DNA of 64,000 nt. Source: Aureliella helgolandensis. Lineage in GTDB: Bacteria > Planctomycetota > Planctomycetia > Pirellulales > Pirellulaceae. Position 1 is the first letter of the stretch; the number at the start of each line of letters is the position of its first letter. Under the pieces are notes generated by a model. It ran no database searches, had not been told where the DNA came from, and worked only from the letters and a program-made list of their open reading frames with translations. The translations under genes and the position numbers were made by a program. The DNA is taken from the NCBI RefSeq assembly GCF_007752135.1, contig NZ_CP036298.1:2790001-2854000 (forward strand). The letters run 5' to 3'. This document shows, piece after piece, positions 1 to 64,000 of the stretch.

Positions 1-549
1 CACGACCGTTTGGCCATGGCTGCGCGCCTCGCGAACTAAATCCAGGACTGAGGCGGTAACGGCCGGGTCGAGGTTGGCCGTCGGTTCATCCAGGATGACG
101 ACCGGGGCGCGGTTGCCCAGTACGATCGCCAGCGCCAGCTTTTGACGCATGCCTGTCGACATGAATGCCACGCGCCGAGAGACGTCTAGGTCGAGTCGTT
201 GCGCAACTGCTTGCGATCGGAGCAGTGAGCCGCAGGGGTGGAGTTCGGCAAACATCTCAAGGATTCGCGAGCCACGCATTGAGCGGTAGAGTCTCGCATC
301 GCCGGGAAGGTAGGCGACCTGCTGCCGGACTTGCAGACTGTGGTGCAAAATGTTGTACCCGCAAACGGCCCCCTGTCCGGACGTGGGGCGGACAAAGCCC
401 AGCAGGGAGCGTAGCAAGGTTGATTTGCCGGCGCCGTTGGGGCCCAGCAAGCCAAATACGATGCCTTGGGGGACCTGCAAATTGCAATCCACCAACGAGT
501 GGACTTCGCCAAATCGCTTGGATAGGCGGTTGGTTTCAATTGCCCACAC
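1..549 (-). CDS. ABC transporter ATP-binding protein, C-terminus cut by window edge
   Basis: This is the nucleotide-binding subunit of an ABC transporter, which hydrolyses ATP to drive a membrane partner that lies outside the window. Reading leftwards from a GTG at 549, the 183 visible residues contain a Walker A motif (GPNGAGKST), a signature-like segment (STGMRQKLALA) and a Walker B/D-loop (VVILDEPTANLDPA). The H-loop and the rest are beyond position 1. An AAAGGA ribosome site lies about 9 bases before the GTG and supports this start. The gene begins 16 bp after the manC stop, so the two are probably cotranscribed. The short signature (STGM rather than LSGGQ) resembles multidrug or ABC-2-type export ATPases, but the substrate cannot be inferred. 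Confidence 0.9.
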   Translation of the reverse strand, partial: MWAIETNRLSKRFGEVHSLVDCNLQVPQGIVFGLLGPNGAGKSTLLRSLLGFVRPTSGQGAVCGYNILHHSLQVRQQVAYLPGDARLYRSMRGSRILEMFAELHPCGSLLRSQAVAQRLDLDVSRRVAFMSTGMRQKLALAIVLGNRAPVVILDEPTANLDPAVTASVLDLVREARSHGQTVV

Positions 550-565
550 GAGGCGTGTGTCCTTT

Positions 566-1645
566 TTAGAGGAACTCGGTCCAGTCTCGGGCCTGCAGTT
601 GCTTCACGACTTCGCGCACCCGTTCTTCCTCTTGTTTAGGAGCGATTAGAGTGGCGTTGTCGGTGTGCACGACGATCATGTCCTGCATTCCTATGGTGAC
701 CAGTAGGTGGTCTTCTTTGCCCATGACGATCATGCGTTGCGACTGGATGGGCAGGTACTTTCCGCGTACGCAGTTGCCTTGTTCATCGGGCTCGGTCAGT
801 CGTCCGATGGCTTGCCAACTGCCTACGTCGTCCCACTGGAAGGGAGCCTCGATTACGGCAACATCTGGATAGCGTTCCATGACAGCGTAATCGATGGAGC
901 GGCCATCGATTTTCTCGAATTCACGCTGCAGGGTGACTGGAAAACTGGGGGTGCCCATGGCCGCCGAGATTGCATCGATTCGTTTCATCATCGCGGGCTC
1001 GTAGCGACGCAAGGCCTCTAGGATGGTGGCAGCACGCCACATGAAGATGCCACTGTTCCAGTCGTAGGCTCCGGAGGTCACATATTGTTCCGCGGTCTGC
1101 TGGTTGGGTTTTTCTCGAAATGAAGCCACGCGGAATGCTTTGGGGACGCCAGCGTCGGTGATGGCCTCGCCTCGCTGAACGTAGCCGAACGACTCGGCGG
1201 CATAGCTGGGGCGAATGCCGAAGGTGACGATGCGATCGGGCGACTGTTCGAGCAGCTTCATGCCACTCCGCATGCAGTTCTGGAATTGCTCGTCGGTGTC
1301 GATCACGTGATCCGCAGGCAGAACCAGCATGACACCATTGGGATCGGCGTTGGCAATGAGCGAGGCGGCCAACGCAATGCAGGCCGCGGTATCGCGTTTC
1401 ATCGGTTCCCCCACAATTTGTTCCGGGGGGACCTCCGGCATTTGCTGGCGGACTTGTTCCACCAAATGCTGATTGGTCATCACTAAAGTTTGTTCCGCGG
1501 AAACTAACCCCTGGAGTCGATCCATGGTGGTTTGCAGCATCGTTTTGTCCCCGACCAACTTCAGTAGCTGCTTGGGGTAACTATTGCGACTTGCTGGCCA
1601 AAATCGAGTTCCCGACCCACCTGCCATGATTACCGCATGTAACAC
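566..1645 (-). CDS. manC: Mannose-1-phosphate guanylyltransferase
   Basis: This enzyme makes GDP-mannose from mannose-1-phosphate and GTP in the cytoplasm, the donor for mannosylated or fucosylated surface polysaccharides. The N-terminus reads LHAVIMAGGSGTRFWPASR, the nucleotidyltransferase signature loop, followed by PKQLLKL. Further motifs are GEPMKRDTAACIALAA and LPADHVI, and the C-terminal half has FQWDDVGSW. The open frame extends upstream to 1807, but the GTG at 1645 has a GGGAG ribosome site about 7 bases before it and starts the protein exactly at the conserved fold, giving 359 aa, the usual length for the monofunctional enzyme. There is no phosphomannose isomerase domain. The ABC ATPase follows after 16 bp. 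Confidence 0.92.
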   Translation of the reverse strand: MLHAVIMAGGSGTRFWPASRNSYPKQLLKLVGDKTMLQTTMDRLQGLVSAEQTLVMTNQHLVEQVRQQMPEVPPEQIVGEPMKRDTAACIALAASLIANADPNGVMLVLPADHVIDTDEQFQNCMRSGMKLLEQSPDRIVTFGIRPSYAAESFGYVQRGEAITDAGVPKAFRVASFREKPNQQTAEQYVTSGAYDWNSGIFMWRAATILEALRRYEPAMMKRIDAISAAMGTPSFPVTLQREFEKIDGRSIDYAVMERYPDVAVIEAPFQWDDVGSWQAIGRLTEPDEQGNCVRGKYLPIQSQRMIVMGKEDHLLVTIGMQDMIVVHTDNATLIAPKQEEERVREVVKQLQARDWTEFL

Positions 1646-1929
1646 TACCGTCTCCCTGTACGTTGCTGAGCATCCAGTTGTCGTTTTCCAGTCGTCGCTT
1701 CTTGGTCTACCAGTGCGAGTTCTGGGCGGCTCCCAACCGTTGGATGGGGGGAGCGATGATCGTTCGCGGTCCGCACACCAATAACTCTGGCGGTGCCGGA
1801 TCAGCATTGTAGTCTAAGAGTGGACATTGAAACACGGCCTTAGACGGATCGGCAGATTCCGAGGGAATGGGAGCCGAGAGGAGTGTTTTCGGCAATCCGC
1901 ATGGTGGAGGAAACTCGCGAAATACTGGC

Positions 1930-3879
1930 TCAGTCGAATAGGCCATGGAGGTACCAATAGTTGGTCTTCAAGTCTCGGTAGACCCACCACCAGCTACCGC
2001 GAGTGGTCGTGAGGCGAAAGTACTCGCGTCGCGCGCTGGGACCACGCCACCAGCCACTTTCCAACCGTTCGGGCCCGATGGAGTGCACGACCGTGTGCCA
2101 GCTTCCTTGATACTTAAATTGCCAAGCTGGAGTGGTCCCGGCCGCAGCGGTGCTGCTTGGTGCGCGGTGTTCGGACACGGAGGGGGCACTTTGTGCAACG
2201 CCCCTGTGGCCGATGCTGTTGATGTCCGCTGGGACGTGTTGCCGAACTTCAATTGGTACCGCTGGGGATAGAAGATGAGTGGGACGCCGCAAGGGATCCT
2301 CGCGCGATGGTTCCGCTCGCTGCCGAGAGATCCGCGAGCTGAGCTTGCGCAGCGCATCTTGCTCGGTGCCATCTGGTCGTCGGCCAGTTAGGGGCTCAAG
2401 CGTATAAGCTAATTCGGGTTGCACATCTCTTTTCACGCGAGCTCGCAACACTTGTGCGCGTCCCAAGCGACTGCTTAGGGTGTCGATCAAGCGTCCCATC
2501 TGTTGCCGATTGTCGGCTTCGGCGACGGCAAATAGTTCGCTTTGCCGCCACTTCATCGGCGCCGTTAGCGTCGCTTGCAGGCAAACTCTCCCCAGAGGCG
2601 CCGCGACTTGGTTGCGGAAGTGTTGCTCTAGTTGTCCGACGAGCAACCTTTGCAAATGCTCCGCTTCGTTGGTTGGACGGAAGAGCCCCAGTTGGAGCAA
2701 TTGCGGTGTGGTGTCGACAAAGTCGAGGCGGCAGACGATTCGCAAAGCCCCCTCGCCTCGCTTTACCAATCGCTTGGCGAGTTCCAGGTTGAGCTGGCGA
2801 ACGACTTCCACGATGGTCTCGTGGTGCTGCGTGGGGAACTCAAGGGTTTGCTCCAAGCTCCAATCGGGTTGCCCATGCAAAGTGATTATGGATTCCTCGA
2901 TCTTGCCAAACAGTTGATCGAGTCGAGTGAGCAAGGGTTGGCCGAGGCGCGAGGCCATGCCATCGCGTGGTAATTGTCCCAATTGGCCAATGTTTCGAAT
3001 TCCGAGACGCTGCAGTGCGTCCAGAGTTGCCTGCTCTAGCCGAAGGGCTGCAAGCGGATAGCGGTTCAAAACATCGGTGGCCGTTTCCGGAGAGGCGATA
3101 TAGTAGCGGCAGGGAGGAGGAGGGGGGGCGGAGGTAGCCGCGGACTGCGAGTCGCTGTCTGCTGTCGAGGGGGGGGCGAGTTCCGGTGGCAGGGGGAGCA
3201 GTGAGTACATGGGACGGCCAGCGCGAGCTTCGCGGGTTGCGTAATTGGCAAAGGCCCAGGCCGTGGCCACGTTTCCGGCGAGCCCCAGGCAGCCAAAATA
3301 GTGCTGTTGGGAAAGCCACTTCGCTACCGATTTCAACAAAGCCAGCTCGCCACCAAACAGATTGGCGATTCCACTGACGTCTAGCAGGATGACTTCGGGG
3401 TGCAGTTGTGTGCGGCCCGCCCAGCGCTTTTTGTCGAGCGTTTCGAGCCCAACGAGCGGGCTAAACTGCTGAGCCTGTTCAACGAGTTGGCATAGAGTTT
3501 CCAGGTCCTCGGACGGGTCGTGTTCGCGGACGGTGGCATCGACCACTGCAGTGGCCTCCGATAGACGCATGCCGGGCTGAATTCCCTGTGCCCGAGCCGC
3601 GAGATTCGCAGCTGCAATAATCAAGCCTCGGCGTGCATCGCGGATGGAAAGGAGGAGCGGGGCGCTGGCCAGGCGTGGCTCGAGTGCTTGCACCCGCTGG
3701 ATCGACCAGTTGGGAAGCCAGATGCACAGCACTCGCTTCTCTCCCGCTTGCTTTCCAGAGTTTTGGTCGGCGAGCAGGCAGGCGGGCTGAACCGTCTCGG
3801 CCGCCCTAGTCTCGGGTGCCCCTGCCTTGGGGGATTGCGCAGGCGATAATGATTCCTGGGCGGTAAGATTGGGATCCAT
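1930..3879 (-). CDS. imuB: ImuB-like Y-family DNA polymerase homologue (catalytically inactive type)
   Basis: ImuB is a Y-family polymerase relative that acts as the adaptor of the ImuA-ImuB-DnaE2 mutasome in damage-induced translesion synthesis. The 649-aa product begins with about 48 low-complexity residues. The palm then starts with VLCIWLPNW where active Y-family enzymes carry a metal-binding Asp, and the second acidic site reads LLDVSGIANLFGG, not S-(I/V)-D-E. Loss of these acids is characteristic of ImuB. A finger/HhH region (QRLGIRNIGQLGQLP) and a little-finger-like region follow. The Trp-rich C-terminus (WWRGPSARREYFRL, WYLHGLFD) is typical of the family. The gene starts 18 bp after imuA, so the pair is an operon. 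No dnaE2 is in the window. Confidence 0.88.
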   Translation of the reverse strand: MDPNLTAQESLSPAQSPKAGAPETRAAETVQPACLLADQNSGKQAGEKRVLCIWLPNWSIQRVQALEPRLASAPLLLSIRDARRGLIIAAANLAARAQGIQPGMRLSEATAVVDATVREHDPSEDLETLCQLVEQAQQFSPLVGLETLDKKRWAGRTQLHPEVILLDVSGIANLFGGELALLKSVAKWLSQQHYFGCLGLAGNVATAWAFANYATREARAGRPMYSLLPLPPELAPPSTADSDSQSAATSAPPPPPCRYYIASPETATDVLNRYPLAALRLEQATLDALQRLGIRNIGQLGQLPRDGMASRLGQPLLTRLDQLFGKIEESIITLHGQPDWSLEQTLEFPTQHHETIVEVVRQLNLELAKRLVKRGEGALRIVCRLDFVDTTPQLLQLGLFRPTNEAEHLQRLLVGQLEQHFRNQVAAPLGRVCLQATLTAPMKWRQSELFAVAEADNRQQMGRLIDTLSSRLGRAQVLRARVKRDVQPELAYTLEPLTGRRPDGTEQDALRKLSSRISRQRAEPSREDPLRRPTHLLSPAVPIEVRQHVPADINSIGHRGVAQSAPSVSEHRAPSSTAAAGTTPAWQFKYQGSWHTVVHSIGPERLESGWWRGPSARREYFRLTTTRGSWWWVYRDLKTNYWYLHGLFD

Positions 3880-3897
3880 GGGAATATTCTGCTCGCA

Positions 3898-4677
3898 TCA
3901 GCCAGCTAGTGGCCGTGCGCGACGGGCAGGAGTAGCAGGCAGGATGTTGGCAGGCAGGGGAGAAACGCCGCGGCGTTTCTCGATGGCCGAGATCTTGCCT
4001 GTGCCAGAGTCGATTTGCAGACCCACGATTGCTCCTGCTTTCCCACCCCGGACACGCGCTAGCTGGACTTGTAAACGTCGATTCGACGAGGAGGCGGAGC
4101 GAACGAGCCACTGGACCTCCGCCCAACTGGGTTGATGACGTGCGGTGGCACTGCGCAGCAGTAGGGCTATGCCACCGCCTATCTCGGCAGCGAGTTGCAA
4201 GCGTCGAGCCGCCCGATCATCGATCCGGTCGAATTCGGCCACCACGGCTGCTACCGCCGAGGTCCGCAGCGCCTGGTCGGCAGCCCAGAGCGCATCGGCG
4301 CGAGACTCGGGGCGGACCAAAATTACCTGCTTCAGATCAATTCCACGGCTGGCAAGCGCTGGTGGATAAATGCGGTGTTGCGTATCGATCACCACCAGAA
4401 AACGCTGTTTGTCCTGTAGGGCTTCCGAGGCTGCGGCAAGCGCTAGTTGGGTAGCGCCACAAGCTGGGGTTAAACGCAGGTATTCCACGACGCTGCCAGG
4501 TAGGTAGCCCTTCTGGGGTAAACATTCGTCCAGCGGTTGGCAACCGGTGCTAAGTGCCTGTGTTTCTTGATGCCTGCGATGGGATGTTTCTAGCTGCTGA
4601 ATATCGCGAGTGAGCCGCTGTAGGACTTGCGTTTGCTCCGGGGGCTTCTCTGGCGAGCAGTGGTGCGTGGTATGCAT
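3898..4677 (-). CDS. imuA: ImuA-like RecA-fold protein of the mutasome cassette
   Basis: This is a RecA/SulA-like partner encoded directly before imuB; in characterised cassettes ImuA helps recruit or regulate the error-prone polymerase complex. The 259-aa protein shows LSTGCQPLDECLPQKGYLPGSVVEYL, the usual start of the RecA-like core. A beta-strand (RFLVVIDTQ) and a later VAAVVAEFD strand follow. A classical Walker A is not evident, since the position reads LTPACGATQLAL. The ATG at 4677 is preceded by AAAGGA with 8 bases of spacing, which decides against the upstream start at 4749. The last 30 residues are basic and proline-rich, and part of them is encoded by a perfect 22-bp palindrome (3960-3981), suggesting insertion of a repeat into the 3' end. 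Confidence 0.8.
   Translation of the reverse strand: MHTTHHCSPEKPPEQTQVLQRLTRDIQQLETSHRRHQETQALSTGCQPLDECLPQKGYLPGSVVEYLRLTPACGATQLALAAASEALQDKQRFLVVIDTQHRIYPPALASRGIDLKQVILVRPESRADALWAADQALRTSAVAAVVAEFDRIDDRAARRLQLAAEIGGGIALLLRSATARHQPSWAEVQWLVRSASSSNRRLQVQLARVRGGKAGAIVGLQIDSGTGKISAIEKRRGVSPLPANILPATPARRARPLAG
3960..3981. repeat. Perfect 22-bp palindrome inside imuA
   Basis: The sequence is self-complementary over 22 bases around the core GAAACGCCGCGGCGTTTC. It lies in frame within the 3' part of imuA and encodes the residues EKRRGVS. A near-identical palindrome (core GAAACGCCGCAGCGTTTC) occurs at 13141-13158 in the sulfatase gene. This suggests a dispersed repeat family that can sit inside genes. 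Confidence 0.75.
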
Positions 4678-4834
4678 CCTGTATATCCTTTCCGCCAGAG
4701 GTGGGTAAAAGAGCGTCTCAAGGGTAGAGTAGTCATTCAATGCTAGCAAACGAAGCGTTGCGGAACAATGATTTTCCCTTTATGGCGGGCACTCCAGACA
4801 CCTTCGGTCCCGGGCCCGGCCCAAAAGCAGAGAA

Positions 4835-4853
4835 TTTTGCGAGTACCGCAAAA
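4835..4853. promoter_or_regulatory. Candidate operator: 7-5-7 inverted repeat between imuA and the ATP-grasp gene
   Basis: TTTTGCG-AGTAC-CGCAAAA is a perfect 7-base inverted repeat with a 5-base spacer. It lies between two divergent starts, about 158 bp upstream of imuA and 24 bp upstream of the inferred ATP-grasp start. The arrangement suits a dimeric repressor site, and ImuAB cassettes are usually SOS-controlled. It does not match the LexA boxes I know from E. coli, Bacillus or alphaproteobacteria, so the regulator is unknown. Confidence 0.35.
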
Positions 4854-4876
4854 CACTACGGACAAGGACAACCATC

Positions 4877-5761
4877 ATCAAAACGGCACGCTTTCAAATC
4901 TGCGCCTACCTAACGCTCCAGCATCCAGAGGGCTATTTCTTCCATGATTCACTAACCCATGCACCGTTAAAAGAGCGGGGCTGGCAGGTGCAAGATGTGG
5001 TCTGGGATGAACCCAATACTGACTGGACACAGTTTGATGCCGTCGTCATCCGCTCCCCTTGGGGCTATCAACGCAATCCCCAAAAGTTCTTACAGACACT
5101 TAGGGAAATTGAAGCGGTGGGGACGCCCCTGCTCAATCCACTTCGCATCTGCCAATGGAATATCGACAAAAACTACTTGCGAAAACTTGGGGAACAAGGA
5201 CATCCCATCGTTCCGACCCTATGGTTCAATCGCCTTGCAGCGGACGAACTGCCGCACATCTTTGAGCAACTAGGCTCGGCACAAATCGTCGTCAAGCCCA
5301 CCGTAGGAGCGGGGGCCGAAGACACGTATTCTCTCAATCGCGACGATCCCCTGGGGTGGCAGGCGGCGCTTGACGCCTTTGCACTGTCGCCATTGATGGT
5401 GCAACCCTTTGTGCAGTCTGTGGTGACGCATGGCGAATTCTCCTTAATCTATTTTGGCGGACGGTTTAGTCATGCCATTGTGAAAAAGCCGAAACCCAAA
5501 GATTTTCGCGTCCAAGAGGAGCATGGTGGTGCGCTGAACGCCATCGAGGCTGACACGGAATTGTTGCGTGCGGCAGAGGGGATTCTCTCTACGGTGGGCC
5601 AGAAGTTGCTTTACGCACGGGTCGATCTGGTGCTTTTAGAAGATGGCGCGCCAGCCCTGATGGAACTAGAACTCATTGAACCATCGCTGTACTTTTCGTA
5701 TGCACCACTCGCGGCAACGCGATTTGCGGAAACCTTGGTGGAAATGCTTGCGGATTTCTAA
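4877..5761 (+). CDS. ATP-grasp domain ligase (RimK/DcsG-like), probable ATC start
   Basis: This is a stand-alone ATP-grasp protein of the type that joins a carboxylate to an amine through an acyl-phosphate. Visible features are an N-terminal Rossmann-like lobe ending in DAVVIRSPWGY, an IVVKPTVGAGAEDTYSL segment (ATP-binding lysine and loop), HGEFSLIYFGG, and ALMELELIEPSLYF near the C-terminus, where the metal-binding Glu and Asn/Glu normally sit. The first ATG/GTG/TTG in frame is a GTG at 4988, but the 111 bases before it clearly encode the missing N-terminal lobe. The frame stays open to 4772 with no ATG, GTG or TTG. An AAGGA at 4864-4868 lies 8 bases before an ATC at 4877, giving 294 aa. 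The substrate is unknown; prokaryotic glutathione-synthetase-like and cycloserine DcsG-like ligases are the nearest known types. Confidence 0.75.
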   Translation: MKTARFQICAYLTLQHPEGYFFHDSLTHAPLKERGWQVQDVVWDEPNTDWTQFDAVVIRSPWGYQRNPQKFLQTLREIEAVGTPLLNPLRICQWNIDKNYLRKLGEQGHPIVPTLWFNRLAADELPHIFEQLGSAQIVVKPTVGAGAEDTYSLNRDDPLGWQAALDAFALSPLMVQPFVQSVVTHGEFSLIYFGGRFSHAIVKKPKPKDFRVQEEHGGALNAIEADTELLRAAEGILSTVGQKLLYARVDLVLLEDGAPALMELELIEPSLYFSYAPLAATRFAETLVEMLADF

Positions 5762-6090
5762 CGCAGGACAACTCGTCGGCAGTAAAATTTATCTGGGGCC
5801 CTTGCGCTGGCTTTAGAGTGGAGCGGGGTTGCAATGCTACCGCGAAGCTTGCGTCTCCAATCGCGCTGTCGCGGCAAGCGTCACTGGTGTACGTCCCCAC
5901 CCGGGCTGTCGATTTCTTGGGCACCACAGAGGGCTAAACGCATGGCGAAAGCACAAGCTTCATTCAAGAGGACGATGCTTGCCGAACCCGCGCAGCTGGC
6001 AGAACAGGCAGCTCAGCGTTGAAGCTGGGGCGGCGCGCATCGTGGGGGCTGAACCCACGCCCGCGACACAGGCTGGGATCGAGTTGGTTG
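5762..6090. other. Intergenic, convergent gene ends
   Basis: About 330 bp lie between the ATP-grasp stop and the DUF98 stop. Short open frames on both strands have no family features or ribosome sites. I see no clear terminator hairpin. Confidence 0.5.
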
Positions 6091-6651
6091 CTAGGCAGCA
6101 AAGGTGTCTTCTGGAGCAACGATCTCCAAGAGCTCGACGGCCGGTTCGCCATCGCAATAGATGAGAGCGGTGCGACCATAGGTGATGTGTCCCACTGAGA
6201 CTTGGAACAATCCAGCTAGTTCTGCAGCGCAGGCCACTTTCCAGAGGTGGTGCAGGCGGACATGCCGTAAGACATTGTGGTTAATCAAGACCCGTCCCAG
6301 AGGAGTCTGCTGCGCCATGATTTCGTCGCGTACGACCGGTTGCAGGGCGGCCAGGGCGAGTCGGACGATACCGAATTGGACCACGCGTCGATCGCTGCGG
6401 CGGCGCAACAGAATTTTTCGCAGGTAGTGGGTTTCGTCTAAGCGGCTCTCCATGACTTCGACATCCACCTGGCACCCGTGACGGCGTTCTACCGTTACTG
6501 TCATATGCGACTCGTGTGCCAACATTGCTTGGTAGGCTTCCGGGGCATCGCACGGTTCGGAGTGTGAAAACTCACCGAGTTCGGACTGCCGCGGATAGAA
6601 CAAGGACACGAGGTCCTCCAATTCCGCGGAAGGTGGTGTCGCTCTGGTCAT
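6091..6651 (-). CDS. DUF98 / chorismate-lyase-like (UbiC fold) protein
   Basis: The 186-aa protein resembles the DUF98 branch of the chorismate pyruvate-lyase fold. It has MLAHESHMTVTVE near the front, a central YLRKILL, then QQTPLGRVLI followed by SVGHITYGRTALIYCDGEPA and the terminal LLEIVAPE. The Arg before the small-ligand pocket, the PLG turn and the late Glu match family positions. UbiC makes 4-hydroxybenzoate from chorismate; for DUF98 the reaction is not established. The ATG at 6651 is used here; a TTG at 6681 in frame is the alternative, and GAGAGG lies directly before the ATG, so neither start is secure. It follows the prenyl synthetase gene on the same strand, with a 116-bp repeat element in the gap, so a role in isoprenoid or quinone-like metabolism is an inference. 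Confidence 0.65.
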   Translation of the reverse strand: MTRATPPSAELEDLVSLFYPRQSELGEFSHSEPCDAPEAYQAMLAHESHMTVTVERRHGCQVDVEVMESRLDETHYLRKILLRRRSDRRVVQFGIVRLALAALQPVVRDEIMAQQTPLGRVLINHNVLRHVRLHHLWKVACAAELAGLFQVSVGHITYGRTALIYCDGEPAVELLEIVAPEDTFAA

Positions 6652-6717
6652 CCTCTCACTTTCTGAAAATCTGCTTAGCAATGAGCAGTAAACAAGTCCG
6701 TTGTTTCTGAAGCTTTG

Positions 6718-6833
6718 CGGGCTGTTGATTTAATCGCAATTTGAATTTTAGTGCGGAGGTAGTATCCTTAATTGACTTGTAGCGGAGGTTATCTTTCCTT
6801 GCTCACGCGGCGGGTTACTATTTCAACAGCCCG
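6718..6833. repeat. 116-bp element with 11-bp inverted ends, copy A
   Basis: The ends are CGGGCTGTTGA and its exact complement TCAACAGCCCG. The element ends one base before the stop codon of the prenyl synthetase gene. Copy B (49042-49157) has the same length and ends in the opposite orientation, with shared subterminal blocks (TTTAAT after the left end, ACGCGGCGGGTTA before the right end) but a diverged middle. It carries no coding capacity, so it is MITE-like or a structured intergenic repeat. Confidence 0.8.
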
Positions 6834-6834
6834 T

Positions 6835-8730
6835 TTAGCCAGGAGCCACCACGGGCAGCAAGCCGCTGGCGGGCAAGCTTACGATGGTGGGGACAGTGGG
6901 CTCTGAGCGAGCGAGCACGGTATCGACCAGGTAGAGCAGCAGTCGTTGGAAAGGCTCGGAATCAATTTTGGCAGCTGCTTCCAACGCGCGCTGTTCATGT
7001 TTTTCGATCAGTCGACGCGCTTGTTCAAACACGCGAGCTTGGCGATATAGAGCTGAGACTTGTGAAATCCGTTCCGAGTCGCTTAAAGAGCAATTGGGAC
7101 TTGCCAGGCTCAGCAAGCGTGCTTGGTCTGGTTCGGGGAGATTTGCCAAAGCCAGTGCCCAAAGCAGCGTTGGTCTGCCACCTAAGACGTCTCCGCCTGC
7201 CTGCAGCTTGTTGTGCGAGTCTCCCTCCCAGTCTCCCAAATCATTCAAAATCTGGAAGGCCACGCCGATGTTGCGTGCATAGACACGAATATGCTCCTCA
7301 ATCGTCTCCACATTGCCCGCCAATCTGGCTCCGGTATACAACGCCGCTTCGAAGGCGGGCGAAGTTTTGAGTGCGTAGACTTTGAGTGCATCCAGCGGGG
7401 TTAAACGTTTATCACTCGCATCCCGCCACAGCAGCTCGGCACCCTGGCCCTCGGAAAGACGGGTATGCGCTCCGGCGAGGCAATCGAGAATATCTGCGGC
7501 ACAATCGGCTCCCAACACGCCTGCTTCTCGACTTACCATTCGGTAGCCCAAGCCAATCAGGTAATCGCCAACATTGATCGCCGTCGCCAGCCCGTATTTG
7601 CGGTGCATGGTCTCTTGGCCGTAGCGGTATCCATCATCGTCCTCGATGTCATCGTGCACCAAGCTGGCTTTATGGAACATTTCAATGCTCATTGCCGAAC
7701 GCAAGATGGAATCGGAGTAGTTTTCTAGGGCGCTGGCCCCTTGGTTGAGCGTGGCTTGGCCACCGGTGAGCGCGTCGTAGGTTGCCAACGTCATGAAGGG
7801 ACGGGAGTACTTACCACCACGCCGAACGAAGTCGAGTGCTAGTGTTTCCGTTGCGGCAATGGGATCGATGCCGGCCAACAGATCGTCGCTGTCGTTCGTC
7901 GGCTGACTGGCTCGACTACGTGGTGTTAGTCGCTCGAAGGTCTCGCCACCGAACAGGTCATTTGCGGTGCGTAAAAGGTGAACGTAGCTGCGCGTTTTGG
8001 TAACGGGCGTTTCTACCCGCGTTTGAATCATCTCGCTGACCCAAGCCTCGTCCACACTGGTGTTGCGACAATCACTCGAGAGAAGCGGCACTGCCATGCA
8101 GGGGATGCCCGCCAACAACAGCTTATCAATCGCTTTTTCCAGGACATTCAAGCAGGCAACGCCGACGATTGCATCGACATACCCACTAACGATGATCTTC
8201 ATCACGACTGGCGAACCCTCAGCCACCAGTACCTTGTAACCCATGTCTTCGGCAATAGTGCGGAAATCAGCAATGCTGCAAGCACCACACTGTTTGCAGT
8301 TCATGCCGAATTCGTCGTAGTCCGCTGGACAGCCCTCGGCGTGTTTGAGGCAGTGCGGCAACAGGAACAATCTGCGACTGGGGTCGGTTGCAGCGACTTG
8401 ATCTCGGTAGAACTCACTGCTGAGTATGACCATGATCCAGCCAACGTACCCTTCACTAAGCCCCTCGTCGTCCAGCAGCTTGCGGGCGATGACCTCCATC
8501 TCGTCTTTGGTCATCAACCGAGATTTGTCGAGCCTGCCTGCGACTTCACTGCATTTGTTTTTTAAATGCTCGCGCAATTCAAGCGTCTCTGGGACCAGCT
8601 TGAGGTGGCTCGTCTTCCGGCGCCGACTCTTGGGGCGAGCGTTGGGCTCCTGGGCAGCCGCCGAACTACCTTCATGGGAGGGTTCATGCGAAGCAGAGGA
8701 ATCAATCGAAGCTGATGACAAAGCTGTCAC
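6835..8730 (-). CDS. DUF116 domain fused to polyprenyl diphosphate synthase
   Basis: The 631-aa protein has two parts. Residues about 40-230 are DUF116-like: LLPHCLKHAEGCP, NCKQCGACSI, then a GYKVLVAEGSPVVMKIIV segment and VACLNVLEKA, with clustered Cys suited to metal or Fe-S binding. Residues about 290-610 are a trans-isoprenyl diphosphate synthase: KYSRPFMTLATYDAL, then SLVHDDIEDDD (first Asp-rich motif, intact) and GVAFQILNDLGDW, where the second motif reads NDxxD in place of DDxxD. Such synthases extend allylic diphosphates with isopentenyl diphosphate. The start is GTG at 8730 or TTG at 8721; an AGGAG suits the TTG better. The terpene cyclase gene ends 130 bp upstream on the same strand. 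Product length and the DUF116 role are unknown. Confidence 0.85.
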   Translation of the reverse strand: MTALSSASIDSSASHEPSHEGSSAAAQEPNARPKSRRRKTSHLKLVPETLELREHLKNKCSEVAGRLDKSRLMTKDEMEVIARKLLDDEGLSEGYVGWIMVILSSEFYRDQVAATDPSRRLFLLPHCLKHAEGCPADYDEFGMNCKQCGACSIADFRTIAEDMGYKVLVAEGSPVVMKIIVSGYVDAIVGVACLNVLEKAIDKLLLAGIPCMAVPLLSSDCRNTSVDEAWVSEMIQTRVETPVTKTRSYVHLLRTANDLFGGETFERLTPRSRASQPTNDSDDLLAGIDPIAATETLALDFVRRGGKYSRPFMTLATYDALTGGQATLNQGASALENYSDSILRSAMSIEMFHKASLVHDDIEDDDGYRYGQETMHRKYGLATAINVGDYLIGLGYRMVSREAGVLGADCAADILDCLAGAHTRLSEGQGAELLWRDASDKRLTPLDALKVYALKTSPAFEAALYTGARLAGNVETIEEHIRVYARNIGVAFQILNDLGDWEGDSHNKLQAGGDVLGGRPTLLWALALANLPEPDQARLLSLASPNCSLSDSERISQVSALYRQARVFEQARRLIEKHEQRALEAAAKIDSEPFQRLLLYLVDTVLARSEPTVPTIVSLPASGLLPVVAPG

Positions 8731-8860
8731 TCCTGTCGTTTCGTATAAGCTCGGGTGGAGGCTGGCTGGTTGGCCGTAAGTGGGGTGGTGGCCAGTGCGG
8801 GGAAGGGAGGGTATCTAGTTGAACCGCTTCCAGTGCAATCTGTTTCGGTCAATTTCAGTG

Positions 8861-11053
8861 CTAGTTCGGAAGAAGCAAGCGTTTGGCCGTTCCGAGTGCA
8901 CTCAAGCTAAACACAGCCGGGTAGAGCCGTTCGTGATACCACAGCTTAGCAAAGTAAAAACCAATCGGCCACGAACGGTCGAGATTTCCCTCACCAACGC
9001 GGAGCATCAAGTATTCCAGTCCCCGCATTATAGTTGCTGGTACCGGAGACGGGTCACCGTTGGCGACTAACGCTTCGCATTCTAGGGGATTGCGACCGAA
9101 ATTGTGACCCAGGCAACATTCGCTCAATCCCTCTAGGGCGATGGCCGTTTCCTCGATCGAACTCGTAAGGGGGGAATGGTCGTTACCGCGTGGTTGGACT
9201 GGAACGGTATTGGGCTTTACCGACGCGCCGGCTCCGCTGCCCACCTCTCCCGGTTTCGAGAATGAATCGCGGTACTGGACACTTGGTCCTCCCCCCCAAC
9301 CTCCATCGCTATTCTGGGCGTGTTGCAGGAATGCAATGCCCTGCAACGCTTGCGGGGAATCGGCAAGTCCTAGCGCGGCGTAGGCCAACAGGACTTTGCC
9401 GGTTCCGTAGACTGGATTGTCTTCGAGTGGACGATCTTGATTTCCGAACCACAGTGGTTGCCAGCACCCATCGGGCTGTTGGTTTTTCTGCAGATACGCC
9501 AAGCCTCGCTGTTGCGCGTTGAACAACTGTGGCTTGGTGGGGACGGTCGTCCTACCGGCGGCCCGCGCCAATCGATCGAGGTCTGGAAGCCAAGCATTGA
9601 TGGCGCGGAGAGCGTGGGCCGTCAAGTCGGTACCACTGCGATCGAAGGGGAGCTGTCCCCAACCGCGGCAAAAGGTCGGCCACCCACCATCACGATTTTG
9701 CAAGCGCAGTAGCCAGCCTAGCCCACTCGATACAGCAATCTCGATTTCGCTCCGCAGGCGGAACCACCGAGGATCCTCTAAGTCGAGTTGCCTCAAGGCC
9801 AGTAGGGCGGCTGGTGTGTCGTCTGCATCGGGCACTGCGCCACTCAAATTCGTCCACCCCCAGCCGCCTGGATTGGCGCCGGTAAAGGGATGGCGGTGCT
9901 TGTGTTGGCAGCTCAATAGCCATCGCACCAAGCCGGACGAGACGGAGTTTTTTACGGAGTTTTCTGGAGTGTGCGTCTGAGCAAGAGTCCCTGGACTGGA
10001 AGTCCCAATACTCGGCTCACTGAGCCGTACCCGCACCGGTCCGGTCCGTCCTAGCGCGTGGACGGACAGACTGGTGATCCACGTAGCCAGGTTGGTATCA
10101 ATGGGCCAGCTGCCGTCCTTAAGTCGGGAATCGAGGATAAATCGAGTGCATTCTTGGCAAACCGGCAAATTGCCTTGACCGATGGCCGCCAAGTTCATTA
10201 GGACGAAGCTCGTCAGTGGAACGGCTTCTAAATAGCCACCGCTGGCGGGCTGCATGCGACGGAGGACTTGGAGGGTTGGTGAAATCGCTTTGCGACGGAC
10301 CATTCGAAGCAAGGGGTTTTTAGGCGGCGAGTGGTGGAAGACAGCTTGGCCAATAGCTACCAACGCGGGAACGGCGTAGCTGACGACCGGCATGCGCGCC
10401 CAGCGATACCAATCTTGAGGAAGCCAAGCGGCTTCGAAGGGCAGGCTGGGGACTTCCTTCCAGGGGACCAATCCGGCCAAGGCACAGCTGCTGAGGATGG
10501 GCACCACAAATGTCTTGTCCTTGCCGTACCGCGCCCGGAGCCCGTCCCACTTGCCTTGCTTTTCGACGTAGTTCCAAGCGTGCTGTGCAGCCTCGGCATG
10601 GGAAGCGGCGAAATCGGCGGATTCCCAGGCCGCTAGGACGAGCAGCGTGGTGGCGATATTGGAATGACTGCGGTTGGTATCCCCGAATCCGCCATCTGCA
10701 TTCTGGTGCTCTAGCAACCACTGGCAACCGTCTTGGATCGCTACCGCGATGTCGTTGTCGTTCGTCGCATTGTGCTTGTGGACTTGGACAAGTGCGCTAA
10801 TTGCCGTGGCCGTCGAAAGCGCTGAGGTAGAGAGTTCTCCCGTCCAGTGCGTGTTGTCTACCATCTGTTCATGCAGGTGTTGGTAAGCCGTCTCCCAGGC
10901 TTGCGTCAAGCGAGAAAGGAAATCAGCATGCTCCGCCGTGAAAGCCCGCTGTTCTCGATTCCGATGGGAGGACTGGGACGCCGGGGAAACGCTCGGTCTG
11001 AGCGGCGAATCGGGGACGAGGGCTTCAGTAAATTGCTCTGGATTGCTATGCAC
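8861..11053 (-). CDS. Class II terpene cyclase, squalene-hopene cyclase family
   Basis: This is a 730-aa protein of the prenyltransferase/squalene-oxidase repeat fold, which protonates a terminal isoprene to start polycyclisation. The catalytic DxDD motif is present as PDADDTPAA, with the aspartates at about residues 409-412 (9818-9829). QW-type repeats are visible: QNADGGFGD, LKDGSWPID, QNRDGGWPTF, QQPDGCWQPLW and QNSDGGWGG. It is about 100 residues longer than typical squalene-hopene cyclases, with a polar N-terminus of about 60 residues and an inserted segment before the DxDD motif (SEPSIGTSSPGTLAQ). The substrate may be squalene or another linear polyprene. The DUF116-prenyl synthase follows 130 bp downstream and may supply it. 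No hpn genes are nearby. Confidence 0.85.
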   Translation of the reverse strand: MHSNPEQFTEALVPDSPLRPSVSPASQSSHRNREQRAFTAEHADFLSRLTQAWETAYQHLHEQMVDNTHWTGELSTSALSTATAISALVQVHKHNATNDNDIAVAIQDGCQWLLEHQNADGGFGDTNRSHSNIATTLLVLAAWESADFAASHAEAAQHAWNYVEKQGKWDGLRARYGKDKTFVVPILSSCALAGLVPWKEVPSLPFEAAWLPQDWYRWARMPVVSYAVPALVAIGQAVFHHSPPKNPLLRMVRRKAISPTLQVLRRMQPASGGYLEAVPLTSFVLMNLAAIGQGNLPVCQECTRFILDSRLKDGSWPIDTNLATWITSLSVHALGRTGPVRVRLSEPSIGTSSPGTLAQTHTPENSVKNSVSSGLVRWLLSCQHKHRHPFTGANPGGWGWTNLSGAVPDADDTPAALLALRQLDLEDPRWFRLRSEIEIAVSSGLGWLLRLQNRDGGWPTFCRGWGQLPFDRSGTDLTAHALRAINAWLPDLDRLARAAGRTTVPTKPQLFNAQQRGLAYLQKNQQPDGCWQPLWFGNQDRPLEDNPVYGTGKVLLAYAALGLADSPQALQGIAFLQHAQNSDGGWGGGPSVQYRDSFSKPGEVGSGAGASVKPNTVPVQPRGNDHSPLTSSIEETAIALEGLSECCLGHNFGRNPLECEALVANGDPSPVPATIMRGLEYLMLRVGEGNLDRSWPIGFYFAKLWYHERLYPAVFSLSALGTAKRLLLPN

Positions 11054-11177
11054 GGAATTTGGTACTTAAACTAGGTGCGTGAGAGGACTTGATTCATCCT
11101 TAGCTTGGCCAACAGTGTTCTTTAAGTCTAGACACGCCTATCCAACGCCATGAGTAAAGTAGGATTTAGCGAAGTCA

Positions 11178-11519
11178 GTGAGTTCTTCGATCATGATTGA
11201 AATTGATTCCAATGTTCAGCACAGTCTGGGCCAAGAAGTCGCGGTTGAGCGTCTGCACAACCTAGCCGTCAACCTAGCCCAGCGTTTCCCGCAGCAAGTG
11301 CATCAGTTGAAAATGCATTTTAAAAACCATCGCATCGACGTCGACTTTGCGGCCTACGGTTACGTGGTGCATTGGACGGCAGAGGTCTTTGATGATCAGG
11401 TATCGCTCCATGGGACTGTACCCGATTCTGCCAAGGTTTTTGCTGGGAAAATGAAGCAGACTATTACTGGCCACGTGGCTCAGGAACTCTTCAGTTCGCC
11501 ACTGCGCCGGGCGGCCTAA
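11178..11519 (+). CDS. Small conserved-looking protein, weakly like PHA-system granule-region family
   Basis: The 113-aa soluble protein has alternating alpha and beta segments: VERLHNLAVNLAQRFPQQV, then HRIDVDFAAYGYVVHWTAEVF and a closing helix with KMKQTITGHVAQELF. This pattern resembles the small polyhydroxyalkanoic-acid-system family, but no diagnostic residue is known to me, so the link is weak. The start is GTG at 11178 or ATG at 11193; neither has a strong ribosome site. It is divergent from the terpene cyclase and convergent with the epimerase gene that ends 72 bp after it. Confidence 0.55.
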   Translation: MSSSIMIEIDSNVQHSLGQEVAVERLHNLAVNLAQRFPQQVHQLKMHFKNHRIDVDFAAYGYVVHWTAEVFDDQVSLHGTVPDSAKVFAGKMKQTITGHVAQELFSSPLRRAA

Positions 11520-11591
11520 CGGGGGAGTCGCTGTAAAGGGACTGTACTCTATCCGGCTGACAACCTACCGTTGGTCTCGCGCAAAATCGAG

Positions 11592-12578
11592 TCACGCCGG
11601 TGGGTTGCTGGGAGCGTTGCGTGGGAATGCATTCCTGAGCAATTCCAAGCTCTTGGGGATGGCTGTTCGGTAGTCTTCCTTCCCTTCAAATTCGAGCGAG
11701 ATAAATCCGCGATAGTGGTGCTTTCGTAGAATCTCCCCGATGCGCGGGTAGTCGAGGTCCAGTGCATACCACTCTCCGCCTCCATAGTATGTCTTCGCCT
11801 GGACAAAGATGGTCTGCGGCGCGATCTTCTCCAGACGTGTGTACGGTTCTTCTAAGAAGTTCCCCGTATCTGTCGTGATTTGCAACCAAGGGGAATCGAC
11901 TGCATTGACGATCCTGAGGATTCCTTCGGGTGTAAGCCCGAGTCCCCAATGGTTTTCCAAAGCCATTACGATTCCGCAACGCTCCGCAGTTGGGATACAA
12001 GCCTCCAAAGCTTCGATCACCCAGGGGAACGCGTCTTCGTCGGTGTAGCCCGCCAGCGGTTTCTCGATTCCCCGATTCGCCATCAATGCATCAAAGCTGC
12101 CGGATGTTCCCCAACGTCCGGTGTTCACCCGCATGGTCGGGATGCCTAAGGTGTAGGCCAGTTCGATTTGGCCAATCGTGCGATCGATGTTTTGGCGGCG
12201 GAGTTCGCGATCGGGGGTTACAAATCCCTGGTGCGTCGACATGCCGACAATGGGCAACCCCAGTCGCAAGGCGTGCCGTTTGTACGACATCATCTTGGAG
12301 TGGCTTAGCAGTTCGTTTTGTTCGAGTTGGTAGAGTAGCAATTCGATGCCATCAAAGCCCATCTCATCGGCCAGGTCGATGCACTTGTCAAAATCGCGGA
12401 ATTCCTCATTGTGAAAACGCCACAGCGAGTAAGTGGATAGCACGATGGGATAGGTCTGGCGGGCACCGGAGCCTGGGTGGGCGGACACCTCTTGGGAATT
12501 GGCGACAGCTTGGCTCAGGGGAACCAACGCGCCGGCGGCGATGGCTGTCGACAGAAAATTTCTGCGAGAGTCTTTCAT
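11592..12578 (-). CDS. Tat-exported sugar phosphate isomerase/epimerase-like TIM-barrel protein
   Basis: The 328-aa product starts KDSRRNFLSTAIAAGALVPLSQ, a twin-arginine signal, so it is probably exported folded. The mature part is a xylose-isomerase-like (AP endonuclease 2) TIM barrel: YSLWRFHNEEF, GFDGIELLLYQLEQ, IVMALENHWG (metal-binding Glu), ITTDTGNFLE (metal-binding Asp) and ISLEFEGKED. The ATG at 12578 has GAGGA 8 bases upstream, so the longer frame to 12701 is not used. Such proteins are common in planctomycete carbohydrate loci, and a sulfatase gene lies divergently upstream. The substrate is unknown. Confidence 0.85.
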   Translation of the reverse strand: MKDSRRNFLSTAIAAGALVPLSQAVANSQEVSAHPGSGARQTYPIVLSTYSLWRFHNEEFRDFDKCIDLADEMGFDGIELLLYQLEQNELLSHSKMMSYKRHALRLGLPIVGMSTHQGFVTPDRELRRQNIDRTIGQIELAYTLGIPTMRVNTGRWGTSGSFDALMANRGIEKPLAGYTDEDAFPWVIEALEACIPTAERCGIVMALENHWGLGLTPEGILRIVNAVDSPWLQITTDTGNFLEEPYTRLEKIAPQTIFVQAKTYYGGGEWYALDLDYPRIGEILRKHHYRGFISLEFEGKEDYRTAIPKSLELLRNAFPRNAPSNPPA

Positions 12579-13103
12579 CTGTAGAATCCTCAAAGAGTGC
12601 AATGGAGCGGCTCTGTGCCAACGCCAGTTTGGACTGTCCTCAGCTGCGGAGCTGAAACCCACCAGTCGTGATCCATCCTTCTCCAATCCAAGGGGTGCCA
12701 ACCTACTCCAGGAGGCCTAGCCCCAAGGATTGTTCGAGCGGGCTCGTCGCCTGGACCACTACCGCTGCCCAAACTTTCAAGACTGGACGACGCGTTAGTG
12801 TACCATTGTCTCTCCTATTCTGGGGCTTGGCGGGATACGCCGGCAGAGGAAAAATTGCTGGAGCAGTACCGTCGCCCGAATGCCCTTGTGGCGGTGAGAG
12901 CGAAGCGAGTCGGCAGCGGTTCTGGTGGGAACTTGTGAAGCGCTGCGAGATCCCCTAATCTGTACTGCATCATCTTGCTGCAATCGCTTCATCGCACCAC
13001 CGCGGACATGCATCTTCCGGCACGCCGAAGGAGCAGATGTTTGTGGGCTCTCGCGGAGCAGTACCGACTCGAACGACTACCAATCTTGGTTAGGAAACGC
13101 ACC
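12579..13103. other. Intergenic between divergent epimerase and sulfatase genes
   Basis: About 525 bp must contain both promoters. I see no gene with supporting features and no convincing operator. Confidence 0.5.
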
Positions 13104-15404
13104 ATGCAAACGCCTCCCCCACTCTACCTGGCCACGGAGAGAAACGCCGCAGCGTTTCAGCCCCGAGCCTCAGCTGCCACGCACCCATGTCCATCGCTCA
13201 AAAGTCGGTGGGGCAGGCGATTGAGGACGGTCGGATGGTTAGCCCTCGGAATGTGTTTGTTGGCGCTTTCGCCAACCAAAGCGTGGAGTGCTCAGCCCAA
13301 TATCGTGTTCGTTTTTTCCGACGACCACGCCTTGCAGGCCATTGGCGCCTATGGTTCAAAAATCAATCAGACACCCAATCTGGACCGAATTGCCAAAGAA
13401 GGGGCCGTGTTCCAAAATTCCTTTTGCGCCAATTCCATTTGCGGCCCGTCGCGCGCTTGCATTCTCACTGGCAAACATAGCCACAAAAACGGCTTTTTAC
13501 GCAACGGAAACCAGTTCGATGGAACGCAAACCACGTTTCCAAAACTGTTGCAACAGGCCGGGTACCAAACGGCCCTGATCGGCAAATGGCACTTGTCGAG
13601 CGATCCCACTGGATTCGATTTTTGGGAAGTCTTGCCAGGTCAGGGAAGCTACTACAATCCCGATTTTTTAACGATGGACGGGAAACGCAAACGCTACGAA
13701 GGTTATTGCACGGACATTATTACCGACAACGCTCTGTCGTGGCTCAAGGAGAAGCGAGATCCGAATAAGCCCTTTGTGCTGATGTGCCAGCACAAGGCGC
13801 CCCATCGCAATTGGTCTCCACCACCCCGCTACTACTCGTTGTATGCGGATCAGACGATTCCCGAACCCGACTCCCTACGGGATGACTACGCTGGTCGTAG
13901 CAAGTTGCTCAAAGAAAACGAGATGTCGTTGGCGGAGCATTTCTACTGGGGGCACGATATGAAGTTTCATGGGGAGAACGAGTACCCCAAGAGCTTCGCG
14001 TCCGGTTTGCCGAACGGGGAATACAAAAGAATGAACCCCGAGCAGAAAGCAGCCTGGGACGCAGTCTATGAGCCGCTCAATCAGGCCTTTCTAGCGGACA
14101 TGGAAGCTGGCAAGCTGTCTGATGATGCTATCTTGAGCTGGAAATATCAGCGTTACATCAAGGATTACTTGGCGTGCATTCAGGCGGTCGACGATAGCGT
14201 TGGACAATTGTTGGATTACCTCGACCAAGAGGAATTGGCTGACGATACGATTGTAATTTACAGCTCTGACCAAGGGTTCTATCTCGGAGAGCACGGTTGG
14301 TATGACAAGCGATGGATGTTTGAAGAATCCCTGCGCATGCCGTTTCTCATCCGTTGGCCCGGCGTGATCAATCCGGGCATTGAGTCGCAAGCTCTGATTC
14401 AAAATATCGACTATGGGCCAACCTTCCTCGATCTAGCGGGAGCCGATATTCCGGCTGAAATGCAGGGTCGGAGCATGGTCGAGATGTTGAAGAACCAAGG
14501 TCAGCCGTCGACGGCCTGGCGCGATGCGATCTACTACGCCTACTACGAAAACGCTGCCGTTCACAATGTCCCGCAGCACGATGGCGTGCGAACAGAACGC
14601 TACAAATTGATGTTTTTCCCGCGAGGTCGTGAGTGGAATTTGTTTGACCTCGAAAAAGATCCTCAGGAAATGCAGAGCGTGCATGCCGATCCCGCCTATG
14701 CCGATATCTTGGCTGGCATGCAGAAACGCTATCGCGACTTGCGGCAGTTCTACGAGGTGAATAGCGCCGCGCTTCCCGCGACACGCGGCGATGAACCCAA
14801 TTGGGCCAAGCGCGATCGATCCATGACCGAACGTGCTAGGCAGGGCGATGTGGACCTGGTCTTCATCGGCGATTCGATCACGCAAGGCTGGGAGGGCGGC
14901 GGCAGGAAAGTGTGGGACGAATTCTACGGGGATCGAAAAGCACTGAACCTTGGCATCGGGGGCGACAAAACCGAGAACGTGATCTGGCGATTGACCCATG
15001 GCAATCTCGCCAAAATCAAGCCTAAGGTGGCGGTGTTGATGATTGGCACCAACAATACGGGGCATGTCCTGCAAGATCCCGCAGAAGTTGCTGCGGGGGT
15101 CGAACGGATTCTCGAGATCCTCGCCGATAAACTTCCAGATACCAAGGTGGTGCTGCATGGCATTTTTCCACGCGGTCCCAATGAGTTTGATGAAATGCGC
15201 CTCAATAATGTTGCTATTAACCAGCACATTCGACGTTTCGCAGACGGTGAACGGGTGCAGTTTCTCGAAGTGGGCGATCAGTTTCTCGAAGCGGATGGAA
15301 CGATCAGCCGGGAGATTATGCCCGACCTGCTGCATCTGAATGAAACCGGCTATCGGCGTTGGGCCAATGCACTGGAGCCCACGCTGAAGGCATTGGGGCT
15401 GTAG
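13104..15404 (+). CDS. Sulfatase fused to SGNH/GDSL hydrolase domain
   Basis: A 766-aa exported two-domain enzyme. After a basic leader and hydrophobic stretch (TVGWLALGMCLLALSP) comes a type I sulfatase: NIVFVFSDDHA binds Ca2+, and SICGPSRACILTGK contains the C-x-P-S-R motif with Cys at about residue 113, converted to formylglycine in active enzymes. IGKWHL, YSSDQGFYLGEHGWYDKRW and a C-terminal subdomain follow. From about residue 580 there is an SGNH esterase: VFIGDSITQGW (Ser about 591), GIGGDKTENVIWRL, MIGTNNTG and PDLLHLNETGY. It probably removes sulfate and acyl groups from one polysaccharide. The ATG at 13104 has AGGAAA upstream. The leader is encoded partly by a palindromic repeat (13141-13158). 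Confidence 0.93.
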   Translation: MQTPPPLYLATERNAAAFQPRASAATHPCPSLKSRWGRRLRTVGWLALGMCLLALSPTKAWSAQPNIVFVFSDDHALQAIGAYGSKINQTPNLDRIAKEGAVFQNSFCANSICGPSRACILTGKHSHKNGFLRNGNQFDGTQTTFPKLLQQAGYQTALIGKWHLSSDPTGFDFWEVLPGQGSYYNPDFLTMDGKRKRYEGYCTDIITDNALSWLKEKRDPNKPFVLMCQHKAPHRNWSPPPRYYSLYADQTIPEPDSLRDDYAGRSKLLKENEMSLAEHFYWGHDMKFHGENEYPKSFASGLPNGEYKRMNPEQKAAWDAVYEPLNQAFLADMEAGKLSDDAILSWKYQRYIKDYLACIQAVDDSVGQLLDYLDQEELADDTIVIYSSDQGFYLGEHGWYDKRWMFEESLRMPFLIRWPGVINPGIESQALIQNIDYGPTFLDLAGADIPAEMQGRSMVEMLKNQGQPSTAWRDAIYYAYYENAAVHNVPQHDGVRTERYKLMFFPRGREWNLFDLEKDPQEMQSVHADPAYADILAGMQKRYRDLRQFYEVNSAALPATRGDEPNWAKRDRSMTERARQGDVDLVFIGDSITQGWEGGGRKVWDEFYGDRKALNLGIGGDKTENVIWRLTHGNLAKIKPKVAVLMIGTNNTGHVLQDPAEVAAGVERILEILADKLPDTKVVLHGIFPRGPNEFDEMRLNNVAINQHIRRFADGERVQFLEVGDQFLEADGTISREIMPDLLHLNETGYRRWANALEPTLKALGL
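13141..13158. repeat. Palindromic repeat inside sulfatase leader, relative of 3960-3981
   Basis: GAAACGC-CGCA-GCGTTTC forms an inverted repeat that differs by one base from the core of the imuA palindrome. It encodes RNAAAF in the N-terminal leader of the sulfatase, upstream of the hydrophobic segment. A leader can tolerate such an insert. Confidence 0.65.
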
Positions 15405-16056
15405 TCCCCCGTCAGCCAGATGGTCGGTTGAGCGCACCCTGAATCACGACAGCTTAGTGAAACTGCACTAGCTCTCGAGGCGGGGTGCCGTTGACCAGCG
15501 GCGAAGGCAGCAGCGGCAATCCTGCAGAACATGCGATGGTTCCAGGTTGTTGTGTCCGCTACTTTGGTGCCTGCTGGACGAGTTGCATCGGAACCGCAAA
15601 CGGCTGGCAGATTCAAGAGGGAGGGGGGGCTAGTCACGGGGCTGGCGGGCCCGCCAGCCAGCTCTTTTAGCTCACTGATCTTGTAGCTCACTATGCTTTC
15701 GATTGATCGCTTTCGATTGATCGAGAGCGAAATCGCAACAGCAATGTTGCCTTCTGCACCGGCAAGGTGTCCGTAAGGGCGTCGTCTTTCGCAGGTTGCA
15801 AGCTGTCACGGATCGGCTCGACAACTTCGGACGCCACAGGTTGCGATTGCGATCAACCATGGCGTTGTGCTGGCGTGCATTGCCCCGTCAGCGAGTGGGT
15901 GGCTGTCTCCCTTGCATGACTCCTTGGTTGACTCACGCGATGCGAAGCCGTTTACGCCAGCTTCCCGCGGCACACCACTAGAAAAACTCGCGGTTCAGCG
16001 CCAAACTAAACGCATTCATTGAGTTGAGGTCCCGCTTTACTGTTCTGGAGTCTTCT
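15405..16056. other. Intergenic with GC-rich palindrome
   Basis: About 650 bp without a supported gene between two plus-strand genes. It holds the 20-bp palindrome at 15640-15659 and a 14-bp direct duplication (GCTTTCGATTGATC twice, about 15695-15722). Confidence 0.5.
15640..15659. terminator. Candidate hairpin, 20-bp GC palindrome
   Basis: GGCTGGCGGGCCCGCCAGCC is perfectly self-complementary and is followed by AGCTCTTTTAG. As RNA it would need to open a loop, leaving about an 8-bp stem. The weak T-run makes it only a possible terminator, about 235 bp after the sulfatase stop. Confidence 0.35.
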
Positions 16057-17100
16057 GTGCGCGTTACTTGTAAGAGCTTTGATCTTCCGTTGCGTGATCC
16101 GTTCACCATTTCTCGTAGTACGGTTACCGTCCAGCCAACTCTGATCGTTCAGGTGGAGCATGAGGGCCTGTTCGGATACGGCGAAGCCACGACCAATGAA
16201 TATTACGGAATTACGCTCGAACGCATGGAGCGGGCGTTGGCTAAGATCGCTCCGCGAATCGCCGACTATCGCTTGGAGAATCCAGCGGAGTTGTGGAAGG
16301 AGTTGGATGGCGAACTTCAGGAATGTCGCTTTGCCCAATGCGCGTTGGATTGTGCCGTGTGGGATATCTATGCTCAATCCCAAGGCATGCCGCTGTGGAA
16401 GCTGTGGGGATTCGATGAAAAGTCTCCGTACCCACCGAGTTGCTTTACGATTGGTATCGATACCCCGGAGGTTATGGTTCGCAAAATGCAGAATCAACCG
16501 AATTGGCCCGTATACAAAATCAAGCTGAATGCGTCTGGAGGGATGGACCTTGTTCGTGCGCTCCGCGAAGAAACGACCCGTCAGCAAGTGAACCCGATTT
16601 TTCGAGTGGATGCCAACTGCGCTTGGCAAGCGGCGCAGGTCAAGGGCTGGGCGGAGGAACTGCAAACGCTCAATGTCGAGCTGATTGAACAACCGCTCCC
16701 GGCCGATGCCTACGAGGAGATGAAGTTGTTGAAGGGCAAGTGTGCCTTGCCCCTGATGGCTGATGAGAGTTGCCAAGTGGAAGCGGATGTGGATCGTTGC
16801 ATCGAAGGTTTCGATGCGATCAACATCAAATTGGTGAAGTGTGGCGGGTTAACCCCAGCCAGGCGAATGATCGCGCGGGCCAAGCAAAATGGCTTGCGCG
16901 TGATGGTGGGTTGTATGACCGAATCGAGCATTGGGATCTCAGCGGGAGTGCATTTGCTGCCACTGCTCGATTTTGCTGATTTAGATGGCGCACTCTTGCT
17001 GGCCAAGGACATTGCCAGTGGGCTGGAATGGTCGGCTGGCTATTGCCAATTGCCCAGTGCGCCTGGTTTGGGAGTGCAGTTGCTAGACGGCCGCTTCTAG
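16057..17100 (+). CDS. Dipeptide epimerase (L-Ala-D/L-Glu type), enolase superfamily
   Basis: The 347-aa enolase-superfamily enzyme of the muconate-lactonizing subgroup epimerises the second residue of dipeptides, often in murein-peptide recycling. The N-terminal capping domain has PFTISRSTVTVQPTLIV and GYGEA. The barrel carries YKIKLN (KxK base), FRVDANCAW (metal Asp), LIEQPLP (metal Glu), LMADESC (third ligand) and INIKLVKCGG (second catalytic Lys), all expected. The C-terminal substrate loop reads GCMTESSIGISAG. The GTG at 16057 has GGAG 6 bases upstream; a TTG at 16024 is less likely. The true substrate of a planctomycete member may differ from L-Ala-D-Glu. Confidence 0.88.
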   Translation: MRVTCKSFDLPLRDPFTISRSTVTVQPTLIVQVEHEGLFGYGEATTNEYYGITLERMERALAKIAPRIADYRLENPAELWKELDGELQECRFAQCALDCAVWDIYAQSQGMPLWKLWGFDEKSPYPPSCFTIGIDTPEVMVRKMQNQPNWPVYKIKLNASGGMDLVRALREETTRQQVNPIFRVDANCAWQAAQVKGWAEELQTLNVELIEQPLPADAYEEMKLLKGKCALPLMADESCQVEADVDRCIEGFDAINIKLVKCGGLTPARRMIARAKQNGLRVMVGCMTESSIGISAGVHLLPLLDFADLDGALLLAKDIASGLEWSAGYCQLPSAPGLGVQLLDGRF

Positions 17101-17138
17101 CCCCACGGTGACTATCTCGAAGGCAACCCGGGGCAGCG

Positions 17139-18311
17139 TTAGCGCCGCATGAAAGCATGCGACTTCACAGGCCTGACTGGCGAAAGCGGCGAATCGCTTA
17201 GATGGAGAGGTTCCGCTGTCGATGTTTCGCTACGTGGAGACGAATGCGGAGTGGTATCGGAGAGCGAGATAGCAGATGGAGCCGATTTTGCCTGTCGTGA
17301 CGCAGGGTTGCCCATGAGCGTTAGTGCCGAGGATGATGATTCTGGTGAAGCTTGGGGCTGCTCGCCCGTGCGCCCCGAGGCGTAAGTCTCGGCAGTACTG
17401 ATTTCGTCGGCAGTTTCAGGGCTGCGTGCCTGTGAGATTCGATTTGCCGACGGCCGCTCGTGCAAGGGAGTCTCTGTGGCGGAGGAATAACCTGGAGATG
17501 GACCGCTAATTCGCTGCAATTTGTCTCGCGAAACCTTTGCAGCCACTGAGGAAAATTCCTGCCGCACCGACTCATCGACTTTGTCGAGTTTCATCGCGAG
17601 TGTCTGAGCACTGGCTGGGCTTTGAGTGCAAATTCTCGATATCTGCGACATGAATTTGGCGGTTTCCGCGAAATTGAAGTCGGCTGTCTTGGCAACGAGC
17701 GGTCCGAGGGTCCTGGTGAGGATATCGGCGCCTAGGTTGTCGAGTTTGAGGAAGACGTCCATGACGCCTGCCATGGTGGGTTCACCGTCGACGATTCCCC
17801 GGTCTTGAGAATGCAACACGCACACACAGCGACCAGGGACTCTCCGCGGCGACATGCTGCCATCGTAGACTCCATTGCCGTAGTAGACGTGAACGTTGTC
17901 GCTGGCGAAGAGCAGATCTGCTTTGCAGCTAGTTCCAGCACCATCGTCCGCCACGAACGAAGCGGGACTGCGCCGCTGAGCGGTGACGTTGGTGATCCCC
18001 ATCATTTCCCACATGTTGACCATGACCTCTGGTCGTCGGACCAGAAAGTTAAACATTTGGGGGTCGCATTCGATCTCTTGAGCGGGCATGCGTCGGAAAT
18101 AGCTGGGGTTGTCCAGCACGTCGCGCACCAACACTTGAGCTTGCGGGTTGAGTTGATGGAGAGGAACCGCATGAATGGCTTGATTGCGCACGTCACGCGA
18201 GGAGACGCCTTCGACCCGAATGGGCTCCACGGCAGTTGCTTGACTGCAAACGGTATGCAGGGAGCTGAGGACAAGCAGGATGCTGAGCAACGAGTGAAAA
18301 GCACTTTGCAT
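17139..18311 (-). CDS. Secreted protein of unknown function
   Basis: The 390-aa product begins with a clear signal peptide (HSLLSILLVLSSLHTVCSQA), so it is exported. The mature N-terminal 200 residues are folded-looking, with VLDNPSYFRRMPAQEIECDP, FLVRRPEVMVNMWEMMGI and CKADLLFASDNVHVYYGNGVYDG. The last 150 residues are Ser/Pro/Thr-rich and probably disordered. I do not recognise a family with known function. It ends 38 bp past the dipeptide epimerase, convergently. Confidence 0.75.
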   Translation of the reverse strand: MQSAFHSLLSILLVLSSLHTVCSQATAVEPIRVEGVSSRDVRNQAIHAVPLHQLNPQAQVLVRDVLDNPSYFRRMPAQEIECDPQMFNFLVRRPEVMVNMWEMMGITNVTAQRRSPASFVADDGAGTSCKADLLFASDNVHVYYGNGVYDGSMSPRRVPGRCVCVLHSQDRGIVDGEPTMAGVMDVFLKLDNLGADILTRTLGPLVAKTADFNFAETAKFMSQISRICTQSPASAQTLAMKLDKVDESVRQEFSSVAAKVSRDKLQRISGPSPGYSSATETPLHERPSANRISQARSPETADEISTAETYASGRTGEQPQASPESSSSALTLMGNPASRQAKSAPSAISLSDTTPHSSPRSETSTAEPLHLSDSPLSPVRPVKSHAFMRR

Positions 18312-18725
18312 TACGAAGCTCGCTCAAAACCATCCATCTGTCGATCTTGCCCGCCCACAGCGTCTCTGCTTTCCAACCTAGCACGGAGAAAGCAGCGACA
18401 GTAATATTGTCGGCCGTTTGGGGACTGTGTCCGCAGTTCTTCTTTCAGACCAGCGGAGATATTCGACGGAGGAGGCATGCGGCCTCGCGTGGGCTCTCGG
18501 CACGGGGGCACGAGCCTTGTAGCCAGAACGGGCCTTGTAGCCAGAAGTGGAAGCTAGCGACCGCTCTAAGGCCGCAGGGGCATGGCGGGGCAAGGGCAGG
18601 TTGCCGCCACCGCACCCATCCATCCGGACGCCCTTGTCGCAGGATTAGAGGGTTGTGCAGCTTGCTGCGGATGGAAGGAGTGCGCAAACCGGCGGAGAAG
18701 CAGGGGAAACGTGGTGTAGCCTGTT
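18312..18725. other. Intergenic
   Basis: About 414 bp between the secreted hypothetical and the SdrD_B giant. It has a short direct repeat (CCTTGTAGCCAGAA twice near 18512-18545) and nothing else I can support. Confidence 0.45.
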
Positions 18726-21700
18726 CTACATGGCCCGCCGGGCTTGCAGGACACGCTGTTGTGAGGACGATTGGTGAACGATCGGTTCATCAAGACCATC
18801 GCCATCAAAGTCACCAACCAAGACGGTGCCAGTGCTCGAGTCGATTTCGAAGACTTGGTCGGTGGCGTCGATCTGCCCGTTGCCATTGGAGTCTACGAAG
18901 ACTTGATTGCCACGGACGATTGCTAGCTCTTCGATACCATCGCCATCGAAGTCTCCCACGAGCGGAAGATCACCCTCGGCACCAAATTCATGCTGTTCGT
19001 CGTCTGAGGTTAGTTTTCCATCGCCATTCACGTCCAATCTCCACTGACCGTCGCGGAACACCCCAATGGTTGCAATTCCATCGCCATTGAAATCACCACT
19101 GACAGCAATGTCTTTACCACTTCCGAAGCGGAAGACGTGGTCGATCAAATCGGCCCGCGCCTCCCCATCACGGCTTCTCTTGAGGAGACGTGGAGTGTCT
19201 GGTGCCTCTTCGGAGGACGGAGGCACGTTCTTGAATCGAGCGCGGGTCAAGTTGTCAGGATCGGGCAATCCAGGTTCGGCAGCGATGGCCCGTTGATCAC
19301 CGTCCCACTGCTCTCCAAAAATTCCAACGTCCGATTTCCCATCGCCGTCCCAGTCGCCTACAACCGGTTGGTCTCCCTTGTTACCCATGCGGAGCCAAAT
19401 GTCATCTTCGTCCCAGACACCATTTCCATTGAGATCGATAAACCATTCTCCGTCTGCGAAGAGGGCAATCTCGTCGACACCATCACCATTGAAATCGCCG
19501 GCGAGTGGCTGCCCCTCTTCCATGTGGAACACATCGTTGTTCTGGATGCGCGACTCCGCATTGGTGCTGATGGATCTCCAAGACTCGTTGGTTCGCTTCA
19601 TCCCGTCGACAGTCCACGACTTCAAATCGAGCTTCTCAGCATTCTCTGCCACGGTTGTTTCGGAAACAGGTTCACCGTTACGGAGGCCCCGCGGGTAGCC
19701 GGCATTGATAACGCTCAAGTGCCATGTTGGAGGCGACGAGTGTCCAAATCCGATCTCCAGCGGAAGGGGGGACCAGGTCGGTGGCGTAGCTAAGATGGGT
19801 TGTGGTGGGATGTACAGCGGAGGCACGATCACTACCTTTTCGACGTCCGGTGGCGTCGGCGGCAAAGGTGGTGGTGGTAGAACCGATTTGGCTCTGACTT
19901 CACTAAAGTTGTTTTCTTGGGAAGATTCACCAGGATTCAAATTGATTCCCACCACGGCATCCATCATTTGTCCTGCGGAGAACTGACGAAGTGTCGAGGA
20001 TGGGAAGGCATTGAAGAATGCATCGACTTCAGATTGGGAATTGAGGGTCACCCCCCCCAGCGTTCCAGGCCTGTCGAGACTATCAACATAGTCCTTGGGC
20101 TGAATTTCAAAAACGATGTAAGCCCCGGCTCGCAAGCCAGGGAATGAATAATAACCATTGGCATCGGTAGTGACCTCAATCACATCCCCGGAATAGTAGC
20201 CGGGAAGAGCGCTCGAAGCACCGGCTTGAGCACCCGTGACCAAGCGGAGCTGTAGCGTGACGCCTGCCAGCGGAGTGTCGTCGCTGGTGCGTTTGCCGTC
20301 GCGTACCGAATAGCGATCGTCTGGGACCGTACCGGTTGCGTTGGTGATGTCTGGTCCATCTTGGAAGACATACCCACTGATCTCCACGGGAGGAACTTCG
20401 CAGAAATTGGCGTCGGTAATGTGTTGCCCACCCGACAATTGAATCCCGCTGATCAGATCAGCGACACTGGCGTCACCGCCTGTAGTGGGTGCAACTTGAC
20501 CGCCATGAAACAATCCGATCGGTTGATGTTCACGCACCGAATAGGTGCCAGGACGCAGACCGGCGAACGTGTAGGTTCCGTCTGCGGCGGTGGTGGTTGT
20601 TGCCAGGACGTTTCCTTGGGCATCGAGCAGGTCAACTTGGACCGACTGCAGGGAGCTCTCGTTGGGATCCTGCTCGCAATCGAAGTCCAGGTCGACAAAG
20701 ACTGAGCCCGAAATCGAGCCAGGAAGCACTTCGCAGAAATCGTAGTCGATAAGGTCGGCACCAGGGGAGATGTCAATGGCTGAAATAACATCCTCGACGG
20801 AGTCGTTGCCGCCTCCGGAGCCAGCCTTTTGACCGCCTTGAAAATATCCGGTGGGTTGTGATTCGCGGACGGCGTATCTACCCGGTGCTAGCCCGGCAAA
20901 TTGGTAGTTACCTTGCGCATCGGTCACCGTGCTCATCAACACGTTGCCATTGGCGTCTAGCAATTCGACGGTTACGCCCGCAAGAGGCTCTTCATTGCTA
21001 TCAAAATAGCAGTCGTCGTCGCTATCGACGAATACGGTGCCGGCAATCGTGGCTGGTTCAATCTCACAGAAATCGTAGTTGACCAGGGCGGCTCCTGGAT
21101 TCAGTGCAATGGCGGAGACGACGTCCTGTTGAGAATCGTTGCCGCCCCCAGAACCGGCTTTCTGACTGCCCTGCAGGTAGCCAGCTGGCTGCGACTCGCG
21201 GACGGTGTAAACGCCAGGCTCTAAGCCTTGGAATAGGTAGGCCCCATTGGCATCGGTTTGGGTTGTCGCGACAACCTGTCCGTTGGCGTTGAGAAGCGTG
21301 ATGGTAACGCCGGACAGCATCTTCTCTCCAGCATCTAAGATGCAATCCTGATCACTGTCTACGTAGACGTTACCTGCAATCGAGCCGGGTGGCAGTTCGC
21401 AGAAATCGTAGTCGACTACATCTTGTCCTGGCTGGATGATGATCGAAGTAACGAGGTCTTCGATTGAGTCGTCTCCTCCACCACTGCCGGCATGGTGATC
21501 GCCGTTAAAATAGCCCGCGGGCTGGATCTCTCGGATGGAATAGTTGCCGGGGAGTAGGTCGTCGAATGTGTAGCGTCCCTCGGCATCGGTTAGCGTTGTT
21601 TGGAGGACGGTTCCCGATTGATCGAGCAACTCGATACGTACGCCAGAGAGTGGCATTTCTCCAGCAGCGTCGATGATGCAGTTACCGTTGGTGTCGGAGA

Positions 21701-23582
21701 TCACGCGACCTGCGATGCTGCCGGGCAGAATTTCGCCGAAGTCGTAGTTGAGTCCCACGCCGCCCGCGCCGAGCTTAATCGAAGCGATCACGTCCCCAGT
21801 GGAATCACTGACTCCAACGCGCTGACCTCCAACGGTTCCCACATCTGCCTTGCCAGGAATGTAATCAGCGGGGGTTTGTTCGGTAACGCGGTAGACACCA
21901 GGCGGTAGGCCCGTGAATTTGTAATAGCCCTGCGCATCGGTACGAGTCTCGGCGACTTTCGCCCCGTCTGCATCCCACAGGACCACCACAACATTGGAAA
22001 GTGGAGATTCGCCACTGTCGCGACGACCATTGTTGTTTTGGTCGTAAAAAGTATGACCACTCAGTTCCGCTGGAGTGAGCTCACAGAAGTCGTAGTTGAC
22101 ACCACGGGTGTCTCCGGTCAAAACGATCTGCGTTATCAGACCGCCACCATTGACGATGCCACCCAGGCTGCCGGCCAGGGCATCGCCATCCAATAAACCG
22201 GTGGGAGTGTATTCGGTGATGCTATACACACCCGAATGCAAGCCGATGAACTCATAGCGTCCATTTGCGTCGGTGCGCTGCGTGGCGATGACCGTACCGG
22301 ATGCATCCCGCAATTCGATCAAGACTCCCGCAAGTGGGGCTTTGGTCGCATTCGCATCGTGGCAGTCGTCTCCACTGGTGACGACACACACTTTTCCACT
22401 GAGTGTCGACGGTAGATTCTCTGCAAAGTTCAGGTCTTTGACATGTTGGTCGCCCAACAGAATCTTGACTTCCGTTAACACGTCTGGATCGTTGGCGACG
22501 GTATTGCCGACAGTTGCTCCATCGAGCTTCCCGGGGGTCGCTCCGACGCTGTAGTAGTTCGCCGGTTGCGTCTCACGAACTTGATAGGTACCGGGCTGCA
22601 AGCCTAGTTGAGTTCCGAACTCATAGCGTCCTTGTGAGTCGGTGGTCGTCTGATAGCCGGTGGTGACGTACTTTCCGTTCTCGAGACGGAACAACTCCAG
22701 GTTGACACCCGCGATACGCGTGTCGGTGCTCTGCAGGGTCAGGTCTTCATTGCGGTCTTGATAGACGATTCCACCCAGGGAGATGGGCTTGGGAACTTGT
22801 TGAAGCTGCAGCGCCGTACCGGCCGTTCGGTCTCGCTTTCCCCCCTCGTCATCCGCGGGAAGTGACAAGTTCGTACCCGCAAAGTCGGCGTCGTAACGAT
22901 TGCGGAATTTGCTCTGGCCTTCGACAAATTCGTAGTGGGGGGCGCTGAATTCGGCTTGGAACAGTGTGTTTTGGAACTCGACACCCGAGGTGATCGGGTC
23001 AAAATTCTCGTTTGTAATGGAGAGATCGGTTTCAGCTGGATCAAAATATTGGACTTCGTCCACATCGATGGAGAAGACCAGCAGGTCACCGGCCACAAAA
23101 TTGGTGAATTCCAGGACCAGCAACGAAGTCCCATCCTGGACGGTCGCTTTTACGCTGGCGTTCGAGTTGGCGGTCTGCAATTTTTCGATCTGAAAACCGA
23201 AGGAATGGTCTGCTCCGTAGCCACCATCTTGGGTATCAAAAAAGAGGTCGCCAACTCCAAAGCCAGGCTGATTCAAATCGCCGTTGAAAGTGAGCTTGGA
23301 AAGCTGGGTGTTATCGGCGCCGCCGTTGAACGTGACGTAGAATAGATCCCCGTGCAAGTCGCTGCCAAGGTCTTCCTCGACGTAAACCGCTCCGATGTTG
23401 ATGACATCTGCTGCCATCATGCAGCGAGGTTCCATCACTTCTAGCATCACCGTTCGGGTGTCGGCACGACGCTGCCGTTTCGACCTGACCGAAGGGGTCG
23501 ATGGAAGGAGGGTCGGCGCGGACGTAGACTGTCCACGCGCCATCCAACGGGCAACTTGACTAACTTGCTTATGCAGAAACAA
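18726..23582 (-). CDS. Giant secreted adhesin-like protein: LEPR-type N-terminus, eight SdrD_B repeats, FG-GAP/VCBS repeats
   Basis: A 1618-aa surface or secreted protein. The N-terminus contains VMLEVMEPRCMMAADV, a variant of the LEPR-XLL motif seen in large planctomycete secreted proteins. Residues about 265-1210 hold eight SdrD_B/Cna_B-like beta domains, each starting with a G-x-V-(Y/F)-x-D pattern, carrying LAGV or LSGV and TDA-(N/Q)-G-x-Y-x-F, and ending with the V-R-E-x-Q-P turn. Residues about 1365-1610 are FG-GAP/VCBS-like repeats rich in Ca2+-binding loops (DFNGDGVDEIALF, DVNGDGKLTSDD, DSNGNGQIDATD). A strong GGAGGTG ribosome site before a TTG codon supports the TTG start at 23582. 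The role is probably cell-surface attachment or S-layer-like structure. Confidence 0.9.
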   Translation of the reverse strand: MFLHKQVSQVARWMARGQSTSAPTLLPSTPSVRSKRQRRADTRTVMLEVMEPRCMMAADVINIGAVYVEEDLGSDLHGDLFYVTFNGGADNTQLSKLTFNGDLNQPGFGVGDLFFDTQDGGYGADHSFGFQIEKLQTANSNASVKATVQDGTSLLVLEFTNFVAGDLLVFSIDVDEVQYFDPAETDLSITNENFDPITSGVEFQNTLFQAEFSAPHYEFVEGQSKFRNRYDADFAGTNLSLPADDEGGKRDRTAGTALQLQQVPKPISLGGIVYQDRNEDLTLQSTDTRIAGVNLELFRLENGKYVTTGYQTTTDSQGRYEFGTQLGLQPGTYQVRETQPANYYSVGATPGKLDGATVGNTVANDPDVLTEVKILLGDQHVKDLNFAENLPSTLSGKVCVVTSGDDCHDANATKAPLAGVLIELRDASGTVIATQRTDANGRYEFIGLHSGVYSITEYTPTGLLDGDALAGSLGGIVNGGGLITQIVLTGDTRGVNYDFCELTPAELSGHTFYDQNNNGRRDSGESPLSNVVVVLWDADGAKVAETRTDAQGYYKFTGLPPGVYRVTEQTPADYIPGKADVGTVGGQRVGVSDSTGDVIASIKLGAGGVGLNYDFGEILPGSIAGRVISDTNGNCIIDAAGEMPLSGVRIELLDQSGTVLQTTLTDAEGRYTFDDLLPGNYSIREIQPAGYFNGDHHAGSGGGDDSIEDLVTSIIIQPGQDVVDYDFCELPPGSIAGNVYVDSDQDCILDAGEKMLSGVTITLLNANGQVVATTQTDANGAYLFQGLEPGVYTVRESQPAGYLQGSQKAGSGGGNDSQQDVVSAIALNPGAALVNYDFCEIEPATIAGTVFVDSDDDCYFDSNEEPLAGVTVELLDANGNVLMSTVTDAQGNYQFAGLAPGRYAVRESQPTGYFQGGQKAGSGGGNDSVEDVISAIDISPGADLIDYDFCEVLPGSISGSVFVDLDFDCEQDPNESSLQSVQVDLLDAQGNVLATTTTAADGTYTFAGLRPGTYSVREHQPIGLFHGGQVAPTTGGDASVADLISGIQLSGGQHITDANFCEVPPVEISGYVFQDGPDITNATGTVPDDRYSVRDGKRTSDDTPLAGVTLQLRLVTGAQAGASSALPGYYSGDVIEVTTDANGYYSFPGLRAGAYIVFEIQPKDYVDSLDRPGTLGGVTLNSQSEVDAFFNAFPSSTLRQFSAGQMMDAVVGINLNPGESSQENNFSEVRAKSVLPPPPLPPTPPDVEKVVIVPPLYIPPQPILATPPTWSPLPLEIGFGHSSPPTWHLSVINAGYPRGLRNGEPVSETTVAENAEKLDLKSWTVDGMKRTNESWRSISTNAESRIQNNDVFHMEEGQPLAGDFNGDGVDEIALFADGEWFIDLNGNGVWDEDDIWLRMGNKGDQPVVGDWDGDGKSDVGIFGEQWDGDQRAIAAEPGLPDPDNLTRARFKNVPPSSEEAPDTPRLLKRSRDGEARADLIDHVFRFGSGKDIAVSGDFNGDGIATIGVFRDGQWRLDVNGDGKLTSDDEQHEFGAEGDLPLVGDFDGDGIEELAIVRGNQVFVDSNGNGQIDATDQVFEIDSSTGTVLVGDFDGDGLDEPIVHQSSSQQRVLQARRAM

Positions 23583-23624
23583 CGGACACCTCCGTGGTCA
23601 CAAAAATCGAGCCTCTATGCTCGA

Positions 23625-24824
23625 TTATCGAATTCTAAGTTTCTCGTCAACCTCGATTGGCGAATAGCTAACCGGTTGACCAGCTCTGACTCTCTGAGAA
23701 TCAAGATTGTCTAGATCCCAGATTCTGACCGTCGTGTCAAATGATCCACTGGCCAATGAGCCTCGAAAAGGACACATTACAGCCACCGTTCCTAAGTGTT
23801 CCCGCAGATCGGCTATTACGACCTCTGCCTGGAAGTCGTAGAGCTGGATCGAATTGTCGGCGCCAGCAATTGCGACAACGCTATCATTGATCAAGCACAT
23901 CGACATCAACTTGGCTGGAAGTTCAATGGTTCGATGGAGGAGCTGTTTATTTACAAGATCGTACTGCAGCAGACGACGGTCGGTACCAACACTAGTGATC
24001 ACATCACCATCGGTGGAAAAACTGGCGGTGTAGATCCGACCGCGGTGCCCTTGGTATTTGGCGATTTCCTCCCCGGATTCGGTGTTCCAAACGACAATTT
24101 CGCCATCGCGACCTCCGCACAGAAGGTGCTCTCCATCTGGGCAAAAGCGAACACAGCGTTGATCGCCACAATCGCACATCAAGACGTGCTTGAACTTGCT
24201 TTGCGTTAAGTCCCAGAGGATGATTCGATCGGAAAATCCACCAATGGCCAGCAGGTTCTTCTCGGTACTGAGCGAAAGCGATCGAATCGCAAATGGGAAT
24301 CGAACCACCTCTCTCGGGGGCTGTCCCTGCTCCCACTGCATCACCACTCGATCGTCACCAGCTGAATAGAGCGTTGGAGGGAACCCTGGTTGCATTTCAT
24401 TCCCCATGGAAAAAACCAAGGAATGGATCCAGTCGGTATGCGCCTTCAACGTGCGAATCGTTTGTCCCGTGGAAGTCATCACAATGCGTATCGCGTGATC
24501 ATCACCGGCCACCGCCAGAAAATCGCCCGTCGGGTCGGCCGCCAGAGCGGTCACGACGGGGACGGCCTGCTTTTCCTCCAGTGGCGTCAGCGAGACCGGA
24601 CGCGAGGGAACATTTCGCACTACATTTGCATCAGTCGCCAAATGATTGCGGGTAATGAGCCGGACCGGATTATCCTGGGCCACCCCCCGACAGGGATTCA
24701 GCCCAATCCCAGTGAGTACCAGCGATGTCGCCACGGCCTGTCGCCAAGTCGCTTGCGATAACGCAATCCGAGTGCGTTTAAAAGTGACGTTTGCAAGTAG
24801 TTCGCCAAGCATTGTTCCATCCAT
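23625..24824 (-). CDS. Exported WD40-repeat protein
   Basis: The 399-aa protein has a hydrophobic leader (VATSLVLTGIGLNPCRG) and then about six or seven WD40 blades forming a beta-propeller. Visible blades end in IRIVMTSTGQ, VVMQWEQG, IILWDLTQ, IVVWNTESGE, LLQYDLVN, IQLYDFQA and VRIWDLDN. WD40 propellers are interaction platforms; no enzyme domain is attached. It lies immediately upstream of the SdrD_B giant gene (42 bp) on the same strand and could be cotranscribed with it. Partner proteins are unknown. Confidence 0.85.
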   Translation of the reverse strand: MDGTMLGELLANVTFKRTRIALSQATWRQAVATSLVLTGIGLNPCRGVAQDNPVRLITRNHLATDANVVRNVPSRPVSLTPLEEKQAVPVVTALAADPTGDFLAVAGDDHAIRIVMTSTGQTIRTLKAHTDWIHSLVFSMGNEMQPGFPPTLYSAGDDRVVMQWEQGQPPREVVRFPFAIRSLSLSTEKNLLAIGGFSDRIILWDLTQSKFKHVLMCDCGDQRCVRFCPDGEHLLCGGRDGEIVVWNTESGEEIAKYQGHRGRIYTASFSTDGDVITSVGTDRRLLQYDLVNKQLLHRTIELPAKLMSMCLINDSVVAIAGADNSIQLYDFQAEVVIADLREHLGTVAVMCPFRGSLASGSFDTTVRIWDLDNLDSQRVRAGQPVSYSPIEVDEKLRIR

Positions 24825-25009
24825 GGACGTGCAGTAGAAAGAGACGGAATGTCCTCAATCAGCTACATCGTCCAGGCTGGCTGGTAATATGCAGTCGTTT
24901 TGGTCGACTTTACCGATTCTAGCGATTCTGCGGGCCGTGGACCCGCAATCGCAGTGATCACAACGAAACTGCTGCCTAGGCTAGCCTTGCTGCGGAGGCG
25001 GCAGCAGGC

Positions 25010-26233
25010 TCATTCACCCTCGATATACTCCAATTGGACGCTTACACCCGGGATGGCCTGCTCCACGGCTTCGACCCCAGCTGCGGTCACCGCAGTTCGT
25101 GTGACCTTGAGATCTTTCAAGTTGGTTAGAGGATGGAGAGCATCGAGTCCGGCATCCGAGACACTCGTAGATCCCAAGTGCAGGAATTTGAGCTTCGTCA
25201 TTCCAGACAGGTAGGCCACACCCGCATCACTCAGACGGGTGTTGTCAAGATTGAGCCATTCCAGGTTGTTCAGATTCGCCAGGTGTGCGATGCCTTCGTC
25301 CGTCAAAGCCACGCGCCACAGATTGAGTCGCTTGAGAGTGGTCATCTTGCCAACACTACTCATGGAAGCATCGTCCAACTGACTGCATTCGCTGATATCG
25401 AGATCTTCCAGAGGAAGTTTCTCTAGCAACTTTAGCCCCTCAGAAGAGATGGAAGACTGTGCCAAACGGGCTTTCTTCAGGCCGGTCAATCCCGCAATGA
25501 ACTCAAGCGAAGTATCGTCGACAAGCGTTTTGGCGAGGTACAGTTCGCTCAATTGTTCGGGCTTGGCTAAATGGGCCAAGCCATCTTCACTCACCCACAA
25601 GTAGTCCGCAGAGAGAACTTTTAGTTGCGGCATGTTCTTAAGAACCGCCAGGCCATCGTCATCAACGCTGGTCGCCCCCGATTTGCCATTCAGACGTAGG
25701 GACCGAAGAAGGGGCATTTCTGCAGCAATCGCAGCAAGTTGGTCGTTGTCGAGGGAACAATCTCTCAGGTCTAAGTGTTCCAACGTCTTCAATTTTCCTA
25801 GTTGCTTCCAGCCCTGGAGGGTCATCTTGGACTGATTCAAGGTCAACTTCTTGACACTTGAGAGTTGAGCCAGCGTCTCTGCCATGGCATCGTCTACTTC
25901 GATTCCCAGGCAATTGACGGCAGCCACCTCTGCGTTCTTGGTGCGTTCGAGCTTCAATCCCATGCCTTCCAGCTTTTCTGCCACGGCTGCGTCCGCTGGG
26001 GGAGTGGCGGAGGGAGTCGTTTCAGCTGACGGCGCCGTCGAGTCCGAAGGAGTTTGGTCAGATGCCTTTTTCCCGTTGCAACCGGTCAGCAGTACAGCCA
26101 TGACGACCAAACCAGAACCGAGCAACGACCGGTGGAGGACTGCTTTTGCAAAACGCGACGCGGAAGCAGCGGTCGTGAACCTGTCCGTTGCCTGGGGCAG
26201 TAGAAGCTGAATCGTCGTAGATTTATTATTCAT
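25010..26233 (-). CDS. Leucine-rich-repeat lipoprotein
   Basis: The 407-aa protein has an N-terminal hydrophobic segment ending in a lipobox (VLLTGC, then N-G-K-K), so it is probably lipid-anchored. A Ser/Thr/Pro/Ala linker of about 40 residues follows. The rest is a run of LRRs of the cysteine-containing/RNase-inhibitor-like type: LEHLDLRDCSLDNDQLAAI, LSELYLAKTLVDDTSLEFI, LKRLNLWRVALTDEGIAHL, LEWLNLDNTRLSDAGVAYL, LKFLHLGSTSVSDAGLDAL. Such repeats are protein-binding. The ATG at 26233 is chosen over the upstream start at 26329 because it puts the signal nearer the N-terminus; no strong ribosome site is seen. Confidence 0.85.
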   Translation of the reverse strand: MNNKSTTIQLLLPQATDRFTTAASASRFAKAVLHRSLLGSGLVVMAVLLTGCNGKKASDQTPSDSTAPSAETTPSATPPADAAVAEKLEGMGLKLERTKNAEVAAVNCLGIEVDDAMAETLAQLSSVKKLTLNQSKMTLQGWKQLGKLKTLEHLDLRDCSLDNDQLAAIAAEMPLLRSLRLNGKSGATSVDDDGLAVLKNMPQLKVLSADYLWVSEDGLAHLAKPEQLSELYLAKTLVDDTSLEFIAGLTGLKKARLAQSSISSEGLKLLEKLPLEDLDISECSQLDDASMSSVGKMTTLKRLNLWRVALTDEGIAHLANLNNLEWLNLDNTRLSDAGVAYLSGMTKLKFLHLGSTSVSDAGLDALHPLTNLKDLKVTRTAVTAAGVEAVEQAIPGVSVQLEYIEGE

Positions 26234-26560
26234 AGTTGGTTTGCTAAATGCGGAATGTGGAGAGAGGGCAGGGGGACGCCATTCAAGCTCCCAACAGGAG
26301 GCGTTGGAAGGCTGAAGTGCGTTGGCCATTGATGAGGTAACTGGACGTTGAGGGCCAAACGCCTAAAAGCGATCCCATGGAGCGCCCGAAACACCGATTA
26401 TTGTAGTGGAATTCCTCTTTATTGGGCAGACTTAAGGGGCGGTGTGGAAACATGGTTTCGCCTTGACCGGTCAGCCGTTACATTAAAGCGGAACACCCGG
26501 CGATAGTCGGAAATACAGGACGAAAGTCTCTCTTTAACTTTTCGGTAGTGAGTAGATCGC
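26234..26560. other. Intergenic, divergent promoters
   Basis: About 327 bp between the LRR lipoprotein and the divergent oxidoreductase gene; it should hold both promoters. I see no operator-like repeat. Confidence 0.45.
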
Positions 26561-27679
26561 GTGACGAAGACATTGAATGTAGCCATGATTGGACTGGGGT
26601 TTGGTGCCGAATTCATTCCAATTTATCACAGTCATCCCAGTACCAATGTCATAGCCCTCTGCCGCCGGAACGAGTCGGAACTTAACAAATCCGCAGACTC
26701 CTTTGGCATCGAACGTCGCTATACCGAGTTTGATAAGGTGCTGGCAGATCCTGATGTCGATTTCGTACACATTAACAGCCCCATCAATGATCATGCCTGG
26801 ATGTCGTTGAAAGCCCTCGATGCGGGCAAGCATGTGATGTGCACCGTACCGATGGCTACGACGCTGGACGAGTGCCGACAAATCGTGGAAAAGGTGCAGG
26901 CGACTGGGCTGAAGTACATGATGGCAGAAACGGTGGTCTACAGCCGCGAGTTTCTGTTCATTAAAGACATGTATGAGAAGGGAGAATTGGGCAAGATCCA
27001 ACATTTGGCCGCGTCGCACCCACAGGACATGGATGGCTGGCCCGATTACTGGCAAAAAATGATTCCCATGCACTATGCGACGCACGTCGTGAGCCCCTGC
27101 CTAGGCTTGGTCAACGGTTTGGCCGAATATGTCAGCTGTTTTGGGTCGGGCAGTGTCCGCGAAGATATTGCCGAGAAGTCCGGCAACAAGTTTGCTGTTG
27201 AGTCTTGCCATATCAAGATCAAGGACCAAGACTTAACGGCGCATATTTGGCGTTTCCTATATGATGTTGCCCGTCAATACCGAGAGAGTTTTGACGTTTA
27301 CGGCACGAAGAAGAGTTTCGAATGGACGCTCATCGAAAACGAACCCCATGTCTTGCACACCGCCAAGAAGCCCGAGAACGAGATAGCTGAGAAAATCGAA
27401 GTTCCCGACTTTGCACACCTGCTCCCACCTGAGATTCGCAAGTTTACGTTGCCCCAAGAAATTCACAACGCGGAGCACCTGTCCTTCGTGCAAGGTGGCG
27501 GTCACGGGGGCTCGCACCCGCACTTGGTGAACGAATTCACCAATGCCTTGCTGGAGGATCGCGATCCCTTCCCCAATGCCGTAACCAGTGCCAATTGGAC
27601 CTGCGTCGGTATCTGTGCGCATCAATCGGCACTTAAGGGCGGCGAGATCGTTCGCCTCCCTGAATTCACCCTGGGCTAG
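26561..27679 (+). CDS. Gfo/Idh/MocA-family oxidoreductase
   Basis: A 372-aa NAD(P)-dependent sugar or inositol dehydrogenase-like enzyme. The N-terminal Rossmann fold begins NVAMIGLGFGAEFIPIY (a G-x-G-x-G variant), followed by VIALCRRNE, DFVHINSPINDHAWMSLKALDAGKHV cut by the typical loop, and CTVPMATTLDE, where the family usually has E-K-P. The EKP lysine is replaced (TVPMA), so the hydride-transfer chemistry may differ. The C-terminal half is the usual alpha/beta domain with HYATHVVSPCLGLVNG. The start is GTG at 26561. Planctomycetes carry many paralogues, and the substrate is not predictable. Confidence 0.85.
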   Translation: MTKTLNVAMIGLGFGAEFIPIYHSHPSTNVIALCRRNESELNKSADSFGIERRYTEFDKVLADPDVDFVHINSPINDHAWMSLKALDAGKHVMCTVPMATTLDECRQIVEKVQATGLKYMMAETVVYSREFLFIKDMYEKGELGKIQHLAASHPQDMDGWPDYWQKMIPMHYATHVVSPCLGLVNGLAEYVSCFGSGSVREDIAEKSGNKFAVESCHIKIKDQDLTAHIWRFLYDVARQYRESFDVYGTKKSFEWTLIENEPHVLHTAKKPENEIAEKIEVPDFAHLLPPEIRKFTLPQEIHNAEHLSFVQGGGHGGSHPHLVNEFTNALLEDRDPFPNAVTSANWTCVGICAHQSALKGGEIVRLPEFTLG

Positions 27680-27928
27680 CGGACGAAGAACGCTACCGGA
27701 GAGTACCCAACGAGCGGCAGGACGTTATCTGGTCTTGTCAGCTCAGAGGTTCTCCTCCTCAGCCCGGCTGTTTCCCAAGCCCCGCGAGCTAGTTGTGGAG
27801 GGCTCCTGTGCCTCGCTCATCGGTTGCGAGAAGCATATCAGCATGCCGCTAGCGACGGGGGACGCTCGAGTCCCACGCCGCCTGCGCTGATGGGGTGATG
27901 GCTTAGTGGAGGCCGTATCTCCAGATTT

Positions 27929-29782
27929 CTAATTAGCGTCCGGTGTCCACTGCCCCATACGTCGCTCCAGAATGCTCAACGGCAAGCCGCCGTTGCGCAG
28001 GACTTCGTCGTGAAAAGCAGCTAGTGAAAACTGCTCGCCTAAACGCGCCTTCGTCTCGCGCCGCAACTGGCTGATCTTGAGTTGCCCGATTTTGTAACTC
28101 AGCGCCTGCGCGGTGAAAGCCATATAACGCTCAATTTCGGCTACCGCTCCCGCCTCATCGATCGATTCATGGGCCATCATGTACTCGATGGCCTGCTCGC
28201 GAGTCCAGCCTTTCCAGTGCAAGCCAACATCCACTACGAGGCGAATCGCACGATGCATTTCGTCTCCCAACGCGCCCAGCTTCTGGCGCGGATCGGTGTA
28301 CATTCCCAGTTCCTCGCCAATCGACTCGCAGTAGAGCGCCCAGCCTTCTCCATACGCGCCATACCACAGAAAACGAGCGAATTGGGGGAGCTTGGGGTTC
28401 TCTTGTTGCAACGAAATTTGGTAGTGGTGTCCCGGCAGTGCCTCGTGGAGGAAGAGGGATTCCATCCCGCCAGTGATGTTAAACTCCTGGGCATCTGGAA
28501 TGGGGACGTAGAAAATTCCGGGGCGTGTGCCATCTGCCGAACCTGGCATGTACTCGGCGCTAGCCGTCTTTTCGCGAAACGATTCCGTCCGCCTAATTTC
28601 AAAAGGTGTGCGAGGTGTATTGGAGAAAAATCTTGGCAACTGAGGTTCTAGTTTCGCCTGCATTCCGCCAAAGAAAGCCAAAACCTCATCGGCAGATTCA
28701 AACGGTTTAAACTGCGGATCTGTGCGGAGATATTCGAAGAACTCCGGTAGGGAACCATCGAATTGCATCTGCTGACGGATCTGCTGCATCTCCTCGGTAA
28801 TGCGTGCCACCTCCCTCTCTCCCAGGGCAAATATTTCGTCGGGCGTCAAATGAGTGGTGGTCCAATACCCCGCCCAATATTGGTAGATTTCTTGACCTCG
28901 CTCAAGGGCGGACACACCCGACGTGTGGCGTGCACTGGGTAAATACTCGTCCCTCAAGAACTCGCCCATCTGGCGATAGGCCGGCAGGACTAAGTTTGCA
29001 ATTGCCTTACGGTAGGCGTTGGTCAAGCGGTTTTTATCGGCACTTGAGAATTCGGCCGGCAGGTTGTCGATGGGTTGATAGAACAGACTCTGAGTCACAT
29101 CTTCGTTGACGATCGTTTCGTCCAACAGCTGTGTTATCATGCGCTCGACCAGGATGGCTGGTAGCACAAAGTCATCCTGCATGCCTTCCCGAAAGCGTTC
29201 AATGGCCACTTTGGACCACACGCTAAAACGTTCCATGCGTTGCAGCCAATTATCATAATCTCGCACGGTCTTAAAGGGCTGGCTGCTGCTGCCGCTTCCC
29301 AGTTGTGCGAAAAACAGCGGCAGGCCCTCGAATTGATTGAAGGGAATGCGTTCAAAGCCAAACTGGAGGCCGGCCAGACGCGTAACTAACTCGTATTCGA
29401 GCACCTCGGCCATTAACTGTTGGGTAGGGCTGGCTTGGGGGCGGTCCAGGGCTCGTAAGCGGTCTAAGGTTTGCTGATAGAAATGTTGCTTCTTTGCAAC
29501 AAACTCCGTTGATATATCGATTTGAAGTTGATCGTTGTAGCGAGCGTCGCCAAAGTTGGTCGCTTCCAATGGGAAGAGAATGAGGTATTGCTCATGGTAG
29601 TTCTCAAATAGCTGGTCGAAGGCGCTATCAGCGGTTTGTCCGTTAACCTGCGTTGAGCAGAGGACGCACAAGGTGGATGCCAGGATCCATACTTTTCCAT
29701 ACTGCAGTGCTACGCGGTGTAGTGCGGCCCTTCCTCGATGGTTGGAGACCCTACGGGCTGTCGCTTGCCGTGCTAGATGCAT
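27929..29782 (-). CDS. Exported DUF885-family metallopeptidase-like protein
   Basis: The 617-aa protein has an N-terminal hydrophobic signal (VWILASTLCVLCSTQVNG) and a long all-helical body. A zinc-site motif HEALPGHHYQ occurs at about residues 446-455, an HExxxGH arrangement, with a downstream EGWALYCESIGEELG that may supply another ligand. This matches DUF885, usually considered a periplasmic zinc peptidase family. The ATG at 29782 is preceded by GAGG with 7-base spacing. It is divergent from the SDR gene. No substrate has been established for most members. Confidence 0.88.
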   Translation of the reverse strand: MHLARQATARRVSNHRGRAALHRVALQYGKVWILASTLCVLCSTQVNGQTADSAFDQLFENYHEQYLILFPLEATNFGDARYNDQLQIDISTEFVAKKQHFYQQTLDRLRALDRPQASPTQQLMAEVLEYELVTRLAGLQFGFERIPFNQFEGLPLFFAQLGSGSSSQPFKTVRDYDNWLQRMERFSVWSKVAIERFREGMQDDFVLPAILVERMITQLLDETIVNEDVTQSLFYQPIDNLPAEFSSADKNRLTNAYRKAIANLVLPAYRQMGEFLRDEYLPSARHTSGVSALERGQEIYQYWAGYWTTTHLTPDEIFALGEREVARITEEMQQIRQQMQFDGSLPEFFEYLRTDPQFKPFESADEVLAFFGGMQAKLEPQLPRFFSNTPRTPFEIRRTESFREKTASAEYMPGSADGTRPGIFYVPIPDAQEFNITGGMESLFLHEALPGHHYQISLQQENPKLPQFARFLWYGAYGEGWALYCESIGEELGMYTDPRQKLGALGDEMHRAIRLVVDVGLHWKGWTREQAIEYMMAHESIDEAGAVAEIERYMAFTAQALSYKIGQLKISQLRRETKARLGEQFSLAAFHDEVLRNGGLPLSILERRMGQWTPDAN

Positions 29783-29854
29783 CTTTGTGCCTCGATTGGT
29801 ATGATTCTGGATTCTTAAATGCCTTTCTACCTAAGTTAGCGAAACAGGCGCCTC

Positions 29855-30715
29855 ATGGAAACGACCAGCTCACGAAACCAACGCCTATTCGACACCGAAA
29901 GACCTGTGGCGGTGGTAACTGGCAGCGGAGCACCACGGGTCGGTAGGAGCATTGCCGAGCGTTTATTGGAGGAGCAGTTTCGCGTGGTTTTCCATGCACA
30001 CCATTCGCTCCCAGCGGCGCGAGGTGCAGTGCTGGCGGCGCAGCGACGGGGGCAGAACGCGTCGTTGGTTACTGGCGCCGTCGAAGATCAGACAACGGTC
30101 GAGGGCTGGGTCAAGCAAGTCTATGCGGAGTACGGTCGATGCGACTTGCTGGTCAACTCCGCCGCAATTTGGGATCCACAGCCTCTGGAGACGACGACGA
30201 GTCAAGATTTTGAACGCTACTTTCGCGTCAATGCGCTAGGAACTGCACTCACATGCCAGCATTTTGGTCTGGCGATGTGCGCACAGCCAAGTGGAGGTTC
30301 CATTATCAACATCGGGGACTGGGCAGTGAGTCGTCCCTATCGAGATTTTGCAGCCTACTTTCCCAGCAAGGCCGCAGTTACATCGATCACCGATTCGATG
30401 GCCATAGAATTGGCCACGCGCAATCCACGCGTGCGCGTGAATGCGGTACTGCCTGGCCCGGTGCAATTGGCTGAGGACATTTCCCCGGAGCATCGCGAAT
30501 TGGTTCGGCGTGAATGCCTGTTGCAGCGTGAGGGGACCGCTGCCGATGTGGCCCATGCCGTTCTGTTTTTAGCCACCAGTCCGTTTGTCACCGGTGTCAA
30601 GTTGCCGGTGGACGGTGGGCGTAGTATCTATGCGGGGCCCTCTGCAGACCCCCATGCTCATCCCAGCGCATCGCTCGGCAACTACCGAACCGAAGGTCTA
30701 GAAACTTCGTCTTAG
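29855..30715 (+). CDS. Short-chain dehydrogenase/reductase, pteridine-reductase-like
   Basis: The 286-aa cytoplasmic NAD(P)H-dependent reductase has the glycine motif AVVTGSGAPRVGRSIAE. The Arg and the spaced glycines recall pteridine reductases more than classical SDRs. Further motifs are LLVNSAAIWDP (NSA in place of NAG), an SIINIGDWA strand, the catalytic YFPSK (YxxxK), and RVNAVLPGPV. The usual catalytic Ser position reads GDWAVS, as in pteridine-reductase-type enzymes, where Asp replaces Ser. The 3' end overlaps the convergent phosphatase-like gene by 18 bp. Confidence 0.88.
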   Translation: METTSSRNQRLFDTERPVAVVTGSGAPRVGRSIAERLLEEQFRVVFHAHHSLPAARGAVLAAQRRGQNASLVTGAVEDQTTVEGWVKQVYAEYGRCDLLVNSAAIWDPQPLETTTSQDFERYFRVNALGTALTCQHFGLAMCAQPSGGSIINIGDWAVSRPYRDFAAYFPSKAAVTSITDSMAIELATRNPRVRVNAVLPGPVQLAEDISPEHRELVRRECLLQREGTAADVAHAVLFLATSPFVTGVKLPVDGGRSIYAGPSADPHAHPSASLGNYRTEGLETSS

Positions 30716-32332
30716 GACGAGCAGGGTGCGGTCGATTTCGTGGTTGCGTTCGGCATCCAGCAACGGCAGCATTCGAGCTAGATGATCTGCGATATCTTCG
30801 ACCGGATCATCCGCCATGCCGCGTACGGTACTGAGCAAGTCCTCTTGAGTGAACCCGCCCCGGACAAGTCCACTGACGACATCTTCGGAAACCAACAACA
30901 GCAACTCTCCAGCTTCCAACATCAGCTCTTGGTTCTTGAACGTGGTGTCTGGCTGTGCAGCCAGATGCGTTGGAGTACCGTCGAGTCGGCGAAACCCGTA
31001 GCTCGAGATTGAAAACGCTTGGATCGAACCACTAAGCGCCAGCTGCATGGTCCCGGTTTCCGGCTCGATCTGAAGATAGCACAGCGAGCTCCGCCAGTCA
31101 CCGGCGGCGGTGTCCCACAAAATGTCGTTAACGCGACGCAGGACTTGAGCCGGTTTGTGCTTGGAGTTCCAGCAGGTTTCTACCACGGTTTGAACGCTTG
31201 TGGCGACCAAGGCACCCGCGGGCCCCTTGGCCACGGCCGAACCTAGTGCGGCGCAAATCTGCTCATAGCGGTTCAGCGTCCAGGTGTGGAAATTGCCCCC
31301 TAAGGATTGTCCCTGGAACGTCCAACCGGCGAGCTGGTAATCGTCGTGGAGCTGTTGGGCAACTGGCAATCGGGCGGATTGGATCAGTCCGGCGGCATCC
31401 AATTGTCGATCGAGTCCACGGTTTCTGAGGACTTCGTCGGCCAAAACACTGCGTTCGATATCGACCAATATTTTGTCAGCGGCAGCCTTCACCACATCGA
31501 TATCGCCAGCATTGAAATCGCGAACATGGTCACTCCACAACCAGATCGTACCGTGAGGCATAGTAGGCGATCCCACGGGAACACAGATGGCCGCAGCATA
31601 GGCTTCTGGGCAATTCCACTCCGGAGCCAACGCGATGTTCTCCAAGAGCACTGCATTGCCCATCAGGGCTTCCAAGTCAGCCAGGGAGCCACGCAGTTCT
31701 CGCGGAGGCTTGGAGAGGGAGCCGCTGGCCATCCCCCAACTGCTTCGCATCTTCAGTTGACTGGTGGTGTCGTCCAAGAGATATAGTGCGGCAGCATCAC
31801 TGCCCGTCTTCAATGCGGCCCGGTGGAGCGACTCCTGCAATCGACTAGCCAGCAACTCGGCTTCATCCTTGCGAATGCTGACTCCCAACGACTTGGAGAG
31901 TTGTGCCTCCTGGGCCGCAATCGTCTTTTCGGCTCGGTCGATCCCCTGGACCATTGCATCAATCTGCTCAAGCAGGTTCCAAGCCGATTCTTCGCTCGTG
32001 ACGGAAAGGTCATCGAAGTTCTCTGCATCTAACATGCCGTCCATCGGAGCCGTGCTGACCAAGTGGACTCGCATTCGCAGCGGCCGCACCGGTGGATCGC
32101 GATCCAAGTCATTTACCGGATGATGAGGCGTTCCGGCCAAGGGGCGAACAGCCCAACCAGTTGCATCCGCAAAAGAATGCATGAGGTTTTCAAGATCAAA
32201 TTCCGGCTGTTTGGTCGAACCGGTTTGTCGGTCTTCGACATGTATCTTCAAATGTGCAGGGAGCTTCCTAGCCACCGTGGTATTCCTTACTGGATGTTCA
32301 TCGATTGAAGCTGAAGCGAATGCACTTCGCAA
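30698..32332 (-). CDS. GAF plus SpoIIE/PPM-type domain protein, probably catalytically dead
   Basis: The 544-aa signalling-type protein has an N-terminal region of about 100 residues, a helical segment (LLEQIDAMVQGIDRAEKTIAAQEAQL) and a GAF domain at about 155-290 (AALYLLDDTTSQLKMRSSWG, AAICVPVG). The C-terminal part is SpoIIE/PP2C-like: helices with VLRRVNDILW are recognisable. The metal-binding residues are not: the GDxxD site reads GGNFHT, the GDVxGHG site reads LGSAVAKG, the AGHP site reads SGSI, and the TDG site reads SED. This points to a pseudophosphatase acting as a binding or sensor protein. The start is TTG at 32332 and is uncertain. It overlaps the SDR gene by 18 bp, tail to tail. 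Confidence 0.75.
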   Translation of the reverse strand: MRSAFASASIDEHPVRNTTVARKLPAHLKIHVEDRQTGSTKQPEFDLENLMHSFADATGWAVRPLAGTPHHPVNDLDRDPPVRPLRMRVHLVSTAPMDGMLDAENFDDLSVTSEESAWNLLEQIDAMVQGIDRAEKTIAAQEAQLSKSLGVSIRKDEAELLASRLQESLHRAALKTGSDAAALYLLDDTTSQLKMRSSWGMASGSLSKPPRELRGSLADLEALMGNAVLLENIALAPEWNCPEAYAAAICVPVGSPTMPHGTIWLWSDHVRDFNAGDIDVVKAAADKILVDIERSVLADEVLRNRGLDRQLDAAGLIQSARLPVAQQLHDDYQLAGWTFQGQSLGGNFHTWTLNRYEQICAALGSAVAKGPAGALVATSVQTVVETCWNSKHKPAQVLRRVNDILWDTAAGDWRSSLCYLQIEPETGTMQLALSGSIQAFSISSYGFRRLDGTPTHLAAQPDTTFKNQELMLEAGELLLLVSEDVVSGLVRGGFTQEDLLSTVRGMADDPVEDIADHLARMLPLLDAERNHEIDRTLLVLRRSF

Positions 32333-32660
32333 GACGCCATGAATGGGCGATTTATATGAACCTGTGCTTACCGCGACCTTTAGGGGGAGCCTATTCCGTC
32401 CGTCTTTCCAAATTCACATCCATGTGATACACACCGGCTCAATTGCAAACCAGAAAGTCAATTCCGGCAAACGGGAGAGGCCGAGCCAATGTGACTGATC
32501 CCCAGTAAGACGAGGTATCGGACCTAGGAAGAGTTTAGCGACTGGCTAAAGCGGGAGAGGTGCGAAGAGTCTTTCCATTGCCTGTCGAACGTATCGATTT
32601 CGACGGCTAGGCCTACTCGGTCTATAAAGTGGGCCACGTTGCTAAGCCATTACCCTACGT
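32333..32660. other. Intergenic
   Basis: About 328 bp between two minus-strand genes. I see no gene and no convincing terminator. Confidence 0.45.
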
Positions 32661-33545
32661 CTACGAGTGCCAGCGACGCTGTTGAGGCTGGCGGACTTGG
32701 CGGAGTGTAACCGGTTGTAGCATATCTAGTGGTTGCTCCAGTGGCGATTCGTAGTCGTTGCGATGGCCATCCGACTCCGGGGAATCCAGGTAGAGTCGGC
32801 TGCCAATGCTGGATCGAGGAACTCCAAAACTATCGAACAAGGTGGAGGGTAACATCTTGAGAACCGCCTTGGAGAGCTGTTCGTTCAACCGCCCACATCC
32901 ACTGCGGCTGTCCACAAACCCTGGCAACCCATGCTTCAGTCCTGCGGAAATACTTACCGCGTGAGTTAGAACGGTCACGGGATGTTCTCGCAGCCCTTGC
33001 AGTTGGGATTGCGCATAGGCTGTAGCCGAGGATGCGAAGCAATATTCACCAAGCCTACTGAGGGGTGGCAAGGATGCTAACAAGTCGTCGGTTAAGGATT
33101 CCATGCGGACCCGCAGTCGATTAAGCCGCACTGCGTTCTCCACCGACAACCCGTGACCAAAAACGATGAGGTGCAAGCAGCGTTGCCGCGCCTCTTGATG
33201 GGAGGCTAGAGTGTTCTTGGCCAGCGCCGAGAAATCTGCATTCAGTTCCCGGTGCTCAAGCAAAGCAGCCACATACGCCACACATCTTGCGAGTGGTTCC
33301 GCCAGCAGGATCTCCTGGAGAATCGGATAGATCTCGCGCCAGCGTTGGATGCGCGCAGAGGTGCCTGCCTGCTGGATGGCAGTTCGATGACGTGCCAAGC
33401 GGCCGCTCCACTCTTCGTGGCGAAATTTCGCCGCCAACCAGTATGAATTGATAGCTTCGCTGGCTGGCACACATCGATAGCCCAGCAGGCTATGGGAATG
33501 TTGGACGAAGGTGTTGGCCAGGCTCGACAGGTTGAATGCGTGCAT
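32661..33545 (-). CDS. Protein of unknown function
   Basis: The 294-aa soluble protein has a largely helical core (residues 1-200; for example SLANTFVQHSHSLLGYR and VENAVRLNRLRVRMESL) and a polar, poorly structured C-terminus rich in Ser, Pro and Gln. I see no signal peptide, membrane segment or catalytic motif and recognise no family. The ATG at 33545 is used; a TTG at 33563 is possible, and neither has a clear ribosome site. The codon use resembles neighbours, so it is probably a real lineage-restricted gene. Confidence 0.6.
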   Translation of the reverse strand: MHAFNLSSLANTFVQHSHSLLGYRCVPASEAINSYWLAAKFRHEEWSGRLARHRTAIQQAGTSARIQRWREIYPILQEILLAEPLARCVAYVAALLEHRELNADFSALAKNTLASHQEARQRCLHLIVFGHGLSVENAVRLNRLRVRMESLTDDLLASLPPLSRLGEYCFASSATAYAQSQLQGLREHPVTVLTHAVSISAGLKHGLPGFVDSRSGCGRLNEQLSKAVLKMLPSTLFDSFGVPRSSIGSRLYLDSPESDGHRNDYESPLEQPLDMLQPVTLRQVRQPQQRRWHS

Positions 33546-34076
33546 CAGAGGATCGCGTGGCAAGGAGTTTGAGGCGCAGGATCGCTAAGGTTGCGGCGTA
33601 ACCAAACCGAGAGCGTGGCGAAATTCTTCCGCCTCTCAACAAGTCTGGGGCCAAGAAATCCTCAATTGCAATCACTGCGCCTCCGCCGCGGTTGCCGTAC
33701 GTTGGCCTGCGAAGGTAGCTGCCCTAACATGATTGTCTCCATGGATTTACGGTAATTGATTGCTCGTCAAAGAAGCGATGCATTGCAGAGGGCTCCCCGC
33801 GAATGATGCGTTTTGTAAGCATGCATGTTGCTCTAATCCGACACCGTCCGTGCCTGGCATGGGGCTACCAATTGCAACCCTGCAGGGCGATGTGTTGTTT
33901 TCAGAGAGCTTGCAGGGGCAACACGAGAAGAGCATCTCCAGTCCCGATGGCAGGCAATCTTTGATGCCTTGCTCACGGGGTGGGGCTACTTCGACCTCCA
34001 TGAAGCAGCAGAGGACCTAGATCAAGCTGGCGGTGCTCACGCCCTGAGAGATGCTCTAGCAATCCCGCTAGCCAGC
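33546..34076. other. Intergenic
   Basis: About 530 bp. Overlapping open frames at 33747-34020 on both strands have no ribosome site or family features, so no gene is called. Confidence 0.45.
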
Positions 34077-35027
34077 TTAGGCACGAGCTGTGATCGTTGG
34101 GACGGCGATTTCTGAGACAATCTCTTCCAAAACCTGCTCCGCGGTAATTCTTCGCAAACGGCTTTCAGGTTTGAGCAACAGGCGATGACCAACGACGGCT
34201 CCCACGAGTTTCTTGATGTCGTCGGGGGTTACATAGCTACGCCCCAGTATCGCGGCCATTGCCTGACCACTGCGGTAGAGCGCAATCGACGCTCTGGGGC
34301 TCGCCCCTAATGCCAGTGCCTCGTGATGTCGGGAATCGTGCACGATTTGAAGCAGGTACTGTTGCACTTTAGGATCCACATAAATCTCTCGGACCTGAGC
34401 TTGTGCCGCGACCAATTCATCAGCCTGAGCGACGGCTTGCAATCCATCGATCGGGTGCGAATGTTGCAACAATGCTAACATCCGCAACTCTTCCTCCTGC
34501 GTGGGGTACCCTAAGGAAAACTTCATAAGGAAGCGATCCAATTGCGCCTCAGGTAGGGGAAATGTTCCTTCGTGGTCTACAGGGTTTTGAGTGGCAATGA
34601 CCAAGAAAGGGGGCGGCAATACATGAGTAACACCATCGACGCTTACCCGACTCTCCGCCATGGCTTCCAGCAGAGCGGCCTGGCTTCGGGGAGTTGCCCG
34701 GTTGATCTCGTCCGCCAATAGAATTTGTGTGAATACCGGGCCTGGTCGAAATTCGAATTGGACCTCTTTAGGATTGAACACCGATGCACCGGTAATGTCG
34801 GTGGGGAGTAGATCGGGGGTACACTGGATGCGTTTGAAGCTAGCTCCGACGCTGATGGCGAGGGCCCGGGCCAGCATCGTCTTGGCAACTCCGGGAACAT
34901 CTTCCAGCAGTAGGTGCCCGCCAGAGAGCCAGGCTACCAGCGAAAGGACCAATTGCTTTCGCTTTCCCACAATGGCTTTTTCGACGTTGCCAATGATGCG
35001 TTTGGACAATTCGTTGACGTTCGTCAT
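34077..35027 (-). CDS. MoxR-family AAA+ ATPase
   Basis: The 316-aa AAA+ chaperone-like ATPase is of the MoxR class, which usually helps mature or regulate a partner, often with VWA or DUF58 proteins. Motifs: LLLEDVPGVAKTMLARAL (Walker A variant, G-V-A-K-T), LLADEINRATPRSQAALLEAM (Walker B and sensor helix), IATQNP (sensor 1), LPEAQLDRFLMK (arginine region) and GASPRASIAL (sensor 2). GAGG lies 6 bases before the ATG. It starts 9 bp after dgkA. The usual DUF58/VWA partners do not follow, which is unusual for the family. Confidence 0.92.
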   Translation of the reverse strand: MTNVNELSKRIIGNVEKAIVGKRKQLVLSLVAWLSGGHLLLEDVPGVAKTMLARALAISVGASFKRIQCTPDLLPTDITGASVFNPKEVQFEFRPGPVFTQILLADEINRATPRSQAALLEAMAESRVSVDGVTHVLPPPFLVIATQNPVDHEGTFPLPEAQLDRFLMKFSLGYPTQEEELRMLALLQHSHPIDGLQAVAQADELVAAQAQVREIYVDPKVQQYLLQIVHDSRHHEALALGASPRASIALYRSGQAMAAILGRSYVTPDDIKKLVGAVVGHRLLLKPESRLRRITAEQVLEEIVSEIAVPTITARA

Positions 35028-35036
35028 CAGGTACCT

Positions 35037-35396
35037 CTACCAAAACCGCACTGAATATTGTTGCGCAAAGACTAGCAAGCCGACGATCGCCGCAAAGATA
35101 CTGGCGATGAGAACTGCGCCGCTGGCGATGTCTAGGCTGCGGCCAACGTGTTCATTGTGCTCCTTGCACAGCCCTTTGGCCAGCGATTCCACTGCGGAAT
35201 TCATCAGCTCCAGAGAGAGCACTAGTGCCATGCAGAGTAGCAAGACGCACCATTGCCAAATCTGGCATTCCAACAAGATTGCTAAGGCCACCACCGCTAG
35301 GGAGACGGCTAGGTGCACCGCAAAGCTGCTTTGCCCCAGCATTCCAGCCGGGAGCCCCTTGGCGGCGTTTCGAAACTTGGCAATCCAGTGTTCCAC
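35037..35396 (-). CDS. dgkA: Diacylglycerol kinase, DgkA type
   Basis: This small integral-membrane kinase phosphorylates diacylglycerol or undecaprenol. From GTG at 35396 (AAGGGA about 9 bases upstream) the protein is 119 aa, the usual size, with three hydrophobic segments. The family motif is visible as LELMNSAVESLAKGL, containing the E-x-x-N-(T/S)-A-(I/V)-E catalytic core, followed by HVGRSLDIASGAVLIAS. The usual K-D before the last helix is changed to LD. The longer frame to 35489 overlaps asnS and is not needed. The gene sits between asnS (20 bp) and moxR (9 bp) in a tight operon. Confidence 0.85.
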   Translation of the reverse strand: MEHWIAKFRNAAKGLPAGMLGQSSFAVHLAVSLAVVALAILLECQIWQWCVLLLCMALVLSLELMNSAVESLAKGLCKEHNEHVGRSLDIASGAVLIASIFAAIVGLLVFAQQYSVRFW

Positions 35397-35416
35397 CGAG
35401 AGCGGTTCCCTTGCGA

Positions 35417-36835
35417 TTAAAATTCGGCAGAACCAGGGGTGCGCGGGAAGGGAATGCAATCTCGAATATTGGTCATGCCGGTCACCCACTGCACCAGCCT
35501 CTCAAAGCCGAGGCCAAATCCGCTGTGGGGTACGGAGCCGTATTTCCGTAGATCTACGTACCACCAGTACTCCTCTTGCGACAAACCAAGCTGTTGCATG
35601 CGTTCCAACAAGATATCTAAGCGTTCTTCTCGTTGGCTCCCACCGATGATTTCACCCACTTGGGGCACCAAGACATCCATGGCTGCCACGGTGCGATCGT
35701 CCTCATTGCAACGCATGTAGAAAGGCTTGATTGACTTGGGATAGTCATGCAAGATTAACGGACCCTGCACATGCTTTTCCGTTAGGTAGCGTTCGTGCTC
35801 GGCCTGCAAATCGGCTCCCCAGTCGATAGCATACTCGAATTTTTCACCCGAGTTTTTGAGGATGTCGACCGCTTCGGTATAGCTCATGTGCTGGAATGGT
35901 TTTTCCTTCACCGTGGTGAGGGCAGCCAAAACGCCGGGTTGAATGCGTTCGTCGAAAAACTTCATGTCCTCTGCACATTTCGACAGTACATCCGTCAGCA
36001 GGCGTTTGATGAAACGCTCCGCCAACGCCATATTGTCCGACAGATCGAAAAATGCGGCTTCGGGTTCGATCATCCAAAATTCCGACAAGTGTCGGCTGGT
36101 ATGACTGTTCTCAGCACGGAACGTAGGCCCAAACGTATAGCAACGCCCGAGGGACGTGGCGTAGATTTCGCCTTCTAGCTGACCGGATACGGTCAGGTAC
36201 GACGCCTTGCCGAAGAAATCTTTGGCGAAGTCGACTTTGCCATCCTTCAGCGGCACCTGATCGAGTGGCAGCGTGGTGACGCGAAACATTTGGCCCGCGC
36301 CCTCGCAGTCGCTGGCGGTGATAATCGGCGTATTTACGTAGTAGAAACGCTCTTCCTGAAAGAACTGGTGGATGCTGTAGGCTAGGCAATTGCGAACTCT
36401 AGCCACTGCCCCAAAAGCATTAGTGCGTGGACGGAGGTGGGCCCATTCACGCAGTTTTTCGAAGGAATGCCGCTTTTTTTGAAGCGGAAAGTCACTTGGG
36501 GCGTCCCCCAGCAACCGCACGCTTGTGGCTGCGAGTTCGGTTGCCTGTCCCTGCCCTTGGCTGGCTTGAAGCACCCCTTGCGCGACGATGGAACTACCGA
36601 CGGACAAAGAGGTGATTTCGGTTTGGTAGTTTTCGAGTGCAGCGTCCGCCACAATCTGCAGGTTGGAGAGGCAGCTGCCATCGTTGACTTCGATGAAGCT
36701 AAATCCTCCCTTACTATCGCGGCGGGTGCGTACCCACCCGCGAATTTCAATCTCTTGTCCAACGGCTTCGCCCGAGCGAGCTTCAACCACCGACATCCAT
36801 CGACTCGCGTTGGATCCACTCGACGTCATATTCAT
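35417..36835 (-). CDS. asnS: Asparaginyl-tRNA synthetase
   Basis: The 472-aa class IIb aminoacyl-tRNA synthetase charges tRNA-Asn. The N-terminal OB-fold anticodon-binding domain ([20 protein letters not shown]) is followed by the catalytic core. Motif 2 reads [20 protein letters not shown], motif 3 reads [15 protein letters not shown], and the motif-1 region includes [15 protein letters not shown]. Length and end ([12 protein letters not shown]) are typical. It begins 60 bp after trxB and is followed by dgkA. Confidence 0.97.
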
Positions 36836-36895
36836 TCACTTTGAACAAGAGAAGTTGCAGGAAATCGTTCCATGAAAACCGAGAGCGCCAGCTGG

Positions 36896-37963
36896 CTAAT
36901 GTCCCGCTTCCGCCAGATAACGCTCGGCGTCTAACGCAGCCATGCAACCGGTTCCAGCCGACGTAATGGCTTGCCGGTAGTAGTCATCCGCCACGTCTCC
37001 AGCCGCGAAGACTCCGGCTACACTCGTGTTCGTGCGGAACGGCTTGGCCCATTGAATATAGCCCTGCTTATTCATTTCCAATTTCCCACGCAAGAAATCG
37101 GTGTTGGGGGTATGTCCAATCGCGACGAACATACCTCCTACGGTCAGTTCGCTGGTCGTATTGTCCTGAGTGTTCTTCAGTCGCACACCGGTGACTTTTT
37201 GGCCATCTCCCAAAACTTCCTCGACGGTGCTGTTCCAAACCAATTCAATATTGGGATGGTTCATAGCGCGGTCCTGCATAACCTTCGAAGCTCGCAACTC
37301 ATCGCGGCGGTGAATGAGGTAGATTCGGTCGGCACCGTCCAAGTTTGCCAGATAACTCGCTTCTTCAACGGCAGTGTCTCCCCCGCCAATGACGGCCAAT
37401 GGCTTGCGGCGGTAGGTCGGCAATGCACCGTCGCAAACAGCACACGCGCTCACTCCGCGATTTTTATAATTCTCTTCGGATTCGAGTCCTAAGTAATTGG
37501 CACGCGCACCGGTAGCAATAATGACAGTGCGGGCTTCAATCGGCTCTCCATTCGCGGGGGTGACTCGCAGGATGTCGCCGGAGAAGTCGACATCCACGAT
37601 ATCGTCGCCGACGACGCGCGTGCCGAAATTCAGAGCCTGCTGCTTCATCAGCTCCATCAGCTCGATTCCCTGTACCGCATAGTGCGGTTGGCCATCCTTC
37701 TCATGCCCAGCTGGCGCGGGGGGCAAATTGTAGTGGCGATCGGAATCCACGGCACTTTCTACGAAGGCGCGAATGTTCCCGGCTGGAAAGCCGGCATAGT
37801 TTTCAACTTCGGTGGTAAACGCCAACTGTCCCAGCGGGATCATCTCAGGTTTGGCAGTTCCTTCAAACAACAACGGTTTGAGATTGGCCCGAGCCGCATA
37901 GATGGCAGCAGACCAGCCAGCAGGTCCACTACCGATAATGACCGTTCGTTCAATCTCACTCAT
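36896..37963 (-). CDS. trxB: Thioredoxin-disulfide reductase with an internal insertion
   Basis: This FAD enzyme passes electrons from NADPH to thioredoxin. Motifs: [19 protein letters not shown] (FAD), the redox pair in [21 protein letters not shown] (NADPH) and a C-terminal [10 protein letters not shown]. At 355 aa it is about 35-40 residues longer than usual. The excess is an insertion of about 40 residues after [12 protein letters not shown] ([20 protein letters not shown]), before the usual [10 protein letters not shown]. The gene heads the probable trxB-asnS-dgkA-moxR operon. GGGAA lies about 9 bases before the ATG. Confidence 0.95.
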
Positions 37964-38136
37964 GGTGCTTTAGTTCCCTGGGATCAAAAGTGGTTTGATG
38001 CGATGTTTCGTTAAGGAATCGTAGGCCACTGCTCAACGCACGACAACCGAGGTTCTCCGCGGAGCACCGGCCTCTCGACTTCTGGAAGCCCTGGATTATA
38101 GGCTTGAATGCTGACACTTCCCAGACGTCTGAAGCA

Positions 38137-39756
38137 CTAGGGAATACCGAGCCACGGCCGGATAAACCACATGGTCAAAAGTGTTACCAATAGGATGGCA
38201 ATAAGATTGAGTAGGAAGCCCGCGCGGACCATCTGCGGAACCGAGATCGCCCCGGAACCAAACACAATGGCATTCGGAGGCGTTGCTACTGGCAACATGA
38301 ACGCGCAACTGGCGGCCACGGTTGCTGGCACAATCAAGAGATAGGGATGGACTCCCAGGCCGGGCGCCAGAGCGGCCAAGACCGGTACCAGCGAAGCCGT
38401 GGTGGCCGCGTTGGAAGTTAACTCGGTCATAAAGACAATGACCGTGGTGACGATCAATACCAATAGGATCGGAGAGAGTGTGCCGAACTGATTCGCTTGA
38501 CTGCCAATGAATTCTGCCACCCCATTGGCTTGAATAGCGGCGGCCAAGCTCAGGCCACCACCAAACAGGAACAGGATGCCCCATGGCATGCGTTCCGCAC
38601 TCTTCCAATCCATCGTGAAGATGCGTTTCTGAACGTTGACCGGCACGAGAAACAAGAGGAAGGCGCCCAGCATTGCAATGCCAGTATCGGTCAGGTTTGC
38701 AAGTGGCTTCAAGGTGTTGGAGTCGACCGTCACGGTGATGTCGGTTAGGAGCGGCCGCAACATCCACAGCAGGATCACGAAACTAAAAACACAGAGGGTG
38801 TTCCATTCTCCCCGCCGCACCTTCCCTAGCTCCGCTAATTCTTGATCAATCAGGGCTTTGCCCCCCTGCATGGCCACCTTGCCGATCGGGAACAAAACTC
38901 GCGTTAACATGAGGAACATGATGGGCAGGAAGACGATTGCAAAGGGAACGCCGATCGGTAGCCAACCCACAAAGCTGATGTCTTGACGGTACGCTGTGGC
39001 GATCTTGTCGCGCAGGAAGCCGACCAAGAATGCATTGGTGGGGGTGCCGATAATGGTCATGACTCCTCCCACCGATGCCGAGTAGGCAATCGCAAGTAGC
39101 AAACAGGTTCCAAAGTGCTCTCCACCGCGACCTTCCGCTTGGCCAGGTGACGTTTGAGGTTTCACCAAAGCAATGACACTGAGGGCGATGGGCAGCATCA
39201 TGGCGGTAGTCGCCGTATTGGAGACAAAGGCGCTGAGGACGGCGGTCACCAACATAAATCCCGCAATCATGCTGGGGGCCGAGGTTCCCACAATCTTCAA
39301 CGTATGCAAGGCAATGCGTTTGCCCAACCCCCATCGCTCCATTGAGATAGCGAGCACGAAACCGCCAAAGTACAGAAAGACCAGCGGATCCGCGAATGGG
39401 AAGCAGGCGTCCCGAATCGACGCGATTCCGAGGAGTGGAAAGAGCACCATCGGCAAGAGTGCGGTGACACTAATGTGGAGCGCTTCGGTGAGCCACCACA
39501 CGCCCATCCAGACCATGGCGGCCAACGTGGCTCTGCCCGCCCAGGAGAACGTCACCGTCTTAAGTGAGGGCGGCACTTGTTGGACAGCGCCCGACTCCAT
39601 TGCGGGCTCGCCGAACTCCGCTGGTGAGACGACGGTCTCAAACGTCTCGGGCAAAGCGTATAAGCATATTACGCACAGAATCGGACCCAGGAACAAGCCA
39701 ATCCACTGCAGTGTTCCCCCCGAAGCTGTTTCATCCGCGGGTGCTTGACTCTGCAT
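38137..39756 (-). CDS. SLC13/DASS-family sodium-coupled anion or dicarboxylate transporter
   Basis: The 539-aa inner-membrane protein has about 11-12 hydrophobic helices. The two substrate/Na+ motifs of the family are intact: FVSNTATTAMMLPIAL in the first half and TELTSNAATTASLVPVL in the second. The N-terminus has an insert after the first helix (SPAEFGEPAMESGAVQQVP). Known members move succinate, citrate or sulfate. It starts 10 bp after the acyltransferase gene with GAAGG upstream, so it is cotranscribed with it and probably with the LuxR-type regulator. Confidence 0.92.
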   Translation of the reverse strand: MQSQAPADETASGGTLQWIGLFLGPILCVICLYALPETFETVVSPAEFGEPAMESGAVQQVPPSLKTVTFSWAGRATLAAMVWMGVWWLTEALHISVTALLPMVLFPLLGIASIRDACFPFADPLVFLYFGGFVLAISMERWGLGKRIALHTLKIVGTSAPSMIAGFMLVTAVLSAFVSNTATTAMMLPIALSVIALVKPQTSPGQAEGRGGEHFGTCLLLAIAYSASVGGVMTIIGTPTNAFLVGFLRDKIATAYRQDISFVGWLPIGVPFAIVFLPIMFLMLTRVLFPIGKVAMQGGKALIDQELAELGKVRRGEWNTLCVFSFVILLWMLRPLLTDITVTVDSNTLKPLANLTDTGIAMLGAFLLFLVPVNVQKRIFTMDWKSAERMPWGILFLFGGGLSLAAAIQANGVAEFIGSQANQFGTLSPILLVLIVTTVIVFMTELTSNAATTASLVPVLAALAPGLGVHPYLLIVPATVAASCAFMLPVATPPNAIVFGSGAISVPQMVRAGFLLNLIAILLVTLLTMWFIRPWLGIP

Positions 39757-39766
39757 TGGGCTGCCT

Positions 39767-40768
39767 TCAATCTTTTTGCAATTTGTCGCTATGCTCTAAA
39801 TCCAGTGGTTGGCCACGTAGCCACGCACGTCCTTTTCGCCACCAATCGTACACGAAGAAGGTACCTGCTTGGCTCCCCAGCAAAATCTCAAACTGGCTGG
39901 AGTCGCGGGCGGTAGAGGCCTGTGCTAACTTGCCCTGTGCGGTTCGCAGCGAGCTTGTCAAACGCTGCTGCCACTCACGCTTATCGAGCGGGTCTTCCAT
40001 TTCCTGGGATGCCACGTGCCAGTCCGAACAGATCGGCTCGGAGAACCAGACCAGCAATTCCGCTTGGCGCTCCTCCCAAAAAGTATACTCGACAGCACCC
40101 GCCAGAATCCACACGCGATTCAGCTTCGCGTCGCCAGCTTGTCCCATTGCCGAAACTCGCGAACGCTTGACCATCTTGACCGCTAAATGCGCTAAACCAG
40201 GCATTAGCTCAGCCTCCGTGTCGCGGGCATCGACAAAGCGGCCCTCGGGAGTTACCCACACCGAGGTGCCTGGTTCACGGAGTATTGCTCGGCTGATTCG
40301 CAGGAAATCGGCAGCCCCCTCCAGGCTAGATTGGGCAACTGGAAAAAAACCTAGCGAGCCAAAGATGGGGTACTTCTTGAGCGCCTCAGCATCGATGGGC
40401 GCGAACATGCGGTAGTCGGCAAGGACGGTTGATGACAAGAAAATCGCGGTCAATGGATCCCACCAAGCCGCATGATTGGCGTAGACGATCACGGAATCCT
40501 GAGGTGCCATGGTCAGTCTGGGGCTCCTGTCGACCTGCTCGGCGCCTGCTGCTTCCAGCGGTGGGAGTGTGCCAGCTGATCGCGTTGGCTGGGAGTGGCT
40601 CGGAACTCCAGCCTTTGCCCCGCAATTGACATTGCCCAGGGCGGCGCGGTTGATAGCGACACTATGAAAGTGCCGCCGTAGATACTTGCGCACAAACCAA
40701 ACGAACCAACCCAAAAAGAACGCACGAATACGCGGGATCTTGACCTTTTGGGCGGTTTTCAATGTCAT
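39767..40768 (-). CDS. Lysophospholipid acyltransferase (PlsC-like)
   Basis: The 333-aa membrane-associated acyltransferase has the HX4D motif as YANHAAWWDPL and the second motif as VTPEGRF (EGTR variant). An N-terminal hydrophobic segment (AFFLGWFVWFVRKYL) is followed by an inserted low-complexity stretch of about 35 residues (SQPTRSAGTLPPLEAAGAE) before the catalytic domain. The C-terminus is extended. It may acylate lysophosphatidate or a glycolipid or carotenoid. It lies between the LuxR-type regulator (33 bp) and the SLC13 gene (10 bp). Confidence 0.85.
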   Translation of the reverse strand: MTLKTAQKVKIPRIRAFFLGWFVWFVRKYLRRHFHSVAINRAALGNVNCGAKAGVPSHSQPTRSAGTLPPLEAAGAEQVDRSPRLTMAPQDSVIVYANHAAWWDPLTAIFLSSTVLADYRMFAPIDAEALKKYPIFGSLGFFPVAQSSLEGAADFLRISRAILREPGTSVWVTPEGRFVDARDTEAELMPGLAHLAVKMVKRSRVSAMGQAGDAKLNRVWILAGAVEYTFWEERQAELLVWFSEPICSDWHVASQEMEDPLDKREWQQRLTSSLRTAQGKLAQASTARDSSQFEILLGSQAGTFFVYDWWRKGRAWLRGQPLDLEHSDKLQKD

Positions 40769-40801
40769 GGTGATTGCGCTACTACCATCGTCGCTTGGCA
40801 G

Positions 40802-41563
40802 TCACAGCCCCAAGTCGCAGAACCCATTGTCTTGCAGCCGACACAAAAGTCGCGTCAATTCCATGGTGTTGTTCAATCCGAAGGCTTTCAGGATACCCAC
40901 TCGGCGATTGTCGATCGTTTTGTCGGTAACGCCAAATTTTTCGGCAATCGCTTTGGTCTTCTCGCCATGGGCAAACATTGCCGCACATTTGCGATCACGC
41001 TCGTCAAGCTGCGTGAAAATATGCCAGCTTCTGGACAGGCTCAAGACTCGTTTACTTGGCTCTTGTTCGGCCACTTCCAGGATTTCAGTTACTCCCAAAA
41101 TGGCGAGTTTGGGGTGCCCGATGCCCAGCAAGGAGAACTTGACCGTCTGGAGCAGGACAATCTGCCCATTGGAATCTCTGCCCGGATTCTGGAATTGGAC
41201 AAAAGCGCAGCCATTGGTGATCAACCGATCTGAATGTTCCGAGACTGGGACCACCGTCTCATCTAAGAATGTTTTCGAATAGCGCCCAGTTGAAGTCGCA
41301 CCGCTTCCGAACACACGGTCGTGGTTCGAGTTGGTGAACAATATCTGACCGTCTGCTGACTTAATATAGACGCAGTTCTGACTTGGCTCGATCACCGAAC
41401 GCAGGTCCGACAGCGACGTAACCGCAGAAGCAATGGCTCGAACCAGTTGGACTCCCTCGTCTGCCAGAGAACTTCCGGGCTGCGGAGGGCCATCTAGGAC
41501 CGCCACCTTGTCAACATTACCAACCAATCTAATCACCTTCGCTTTAACGCGGACTGATATCAT
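40802..41563 (-). CDS. PAS-LuxR transcriptional regulator
   Basis: The 253-aa DNA-binding protein has a PAS-like sensor segment at about residues 55-165 (SQNCVYIKSADGQILFTNSN, then the fold end near SLLGIGHPKLAILGVTE). The C-terminal LuxR/FixJ helix-turn-helix is at about 185-245, with LDERDRKCAAMFAHGEKTKAIAEKFGV and TDKTIDNRRVGILKAFG. No receiver domain or phospho-Asp site is seen, so signal input is probably a ligand or redox cue. It starts the group with the acyltransferase and transporter and may control it. Confidence 0.88.
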   Translation of the reverse strand: MISVRVKAKVIRLVGNVDKVAVLDGPPQPGSSLADEGVQLVRAIASAVTSLSDLRSVIEPSQNCVYIKSADGQILFTNSNHDRVFGSGATSTGRYSKTFLDETVVPVSEHSDRLITNGCAFVQFQNPGRDSNGQIVLLQTVKFSLLGIGHPKLAILGVTEILEVAEQEPSKRVLSLSRSWHIFTQLDERDRKCAAMFAHGEKTKAIAEKFGVTDKTIDNRRVGILKAFGLNNTMELTRLLCRLQDNGFCDLGL

Positions 41564-42116
41564 CTGGAGAGGCGAAGCGAAGAAAAAGAGGGAGCGGCGG
41601 TGGATTTCACCGCCAACTCCTCTCTGAACTCAGGGGCAGCGAGTTCTAAGCTACACACATTTTGGATGAAGAGGTGTAACCTAAAACTAGTCTTCGACAT
41701 AATGCCCTGTCTAGCAAACACTATTTGCGGGTTTCCGCACGCCGTGAGCGGAATTATAGCCGCCAACCGGATCTATCGTTAGAACCCTTCTAAGTCTCTT
41801 TTGGGGCCCCCAACTTCGGTGCTCGATCTTGTCCCAGCACCGTGCACTGAGGCGCTGCATCGCCAGCCGCAACTAGCCCAACTCTCGCCCAAGCCATCCT
41901 GTCGGTGCCACGCCGTTTCTTGCTCGCTTTAGGTGTTCCCAGCCTAATGCATTGCAAAACCTAGCTGAGCGAGGGGGGGCCCCTCGCAAGGGCTGCTAGT
42001 TCGCAGTGGGGTCCCATGATCGAGCGATCGGTTTGGCGACACCTATTCCAAGGATAGACTACGCTTGCGCAATAGGCCGTTCCCTGCCACTGCGTTTTTT
42101 TGTCGCAAGGGAAAGA
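41564..42116. other. Intergenic
   Basis: About 550 bp upstream of the LuxR-type gene and downstream of the HEAT protein. It should contain the promoter of the LuxR-acyltransferase-SLC13 group. No gene or clear structure is seen. Confidence 0.45.
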
Positions 42117-43592
42117 TTATTGCCCAGAAGGCTGACTCGCCGAAGTCAGCAGAAGTTGCCGCATGTTTTTGACGACGGACGGGTCGTGCTCACGAGCCAA
42201 TAGGTCTCGCACGCGTCTGAGCACTTCGCGATCTACCATCGAACTGAGCAGTGCCACGGCTTGACGACGTACTTCCACTTCTCCGGCCTCCGCCATCCAT
42301 AGCAACCAAGTCCGCGGATCAAGATCGGTGCGTCGCGAAAGTTCCAGGGTGAGCTCCAGTCGACGTTCGGCAGTGCAAGTGGCCAGCTCGGAGGCCAATT
42401 CGATATGCTCGTCGCGCATGCCTTTGGCTCGCAGGGCCAAGGTTGCAGTCTGCGCGACCCGCGGTTGAGTACTGCCTAGCAGTCGCACCAAGGCGTCGTA
42501 GTCCAAGTCCTGAATGTAGCTCAATTGCGATTCGTCGCTGGCGAGCGGCGAGCTACTGTACGACGCACTGTACTGGCCTGGGGACGAGGCCTCTGTGGCG
42601 ATTGTCTGGGAAGGTTGAGTCGCGACTAGCTGGCGCATTTCGTTGACGGGCGGGGCATAAGTGCCTGAGTCGGAAAATAGTGACGACGCCTGACGCGGCT
42701 GTGTCGGGGAGGCGATCAACTGCACTCTGGCTCCTGGATTACCGGTGGAGCTGTAAAGTGAATCGATGGCTTGAGCTGCGGACGCTGGCGGTTGGGATGT
42801 GTCTTCTGTGGGGGCCGCGTCGTCGCTGAAGCGAAATGCGACGTCTTCGCTTCCCTGCTCGTCGATCCGCGCGGATTCGATCTCGGCGGACGTCGTTCGA
42901 AGCTCGCTATTTTTAGCATTGGGCTGCAAGGGGGGCGGCACGGTGAAGTTGCTGATTCGGTCGCTCAACCGCTGCACCTCCGCATCTTGGCTTGAGTTTG
43001 CCGCTTCTGCCCGCATTAAGGCTGCGGTGCGCTCGGCTTCGAGTATCTGTCCCTGCGAGGCCCTTTGGACAATCGATTCGCAAAGCTCAACCGCTGCCGG
43101 TTCTATCCAGTTGGAAGCTTGGATTCGTAACGCAAGCGCGCTGGAGAGCATCAACCCATCGGCAGATGTGGTAGGAGGAAGCGCATCCAGTCGGCTGGCG
43201 AGTTGCAGCAAGTACGCGGCAGCACTGGCCGGGTCCGCTTCTGGCAATGTACGGTTTGTGACTTGGAGATCCAACGCGCGATAGGCGGCGCGGGCGACTT
43301 CGCGATTCGGATTCTGCAATCCGCGGACAATATCGAGGCTTGCCTCTTTGTCCAGAGCGATCAACCCTTCGAGGGCAATCAACGCCTCTTCTCGCTGAGT
43401 GGCATTGGCCAACTGGGCGGCTAAATTCTCCCGCAGAAAGTCGCGACTCAGCCACCAGCCACCCGCTCCAATTGCTAAGCCGATGAGGCACCAAGCTAAC
43501 CAGTCCTGGGAAAAACGTGAACGGACCGCGGGCGCAGGTTCAGCTTTGAATGTCAGACTGAGCTTTTCAAGCGTGGAACTATCAGACGCCAT
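42117..43592 (-). CDS. Membrane-anchored HEAT-repeat-like protein of unknown function
   Basis: The 491-aa protein has one N-terminal transmembrane helix (WLAWCLIGLAIGAGGWWLS, about residues 31-49) and mostly periplasmic or cytoplasmic helical repeats. Repeats are seen at about 60-115 (REEALIALEGLIALDKEASL, REVARAAYRALDLQ) and 370-480 (VRRQAVALLSSMVDREVL). The middle is a long Ser/Thr/Pro/Gln-rich linker. HEAT repeats bind proteins. The function is unknown; the gene is divergent from the CrtI-type desaturase. Confidence 0.75.
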   Translation of the reverse strand: MASDSSTLEKLSLTFKAEPAPAVRSRFSQDWLAWCLIGLAIGAGGWWLSRDFLRENLAAQLANATQREEALIALEGLIALDKEASLDIVRGLQNPNREVARAAYRALDLQVTNRTLPEADPASAAAYLLQLASRLDALPPTTSADGLMLSSALALRIQASNWIEPAAVELCESIVQRASQGQILEAERTAALMRAEAANSSQDAEVQRLSDRISNFTVPPPLQPNAKNSELRTTSAEIESARIDEQGSEDVAFRFSDDAAPTEDTSQPPASAAQAIDSLYSSTGNPGARVQLIASPTQPRQASSLFSDSGTYAPPVNEMRQLVATQPSQTIATEASSPGQYSASYSSSPLASDESQLSYIQDLDYDALVRLLGSTQPRVAQTATLALRAKGMRDEHIELASELATCTAERRLELTLELSRRTDLDPRTWLLWMAEAGEVEVRRQAVALLSSMVDREVLRRVRDLLAREHDPSVVKNMRQLLLTSASQPSGQ

Positions 43593-43910
43593 TGACCAAC
43601 CTACAAATTTCGCGAGTGCCGAAGCGCTTCGCTTTCCGAACAGGAAAAATCCCGTATCTGGACCTTCTCGCAGAATCTAGAGTTTTCATCAAGATCATTT
43701 GCCTTGTAGCCGTACCAGCGTCCCAGCGGGAGGCTGCTCGCAAAAAAATGGATAGGTTAGGCTCGATTGCGGGGGGAGCCCACGGTCCGGGGGACCATGC
43801 TACGGGGGTGTATGCTACGGGGGCTAGGCGGCTGTGCTGGAGGATGAGATTCGTTGGCAGGGGGGGCTCTAGGGTTGGGGGACTAGGCTCGCTTGCTAGA
43901 ATAGCAGCAC
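43593..43910. other. Intergenic, G-rich
   Basis: About 318 bp between divergent genes, so it should hold two promoters. It has a G-rich stretch near 43770-43880 with a short direct repeat (ATGCTACGGGGG twice). Confidence 0.45.
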
Positions 43911-45485
43911 ATGACTTCCGCTGATCGTCAACCACTAGATTCAAGTCCGCAAGAAATGCATGATCGATTACTCAAGGACCAAGTCGTGGTCGTTGGATGT
44001 GGTTTAGCCGGCTTGTCTGCCGCTTGCGTTTTAGCGGCGCGTGGACATCGGGTCGTCGTGCTTGAAAAAAACGATTGGTTGGGCGGCAAAGCGGCGGTTC
44101 TCGAGCAAGATGGCTTCCGCTTTGACATGGGGCCTACAATCCTGACTTTGCCCAGCGTGCTGCATCGCGTGTTTCAAGAGGCTGGCAAACGGCTCGAAGA
44201 TTACCTGCACCTCGTCCCCTTGGATCCGCAGTGGCGCTGCTTTTTCGAGGACGGCGGATTGCTCGACCTCCACGCGGACATCGCGACGATGCAGGAGACG
44301 CTGAAGACTTTCACCGGTGATTCCCAAGTTGCTGAGGGCTATGGCCGCTTTATGGCCATGTCGCGCCGGTTGCATGATGTTTCGGAACGCTTCTTTTTCT
44401 GGAAGAGCGTGGGCGGCATTGGCGATACCCTCGACACCACAGGTATGTTTAGCGCTGCCGTACTCAAGGATGTGCTGTCGTTGCGAATGGGAAGCTCAGT
44501 CGCTTCGGTCGTCCGCAGCCATCTAGCTGATCCCCGCACCGCACAGATGGTCGACCATTTCACTCAATATGTAGGCTCGAGCCCCTCTGCGTCTCCTGCT
44601 GTTTTGTGTGGAATTGCCCACATGCAAACGCAGGAGGGGATTTGGTATCCGCTGGGAGGAACCCGGGCAATTCCTGATGCGCTGATCAAACTTGCGCAAG
44701 AGCTGGGGGTTGAGTTTCGGATGAGCTGCGATGTCGCTCAAATTCGAACGGCAGGAAACAGCGTGGTGGGCGTCGAGCTGACGAGTGGCGAGGCGATTCA
44801 AGCTCAGGCCGTTGTTTCCAACTGCGACGCGGTGCGGACTCACCGAGAATTGCTGCGCGAGCATCCGGCACCATCGCGGCTTTCTCGCAAGCGAGATATC
44901 GAACCGGCCTGCTCGGGCGTAGTCCTGTACCTTGGCCTGAAAGAACGCTACGAGCACTTGTTACACCACAACTTTGTCTTTTCGCAATCTCCCGATGAAG
45001 AATTCGAGTGGATCTACCAGCGTGGCCTGCCGGCTCCTGATCCGACCTGTTACGTATGTGCGCCTGCCGTGTCGGAACCCGCTGTTGCCCCTGACGGGGG
45101 CGAAGCCTTGTACGTCTTGGTCCATACGCCATATCTTCGACCCAACCACGATTGGTCCCAATTGCTGCCCGAGTATCGGGAAGTGATTTTGGATAAGCTG
45201 GAGCGGACGGCGGGACTCAATGGTTTGCGGCAGCGGATCGTATCTGAACACTCGCTTACCCCAGCCGATATCCACTCACGCTACCGGGTGTTGAACGGCG
45301 CGATCTATGGGGTAGCCAGTCATGGCAAATACCTGGGAGCCTTCAAGAGTGCGAATCGCAGCCCCGAACTGAAGGGGCTCTATCTAGCAGGCGGCGCCGC
45401 ACACCCAGGTCCAGGCATGCCCATGGTTCTCATGAGTGGATGGATCGCCGCAGATGCGCTGGATCAAGATTGCCAGGCTGTGTAG
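43911..45485 (+). CDS. Phytoene/diapophytoene desaturase-type carotenoid enzyme (CrtI/CrtN family)
   Basis: This 524-aa FAD oxidoreductase desaturates or further oxidises carotenoid chains at the membrane. It opens VVVVGCGLAGLSAACVLAARGHRVVVLEKNDWLGGKAAV, split here by the usual G-x-G-x-x-G pattern; FRFDMGPTILTLP and QYVGSSPSASPAVL follow, and the C-terminal FAD-binding end reads LYLAGGAAHPGPGMPMVLMSG. The N-terminus is about 25 residues longer than usual. The ATG at 43911 fits. No phytoene synthase gene is in the window, so the pathway is encoded elsewhere. Whether it is CrtI, CrtN, CrtP or CrtD-like cannot be told by motif alone. Confidence 0.85.
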   Translation: MTSADRQPLDSSPQEMHDRLLKDQVVVVGCGLAGLSAACVLAARGHRVVVLEKNDWLGGKAAVLEQDGFRFDMGPTILTLPSVLHRVFQEAGKRLEDYLHLVPLDPQWRCFFEDGGLLDLHADIATMQETLKTFTGDSQVAEGYGRFMAMSRRLHDVSERFFFWKSVGGIGDTLDTTGMFSAAVLKDVLSLRMGSSVASVVRSHLADPRTAQMVDHFTQYVGSSPSASPAVLCGIAHMQTQEGIWYPLGGTRAIPDALIKLAQELGVEFRMSCDVAQIRTAGNSVVGVELTSGEAIQAQAVVSNCDAVRTHRELLREHPAPSRLSRKRDIEPACSGVVLYLGLKERYEHLLHHNFVFSQSPDEEFEWIYQRGLPAPDPTCYVCAPAVSEPAVAPDGGEALYVLVHTPYLRPNHDWSQLLPEYREVILDKLERTAGLNGLRQRIVSEHSLTPADIHSRYRVLNGAIYGVASHGKYLGAFKSANRSPELKGLYLAGGAAHPGPGMPMVLMSGWIAADALDQDCQAV

Positions 45486-45530
45486 GCAGCTTAGACGCTT
45501 GCAGCCAGAGGATTTCCGCTTTCTCCGCTG

Positions 45531-46463
45531 CTAAGTGTTGGTCTCGCTAGGGATACTACGCAGTGTCGATAGGAGTTGGTCCATCGTTTGGACGCGGTCC
45601 TGAGCGTCGGGCTGGACGCACTGCATAATGAGATTCGCCAAACTGCGATTCAAATCTGGCCGCATTCCAAGGATGTCGCGTGGCTTCGATGTGTCATGAT
45701 TGAGCGCGGCCAACCCGCTCACCTCACCACCCGGCCATGGGAAGTCAAAGGTCATTAGTTGGTAGCAAGAGATACCGAAAGCGAAGATATCCAATCGCTG
45801 GTCGGTGGGCCGCCGGCGGACAATTTCGGGAGCCATGTATAGGGGAGTGCCCGTTCGGTTTCCAGGCCGCATGAACGGCTCGGTGGCAGGGACCGTCAAG
45901 CCAAAATCGATCAGCTTGATATGCTCGATATCGGTCGAGCAGATGTAATTGCGAGGGCAGATATCGCGGTGGATGAACCCTTTCTTATGGACATATTGCA
46001 GCGCCTCAGCCATTTGCCGCATGAGCGACAGTCGATGGTCGGCCAAACGTTCCGTATCCTTATTTTGGATAAGGTTATTCAGCCCAGGGCCGTCAATAAA
46101 CTCCATGATTAAGTAGGGTTCTTTGTTCGTGGTCAGACCGTACTCAAGAGTCTTGGCAATATTGGGGTGAATCATTTGGGCCGAGATTTCTCCCTCACTC
46201 GGCTTGTTCATTCCCCGGAAGCGACTCTCAAAAAAACTGAACTTTTCGAGGTCGCACAGCTTGAGTCCTACCAATTGGTCGGTTTCGCGGTCGCGAGCGG
46301 CGTAAAACTTGCTCATCGTACCGCTGACGGCCGTCTTTTTCTTTTCGAAGCGGGCTTCAATGTCAACGCGTTTGTTCGACTTCAGGCTCTCGCCCTTGTT
46401 GCCGCCCGATTTGCCAGCGCCGGAGGCCTTGCGGCCGAATCCTAGTTTATCCAGAAATCCCAT
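45531..46463 (-). CDS. Serine/threonine protein kinase
   Basis: The 310-aa soluble Hanks-type kinase has a basic Gly/Lys-rich N-terminus of about 30 residues. The glycine-rich loop is poor (AVSGTMSKFYAA), but the ATP lysine (GLKLCD), catalytic loop (FIHRDICPRNYI), DFG (LIDFGLTV) and APE motif (YMAPEIV) are all present, so activity is plausible. There is no transmembrane helix or sensor domain. It begins 9 bp after accD, at the end of a probable rpe-histidine phosphatase-accD-kinase operon, which may link it to metabolic control. Confidence 0.9.
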   Translation of the reverse strand: MGFLDKLGFGRKASGAGKSGGNKGESLKSNKRVDIEARFEKKKTAVSGTMSKFYAARDRETDQLVGLKLCDLEKFSFFESRFRGMNKPSEGEISAQMIHPNIAKTLEYGLTTNKEPYLIMEFIDGPGLNNLIQNKDTERLADHRLSLMRQMAEALQYVHKKGFIHRDICPRNYICSTDIEHIKLIDFGLTVPATEPFMRPGNRTGTPLYMAPEIVRRRPTDQRLDIFAFGISCYQLMTFDFPWPGGEVSGLAALNHDTSKPRDILGMRPDLNRSLANLIMQCVQPDAQDRVQTMDQLLSTLRSIPSETNT

Positions 46464-46472
46464 ACGATCTGC

Positions 46473-47336
46473 TTACTTTCCACAGTAATCGATAGCCCTG
46501 GCGATCTCATTCTTCAGCCGGCTACGGTCGACAATTCTGTCAATGTAACCATGTTCCAACAAAAACTCACTAGTTTGGAAGCCGGCTGGTAGTTCGATTT
46601 TGATCGTGGCCTTAATCGTCCGCGGGCCCGCGAATCCAATGAGGGCTTTAGGCTCCGCAAACACCAAGTCACCGAGTGACGCAAAACTGGCTGCAACACC
46701 TCCCATGGTTGGGTTGGTGAGCACCGAAATGTACAACCCGCCAGCCCCGTGGAAGCGAGATAGCGCGGCGGACACTTTGGCCATCTGCATCAGCGACAGG
46801 ATTCCTTCGTGCATGCGGGCTCCACCGCCCGAACCACTAATAATGATCACTGGCAACGATTGTGCCGTGGCGCGTTCGACCATTCGCGTGAGTCGCTCTC
46901 CGACTACCGATCCCATGCTGCCCATGATAAACGCGGAGTCGGTGACGCCTATAGCGACACGCCTCGCACGAATCATGCCACAGCCGGTGAGGGCTGCGTC
47001 ACTCAGTCCGGTTCGCTTCTGCTCGTCGACTAACCGGTCTGCATAGCGTTTCTTGTCTGAGAATTGGAGAGGGTCCGTAGACCGCAATTGCTCGTCCCAC
47101 TCTTGGAACGTACCTTCATCCAAGACCTGCGCGATTCGCATCGCAGCAGGGACATAGAAGTGGTACTCGCACTTGGGGCAGACGTTCTGCAGGCGTTCCG
47201 CCGCCTTGCGGTAGATCGTCGCTAAACAGCCGGGGCATTTCTGCCACACTCCATCGGGAACGGGACGCTTGAGTGACTTGCGCCCAGTTTCTGTTAGCGG
47301 AGCGATATTCAAATTCGGATCGATTGTGGCCATCAT
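46473..47336 (-). CDS. accD: Acetyl-CoA carboxylase carboxyltransferase subunit beta
   Basis: AccD transfers carboxyl from biotin to acetyl-CoA in fatty-acid synthesis. The 287-aa protein has the N-terminal zinc ribbon with two CPxC-type pairs ([21 protein letters not shown]), then the crotonase-like core: [28 protein letters not shown] and [16 protein letters not shown], and a late [11 protein letters not shown]. This is the expected family pattern and length. accA is not in the window. It follows the histidine-phosphatase-like gene by 26 bp. Confidence 0.95.
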
Positions 47337-47362
47337 GCACCCACTGGAATACGCTGGAATGG

Positions 47363-47959
47363 TTACGCGGTCGCCAAGCCTACCACACTCGTGGCTGAAC
47401 CGTCAGAGACATCCAGCGCCTCGAAGGTACCAAAATCAAGCTCGCACTTCCACATGTCGCCGAGGCTGCCACCGAGGATGGCGTAACGCACGACAGCCGC
47501 TAGTGGCTGTGGGACCAAGATCCCGATACGGCCCTTGCGGTGACGCTTTAACAGCTTGGCTACGGTCGCTTCGATGCGTCCCAATGCGCCGTCGATGGTC
47601 TCGCCCTGCGGGGGGCAGACGTCCTCCGGGTGATCTTGGAATTGTCGATAGACTTTGGGCTGCAGTCGCTTGACGTCCGCCAACAATTTCCCCTGCCACA
47701 GGCCGTGGTCCATGTTGCGTAAACAATCAAGCGTCTTTTGCTTACAGGGGTTCAGTTTACGGATCTCGACCGCCGACTGCTGAGCCGACTCGCACGGGGC
47801 GACGTACAAGCAATCCAGGGACACCTCTTCCAGTTCCCGCGCCAAAGCCTCCGCTTGACGATGTCCCTGTTCGCTCAGCGGGATGTCTAATGCCCCCTTA
47901 ATCCGCCCTTCTTGATCGAAGGTGGTTGAGCCGGGACGTATCAACAGAATTTCTAACAT
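47363..47959 (-). CDS. Histidine-phosphatase-family protein without the catalytic histidines
   Basis: The 198-aa protein has the phosphoglycerate-mutase/histidine-phosphatase fold: [55 protein letters not shown] and a C-terminal strand. Both catalytic histidines are missing. The R-H-G motif reads LIRPGST, and the second His-containing site reads [10 protein letters not shown] in place of S-H-G. It therefore cannot use the usual phosphohistidine mechanism and may be a regulatory or binding protein. The start is ATG at 47959 or GTG at 47971, 24 or 12 bp after rpe. It lies in an operon with rpe, accD and a kinase. Confidence 0.82.
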
Positions 47960-47983
47960 GCAAACTCGCACAAAGAAGAGGAA

Positions 47984-48676
47984 TTACAGTCCTATGGCCG
48001 CCGTCAAGCCTTCCAAGGCTTGTCGATAGTCATCCTGTCCAAAAATAGCCGAGCCAACGACAAATAAGGTGGCTCCAGCTGAATAGCAATCTGCAATCGT
48101 ACCAATGTTGACGCCACCATCTACTTCCAACAGCAAGTCGGGGAAGTTGTGGCGTGCTTGCCTGAGTTTTTCAAGTGCTACTGGGTTGAATTGCTGACCT
48201 CCAAAGCCAGCATTCACACTCATTGGTAACAGCAAATCACACAGAGGCAATAACGACTCCACCGACTCGAACGAAGTGGCTGGGTTAATTGCTAGCCCAA
48301 CTCCCACGCCCAATTGGCGAATCATCTTCAGTACTTCGGACGTATCCTGCTCGATCTCAGCGTGGACAGTCAGTGAGTCAGCACCAGCATCCGCAAATTG
48401 GCGGACATACTTGGCTGGCTCGGAAATCATGAGGTGTACGTCAATCGGCAAGCTGGTTAATTTGCGAACCCCTTCAACGATGGGCATTCCATACGTCAGA
48501 TTGGGCACGAAATGTCCATCCATCACGTCCAAGTGAAATCCCCGTACGCCCGCTTCTTCCAACGAGTGAATCTCGCGCTGCAGATTTCCGAAATCGCACT
48601 GCAGCAGGCTGGGGAGGATGATTGCTTGTTCGTCACGAAGCTTTTGCACGGCTTCGGCTTGTCGAGATACGTCCAT
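47984..48676 (-). CDS. rpe: Ribulose-phosphate 3-epimerase
   Basis: This pentose-phosphate enzyme interconverts ribulose-5-phosphate and xylulose-5-phosphate. The TIM barrel shows ILPSLLQCDFGNLQREI, FHLDVMDGHFVPNLTYG (catalytic Asp and metal His), DVHLMI, SVNAGFGGQQF and LEVDGGVN, with GSAIFG at the end. These are the full set of family motifs, although the usual S-(I/L)-L-x-x-D turn is altered to PSLLQCD. An ATG at 48676 gives 230 aa, typical, and a GGCGGA lies immediately before it. The open frame extends to 48790 without added motif. Confidence 0.95.
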   Translation of the reverse strand: MDVSRQAEAVQKLRDEQAIILPSLLQCDFGNLQREIHSLEEAGVRGFHLDVMDGHFVPNLTYGMPIVEGVRKLTSLPIDVHLMISEPAKYVRQFADAGADSLTVHAEIEQDTSEVLKMIRQLGVGVGLAINPATSFESVESLLPLCDLLLPMSVNAGFGGQQFNPVALEKLRQARHNFPDLLLEVDGGVNIGTIADCYSAGATLFVVGSAIFGQDDYRQALEGLTAAIGL

Positions 48677-49547
48677 TCCGCCAATCTTGATCGGACGGCG
48701 TAGAAACGCAAGAGGTGTACACGCAATCGCTAGCAATATCCTGATGCTGCCTGGCGGCGGGAACGGGGGATATCCCGTTTTTCGCTCCATTGTGCCCCGT
48801 TTTGTGGTGCTTCAGAGCCAATTGTGGGCTTTGCACGATTCGCCCGAATGCGACGGAATTGTCGATTTTCTGGGCAGGCCCCAGCAGTCGTCTGAGGAGA
48901 GCGAATGACGCAGCTCTCCTAGTTTACGTATGGCTCGGTAGTTCCGCTGCTTTTCCGGGAGTCCAGTCAGAACAGGTTAGGTCGTGCGGGATTATGCTTT
49001 GCAACATGCAAGACTGCGGAAAAGAGTAGCCCACAGCTGGACGGGCTGTTGAAATACTAACCCGCCGCGTCAGCAAGGATGGATGGACGCCACTGTAGGG
49101 CGATTAGGGGGGCGAGCTGCATGTTAAAACTCAAGACGCTATTAAATCAACAGCCCGTGGACGAATGGCATTTGAATGGAACTACAGAAAGCTTGCCCCT
49201 CCCTCAGGTGGGCGGTGCTTGTCAGTCATAAGCCGGAGGCGGCTCGAGTTTCCCGCAGGCACAGCAAGCTTCGAGACGCGATTCGCCCCAACTGGCGGGC
49301 TAGCCGTGCCTAGGTGCTGTGTGTGTTAGTAAGCAAATGCCGAGTCGACTGGCGAGCTGAGGTAGTCGTGGGCACCTACGGATGCGTCTCAAGCATCGAA
49401 TGCCTCCGTGCACCCGTCGTCAATGCTCATTCTGTCTTGAACACTCCTCATCTTTGCCTTCTTCCTCTGCGTCAAAGGGGCTCTCAGGGAGGCCGGTTGA
49501 TTGGCTGGGGCTGCGATAAGCGGCGAAGCAAAGCCGGAGGATGAATC
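48677..49547. other. Intergenic accessory stretch
   Basis: About 870 bp between rpe and the GxxExxY gene. It holds element copy B (49042-49157) and, near 49450-49490, a segment CTTCCTCTGCGTCAAAGG that resembles part of the tandem repeats at 50165-51002. No gene is supported. Confidence 0.5.
49042..49157. repeat. 116-bp element with 11-bp inverted ends, copy B
   Basis: Same ends as copy A (CGGGCTGTTGA and TCAACAGCCCG), same 116-bp length, reversed relative to it. Subterminal blocks match copy A; the middle is diverged. No open frame. Confidence 0.8.
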
Positions 49548-49931
49548 CTATTCCTTCAGTCCGTTGACGACTCGGTGGATGCCATCTTTGATCAATACTT
49601 CGTTGAAGTTCATTAGCAACCCAAGTTTGCGGTCGGTCAGTCGCAGGTAGGTGAGTAACTGCCGGACATGTACTCTTGCGAGTCTCTCGACAGATTTCAG
49701 CTCGATAATCAGCTTCTCGCCAACGATCAGATCTGCCCGGAAGCCTTCGTCGATAGTTTCGTCATCCCACAGAATTGGCACCATCACTTGGCGTTCTACG
49801 TGCAGTCCACGTTTTCGCAATGCTCTGGCCATCACGACTTCATACGCTGACTCCAGCAATCCGGGGCCCAAAGCGCGATGCACTTTCAGGGAAGTATCTA
49901 CCACGACTGTAGCAATCTCGTTTTCTGTCAT
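49548..49931 (-). CDS. GxxExxY-family protein
   Basis: The 127-aa protein has the name-giving motif in LGPGLLESAYEVVM, after the family start of the type I-A-x-x-V-V-D-x-S-L-x-V-H. Later, RADLIVGEKLIIELKSVERL resembles a PD-(D/E)xK-like strand pair (D...E-L-K), and the end reads LGLLMNFNEVLIKDGI. The ATG at 49931 is used; the frame extends to 50138 but the extra residues look unrelated. The function is not established. It lies next to tandem repeats and a repeat-like fragment on the other side, which fits an accessory or mobile locus. Confidence 0.88.
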   Translation of the reverse strand: MTENEIATVVVDTSLKVHRALGPGLLESAYEVVMARALRKRGLHVERQVMVPILWDDETIDEGFRADLIVGEKLIIELKSVERLARVHVRQLLTYLRLTDRKLGLLMNFNEVLIKDGIHRVVNGLKE

Positions 49932-50164
49932 TATTGCTGTCCCAGTCTTGCCTAAGAATCTGAGCCGTTTCTCACGAAACCTGTCCGTTTCCAGGATACC
50001 AAGCTCAGGAACCGAGCGGAAAATAGACGTTGCGCAGCCCAAATAATTAAAATTCAGCTCGACAATGGAAGCCTTCCATTGCAGGGAGCTATCGTTGACT
50101 CCAGACTCTCGCGGAGCGTCCCATTTGGAATGTAGCAACGTGAGTGTTTTTCAATTCCGATGGG

Positions 50165-51002
50165 TTTCGCGCCAAGCCGCAAAGAATACGGAAGCTAAGT
50201 ACTACGTGGAATTCGGACGATACTTTCCTCTTTCTTCCCTTTGCGTCTTAGCGGCTTTGCGCGACACCAAACTGTCTGGTTGGACTTCGTGCTGAGTGGT
50301 CGGAAGCTTTTGAGGAACTTGCTGCGGATTCCGAGCTGTTCCAACGAAACTGCCCGCAGAGGCTGAATCCCGCGTGGTGGCCCCACTCTGCATGCAGCAA
50401 AAGGAGCGTCACTGAATAGTTATGGATTTCGCGCCAAGTCGCCAAGCCGCAAAGAATATGGAAGCGAAGGACTATGTAGAATTCGGACGATTCTTTCGAC
50501 TTTTTCCCTTTGCGTCTTAGCGGCTTTGCGCGACACCAAACTGTCCGTTTGGACTTTGTGCTGAGTTGCCGGAAGCTTTTGAGGAACTTGCAGCGGATTC
50601 CGAGCCGTCCGTCCGAAACTGCCCGCAGCGGCTTAATCCCGCGTGGTGGCCCCACTCTGCATGCAGCAAACGGAGCGTCACTGAATAGTTATGGATTTCG
50701 CGCCAAGCCGCCAAGCCGCAAAGAATATGGAAGCTAAGTACTACGTGGAATTCGGACGATACTTTCCTCTTCTTCCCTTTGCGTCTTAGCGGCTTTGCGC
50801 GATACCAAACTGTCTGGTTGGACTTTGCGCTGAGTTGCCGGAAGCCTTTGAGGAACTTGCAGCGGATGCCAAGTCGGCTAGTCGAAGCTGAGCACAGGGG
50901 CTTGATCTCGCGAGGTGCCTCCATCCTAGAAGCAGGTAAGTGTGCGTCACTAAATTGCTATAAATTTCGCGCCAAGCCGCTAAGCCGCAAAGAATAGGGA
51001 GC
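50165..51002. repeat. Tandem array, three full and one partial copy of an about 261-270-bp unit
   Basis: Units start with TTTCGCGCCAAG at 50165, 50426, 50696 and 50965, so periods are 261, 270 and 269 bp; the fourth copy stops after about 38 bp. Each unit contains CCAAGCCGCAAAGAA and, further on, CTTTGCGTCTTAGCGGCTTTGCGCG-like sequence in opposite orientation, allowing a hairpin. Open frames here encode near-identical proteins in every unit (KPLRRKGKK-like) and are products of the repeat, not genes. Confidence 0.85.
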
Positions 51003-51288
51003 GACGAAAGATGACAAATCGTGTCTATATTTCTCCCCTTGAGGCTCTGAGTGAAATGCCTCAGGCTTGTGGACTGCGCGCAATTCTGTCTAGCGAAATG
51101 CGAGCGGAACAGGAGCATTCTGTTTTAGTGGGGGAGGCGTCCGGTTTAGCTCGTCGGGTGGACCGCTAAGCTCCGGTGGGGAAGGGGCATCTGGGATGCA
51201 TTTGAGCTTGATTAATCGACTCCGTAGTCGATAAAGTGATTGGAAGTACTCTAATTAGATAAAAACCAATACCCGAAGAGCTCCACCT

Positions 51289-51549
51289 ATGTCGTCAGGG
51301 AAAAATTTCTCCAGGTTCCAGCAAGGCGTTATCAAGCGGTACTACGACAACCGCGATTCAATCGCATTGCAACGCGCCCAGGAGCTGGTGACGGAGCTGT
51401 ACCTCACCGAGGGGAAGAAGCGGGAGAAAGTTTGGGATTCGCTGGTTAAGAACATGGAAAAAGCGGGCGTTCCTGCCGCCCATATCGCTCATCTGCGGGA
51501 GCAAGATAAGCCTGAATTGGTGGCTCAGCTGCTGTCGGAAAAGAATTAG
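51289..51549 (+). CDS. Small helical protein of unknown function
   Basis: The 86-aa charged protein is predicted mostly helical (RFQQGVIKRYYDNRD, QRAQELVTELYLTEGKK, KVWDSLVKNMEKAGV). A GAAGAG lies 8 bases before the ATG. It has no signal peptide or cysteine. The regular composition and ribosome site suggest a real gene, probably a planctomycete-conserved small protein. It is followed 32 bp later by a half copy of the 116-bp element. Confidence 0.7.
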   Translation: MSSGKNFSRFQQGVIKRYYDNRDSIALQRAQELVTELYLTEGKKREKVWDSLVKNMEKAGVPAAHIAHLREQDKPELVAQLLSEKN

Positions 51550-51581
51550 CGATTTCCGTTCTACTGAGTAGGTCGTTGCCC

Positions 51582-51647
51582 TAATTGGCATGTAACGGAA
51601 ACCAGCATTCGTTGCGCACGCTGCGGGCTACTATTTCAACCAGCCGG
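51582..51647. repeat. Right-half degenerate copy of the 116-bp element, copy C
   Basis: The segment matches the right half of copy A (TAATTG, then CTACTATTTCAAC and a modified end CAGCCGG). The left end is not recognisable. It lies 32 bp behind a stop codon. Confidence 0.65.
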
Positions 51648-51855
51648 TAAGCGAGGCCAGTTTCGTCGCTGCAGCAAACCTCGGCGGCGTGCGCTTTTAG
51701 CCTTGGATTGAAGATTCAACCAATTCAACAAGCTGCTTGGACAGGGAAAAGTGCTGGCCGGTACATGGGGAACAGGGGCTTTGCCTGAGCACTGCAGCCG
51801 GTTTGGGCAGCGTCTCAGAGAGACGCTACCCAGTGAAAAACGGGCCGCCGCGAAA

Positions 51856-54800
51856 CTACTTGAGCGAGTTCAAATAGGCGAGTAGATCTCGCAATTCGCG
51901 AAGCGACATCTTTTTGACGAGATCCGCAGGCATGGAGGATTGGCCCTTCTTGCGTGCAATCACCTCAGCCGGATCGACTGAGATTGATTTTCCTTCCGCG
52001 TCCATCAACACCAGTTCTTCGTCGGTCTCACTGCGTAAGATTCCCGAGACAACACTGTCATCATCCATCAGAAGAACTACGGTTTCGAAGTTCTCGGCAA
52101 TTTTGGCGTCGGGGCTGACGATGGCTTCTAGCAGGTAGCGTGCATCTTTGGTTGCGGCGGTCTTGGTGAGCTCCGGACCAACCTCTCCGCCGACCTCGCC
52201 CACGCGGTGGCAGCGGACGCACGACAGTTCGGTTTTGGTCATAAACAACAGCTCTCCACGCTCTCGATCTCCGCCCGCGAGCACGGCTCTGTATTCCTCG
52301 AGCGGTTGAGCTTCGGTTTGTGCCTTCGCAAACTGACTCAACGCATCTGAGAGCGATTCACCGACGCGATCCTTGGAAGCCTCAAGGACGTTGAGCCACA
52401 CGTCGGGAGGAAGGTTGCCTTTCAAGTAATCCTCTAGCCCCTGTTCGATCAACGCGTTTGCTTCTGGTAATTCGATCGAGGCCAGCGTGTCCCAGGCCAT
52501 TTGCCGTTCGATCGCAACCTCTGACTGGATTCCCTTCTCAAGTGCTCCTGTGGCTTTCTCGGGCGCGATTCCGGCGAGTTGTTTGACAGCTTCGGCACGC
52601 ACCAAAGGCGTCTTGTCCGTGATTAAACGCTTCAGCAATACCTCCGATTCTTGTTGGTTCAACGCCACAAAACCGATCAGGGCTAGGCGACGGAGTTTGT
52701 CAGGATTCTCGCGATCAACCACTAGATCGCGCAGGCGGGCCGCGACGTTTTCTAGCTTAAGAGTCACGGCGGCTTCCAGCACTGCGTCGCGCAGTTTGGC
52801 AGGGCCAGCGAGCAGTTCGGTAAATGCATTCTCCAGTTCTGCGGCAGCGTCAAGATCGGCGCGATCCTCTAGGGGGGCAAAGCGATTCATCACTCGATCC
52901 AGCTTGCCAGGTGTGCCCCACGACGCCAACATTTTTACCGCCTCGACGCGCATGTCCAACAGATGACTTTTTCCGACCGCATAGTGCAAGACCTGTGCTG
53001 CAGCACCAGCGCCACCGAGACGGAAGTTCGCGTTCAGTACGCGGTGAACTAACGGGCTGGGGCTAGACGATCCCAACTCGAGAGCGGCGATGTTGGGAAG
53101 CAGTTCGTGCAACTCCTCGACATCGTGAATGGCTCGCACCGCTTCGGTAACAACTCCGATATCGGCGTCCCCGAGGAACGCGCGGATTTCTGGCGCATTG
53201 CGTTTGCGAAGTGCAACCACTGCCGCCAGCCGCACCGATCGCGACGCGTGCTTAGCCAAAGCGACGATATCCTGGGTCTGAGGTAGACCTGCCAAGGCCA
53301 TGATGCCAGCATGTCGCAAGCCGGGGTCTCGATCTTGATTGTTTTCCAACATGTCGCAAACCGGTGCGATGGCAGACGCTAAACCGAGCTTTCCGGAAGC
53401 CAGACATGCCGCGTACTGCACGCGAGGTTCCGTATCAGCGATGTGTTCAACAATTTGTGCACTGAGGGCACGCAACTGCAGATCGCCAGCCACGTTGGCT
53501 GCCGCCGCTCGCACATCCAGGTCCGTATCCGACAGGGCAACGCGAATTGCAGGGATGACTTGATCGACCAGTTCTGGTGTGAGTCTGGCTGCATGGCCAA
53601 GTCCCCAGGTGGCATGAAGCCGAGGCAGCGTGCCAGCCGCGGAATCTTGAAGCAGCGCAAGCATACCTGCAATTTCTCCGCGATGCGCCAACTCCCACTG
53701 GGCCTCCAATCGAATGCGTCGGTCCAGGTGGCTAAGGAGTTCGTTGAGTCGTGTCTGGGGGAGTTCGGTGAAACCAGCTCCTAGCAAGGATTTCACTTCG
53801 CGAACAACCTCTTGCTGCTGAGCCTTCGGGTCGAAGAAGCGGTAGATCCTCCCTTTGCCTTCCCCCACCCAGCCATTGACCCAGTCGCAGACCCACAGGG
53901 CTCCATCCGGGCCGAATTGTGCGTCGGTGGCCAGGATGTTCCAGATGGGTTGTTCACTGCGTTCAACTTCCCAGAATGCCCCCTTGGGCTGGGTGCGAAT
54001 TAAGCGAATACCACTGTTGCTGGCGCCGCCGCGGAAGTCGACTAGAAAGAAGCAATTGGCGAAATCACCAGTAAGCCCTGTTCCAGGGTAGCAGCTCAAG
54101 CCAGAGGGACCGTCGCTAATGTTCTCGATGGGAGGCACGATGTAGGCAGGTGTTTCCTCAGAAAAGGGATGCCAGATCTTCTCGCGGTTGAAGGGGCCTC
54201 GATCGGGCAAGTATTGATACATCATCCGCCAACCGGTATCACCACCTTCCATCACATTGACCCAACGAGCCTTGTCTCCGCTGTCGGAGTTGTTATCTCC
54301 CGTGAAGAGATAGCCGTAATCATCGAAGGCTAGTTCCTGAGGATTCCTGAGTCCTGTGGCAAAAACCTCTAGATTCGAACCGTCCAATTCGCAGCGGAAA
54401 ACGGCCCCGCTCTCGGTGTTCTTCAGCTGGCCATCCTCGGTTTGAATGTTGTAGCCACGATCTCCGATGCTGAAATAGAGTCGACCGTCATGGCCAATGA
54501 TCAAGCCATGGGAATCGTGCCCTCGGAAGGCCACTCGCACTCCGTAGCCGTCTTGGAGTGCCTCGCGGCTGTCCGCCACACCGTCGTCATCTCGGTCTCG
54601 CATCAGCCAAAGCTTAGGAATGCAGGTAAAGTAGACGTCGTCGCCGCGCACCAAGACGCCCGCCCCAGTACCTTCTTCAAGCCGGTTGAAGCCGTCGGCA
54701 AACACGGTGGCGCGATCGGCGACTCCATCTCCGTTGGTGTCCTCCAGACGACGAATGCGGTCATCGTGGGCCGTGTATTCGGCTGCTTCGGAGCCGAGTA

Positions 54801-55296
54801 AACGCAAGTGGTAATCGATTCGATCTTGGACGGATTGGGACGCCAAATCGGCGAGCAACCACTCGTTGTCATGTCCTCGATTGTCAGTCACGCCGCGATC
54901 TTGTCGAAACGACTCGCATACAAAAACTCGCCCCGAATCGTCGACATACATGGCAACGGGATTCGCGAGCTCGGGTTCGGCCGCCCACAGTTTAACTTCC
55001 CATCCCTCGGGCTTTCGGAAGCTTCCGACCGCCAAAGCGCCCTCCTCCGAGGCCTCGACCGGCCTATCGGCGGCCAAGCTGCCGTCACCACTCTCCGTTT
55101 CGGTCTCATCGGCTGATGCAATTGGGGGCTCCTGAACCGCGCAGGAAATGGCCAACAATGCTACCCAGAAGCACAGTAGCCGTTGGAACCAAGGCCAAGT
55201 TGTGCGGCACGCTACCAGGCAATTTGCCGGGGACGGTGGAGAACTCGATCTCAAAACCCACTGCGGGGAAACGAAGTGTTGCGAAAAAATACTCAA
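51856..55296 (-). CDS. PVC-type CxxCH cytochrome with beta-propeller and HEAT repeats
   Basis: The 1146-aa protein is exported (WFQRLLCFWVALLAISCAV signal) and belongs to the planctomycete/PVC membrane-bound dehydrogenase-type family. Order: sorbosone/glucose-dehydrogenase-like six-bladed propeller (about 80-480; VAMYVDDSGRVFVCES, GLRNPQELAFDDYGYLFTGD, GADGALWVCDWVNGW-like), then HEAT repeats (about 520-960), then a C-terminal cytochrome c domain with CVRCH at about 1026-1030 and ending LRELRDLLAYLNSLK. One heme is expected. It is probably a periplasmic redox or sugar-oxidising protein. The start is TTG at 55296. It is divergent from mnmD. Confidence 0.9.
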   Translation of the reverse strand: MSIFSQHFVSPQWVLRSSSPPSPANCLVACRTTWPWFQRLLCFWVALLAISCAVQEPPIASADETETESGDGSLAADRPVEASEEGALAVGSFRKPEGWEVKLWAAEPELANPVAMYVDDSGRVFVCESFRQDRGVTDNRGHDNEWLLADLASQSVQDRIDYHLRLLGSEAAEYTAHDDRIRRLEDTNGDGVADRATVFADGFNRLEEGTGAGVLVRGDDVYFTCIPKLWLMRDRDDDGVADSREALQDGYGVRVAFRGHDSHGLIIGHDGRLYFSIGDRGYNIQTEDGQLKNTESGAVFRCELDGSNLEVFATGLRNPQELAFDDYGYLFTGDNNSDSGDKARWVNVMEGGDTGWRMMYQYLPDRGPFNREKIWHPFSEETPAYIVPPIENISDGPSGLSCYPGTGLTGDFANCFFLVDFRGGASNSGIRLIRTQPKGAFWEVERSEQPIWNILATDAQFGPDGALWVCDWVNGWVGEGKGRIYRFFDPKAQQQEVVREVKSLLGAGFTELPQTRLNELLSHLDRRIRLEAQWELAHRGEIAGMLALLQDSAAGTLPRLHATWGLGHAARLTPELVDQVIPAIRVALSDTDLDVRAAAANVAGDLQLRALSAQIVEHIADTEPRVQYAACLASGKLGLASAIAPVCDMLENNQDRDPGLRHAGIMALAGLPQTQDIVALAKHASRSVRLAAVVALRKRNAPEIRAFLGDADIGVVTEAVRAIHDVEELHELLPNIAALELGSSSPSPLVHRVLNANFRLGGAGAAAQVLHYAVGKSHLLDMRVEAVKMLASWGTPGKLDRVMNRFAPLEDRADLDAAAELENAFTELLAGPAKLRDAVLEAAVTLKLENVAARLRDLVVDRENPDKLRRLALIGFVALNQQESEVLLKRLITDKTPLVRAEAVKQLAGIAPEKATGALEKGIQSEVAIERQMAWDTLASIELPEANALIEQGLEDYLKGNLPPDVWLNVLEASKDRVGESLSDALSQFAKAQTEAQPLEEYRAVLAGGDRERGELLFMTKTELSCVRCHRVGEVGGEVGPELTKTAATKDARYLLEAIVSPDAKIAENFETVVLLMDDDSVVSGILRSETDEELVLMDAEGKSISVDPAEVIARKKGQSSMPADLVKKMSLRELRDLLAYLNSLK

Positions 55297-55405
55297 TTGC
55301 TCAAACTCAGACTAGAAGAGGTTGTTCGGACAGGCGTCGCCGACTACAAGTCTAATCGCCGGACTTTCCTGTCACAATTGCCCCAACTTAGCTAGTCAAT
55401 CCACT

Positions 55406-56239
55406 ATGGCGATCCCCGACCGCGCTCGCTTTCCCGCAGGCTGCCCCGAGCTGGAGTGGGTCCTCACCGATGATGGCAGTCGTACTCTTCGCCACCGCGT
55501 GCTGGACGAGACTTTCCATAGTGGCTGCGGCGCATTGTCGGAGACGCTCGTTGTCTATCTGGACCACAGTGGTGTGGCGGAACGGTTGCATACCGGTCGA
55601 GCCACAAGAGTTCTCGAGTACGGCTTGGGAACCTGCACTGCCCTGCTCCTAACCGCTGCTCTGGCCGAAGCCTGCCGTGTTCCCTTGGTCTACACGGCGC
55701 TTGAACTGCATCTCGTTTCGGGCGACTTGGTACGGGGGCTGGGATTGGTGGAAAGGGTTCAGCAAGCGGAACTCGGTGAATGCTGGCCCAAGGCGGTTCC
55801 AACTTGGCTAACGGACCACTGCTTCGACGCGTTAGCACCGCTCCAAGCCGATTTAGCACATTGGCTCGATCAACTACCACCTTGGCCGCCCGGGCCGCTC
55901 CCGCGCATCACCTCGTGCCAACTGGGCCTGCAGACAACACTGGAGCTGTGGCAAGGCGATGCACAAGGGTTTCCCACCCAACAGAAGGTGGATCAAGACC
56001 GGGAACCGGTAGATGCCGTGTATTTTGATCCGTTCAGCCCCGAGAGCTGTCCGGAGCTGTGGACTCCCGCTGTCTATTCGACAGCATTCCAAGCACTGCG
56101 GCCCGGTGGAATTCTGGTCAGCTACTGCGTGAAAGGGACCGTCCGGAGGGAAATCGGTTCCGTCGGATTCCAAACCGAGCGATTGGCAGGACCGGCTGGC
56201 GGGAAACGCGAAGTTCTGCGGGCCGTCCGACCGCAGTAA
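55406..56239 (+). CDS. mnmD: MnmD-like SAM-dependent methyltransferase (tRNA wobble U modification)
   Basis: The 277-aa protein resembles the methyltransferase half of MnmC, or stand-alone MnmD, which finishes mnm5U at tRNA position 34. It has FHSGCGALSETLVVYLDHSG at the front, VLEYGLGTCTALLLTAALAEA (SAM-binding), DAVYFDPFSPESCPELW and SYCVKGTVRREIGSVGF, a nearly diagnostic set. There is no FAD domain. An ATG at 55406 is used; the frame extends upstream to 55322 without motif. An insertion near LADHWLDQLPPWPPG-like residues lengthens the middle. Confidence 0.88.
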   Translation: MAIPDRARFPAGCPELEWVLTDDGSRTLRHRVLDETFHSGCGALSETLVVYLDHSGVAERLHTGRATRVLEYGLGTCTALLLTAALAEACRVPLVYTALELHLVSGDLVRGLGLVERVQQAELGECWPKAVPTWLTDHCFDALAPLQADLAHWLDQLPPWPPGPLPRITSCQLGLQTTLELWQGDAQGFPTQQKVDQDREPVDAVYFDPFSPESCPELWTPAVYSTAFQALRPGGILVSYCVKGTVRREIGSVGFQTERLAGPAGGKREVLRAVRPQ

Positions 56240-56376
56240 TTGATTTCCTATTGTCTTTCGTTTCACCTTTAGGTAATTACCCAATCACGGAGAACCGTTT
56301 TTGGTCCCCAACTGCCAATATGATGCCTTGGCAGCCCAGAAACGCCCTTTTCAGTTTTAAGCAGGGAACAACAAGC

Positions 56377-57804
56377 ATGCAAAGTTGGCAAAACATCATT
56401 CAACGACGTTTCCATTCACGCTTGGTGTTGATCGTTTGCGGCGTTGTGTGCGCAACGAGTTCCTATGCCGCCGCACAAGGTCCGGGGGGAGGAGGCGGTG
56501 GAGGTGGAGCAGCCGCTCCGGCCTTCAACGATCCCAAATTTCGCGATCGAGTGTGGGAAGCTGGTGGGCCACGTCTGAGTGGCTTGCACACCGGCAAACT
56601 TGTAAAAGCGGTTGTAATCAAGGGGAATGAGACTGTCAGCCAGCATAAAATCTTGTCGCACATGCAGACCCGTGTGGACCGCAATTACGACGAGCGGCAG
56701 CTTCAATCTGATATTCACGCGCTGTATGGCACGGAGCTGTTTCGAACAATTACCCCTAAGTTCATAGACTACAAGGACGGGGTGGTCGTCGAGTTGCTGG
56801 TGGTTGAGAATCCCACCGTCACGGAGGTGGTGTTTCATGGCAATACTCGACTCGATGAATCGATGCTGAGCAAGCACTGTGGCATCAAAGTTGGGGATCC
56901 CGCCAACCCGTTTTCCGTGGATATGGCTAGGCAGCGCTTGGTCGATTTGTATTTGGAAAAGGGATTGAATCAGGTGGCGATCGAGGTGCGCGAGGGCAAT
57001 CGCAAGGATGACCGTCGCGTCTTCTTTGATATCTATGAGGGGCCGGTCGAGCGAGTCTGGGATATCAAACTGATTGGAAACTCCGTCTTTTCCACTTCGC
57101 TGCTCAAAACCAAAATTCGCTCGAAGGACGCCCGCGGTGGTGCGACTCCCTACATGGGCAACGTCGCCAACTGGGAAAAATTTGACAACGATAAAACGAT
57201 CCTCGTCGCTTACTACCGATCGCTGGGATACTTCCAAGCCAAAGTTGATTACTTCTACGACTACTACGACGACGGGAACTTTCTGGACCTGACGTTCGTG
57301 ATCAGCGAAGGGCAACAATACAAAGTTCGCAACGTGACGATTGTCGGGAACCATTACGAGCCCTTTACGACGGAAGTCTTGATGGCCGCCCTGGAAACGA
57401 AAGCGGGAGATGCTTTCAACCTCGGCAGAATGAGTCGAGACCAACGCAAGTTACGCAACGATTACTATGGCCGTGAAGGCTTTGTATTCGTCGACATTGT
57501 GCCTGAGCCGCGTTTTTTAGACGAACCGGGAATGCTGGATCTCGTGTTTAAGATTAACGAGGGAGATCGCTACCGAGCAGGTGAGATTAATGTCCATATC
57601 GAAGGGGACTCCAGCCATACCGCTCACAACGTTGTCTTGAACATGATGGGAATTCGAGAGGGTCAATTTATTGACTTGAAGGAACTCGAGGACTCGGAAC
57701 GGCGTTTGAAGGCCAGCCAAATATTTGAATCGAACCCGGCGATGGGCGAACCACCACGGATTGAAGTTCGACCACCCGATGCACAAGATTTAGAAGAGTT
57801 TTGA
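56377..57804 (+). CDS. POTRA-only half of a BamA-like outer-membrane assembly protein
   Basis: The 475-aa exported protein has a signal (RLVLIVCGVVCATSSYAAAQ) and a Gly-rich spacer, then five POTRA domains with the VxxxxxxGN start: VKAVVIKGNETV, VTEVVFHGNTRL, VWDIKLIGNSVF, VRNVTIVGNHYE and AGEINVHIEGDS. Five is the number in canonical BamA. The protein ends directly after the fifth (RIEVRPPD) with no beta-barrel; the barrel is encoded by the next gene. BamA inserts outer-membrane beta-barrels. The ATG at 56377 has AGGGAA about 9 bases upstream. Confidence 0.88.
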   Translation: MQSWQNIIQRRFHSRLVLIVCGVVCATSSYAAAQGPGGGGGGGGAAAPAFNDPKFRDRVWEAGGPRLSGLHTGKLVKAVVIKGNETVSQHKILSHMQTRVDRNYDERQLQSDIHALYGTELFRTITPKFIDYKDGVVVELLVVENPTVTEVVFHGNTRLDESMLSKHCGIKVGDPANPFSVDMARQRLVDLYLEKGLNQVAIEVREGNRKDDRRVFFDIYEGPVERVWDIKLIGNSVFSTSLLKTKIRSKDARGGATPYMGNVANWEKFDNDKTILVAYYRSLGYFQAKVDYFYDYYDDGNFLDLTFVISEGQQYKVRNVTIVGNHYEPFTTEVLMAALETKAGDAFNLGRMSRDQRKLRNDYYGREGFVFVDIVPEPRFLDEPGMLDLVFKINEGDRYRAGEINVHIEGDSSHTAHNVVLNMMGIREGQFIDLKELEDSERRLKASQIFESNPAMGEPPRIEVRPPDAQDLEEF

Positions 57805-57866
57805 TTCGTGTGCCAGAGAACCAAAGCATCTACCACCTTGCGCGTCGCATGATTTTAGGAAACCCA

Positions 57867-59822
57867 ATGAGACAGGACGTCTTAAACACGAAACCATCGG
57901 GCTGGGGCCCGCTGTGCGCCACGTTAATCTTGGGTGGACTGTGTCTGGCTGCAACCGGATGTCGCATGGCGCATACCCCGGCGATCAGTGACGACTACGA
58001 TTTACCGACCAGCAAATATCGCTCGGGTACCGGCAGCGGTGGCGACGACGTTGCGACGTATGAAGCGGCTAATCCATCAGCCAGCCATTCACTGCAGAGC
58101 CAACTCGTTAAGTCACCCGCAGTACCTGACACTGGCGTGGGAGAGAACGCTAGCGAAGCTTCCCAGGCAGTATCCACGATGCGGTCGCCGTCGAGCACAT
58201 CGCCAGCGGTCACAACCGCTTCGGCAACGATTCGAGGACAGTCGCCCGACCAATGGAATGGTGCGACTGCTGGAGGGACGGATCTCTACCGAACTCCGAT
58301 GCAAGCCAGTCAGCCGAGTGCCACTGGCCCACCTGCAGCCAGTCCAGCCACCAACAATTGGTACGCGCCGCAGACGGGCCCTGGAACTCCTGTGCAATAC
58401 ACGGCTCCAGCACAGCCTGCTACGCAAGCAGCCCCCTATTCCGGCAATCCCTATGGAACGCCTGCAACCGGGCAAGTACTGCCTCCACCGACGGTGGGAA
58501 CTGGGAACTCGTTACCTCCACCGACCAACTATGGCTCACCCAACTACGGCTACGGATCGCCGGGTAGTTATCAGGGCGGCGGCTTGCTGGCCTCGCCAAG
58601 CGACTACGGAGCAACCCTTGCTCCGGGTGCGAGCTCCGTCCCCTACGACAACAATGGTTCCCTCGTGGCGCCAGGATCGGTTCCCAATTTTGATCCCACG
58701 ATTGGCATCACCGCTCCATCACTGAATCGCAACCAGCCTCGTGAGCGAACGTCGCCTTTGGACGTTTACGTGACGGAAGGCCGAACCGGACGCATTACGC
58801 TGGGCGGCTCCGTCAATAGTGACCTCGGAGTGGCAGGCCAGCTGGTTATTGATGAACGCAATTTCGATATTCGGCGGTTTCCACGAAATTGGGACGATCT
58901 TTGGTCGGGAAGAGCCTTTCGTGGATACGGTCAGACGTTCCGCGCAGAAATCATGCCGGGAACCCAAGTCGAACGCTACACCGTTAGTTGGAGCGAACGA
59001 AATTTGTTCGGATATCTGCCCTACAGCTTAACCGTGGGGGGATTCCTCTACTCTCGGCAATACCGAGACTGGACGGAGCAACGATTGGGGGGACGCGTTT
59101 CCTTGGGATACGAAATCACCAAGGATATTGCACTGAGCGGCGAGATACGGATGGAAGACGTCAAACTGTACGACCCTCGCATTGCCGGAGTCGCTGAGCT
59201 GGACGATTCGATTGGCAGTACCGATCTTTACACGGCTCGTGCTCGATTGGCTCGGGATACCCGCGACAGTCCTTTCATGGCAACCGAGGGTGGGTTGCTA
59301 GAGGTCATCGTCGACCAGGTCTTTGGTGAACGGGATTATACCCGTGGTCAGGTGAACATCAGTCGTTACTTCCTTATCCACGAACGCCCTGATCAGGGGG
59401 GCCGCCACACGTTGGCAAGTACTTGGAAGTTCGGCTTCACCGGTTCGGATACCCCAATTTTCGAAAACTACTTCGCGGGGGGCTATAGCACCATGCGTGG
59501 TTTCAGCTTTCGCGGAGCCAGCCCCAAAGTGGGCGATGTGCAGGTTGGGGGCGAATTCATGTTCCTAGGGAGCCTCGAATACGTGTTCCCTCTAACTGCT
59601 GACGAGATGTTGCGCGGCGTCGCCTTTGTGGATTACGGCACGATTGAGCAAGAAATCGAGATCGATGCCGACAATTTCCGGGTCGCTCCGGGGCTAGGCC
59701 TCCGCGTTTCGGTTCCGGCTCTGGGACCAGCACCACTCGCCTTTGATTTTGCCGTCCCGGTCGCCTACGCCGATTCGGATGACCGCCAGATCTTCAGCTT
59801 CTTCATGGGCATGACACGCTAG
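57867..59822 (+). CDS. Lipobox protein with Pro/Gly-rich linker and BamA-type (Omp85) beta-barrel
   Basis: The 651-aa protein starts with a signal and a lipobox-like LAATGCR. A Pro/Ser/Gly/Thr-rich linker of about 280 residues follows. The C-terminal about 360 residues form an Omp85/surface-antigen barrel: ERYTVSWSERNLFGYLPYSL, ALSGEIRMEDVKLY, an YSTMRGFSFRGASPK segment equivalent to the Omp85 VRGF loop, EFMFLGSLEYVFPL, and a final strand ending with aromatic residues (DDRQIFSFFMGMTR). No POTRA domain is present. The ATG at 57867 has AGGA 6 bases upstream; a TTG at 57801 would overlap the previous stop. Together with the previous gene it is a split BamA. Confidence 0.88.
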   Translation: MRQDVLNTKPSGWGPLCATLILGGLCLAATGCRMAHTPAISDDYDLPTSKYRSGTGSGGDDVATYEAANPSASHSLQSQLVKSPAVPDTGVGENASEASQAVSTMRSPSSTSPAVTTASATIRGQSPDQWNGATAGGTDLYRTPMQASQPSATGPPAASPATNNWYAPQTGPGTPVQYTAPAQPATQAAPYSGNPYGTPATGQVLPPPTVGTGNSLPPPTNYGSPNYGYGSPGSYQGGGLLASPSDYGATLAPGASSVPYDNNGSLVAPGSVPNFDPTIGITAPSLNRNQPRERTSPLDVYVTEGRTGRITLGGSVNSDLGVAGQLVIDERNFDIRRFPRNWDDLWSGRAFRGYGQTFRAEIMPGTQVERYTVSWSERNLFGYLPYSLTVGGFLYSRQYRDWTEQRLGGRVSLGYEITKDIALSGEIRMEDVKLYDPRIAGVAELDDSIGSTDLYTARARLARDTRDSPFMATEGGLLEVIVDQVFGERDYTRGQVNISRYFLIHERPDQGGRHTLASTWKFGFTGSDTPIFENYFAGGYSTMRGFSFRGASPKVGDVQVGGEFMFLGSLEYVFPLTADEMLRGVAFVDYGTIEQEIEIDADNFRVAPGLGLRVSVPALGPAPLAFDFAVPVAYADSDDRQIFSFFMGMTR

Positions 59823-60170
59823 GTTCGCAACGCACCGAGGGCGACTCATCGTGAGCGCACTCGGATGGAGCGGGTGGGAATCGTCCTTCCACCGCCCAAA
59901 CCCTGCACTCGGATTAGAATTTCTTCAGCTCCATATTTCCCAGTCTCTAAGCCATCTGACCGCTTGGGGAAGCAAAAGGCTAAGCCAGGCAGAAGCCATT
60001 GGGATTCTACCCTCTCCCCCTGGAGCTGGCCGTTCAAGAGTTGCTAGCATCGCGGCTAGGTAAAGGTGGATGGCACCTATCGAGAATTTCTTTTGGGCCC
60101 CCTCCGCAGGTGTGCAGGCTGGAATGCTTGCAATCCGCAATGATTGCGTAGGATGGCGAAAAATGGGTGG

Positions 60171-60188
60171 CACCTATCGAGATAGGTG
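60171..60188. repeat. REP-like hairpin, copy 1
   Basis: CACCTATC-GA-GATAGGTG is a perfect 8-bp inverted repeat with a 2-base loop. It recurs exactly 295 bp later. The GGTGGCACC surroundings look like REP-type sequences. Confidence 0.7.
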
Positions 60189-60465
60189 GGTGGCACCTTT
60201 GGGGCGATCTGAAAGATGGGTGGTACCTATCGACACCTTCTCTACGCCATCTGACCGCTTGGGGAGGCAAAAGACTAAGCCAGTCAGAAGCCATTGGGAT
60301 TCTACCCTCTCCCCCTGGAGCTGGCCGTTCAAGAGTTGCTAGCATCGCGGCTAGGTAAAGGTGGATGGCACCTATCGAGAATTTCTTTCGGGCCCCCTCC
60401 GCAGGTGTGCAGGCTGGAATGCTTGCAATCCGCAATGATTGCGTAGGACGGCGAAAAATGGGTGG

Positions 60466-60483
60466 CACCTATCGAGATAGGTG
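60466..60483. repeat. REP-like hairpin, copy 2
   Basis: Identical to the hairpin at 60171-60188, inside the second unit of the tandem duplication. Confidence 0.7.
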
Positions 60484-60500
60484 GGTGGCACTTTTCGGGC

Positions 60501-60937
60501 GTTGAGGACTGGGAGAGGCCACTGAAACTTTAATGATTGTGGTCGTTTGGGTGATAGAGGTGGTCTAGGTTGAGGATTCTAGCCCGCATAATCGGTAGGA
60601 TCGCAAAAAAGGGAGCTGTTTAGGAACTTGGAGCGGGTCGACATCGTCAGAGTCCGACTGCGTTTCGTTGACACTTGCGGGAGTGGAATTAGAATCGAGG
60701 CTGCCTTTTCCCACTAGGCTGCCTGGTTTACCTGTATTCCCAGTGATGCAGTGCTTACCTACAGCGTTCCGTGGAACGTGCAAAACTGGCGGTTCGTACC
60801 ATTTTGGTAGCTCCGCAGCTCCGGTCCGCAGAATTTTTCACTAAGATTTTGTCGCATTGAGGCTGCCGAGTGCTCGAGTCTCCCCCCCGAATAACGCTTC
60901 TCATTATTGGCCGTTCGACCCAGCAGAGGACTAAAAC
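60501..60937. other. Intergenic upstream of the metzincin-like giant
   Basis: About 437 bp, presumably holding the promoter. A minus-strand frame at 60565-60783 is not supported as a gene. Confidence 0.45.
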
Positions 60938-63900
60938 GTGAAGTCTCGCAAGATAGGATTGTTTGGCAAGCGCACCAAGACTCGTGCCGCTGCAACAGCT
61001 CATAAAAAGACAACCTTGCGTAGAGGTCTGGTCGAAACGCTAGAAAAGCGCGAGTTACTCGCCGCCGATTTAGTGGCATTTTCGGACGGCTTTTACTACC
61101 CGTCTATCGGTCTGCATTCTGGTGACTATGTCCAAGGTCTAACACACGCTCAATATCAAGCTCGGCACGAATCCACTTCGAGCGGATCCTCGGGTAGCGG
61201 TTTGGTCGCGGAAGGCCTGGATGCATACGATGGAGCGAGTTTGAATGTCGCTGAAGTCGAACCCAATGGGGGACGAACGACGGCAAATTTCATTCCGCTT
61301 GGTACTGCATCTGGCAAGACGCCCATCATCAATATTAGCGGCACAATTCCTCCGCTAGGCGCCCTCAGCCCGACGCTTGGATTCCAGCAGGACGAAGACT
61401 GGTTCTCGATGGACCTTCGCGGTGGCGATATCATCGACGTCAAGCTTGTGGCCCCCATCAACGTGGTTTTTGACGTAACGCTGTTGAACTCTCGCGGACA
61501 AGAAATTGCGGGGCGAACAACGCCCGCTTGGACCACGGGGTTGATTGCCGATAGTGCTTATACATCCGCCTCGCCTCTTTCTATCGATGGTACGGTTTCG
61601 TTTGCCTACACGATCCCCGAGGACGGTCGCTACTACTTCCGGGTCGCTGATGGCACGACCGCTTATACGTTGACTGCTAAGGCGTATCGGCCAGAGCTCG
61701 AAAAGCAGCCCATTGGCTCAACTCAAATCGTGTATGTCGACTTCGACGGAGCGCGAGTTAACACGAATACTTTTGGACTAGGACTCGGGACAGTACGACT
61801 GTCGCCGATGACCAGTTATTTCGCGCAAGCTGGGTTACAGCCAACGGATGAAGCCGCTTTTGTGCGGGAATTCATGGCAGTCCTTGAAGAAAACTTCACT
61901 GGCAGTCTTCCGGGAATTACGACCAATGGATACCGTGGAGTCGATGGAGTTAATGGTCACTTTGACATTCAATTCTTAAACAGTTTTGATCATCCAGACT
62001 TTGATCCAGTTGGCGTTCCGAATGTCACCCAGCTAATCATCGCTGGAGACGGCGTTCAGTTCCCGCTTCCTGTTCGGGGAATCTCCAACAGCATTGATGT
62101 CGGAAACTTCGAGACCGAAGGGCTTGTCATTGTCCTTCCCGATGTCTACATGAACCCAGCCAGTGGTGACTTTGTGGGGGCCGTACCTCGCGCTGCCAAT
62201 GTCACATTGCTGACGGCGATGGCGACCGCCATGGGAAATACTGCTAGCCATGAGTTGGGACATTCGTTTGGCGTACGTCATCAAGACAATGCGAATGCTA
62301 CTCTCAGCTTGATGGATTCGGGGGGATTACCAATTGGTCCCTCGCGTTTGGGGGTAGGGCCTGATGGAATATTTGGAACCACTGATGATATCGATCTCGA
62401 TTTCGTGAGTGATTACTACGCTCCAGCTGAAGGGAATATTGGGATCGAAGATTCGGCAGGATTGTTGGCGTACGCCCTTGCCACCGGGAAAGGGAATGCG
62501 GCAGTCGTCAATGGCCGAGTCTACAATGATAAGAACCTGAGTCGTACACTCGATGCCGGGGATGGAGCCGGACCGAATGTGCGCGTGTGGGCCGACGCTA
62601 ATCAAAATGGACTTTTGGACACAGGAGAATACTTCGGCGTCGCTAACTCAGAAGGCTATTACAGTTTATCGGTTCCCCCTGGTACGCATCAACTTCGCGT
62701 CGAAAGTCGTGCTGGCTGGGCACCAACGACGGCTGCGGCCGTAAATGTCACGGTAGCTTTGAATCAAACGGTCAATAACGTTAACTTTGGCCAGGAACTT
62801 CTCAACCAGAACTTCACCGGCATGAAGTGGAACGATGCCAACGCCAATACGCTCCGCGATCCTGGCGAAGTGGGCATTGGTGGCGTCTTCATCTACATCG
62901 ACCTGGACAACGACAATCGTATCGATATCGGCGAACCTCAAACGCAGACGGCGGCCGACGGTTCCTATAAGCTCAAATTCCCAGGTCCGGGCACCTATTC
63001 CATTCGCGAAGTCGCGGCTGGCGGTTACGTCCAAACTTATCCTGGTGCCGCGGTTGATAACGAACATGTGGTGACCATCACTGGCGATCCTGCGATTGAC
63101 GCCACTCGCATCCTAGGCTTGAATTTTGGCAATTCGCTGACGGTCGATTTTGGCGATGCTCCAGCCAGTTACGGCGTGGCCTCGGCAGGGTTTGATCCCG
63201 GCCTGCGATTGGGTGCGAACTGGGATGCGGAAGCGGCCAGCCTCTTCTCCGATAACGCGCAGGGGGATGATACCAACGGTAGCGATGATGAAGATGGAGT
63301 TGCATTGGCACGGCCGTTGGTGCGTGGCAGCACGGGCAATCGCTTGGTGGTGACGGCCAACAATACCACCGGTGCTCCAGCCTATGTCAATGCCTGGATT
63401 GACTACAACAAAAACGGCGTGTTCTCTTCCGATGAACGGGTGATCACCTCCCAACTGGTGGCTACTGGCACTTCCAACATCACCTTTGCCGCGTCGAACA
63501 GTGCTCTGCTGGGGAACACCTTTGCTCGGGTAATCTACAGCAGTGAGGCTAGTCCTGGGCCAAACGCCAGCGTTAGCCGAGGGGAAATTGAAGACTACGT
63601 GGTCAACGTGGTCGATGCCTTTGAGGTGGCGGTCGACGATTCCGACTCCGTGGCTCGCAATTCCGTGCTAAACGAAATTGATGTGCTGGCCAATGATTTC
63701 CAACTCCCCGGCGACGGCTTGGAAATTGTCAGTGTGAGTAGCACTTCGGCAGATGGAACGGCCACGATTTCCAGCAATCAAACGATTCTCTACACGCCTC
63801 GAAGCGGATTCATCGGACAGGATGTTTTCACCTACACGGTGCGCAATGCAGTGGGGGACACTGATACCGCCACGGTCGTAGTCAATGTCACCCTGTCCTT

Positions 63901-64000
63901 CGATAATCCCGAAGCGGTGGATGATAGTTATGATGTCGCTGTCAACGCCATCGACCTGCCCTTGAACGTGATAGCCAATGATATCGAGGGGCAGAATGGT
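60938..64000 (+). CDS. Giant secreted metzincin-like protease with LEPR-type N-terminus, cut by window edge
   Basis: At least 1021 aa of a secreted protein. The basic N-terminus runs into LVETLEKRELLAADL, a variant of the LEPR-XLL motif. A zinc site HELGHSFGVRH at about residues 438-448 (62249-62281) matches HExxHxxGxxH of metzincin peptidases. SdrD_B-like domains follow (VNGRVYNDKNLSRTLDAGDG, GVFIYIDLDNDNRIDIGE), then a GEVED-type domain (SRGEIEDYVV) and a cadherin/Ig-like repeat (VLNEIDVLANDFQ, GFIGQDVFTYTV), with another beginning at the edge. The start is GTG at 60938 with AGAGGA 7 bases upstream. Probably a surface or extracellular protease. Confidence 0.88.
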   Translation, partial: MKSRKIGLFGKRTKTRAAATAHKKTTLRRGLVETLEKRELLAADLVAFSDGFYYPSIGLHSGDYVQGLTHAQYQARHESTSSGSSGSGLVAEGLDAYDGASLNVAEVEPNGGRTTANFIPLGTASGKTPIINISGTIPPLGALSPTLGFQQDEDWFSMDLRGGDIIDVKLVAPINVVFDVTLLNSRGQEIAGRTTPAWTTGLIADSAYTSASPLSIDGTVSFAYTIPEDGRYYFRVADGTTAYTLTAKAYRPELEKQPIGSTQIVYVDFDGARVNTNTFGLGLGTVRLSPMTSYFAQAGLQPTDEAAFVREFMAVLEENFTGSLPGITTNGYRGVDGVNGHFDIQFLNSFDHPDFDPVGVPNVTQLIIAGDGVQFPLPVRGISNSIDVGNFETEGLVIVLPDVYMNPASGDFVGAVPRAANVTLLTAMATAMGNTASHELGHSFGVRHQDNANATLSLMDSGGLPIGPSRLGVGPDGIFGTTDDIDLDFVSDYYAPAEGNIGIEDSAGLLAYALATGKGNAAVVNGRVYNDKNLSRTLDAGDGAGPNVRVWADANQNGLLDTGEYFGVANSEGYYSLSVPPGTHQLRVESRAGWAPTTAAAVNVTVALNQTVNNVNFGQELLNQNFTGMKWNDANANTLRDPGEVGIGGVFIYIDLDNDNRIDIGEPQTQTAADGSYKLKFPGPGTYSIREVAAGGYVQTYPGAAVDNEHVVTITGDPAIDATRILGLNFGNSLTVDFGDAPASYGVASAGFDPGLRLGANWDAEAASLFSDNAQGDDTNGSDDEDGVALARPLVRGSTGNRLVVTANNTTGAPAYVNAWIDYNKNGVFSSDERVITSQLVATGTSNITFAASNSALLGNTFARVIYSSEASPGPNASVSRGEIEDYVVNVVDAFEVAVDDSDSVARNSVLNEIDVLANDFQLPGDGLEIVSVSSTSADGTATISSNQTILYTPRSGFIGQDVFTYTVRNAVGDTDTATVVVNVTLSFDNPEAVDDSYDVAVNAIDLPLNVIANDIEGQNG

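Follow-up and report, generated by a model that had tools for sequence, protein, structure and literature searches.

How the POTRA arm of BamA, the core of outer-membrane protein insertion, is coupled to its barrel is a central question. A locus in Aureliella helgolandensis raises it in an unusual form, i.e. whether arm and barrel can be made as separate proteins and, if so, what brings them together. The locus lies in a 64,000-nucleotide stretch of contig NZ_CP036298.1 (positions 2,790,001 to 2,854,000), here called the window, to which all coordinates refer.

POTRA arm and barrel are encoded by two adjacent genes

Both open reading frames required by the original prediction, which had BamA encoded as two proteins, are present on the same strand (56377-57804 and 57867-59822, both +) and occupy separate reading frames. 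The best start of the barrel gene is ATG 57867, with an AGGA upstream and an MRQDV near the N-terminus that recurs at loci L061 and L065; the intergenic gap is therefore 62 bp, within the 65 bp foreseen. A scan for promoters and terminators gave nothing exceeding shuffled sequences. The features are as follows.

56377..57804, +, POTRA gene of the split BamA, 475 aa (ORF; five Pfam POTRA matches; TIGR03303 profile 2-372 of 741)
Residues 1-33 of the POTRA protein, +, signal peptide (signal and cleavage site read by eye)
56599..57558, +, POTRA1-POTRA4, each a full beta-alpha-alpha-beta-beta unit (AlphaFold, model residues 42-361)
57574..57774, +, partial POTRA5 with beta1, alpha1, alpha2 and beta2 (PRIEVRP), without beta3 (Pfam profile 5-50 of 79; modelled with helices but without strands; strands named by alignment)
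57805..57866, +, intergenic gap, 62 bp, with AGGA (57857-57860) ahead of the second gene (sequence)
57867..59822, +, barrel gene of the split BamA, 651 aa (ORF; Pfam Omp85, 3.5e-43; TIGR03303 profile 419-739 of 741; sole Omp85 match in the genome)
57867..57962, +, lipoprotein-type signal peptide, lipobox-type LAATG followed by Cys32 (codon 57960-57962; sequence)
57963..58754, +, linker of 264 residues, rich in Pro, Gly, Ser and Thr (sequence)
58233..58250, +, conserved RGQSPD motif within the linker (pattern search; its CGN-Arg form is unique in the 8.44-Mb genome)
58755..58778, +, PLDVYVTE, counterpart of POTRA5 beta3 in one-piece BamAs (alignments; ordered strand 656-665 in the model of a fused relative)
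58779..59819, +, Omp85 beta-barrel domain, MRGF motif at 59493-59504 (Pfam, sequence, alignment)

The first protein was expected to carry exactly five POTRA domains. Five Pfam POTRA stretches (PF07244) are indeed found, but the fifth is incomplete, covering only positions 5-50 of the 79-position profile as against 76-79 positions in the other four. In the AlphaFold model of this protein POTRA1-4 are likewise complete, whereas POTRA5 has helices but no strand of at least three residues and no sheet. In the second protein, Pfam finds Omp85 once (3.5e-43, at residues 373-671 in the longest ORF), and the anticipated MRGF loop is present; the RGF columns do not vary among the 18 barrels aligned. 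As predicted, it has no Pfam POTRA match, yet its folded part begins with PLDVYVTE, in alignments the equivalent of the final POTRA5 strand of one-piece BamAs, so that it is not entirely free of POTRA sequence.

Its own signal, a lipobox-like LAATGC and a Pro/Gly-rich linker were also borne out. Of 60 split barrels, namely those of the 56 split tree rows and of L043, L046, L075 and L081, 49 have a lipoprotein-type signal, the one in the window included (47 by rule; L083 and L174 by eye), and 11 a type-I-like signal. The lipobox is thus not universal, and because of these 11 barrels lipidation is not essential to a two-chain scheme. The linkers are variable except for an RGQSP-type motif class, which is present in 75 of 106 linker-bearing rows (0.5 in shuffles) and can sit on either chain. 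A strand-like IDLxVxG follows RGQSPD in many fused POTRA parts and in some split ones, and is absent from the window protein.

The break falls inside POTRA5

Eight BamAs without a linker, from other parts of the phylum, continue from POTRA5 beta2-beta3 into the barrel, their profile matches lying 17-25 residues apart; in 50 fused, linker-bearing relatives this distance is 58-438 residues. Aligned with these, the window pair appears to be broken at the linker site inside POTRA5, between beta2 and beta3, which is why beta3 is found on the barrel protein. On this alignment the cut is inside POTRA5 and not between POTRA5 and the barrel, a refinement of the earlier reading. With the break running through one small domain, the halves may have to rebuild POTRA5 together.

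AlphaFold was run on single chains, namely the window POTRA protein and the fused BamA of Aeoliella (L128), the latter as a surrogate for the window pair, with strand pairing read from secondary structure and not from coordinates. The L128 model has strands at 357-366 (beta1), 418-422 (beta2) and 656-665 (pre-barrel strand), while residues 429-651 are below pLDDT 50; beyond POTRA5 beta2, the model has no well-ordered strand ahead of the barrel other than this pre-barrel one. The IDLxVxG stretch was considered as a duplicate and true beta3; it lies in the disordered part of the L128 model and is unsupported in this role, though it could be a different POTRA5 beta3. When the pre-barrel strand was searched for with a strict pattern, 38 of the 56 split rows and 30 of the 58 fused ones were hit, but judged from 20 of the 46 misses the pattern is too narrow, and we do not rely on it. 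The MAFFT alignment misplaced the short beta2 of left halves, the position of which was taken from chain order.

A single candidate BamA in the genome

BamA is the top NCBIfam model for both halves. On the BamA equivalog TIGR03303 (741 positions), the first protein covers 2-372 with 221 bits and the second 419-739 with 127.8 bits; neither reaches the cut-off of 297.15 alone, whereas their summed score is 348.8, and a fused relative scores 366.1. The Aureliella genome, a single contig that is 99.8% (99.82%) complete, contains a single Omp85 match and a single locus with five POTRAs. A second complete BamA, which would have spoken against a split machine, was searched for in this genome, and no further Omp85 or POTRA (PF07244) match was found. 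Essentiality of bamA has been reported for Planctopirus limnophila (PMC10632474). Because POTRAs and barrel are on two polypeptides (two genes, two signals, different frames), we describe the pair as a two-chain BamA variant and not as an ordinary member.

The split is conserved across the family

The original prediction had suggested looking for a conserved pair in other planctomycete genomes. The split is long-standing and recurs across the family: of 25 same-family genomes read, 24 carry an adjacent same-strand pair. A set of 149 family genomes with a completeness of 90% or more gives a barrel match in 146, a POTRA-protein match in 147 and both in 145, with no POTRA and barrel in one frame among the matches listed. 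The pair is also conserved in isolates such as Stieleria and Aporhodopirellula. Some of the family's draft genomes (e.g. G351, G354, G378, G442) have the two matches on different contigs; in G014 (L073) the 5 kb fetched contain a barrel but no POTRA, and L074 gave no match to the profiles used. Fifteen genomes from other families of the order comprise 11 fused, three split and one without a match.

Candidate splits elsewhere in the phylum (G042, G053, G057, G088, G094, G175, G186, G301), which were among the shortest listed frames (513-707 aa), all turned out to hold POTRA and barrel in one frame. Since these eight short genes carry both matches, short frames alone are no proof of a split, and family genomes were therefore also searched for the POTRA protein. 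Extra barrel copies occur in some Pirellulaceae; in two sub-lineages the barrel gene alone is duplicated beside a single POTRA gene.

One gene appears to have been broken at least twice

In a 114-row tree, 51 of 56 split rows fall into one clade with a support of 100, the outgroups and the deepest Pirellulales rows are fused, and the split rows are nested among fused BamAs. A single origin of all split rows is rejected by AU tests (p=0.0023 and 0.0009). Taken together, rooted trees and AU tests point to at least two breaks of one gene. A second tree used 61 of the 114 rows, picked by hand. The trees leave out 12 rows, L043, L046, L075, L081, L105, L116 and L153 as too short and L073, L108, L130, L139 and L146 for want of a POTRA in the locus; 12 further loci more than 97% identical were merged.

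We envisage that in ancestors of these bacteria the POTRA5 beta2-beta3 turn may have grown into a long disordered linker, in which the gene would then have broken more than once, with the barrel half acquiring an export signal. Parsimony counts alone do not fix the direction of change, and an ancestor within the order could instead have split once, with several lineages re-fusing; this history, which is compatible with the same mechanism, seems improbable given the fused outgroups and deepest Pirellulales rows and since no signal-peptide-like relic was found in any fused linker.

How the two halves may be joined

Our preferred reading, to which we assign a probability of roughly two in three, is that the cell's only BamA consists of two exported chains rejoined by strand complementation of POTRA5. 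The POTRA chain would be exported to the periplasm and the barrel chain to the outer membrane, where it is probably lipid-anchored at Cys32. The chains would join because the barrel chain carries POTRA5 beta3 (PLDVYVTE) just ahead of the first barrel strand; by completing the POTRA5 sheet, this strand would bring the POTRA arm beneath the barrel, the arrangement of ordinary BamA. Association of the halves, strand complementation, lipidation and BAM activity are what we infer from genes and models.

That BamA is split at all is supported by the missing second BamA, the conservation of the pair in the family and the lack of a frameshift joining the two frames. Frameshifts are generally common in metagenome-assembled genomes, and one might suspect that a one-piece gene was frameshifted, turned into a pseudogene or wrongly assembled; such an artefact is nevertheless excluded for practical purposes by the separate frames, the 62-bp gap, the signal that the second gene has of its own and the fact that the pair recurs throughout the family, isolates included. 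The original prediction, too, had held that this is not a simple frameshift. Quite unlikely, too, is that the barrel protein belongs to another Omp85 machine (TamA-like or a translocase) with the POTRA protein separate: POTRA-less Omp85 proteins (noNterm) are known (PMC4104836) and the extra barrel copies in some Pirellulaceae would fit, but the genome offers no alternative BamA candidate, BamA is the best NCBIfam model for both halves, a TamB match is absent at E 0.01, and split rows nest among fused BamAs.

A more serious contender, though still an unlikely one, accepts the two-chain BamA but has it held by Bam lipoproteins, RGQSP linker motifs or POTRA-barrel contacts, with POTRA5 left open or borrowing another strand; indeed, the window protein could build its POTRA5 with a different strand or partner. 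The conservation of the RGQSP-type motif in otherwise variable linkers, on either chain, favours such other glue, as do BamD-type (YfiO) matches in the genome, although these lie in long ORFs (459-1103 aa). Against it, and in favour of strand complementation, the fused model shows a single well-ordered strand on the way from POTRA5 beta2 to the barrel, namely the pre-barrel strand, and POTRA5 beta1 and beta2 lose their strand status in the modelled chain without it. Because two sub-lineages duplicated the barrel gene alone beside a single POTRA gene, we also propose, tentatively and with the odds against it, that the halves dock by reversible POTRA5 strand exchange, with one POTRA arm serving more than one barrel; if so, this would be a modular machine with switchable assembly.

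In the literature searched we found no description of a naturally split BamA and nothing useful on BAM-hinge constructs. A whole bacterial family, cultured genera included, appears to run BamA without a peptide bond between arm and barrel, and thus provides a natural experiment on whether this bond matters, as well as a ready system in which arm and barrel are separately depletable, swappable and cross-linkable. Repeated fission inside one domain would also be instructive on how an essential machine may come to be divided.

Comparison with known systems

The best profile and fold matches are the BamAs of E. coli and Neisseria (TIGR03303; PDB 5d0o, 4k3b, 9pxj), which share the five-POTRA plan and the Omp85 barrel in the same order, but are one chain without a long linker, whereas the window BamA is two chains broken inside POTRA5. 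Its direct relatives, the one-piece BamAs of Aeoliella, Adhaeretor and Gimesia (Planctomycetia), share linker, RGQ motif and pre-barrel strand and are still single chains.

TamA has three POTRAs and a TamB partner; the window pair has five POTRA stretches, and the absent TamB match (E 0.01) speaks against a TamA-type partner system. Matches to TamL (NF052279), which we take to be the Omp85 'Lipo' subfamily, are weak. 'Lipo' proteins of Bacteroidetes and Chlorobi are single chains with a lipid anchor before three POTRAs (PMC4104836). They share with the window protein a lipoprotein-type Omp85 N-terminus, but the predicted anchor of the latter precedes linker and barrel on a POTRA-free chain. 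The 'noNterm' subfamily comprises barrels without N-terminal POTRA domains or other N-terminal extension (Heinz and Lithgow 2014, PMC4104836). The window barrel, by contrast, is preceded by a signal, the 264-residue linker and a retained POTRA5 strand, and has a dedicated POTRA protein next door.

In chaperone-usher pili, donor-strand complementation lets a strand of one chain complete the domain of another. Supply of a strand across chains is the likeness to the mechanism proposed here; the difference is that those proteins are unrelated, whereas the strand in the window would come from one split gene.

Gene pair and its genome

The two parts of a BamA protein are found here in adjacent genes on the same strand:

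56377-57804, plus strand: POTRA gene, left half of the split BamA; open reading frame with five Pfam POTRA (PF07244) matches
57867-59822, plus strand: barrel gene, right half of the split BamA; open reading frame with one Pfam Omp85 match

This division into a five-POTRA gene and a separate Omp85 barrel gene is what the original prediction had described, and its spacing of less than 65 bp also holds, with 62 bp from the POTRA-gene stop to ATG 57867, which lies in a different frame and, preceded by AGGA, appears to be the best start of the barrel gene. The lipobox-like signal claimed for the barrel protein was recovered as well, as its N-terminus reads as a lipoprotein-type signal ending LAATG-C, with the cysteine at residue 32. 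Against the NCBI equivalog model for BamA (741 positions, cut-off 297.15 bits), the POTRA protein covers positions 2-372 (221 bits) and the barrel protein positions 419-739 (127.8 bits); L128, a one-piece relative from Aeoliella straminimaris, scores 366.1 bits. In our judgement, the two proteins very probably represent a two-chain BamA.

A second complete BamA is absent from the genome (8.44 Mb, single contig, 99.82% complete): at E values up to 1, Omp85 has one match and PF07244 five, all within the POTRA gene. The Pfam TamB and LptD models had no match in the whole genome at E 0.01; LptD has been reported in relatives via BLAST (part of the text of Speth et al. 2012, PMC3422733), and the negative LptD result may reflect no more than an overly divergent Pfam model. 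Elsewhere in the window, a 263-bp direct duplication (97%) and seven partial copies of a 30-nt unit lie shortly 3' of the barrel gene (59944-60501), and the minus strand encodes, at 51856-55296, a large protein unrelated to BamA that matches DUF7133, HEAT and cytochrome c.

Conservation of the split

That the pair might be conserved in other planctomycetes, a point raised with the original prediction, was borne out in a sample of 40 near genomes with fetched loci. Counting the window's own, 24 of 25 genomes of the same family (Pirellulaceae) have the adjacent pair, with interruptions by contig ends at L043, L046 and L075; the pair is missing only from G014, whose barrel (L073) is not accompanied by a POTRA gene within the fetched 5 kb. 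This L073 barrel carries a type-I-like signal and clusters with the second barrels of loci L058 and L071. Other families of the order were represented by 15 genomes: BamA is fused in 11 and split in three (G026, G027, G032), and one (G028) gave no match. A second, weak Omp85 match (40 bits) in a one-contig genome (L074, G020:C1:5046488-5047015) matched neither the POTRA nor the barrel profile of this analysis.

In 149 family genomes, each at least 90% complete, an Omp85 match was found in 146 among the matches listed, a POTRA-protein match in 147 and both halves in 145, in some drafts on separate contigs (e.g. G351, G354, G378, G442). Barrel frames among the matches listed measure 432-720 aa and POTRA frames at most 671 aa save in G433 (738), G387 (931) and G389 (1109); the barrel frames of these three genomes differ from these, at 537, 550, 582 and 508 aa. 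Judged by these frame lengths, no genome listed in this set carries the barrel and the POTRA part in a single frame. For the phylum at large (292 genomes), eight of the shortest frames among the matches listed (513-707 aa) were checked, and each holds POTRA and barrel matches together.

The best 80 of 485 loci from the species genome collection comprise 38 split and 38 fused loci and four barrel fragments at contig ends. Labels of the split loci include Rhodopirellula, Rubripirellula, Stieleria, Aporhodopirellula, Pirellula and Blastopirellula (NORP48), those of the fused loci Aeoliella, Adhaeretor and Gimesia. Three metagenome-assembled genomes labelled Blastopirellula or Rhodopirellula (L123, L132, L133) may be unreliably named, since their loci are fused and fall outside the main split clade.

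A break through POTRA5

In eight BamAs without a linker from elsewhere in the phylum, the barrel follows directly on the POTRA5 hairpin and the two profile matches are 17-25 residues apart; in 50 fused, linker-bearing relatives this distance is 58-438 residues (median 220). In alignments, split barrel proteins begin, past their linker, with the POTRA5 beta3 strand of one-piece BamAs, the counterpart being PLDVYVTEGRTG in the window and NLIVEVREGRTG in L170; the window strand matches VDVNYSVEE of PDB 9pxj collinearly (1.0 bit). The window POTRA protein ends shortly past POTRA5 beta2; in some relatives the POTRA protein continues for as many as 120 residues beyond the profile end. With beta3 on the barrel protein and the POTRA protein ending so soon past beta2, the gene break is, as judged from sequence, inside POTRA5.

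The AlphaFold model of the window POTRA protein (35 aligned sequences, mean pLDDT 86.3) has complete POTRA1-4, and a POTRA5 of two helices with no strand of three or more residues and isolated bridge residues only. In that of L128 (32 sequences, mean pLDDT 72.1), POTRA5 beta1 (357-366) and beta2 (418-422) are followed by a low-confidence region (429-651), a strand at 656-665 (EVDVFVDLQE) and the barrel. The closest PDB matches of both models are BamA. Given the known POTRA fold and the joint appearance of these strands, strand 656-665 is predicted to pair with POTRA5. In a POTRA sheet, the middle strand is beta3. We propose, with a probability of roughly two in three, that the two chains would together make the cell's BamA and that the barrel chain's strand would complete POTRA5, so joining them.

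Linker motif, export signals and duplicated barrels

One linker feature of the barrel protein is strongly kept amid the otherwise variable linkers of relatives:

58233-58250: RGQSPD in the linker of the window barrel protein

The barrel gene holds the genome's single instance of the CGN-Arg form of RGQSPD. R[GA]Q[SN][PS] is present in 38 of 56 split rows (open frame upstream of the barrel start included) against 0.27 expected in shuffles, in 37 of the 50 fused rows with a linker (0.25 expected), and in none of the eight no-linker rows; some split pairs have one copy per chain (e.g. L038, L064). The motif may, at a guess, be a docking site. Many fused linkers have a strand-like IDLxLxG soon past the motif (e.g. 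L072, L135, L142), which might be a duplicate of POTRA5 beta3; in the L128 model, the matching region is disordered.

A lipobox-type signal, which reads as a putative lipidation signal, is carried by 49 of 60 split barrels, 47 of them identified by rule and two by eye; the other 11 have a type-I-like signal. Lineages outside the main split clade show both kinds, lipobox-type in L039, L047, L050 and L126 and type-I-like in L143. At L058, L071, L093 and L107 a second barrel gene follows the first in a locus with a single POTRA gene; the family search gave two nearby barrel matches with one POTRA match in G010, G389, G418, G430 and G441, and two barrels with no POTRA match at threshold in G451. 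In the barrel tree, the second copies of L058/L071 are placed apart from those of L093/L107, so the barrel gene has probably been duplicated without the POTRA gene at least twice.

Probable history of fission and earlier literature

A quick tree was built from 114 concatenated POTRA and barrel rows, 56 of them split and 58 fused, with the eight no-linker BamAs as root. In it, 51 split rows form one clade (support 100) and five lie elsewhere: L126+L143 (100), L039+L047 (97) and L050. Parsimony gives four changes, two of them forced by strongly supported branches, and a single group of all split rows is rejected (p 0.0023). A quick mixture-model tree of 61 of these rows also rejects it (p 0.0009) and requires three changes, with L050 and L039+L047 not separable from the main split clade. 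Because a single origin is rejected and two branches are strongly supported, there were at least two changes between the split and fused states; we read these as fissions, since the fused state is seen in the outgroups and in the deepest rows, and fused linkers contain no hydrophobic signal-like relic.

Among open-licence papers, no title or abstract opening in the matches listed concerns a split BamA, nor do the available parts of PMC8871954, PMC8567305, PMC13067283 and PMC1586193 mention one. Heinz and Lithgow (2014, PMC4104836) distinguish ten Omp85 subfamilies, and 'planctomyc' does not occur in their text. Speth et al. (2012), in whose text 'POTRA' and 'split' do not occur, credit both Pirellula staleyi and Blastopirellula marina with a BamA, and bamA is described as essential in Planctopirus limnophila (PMC10632474, in part).
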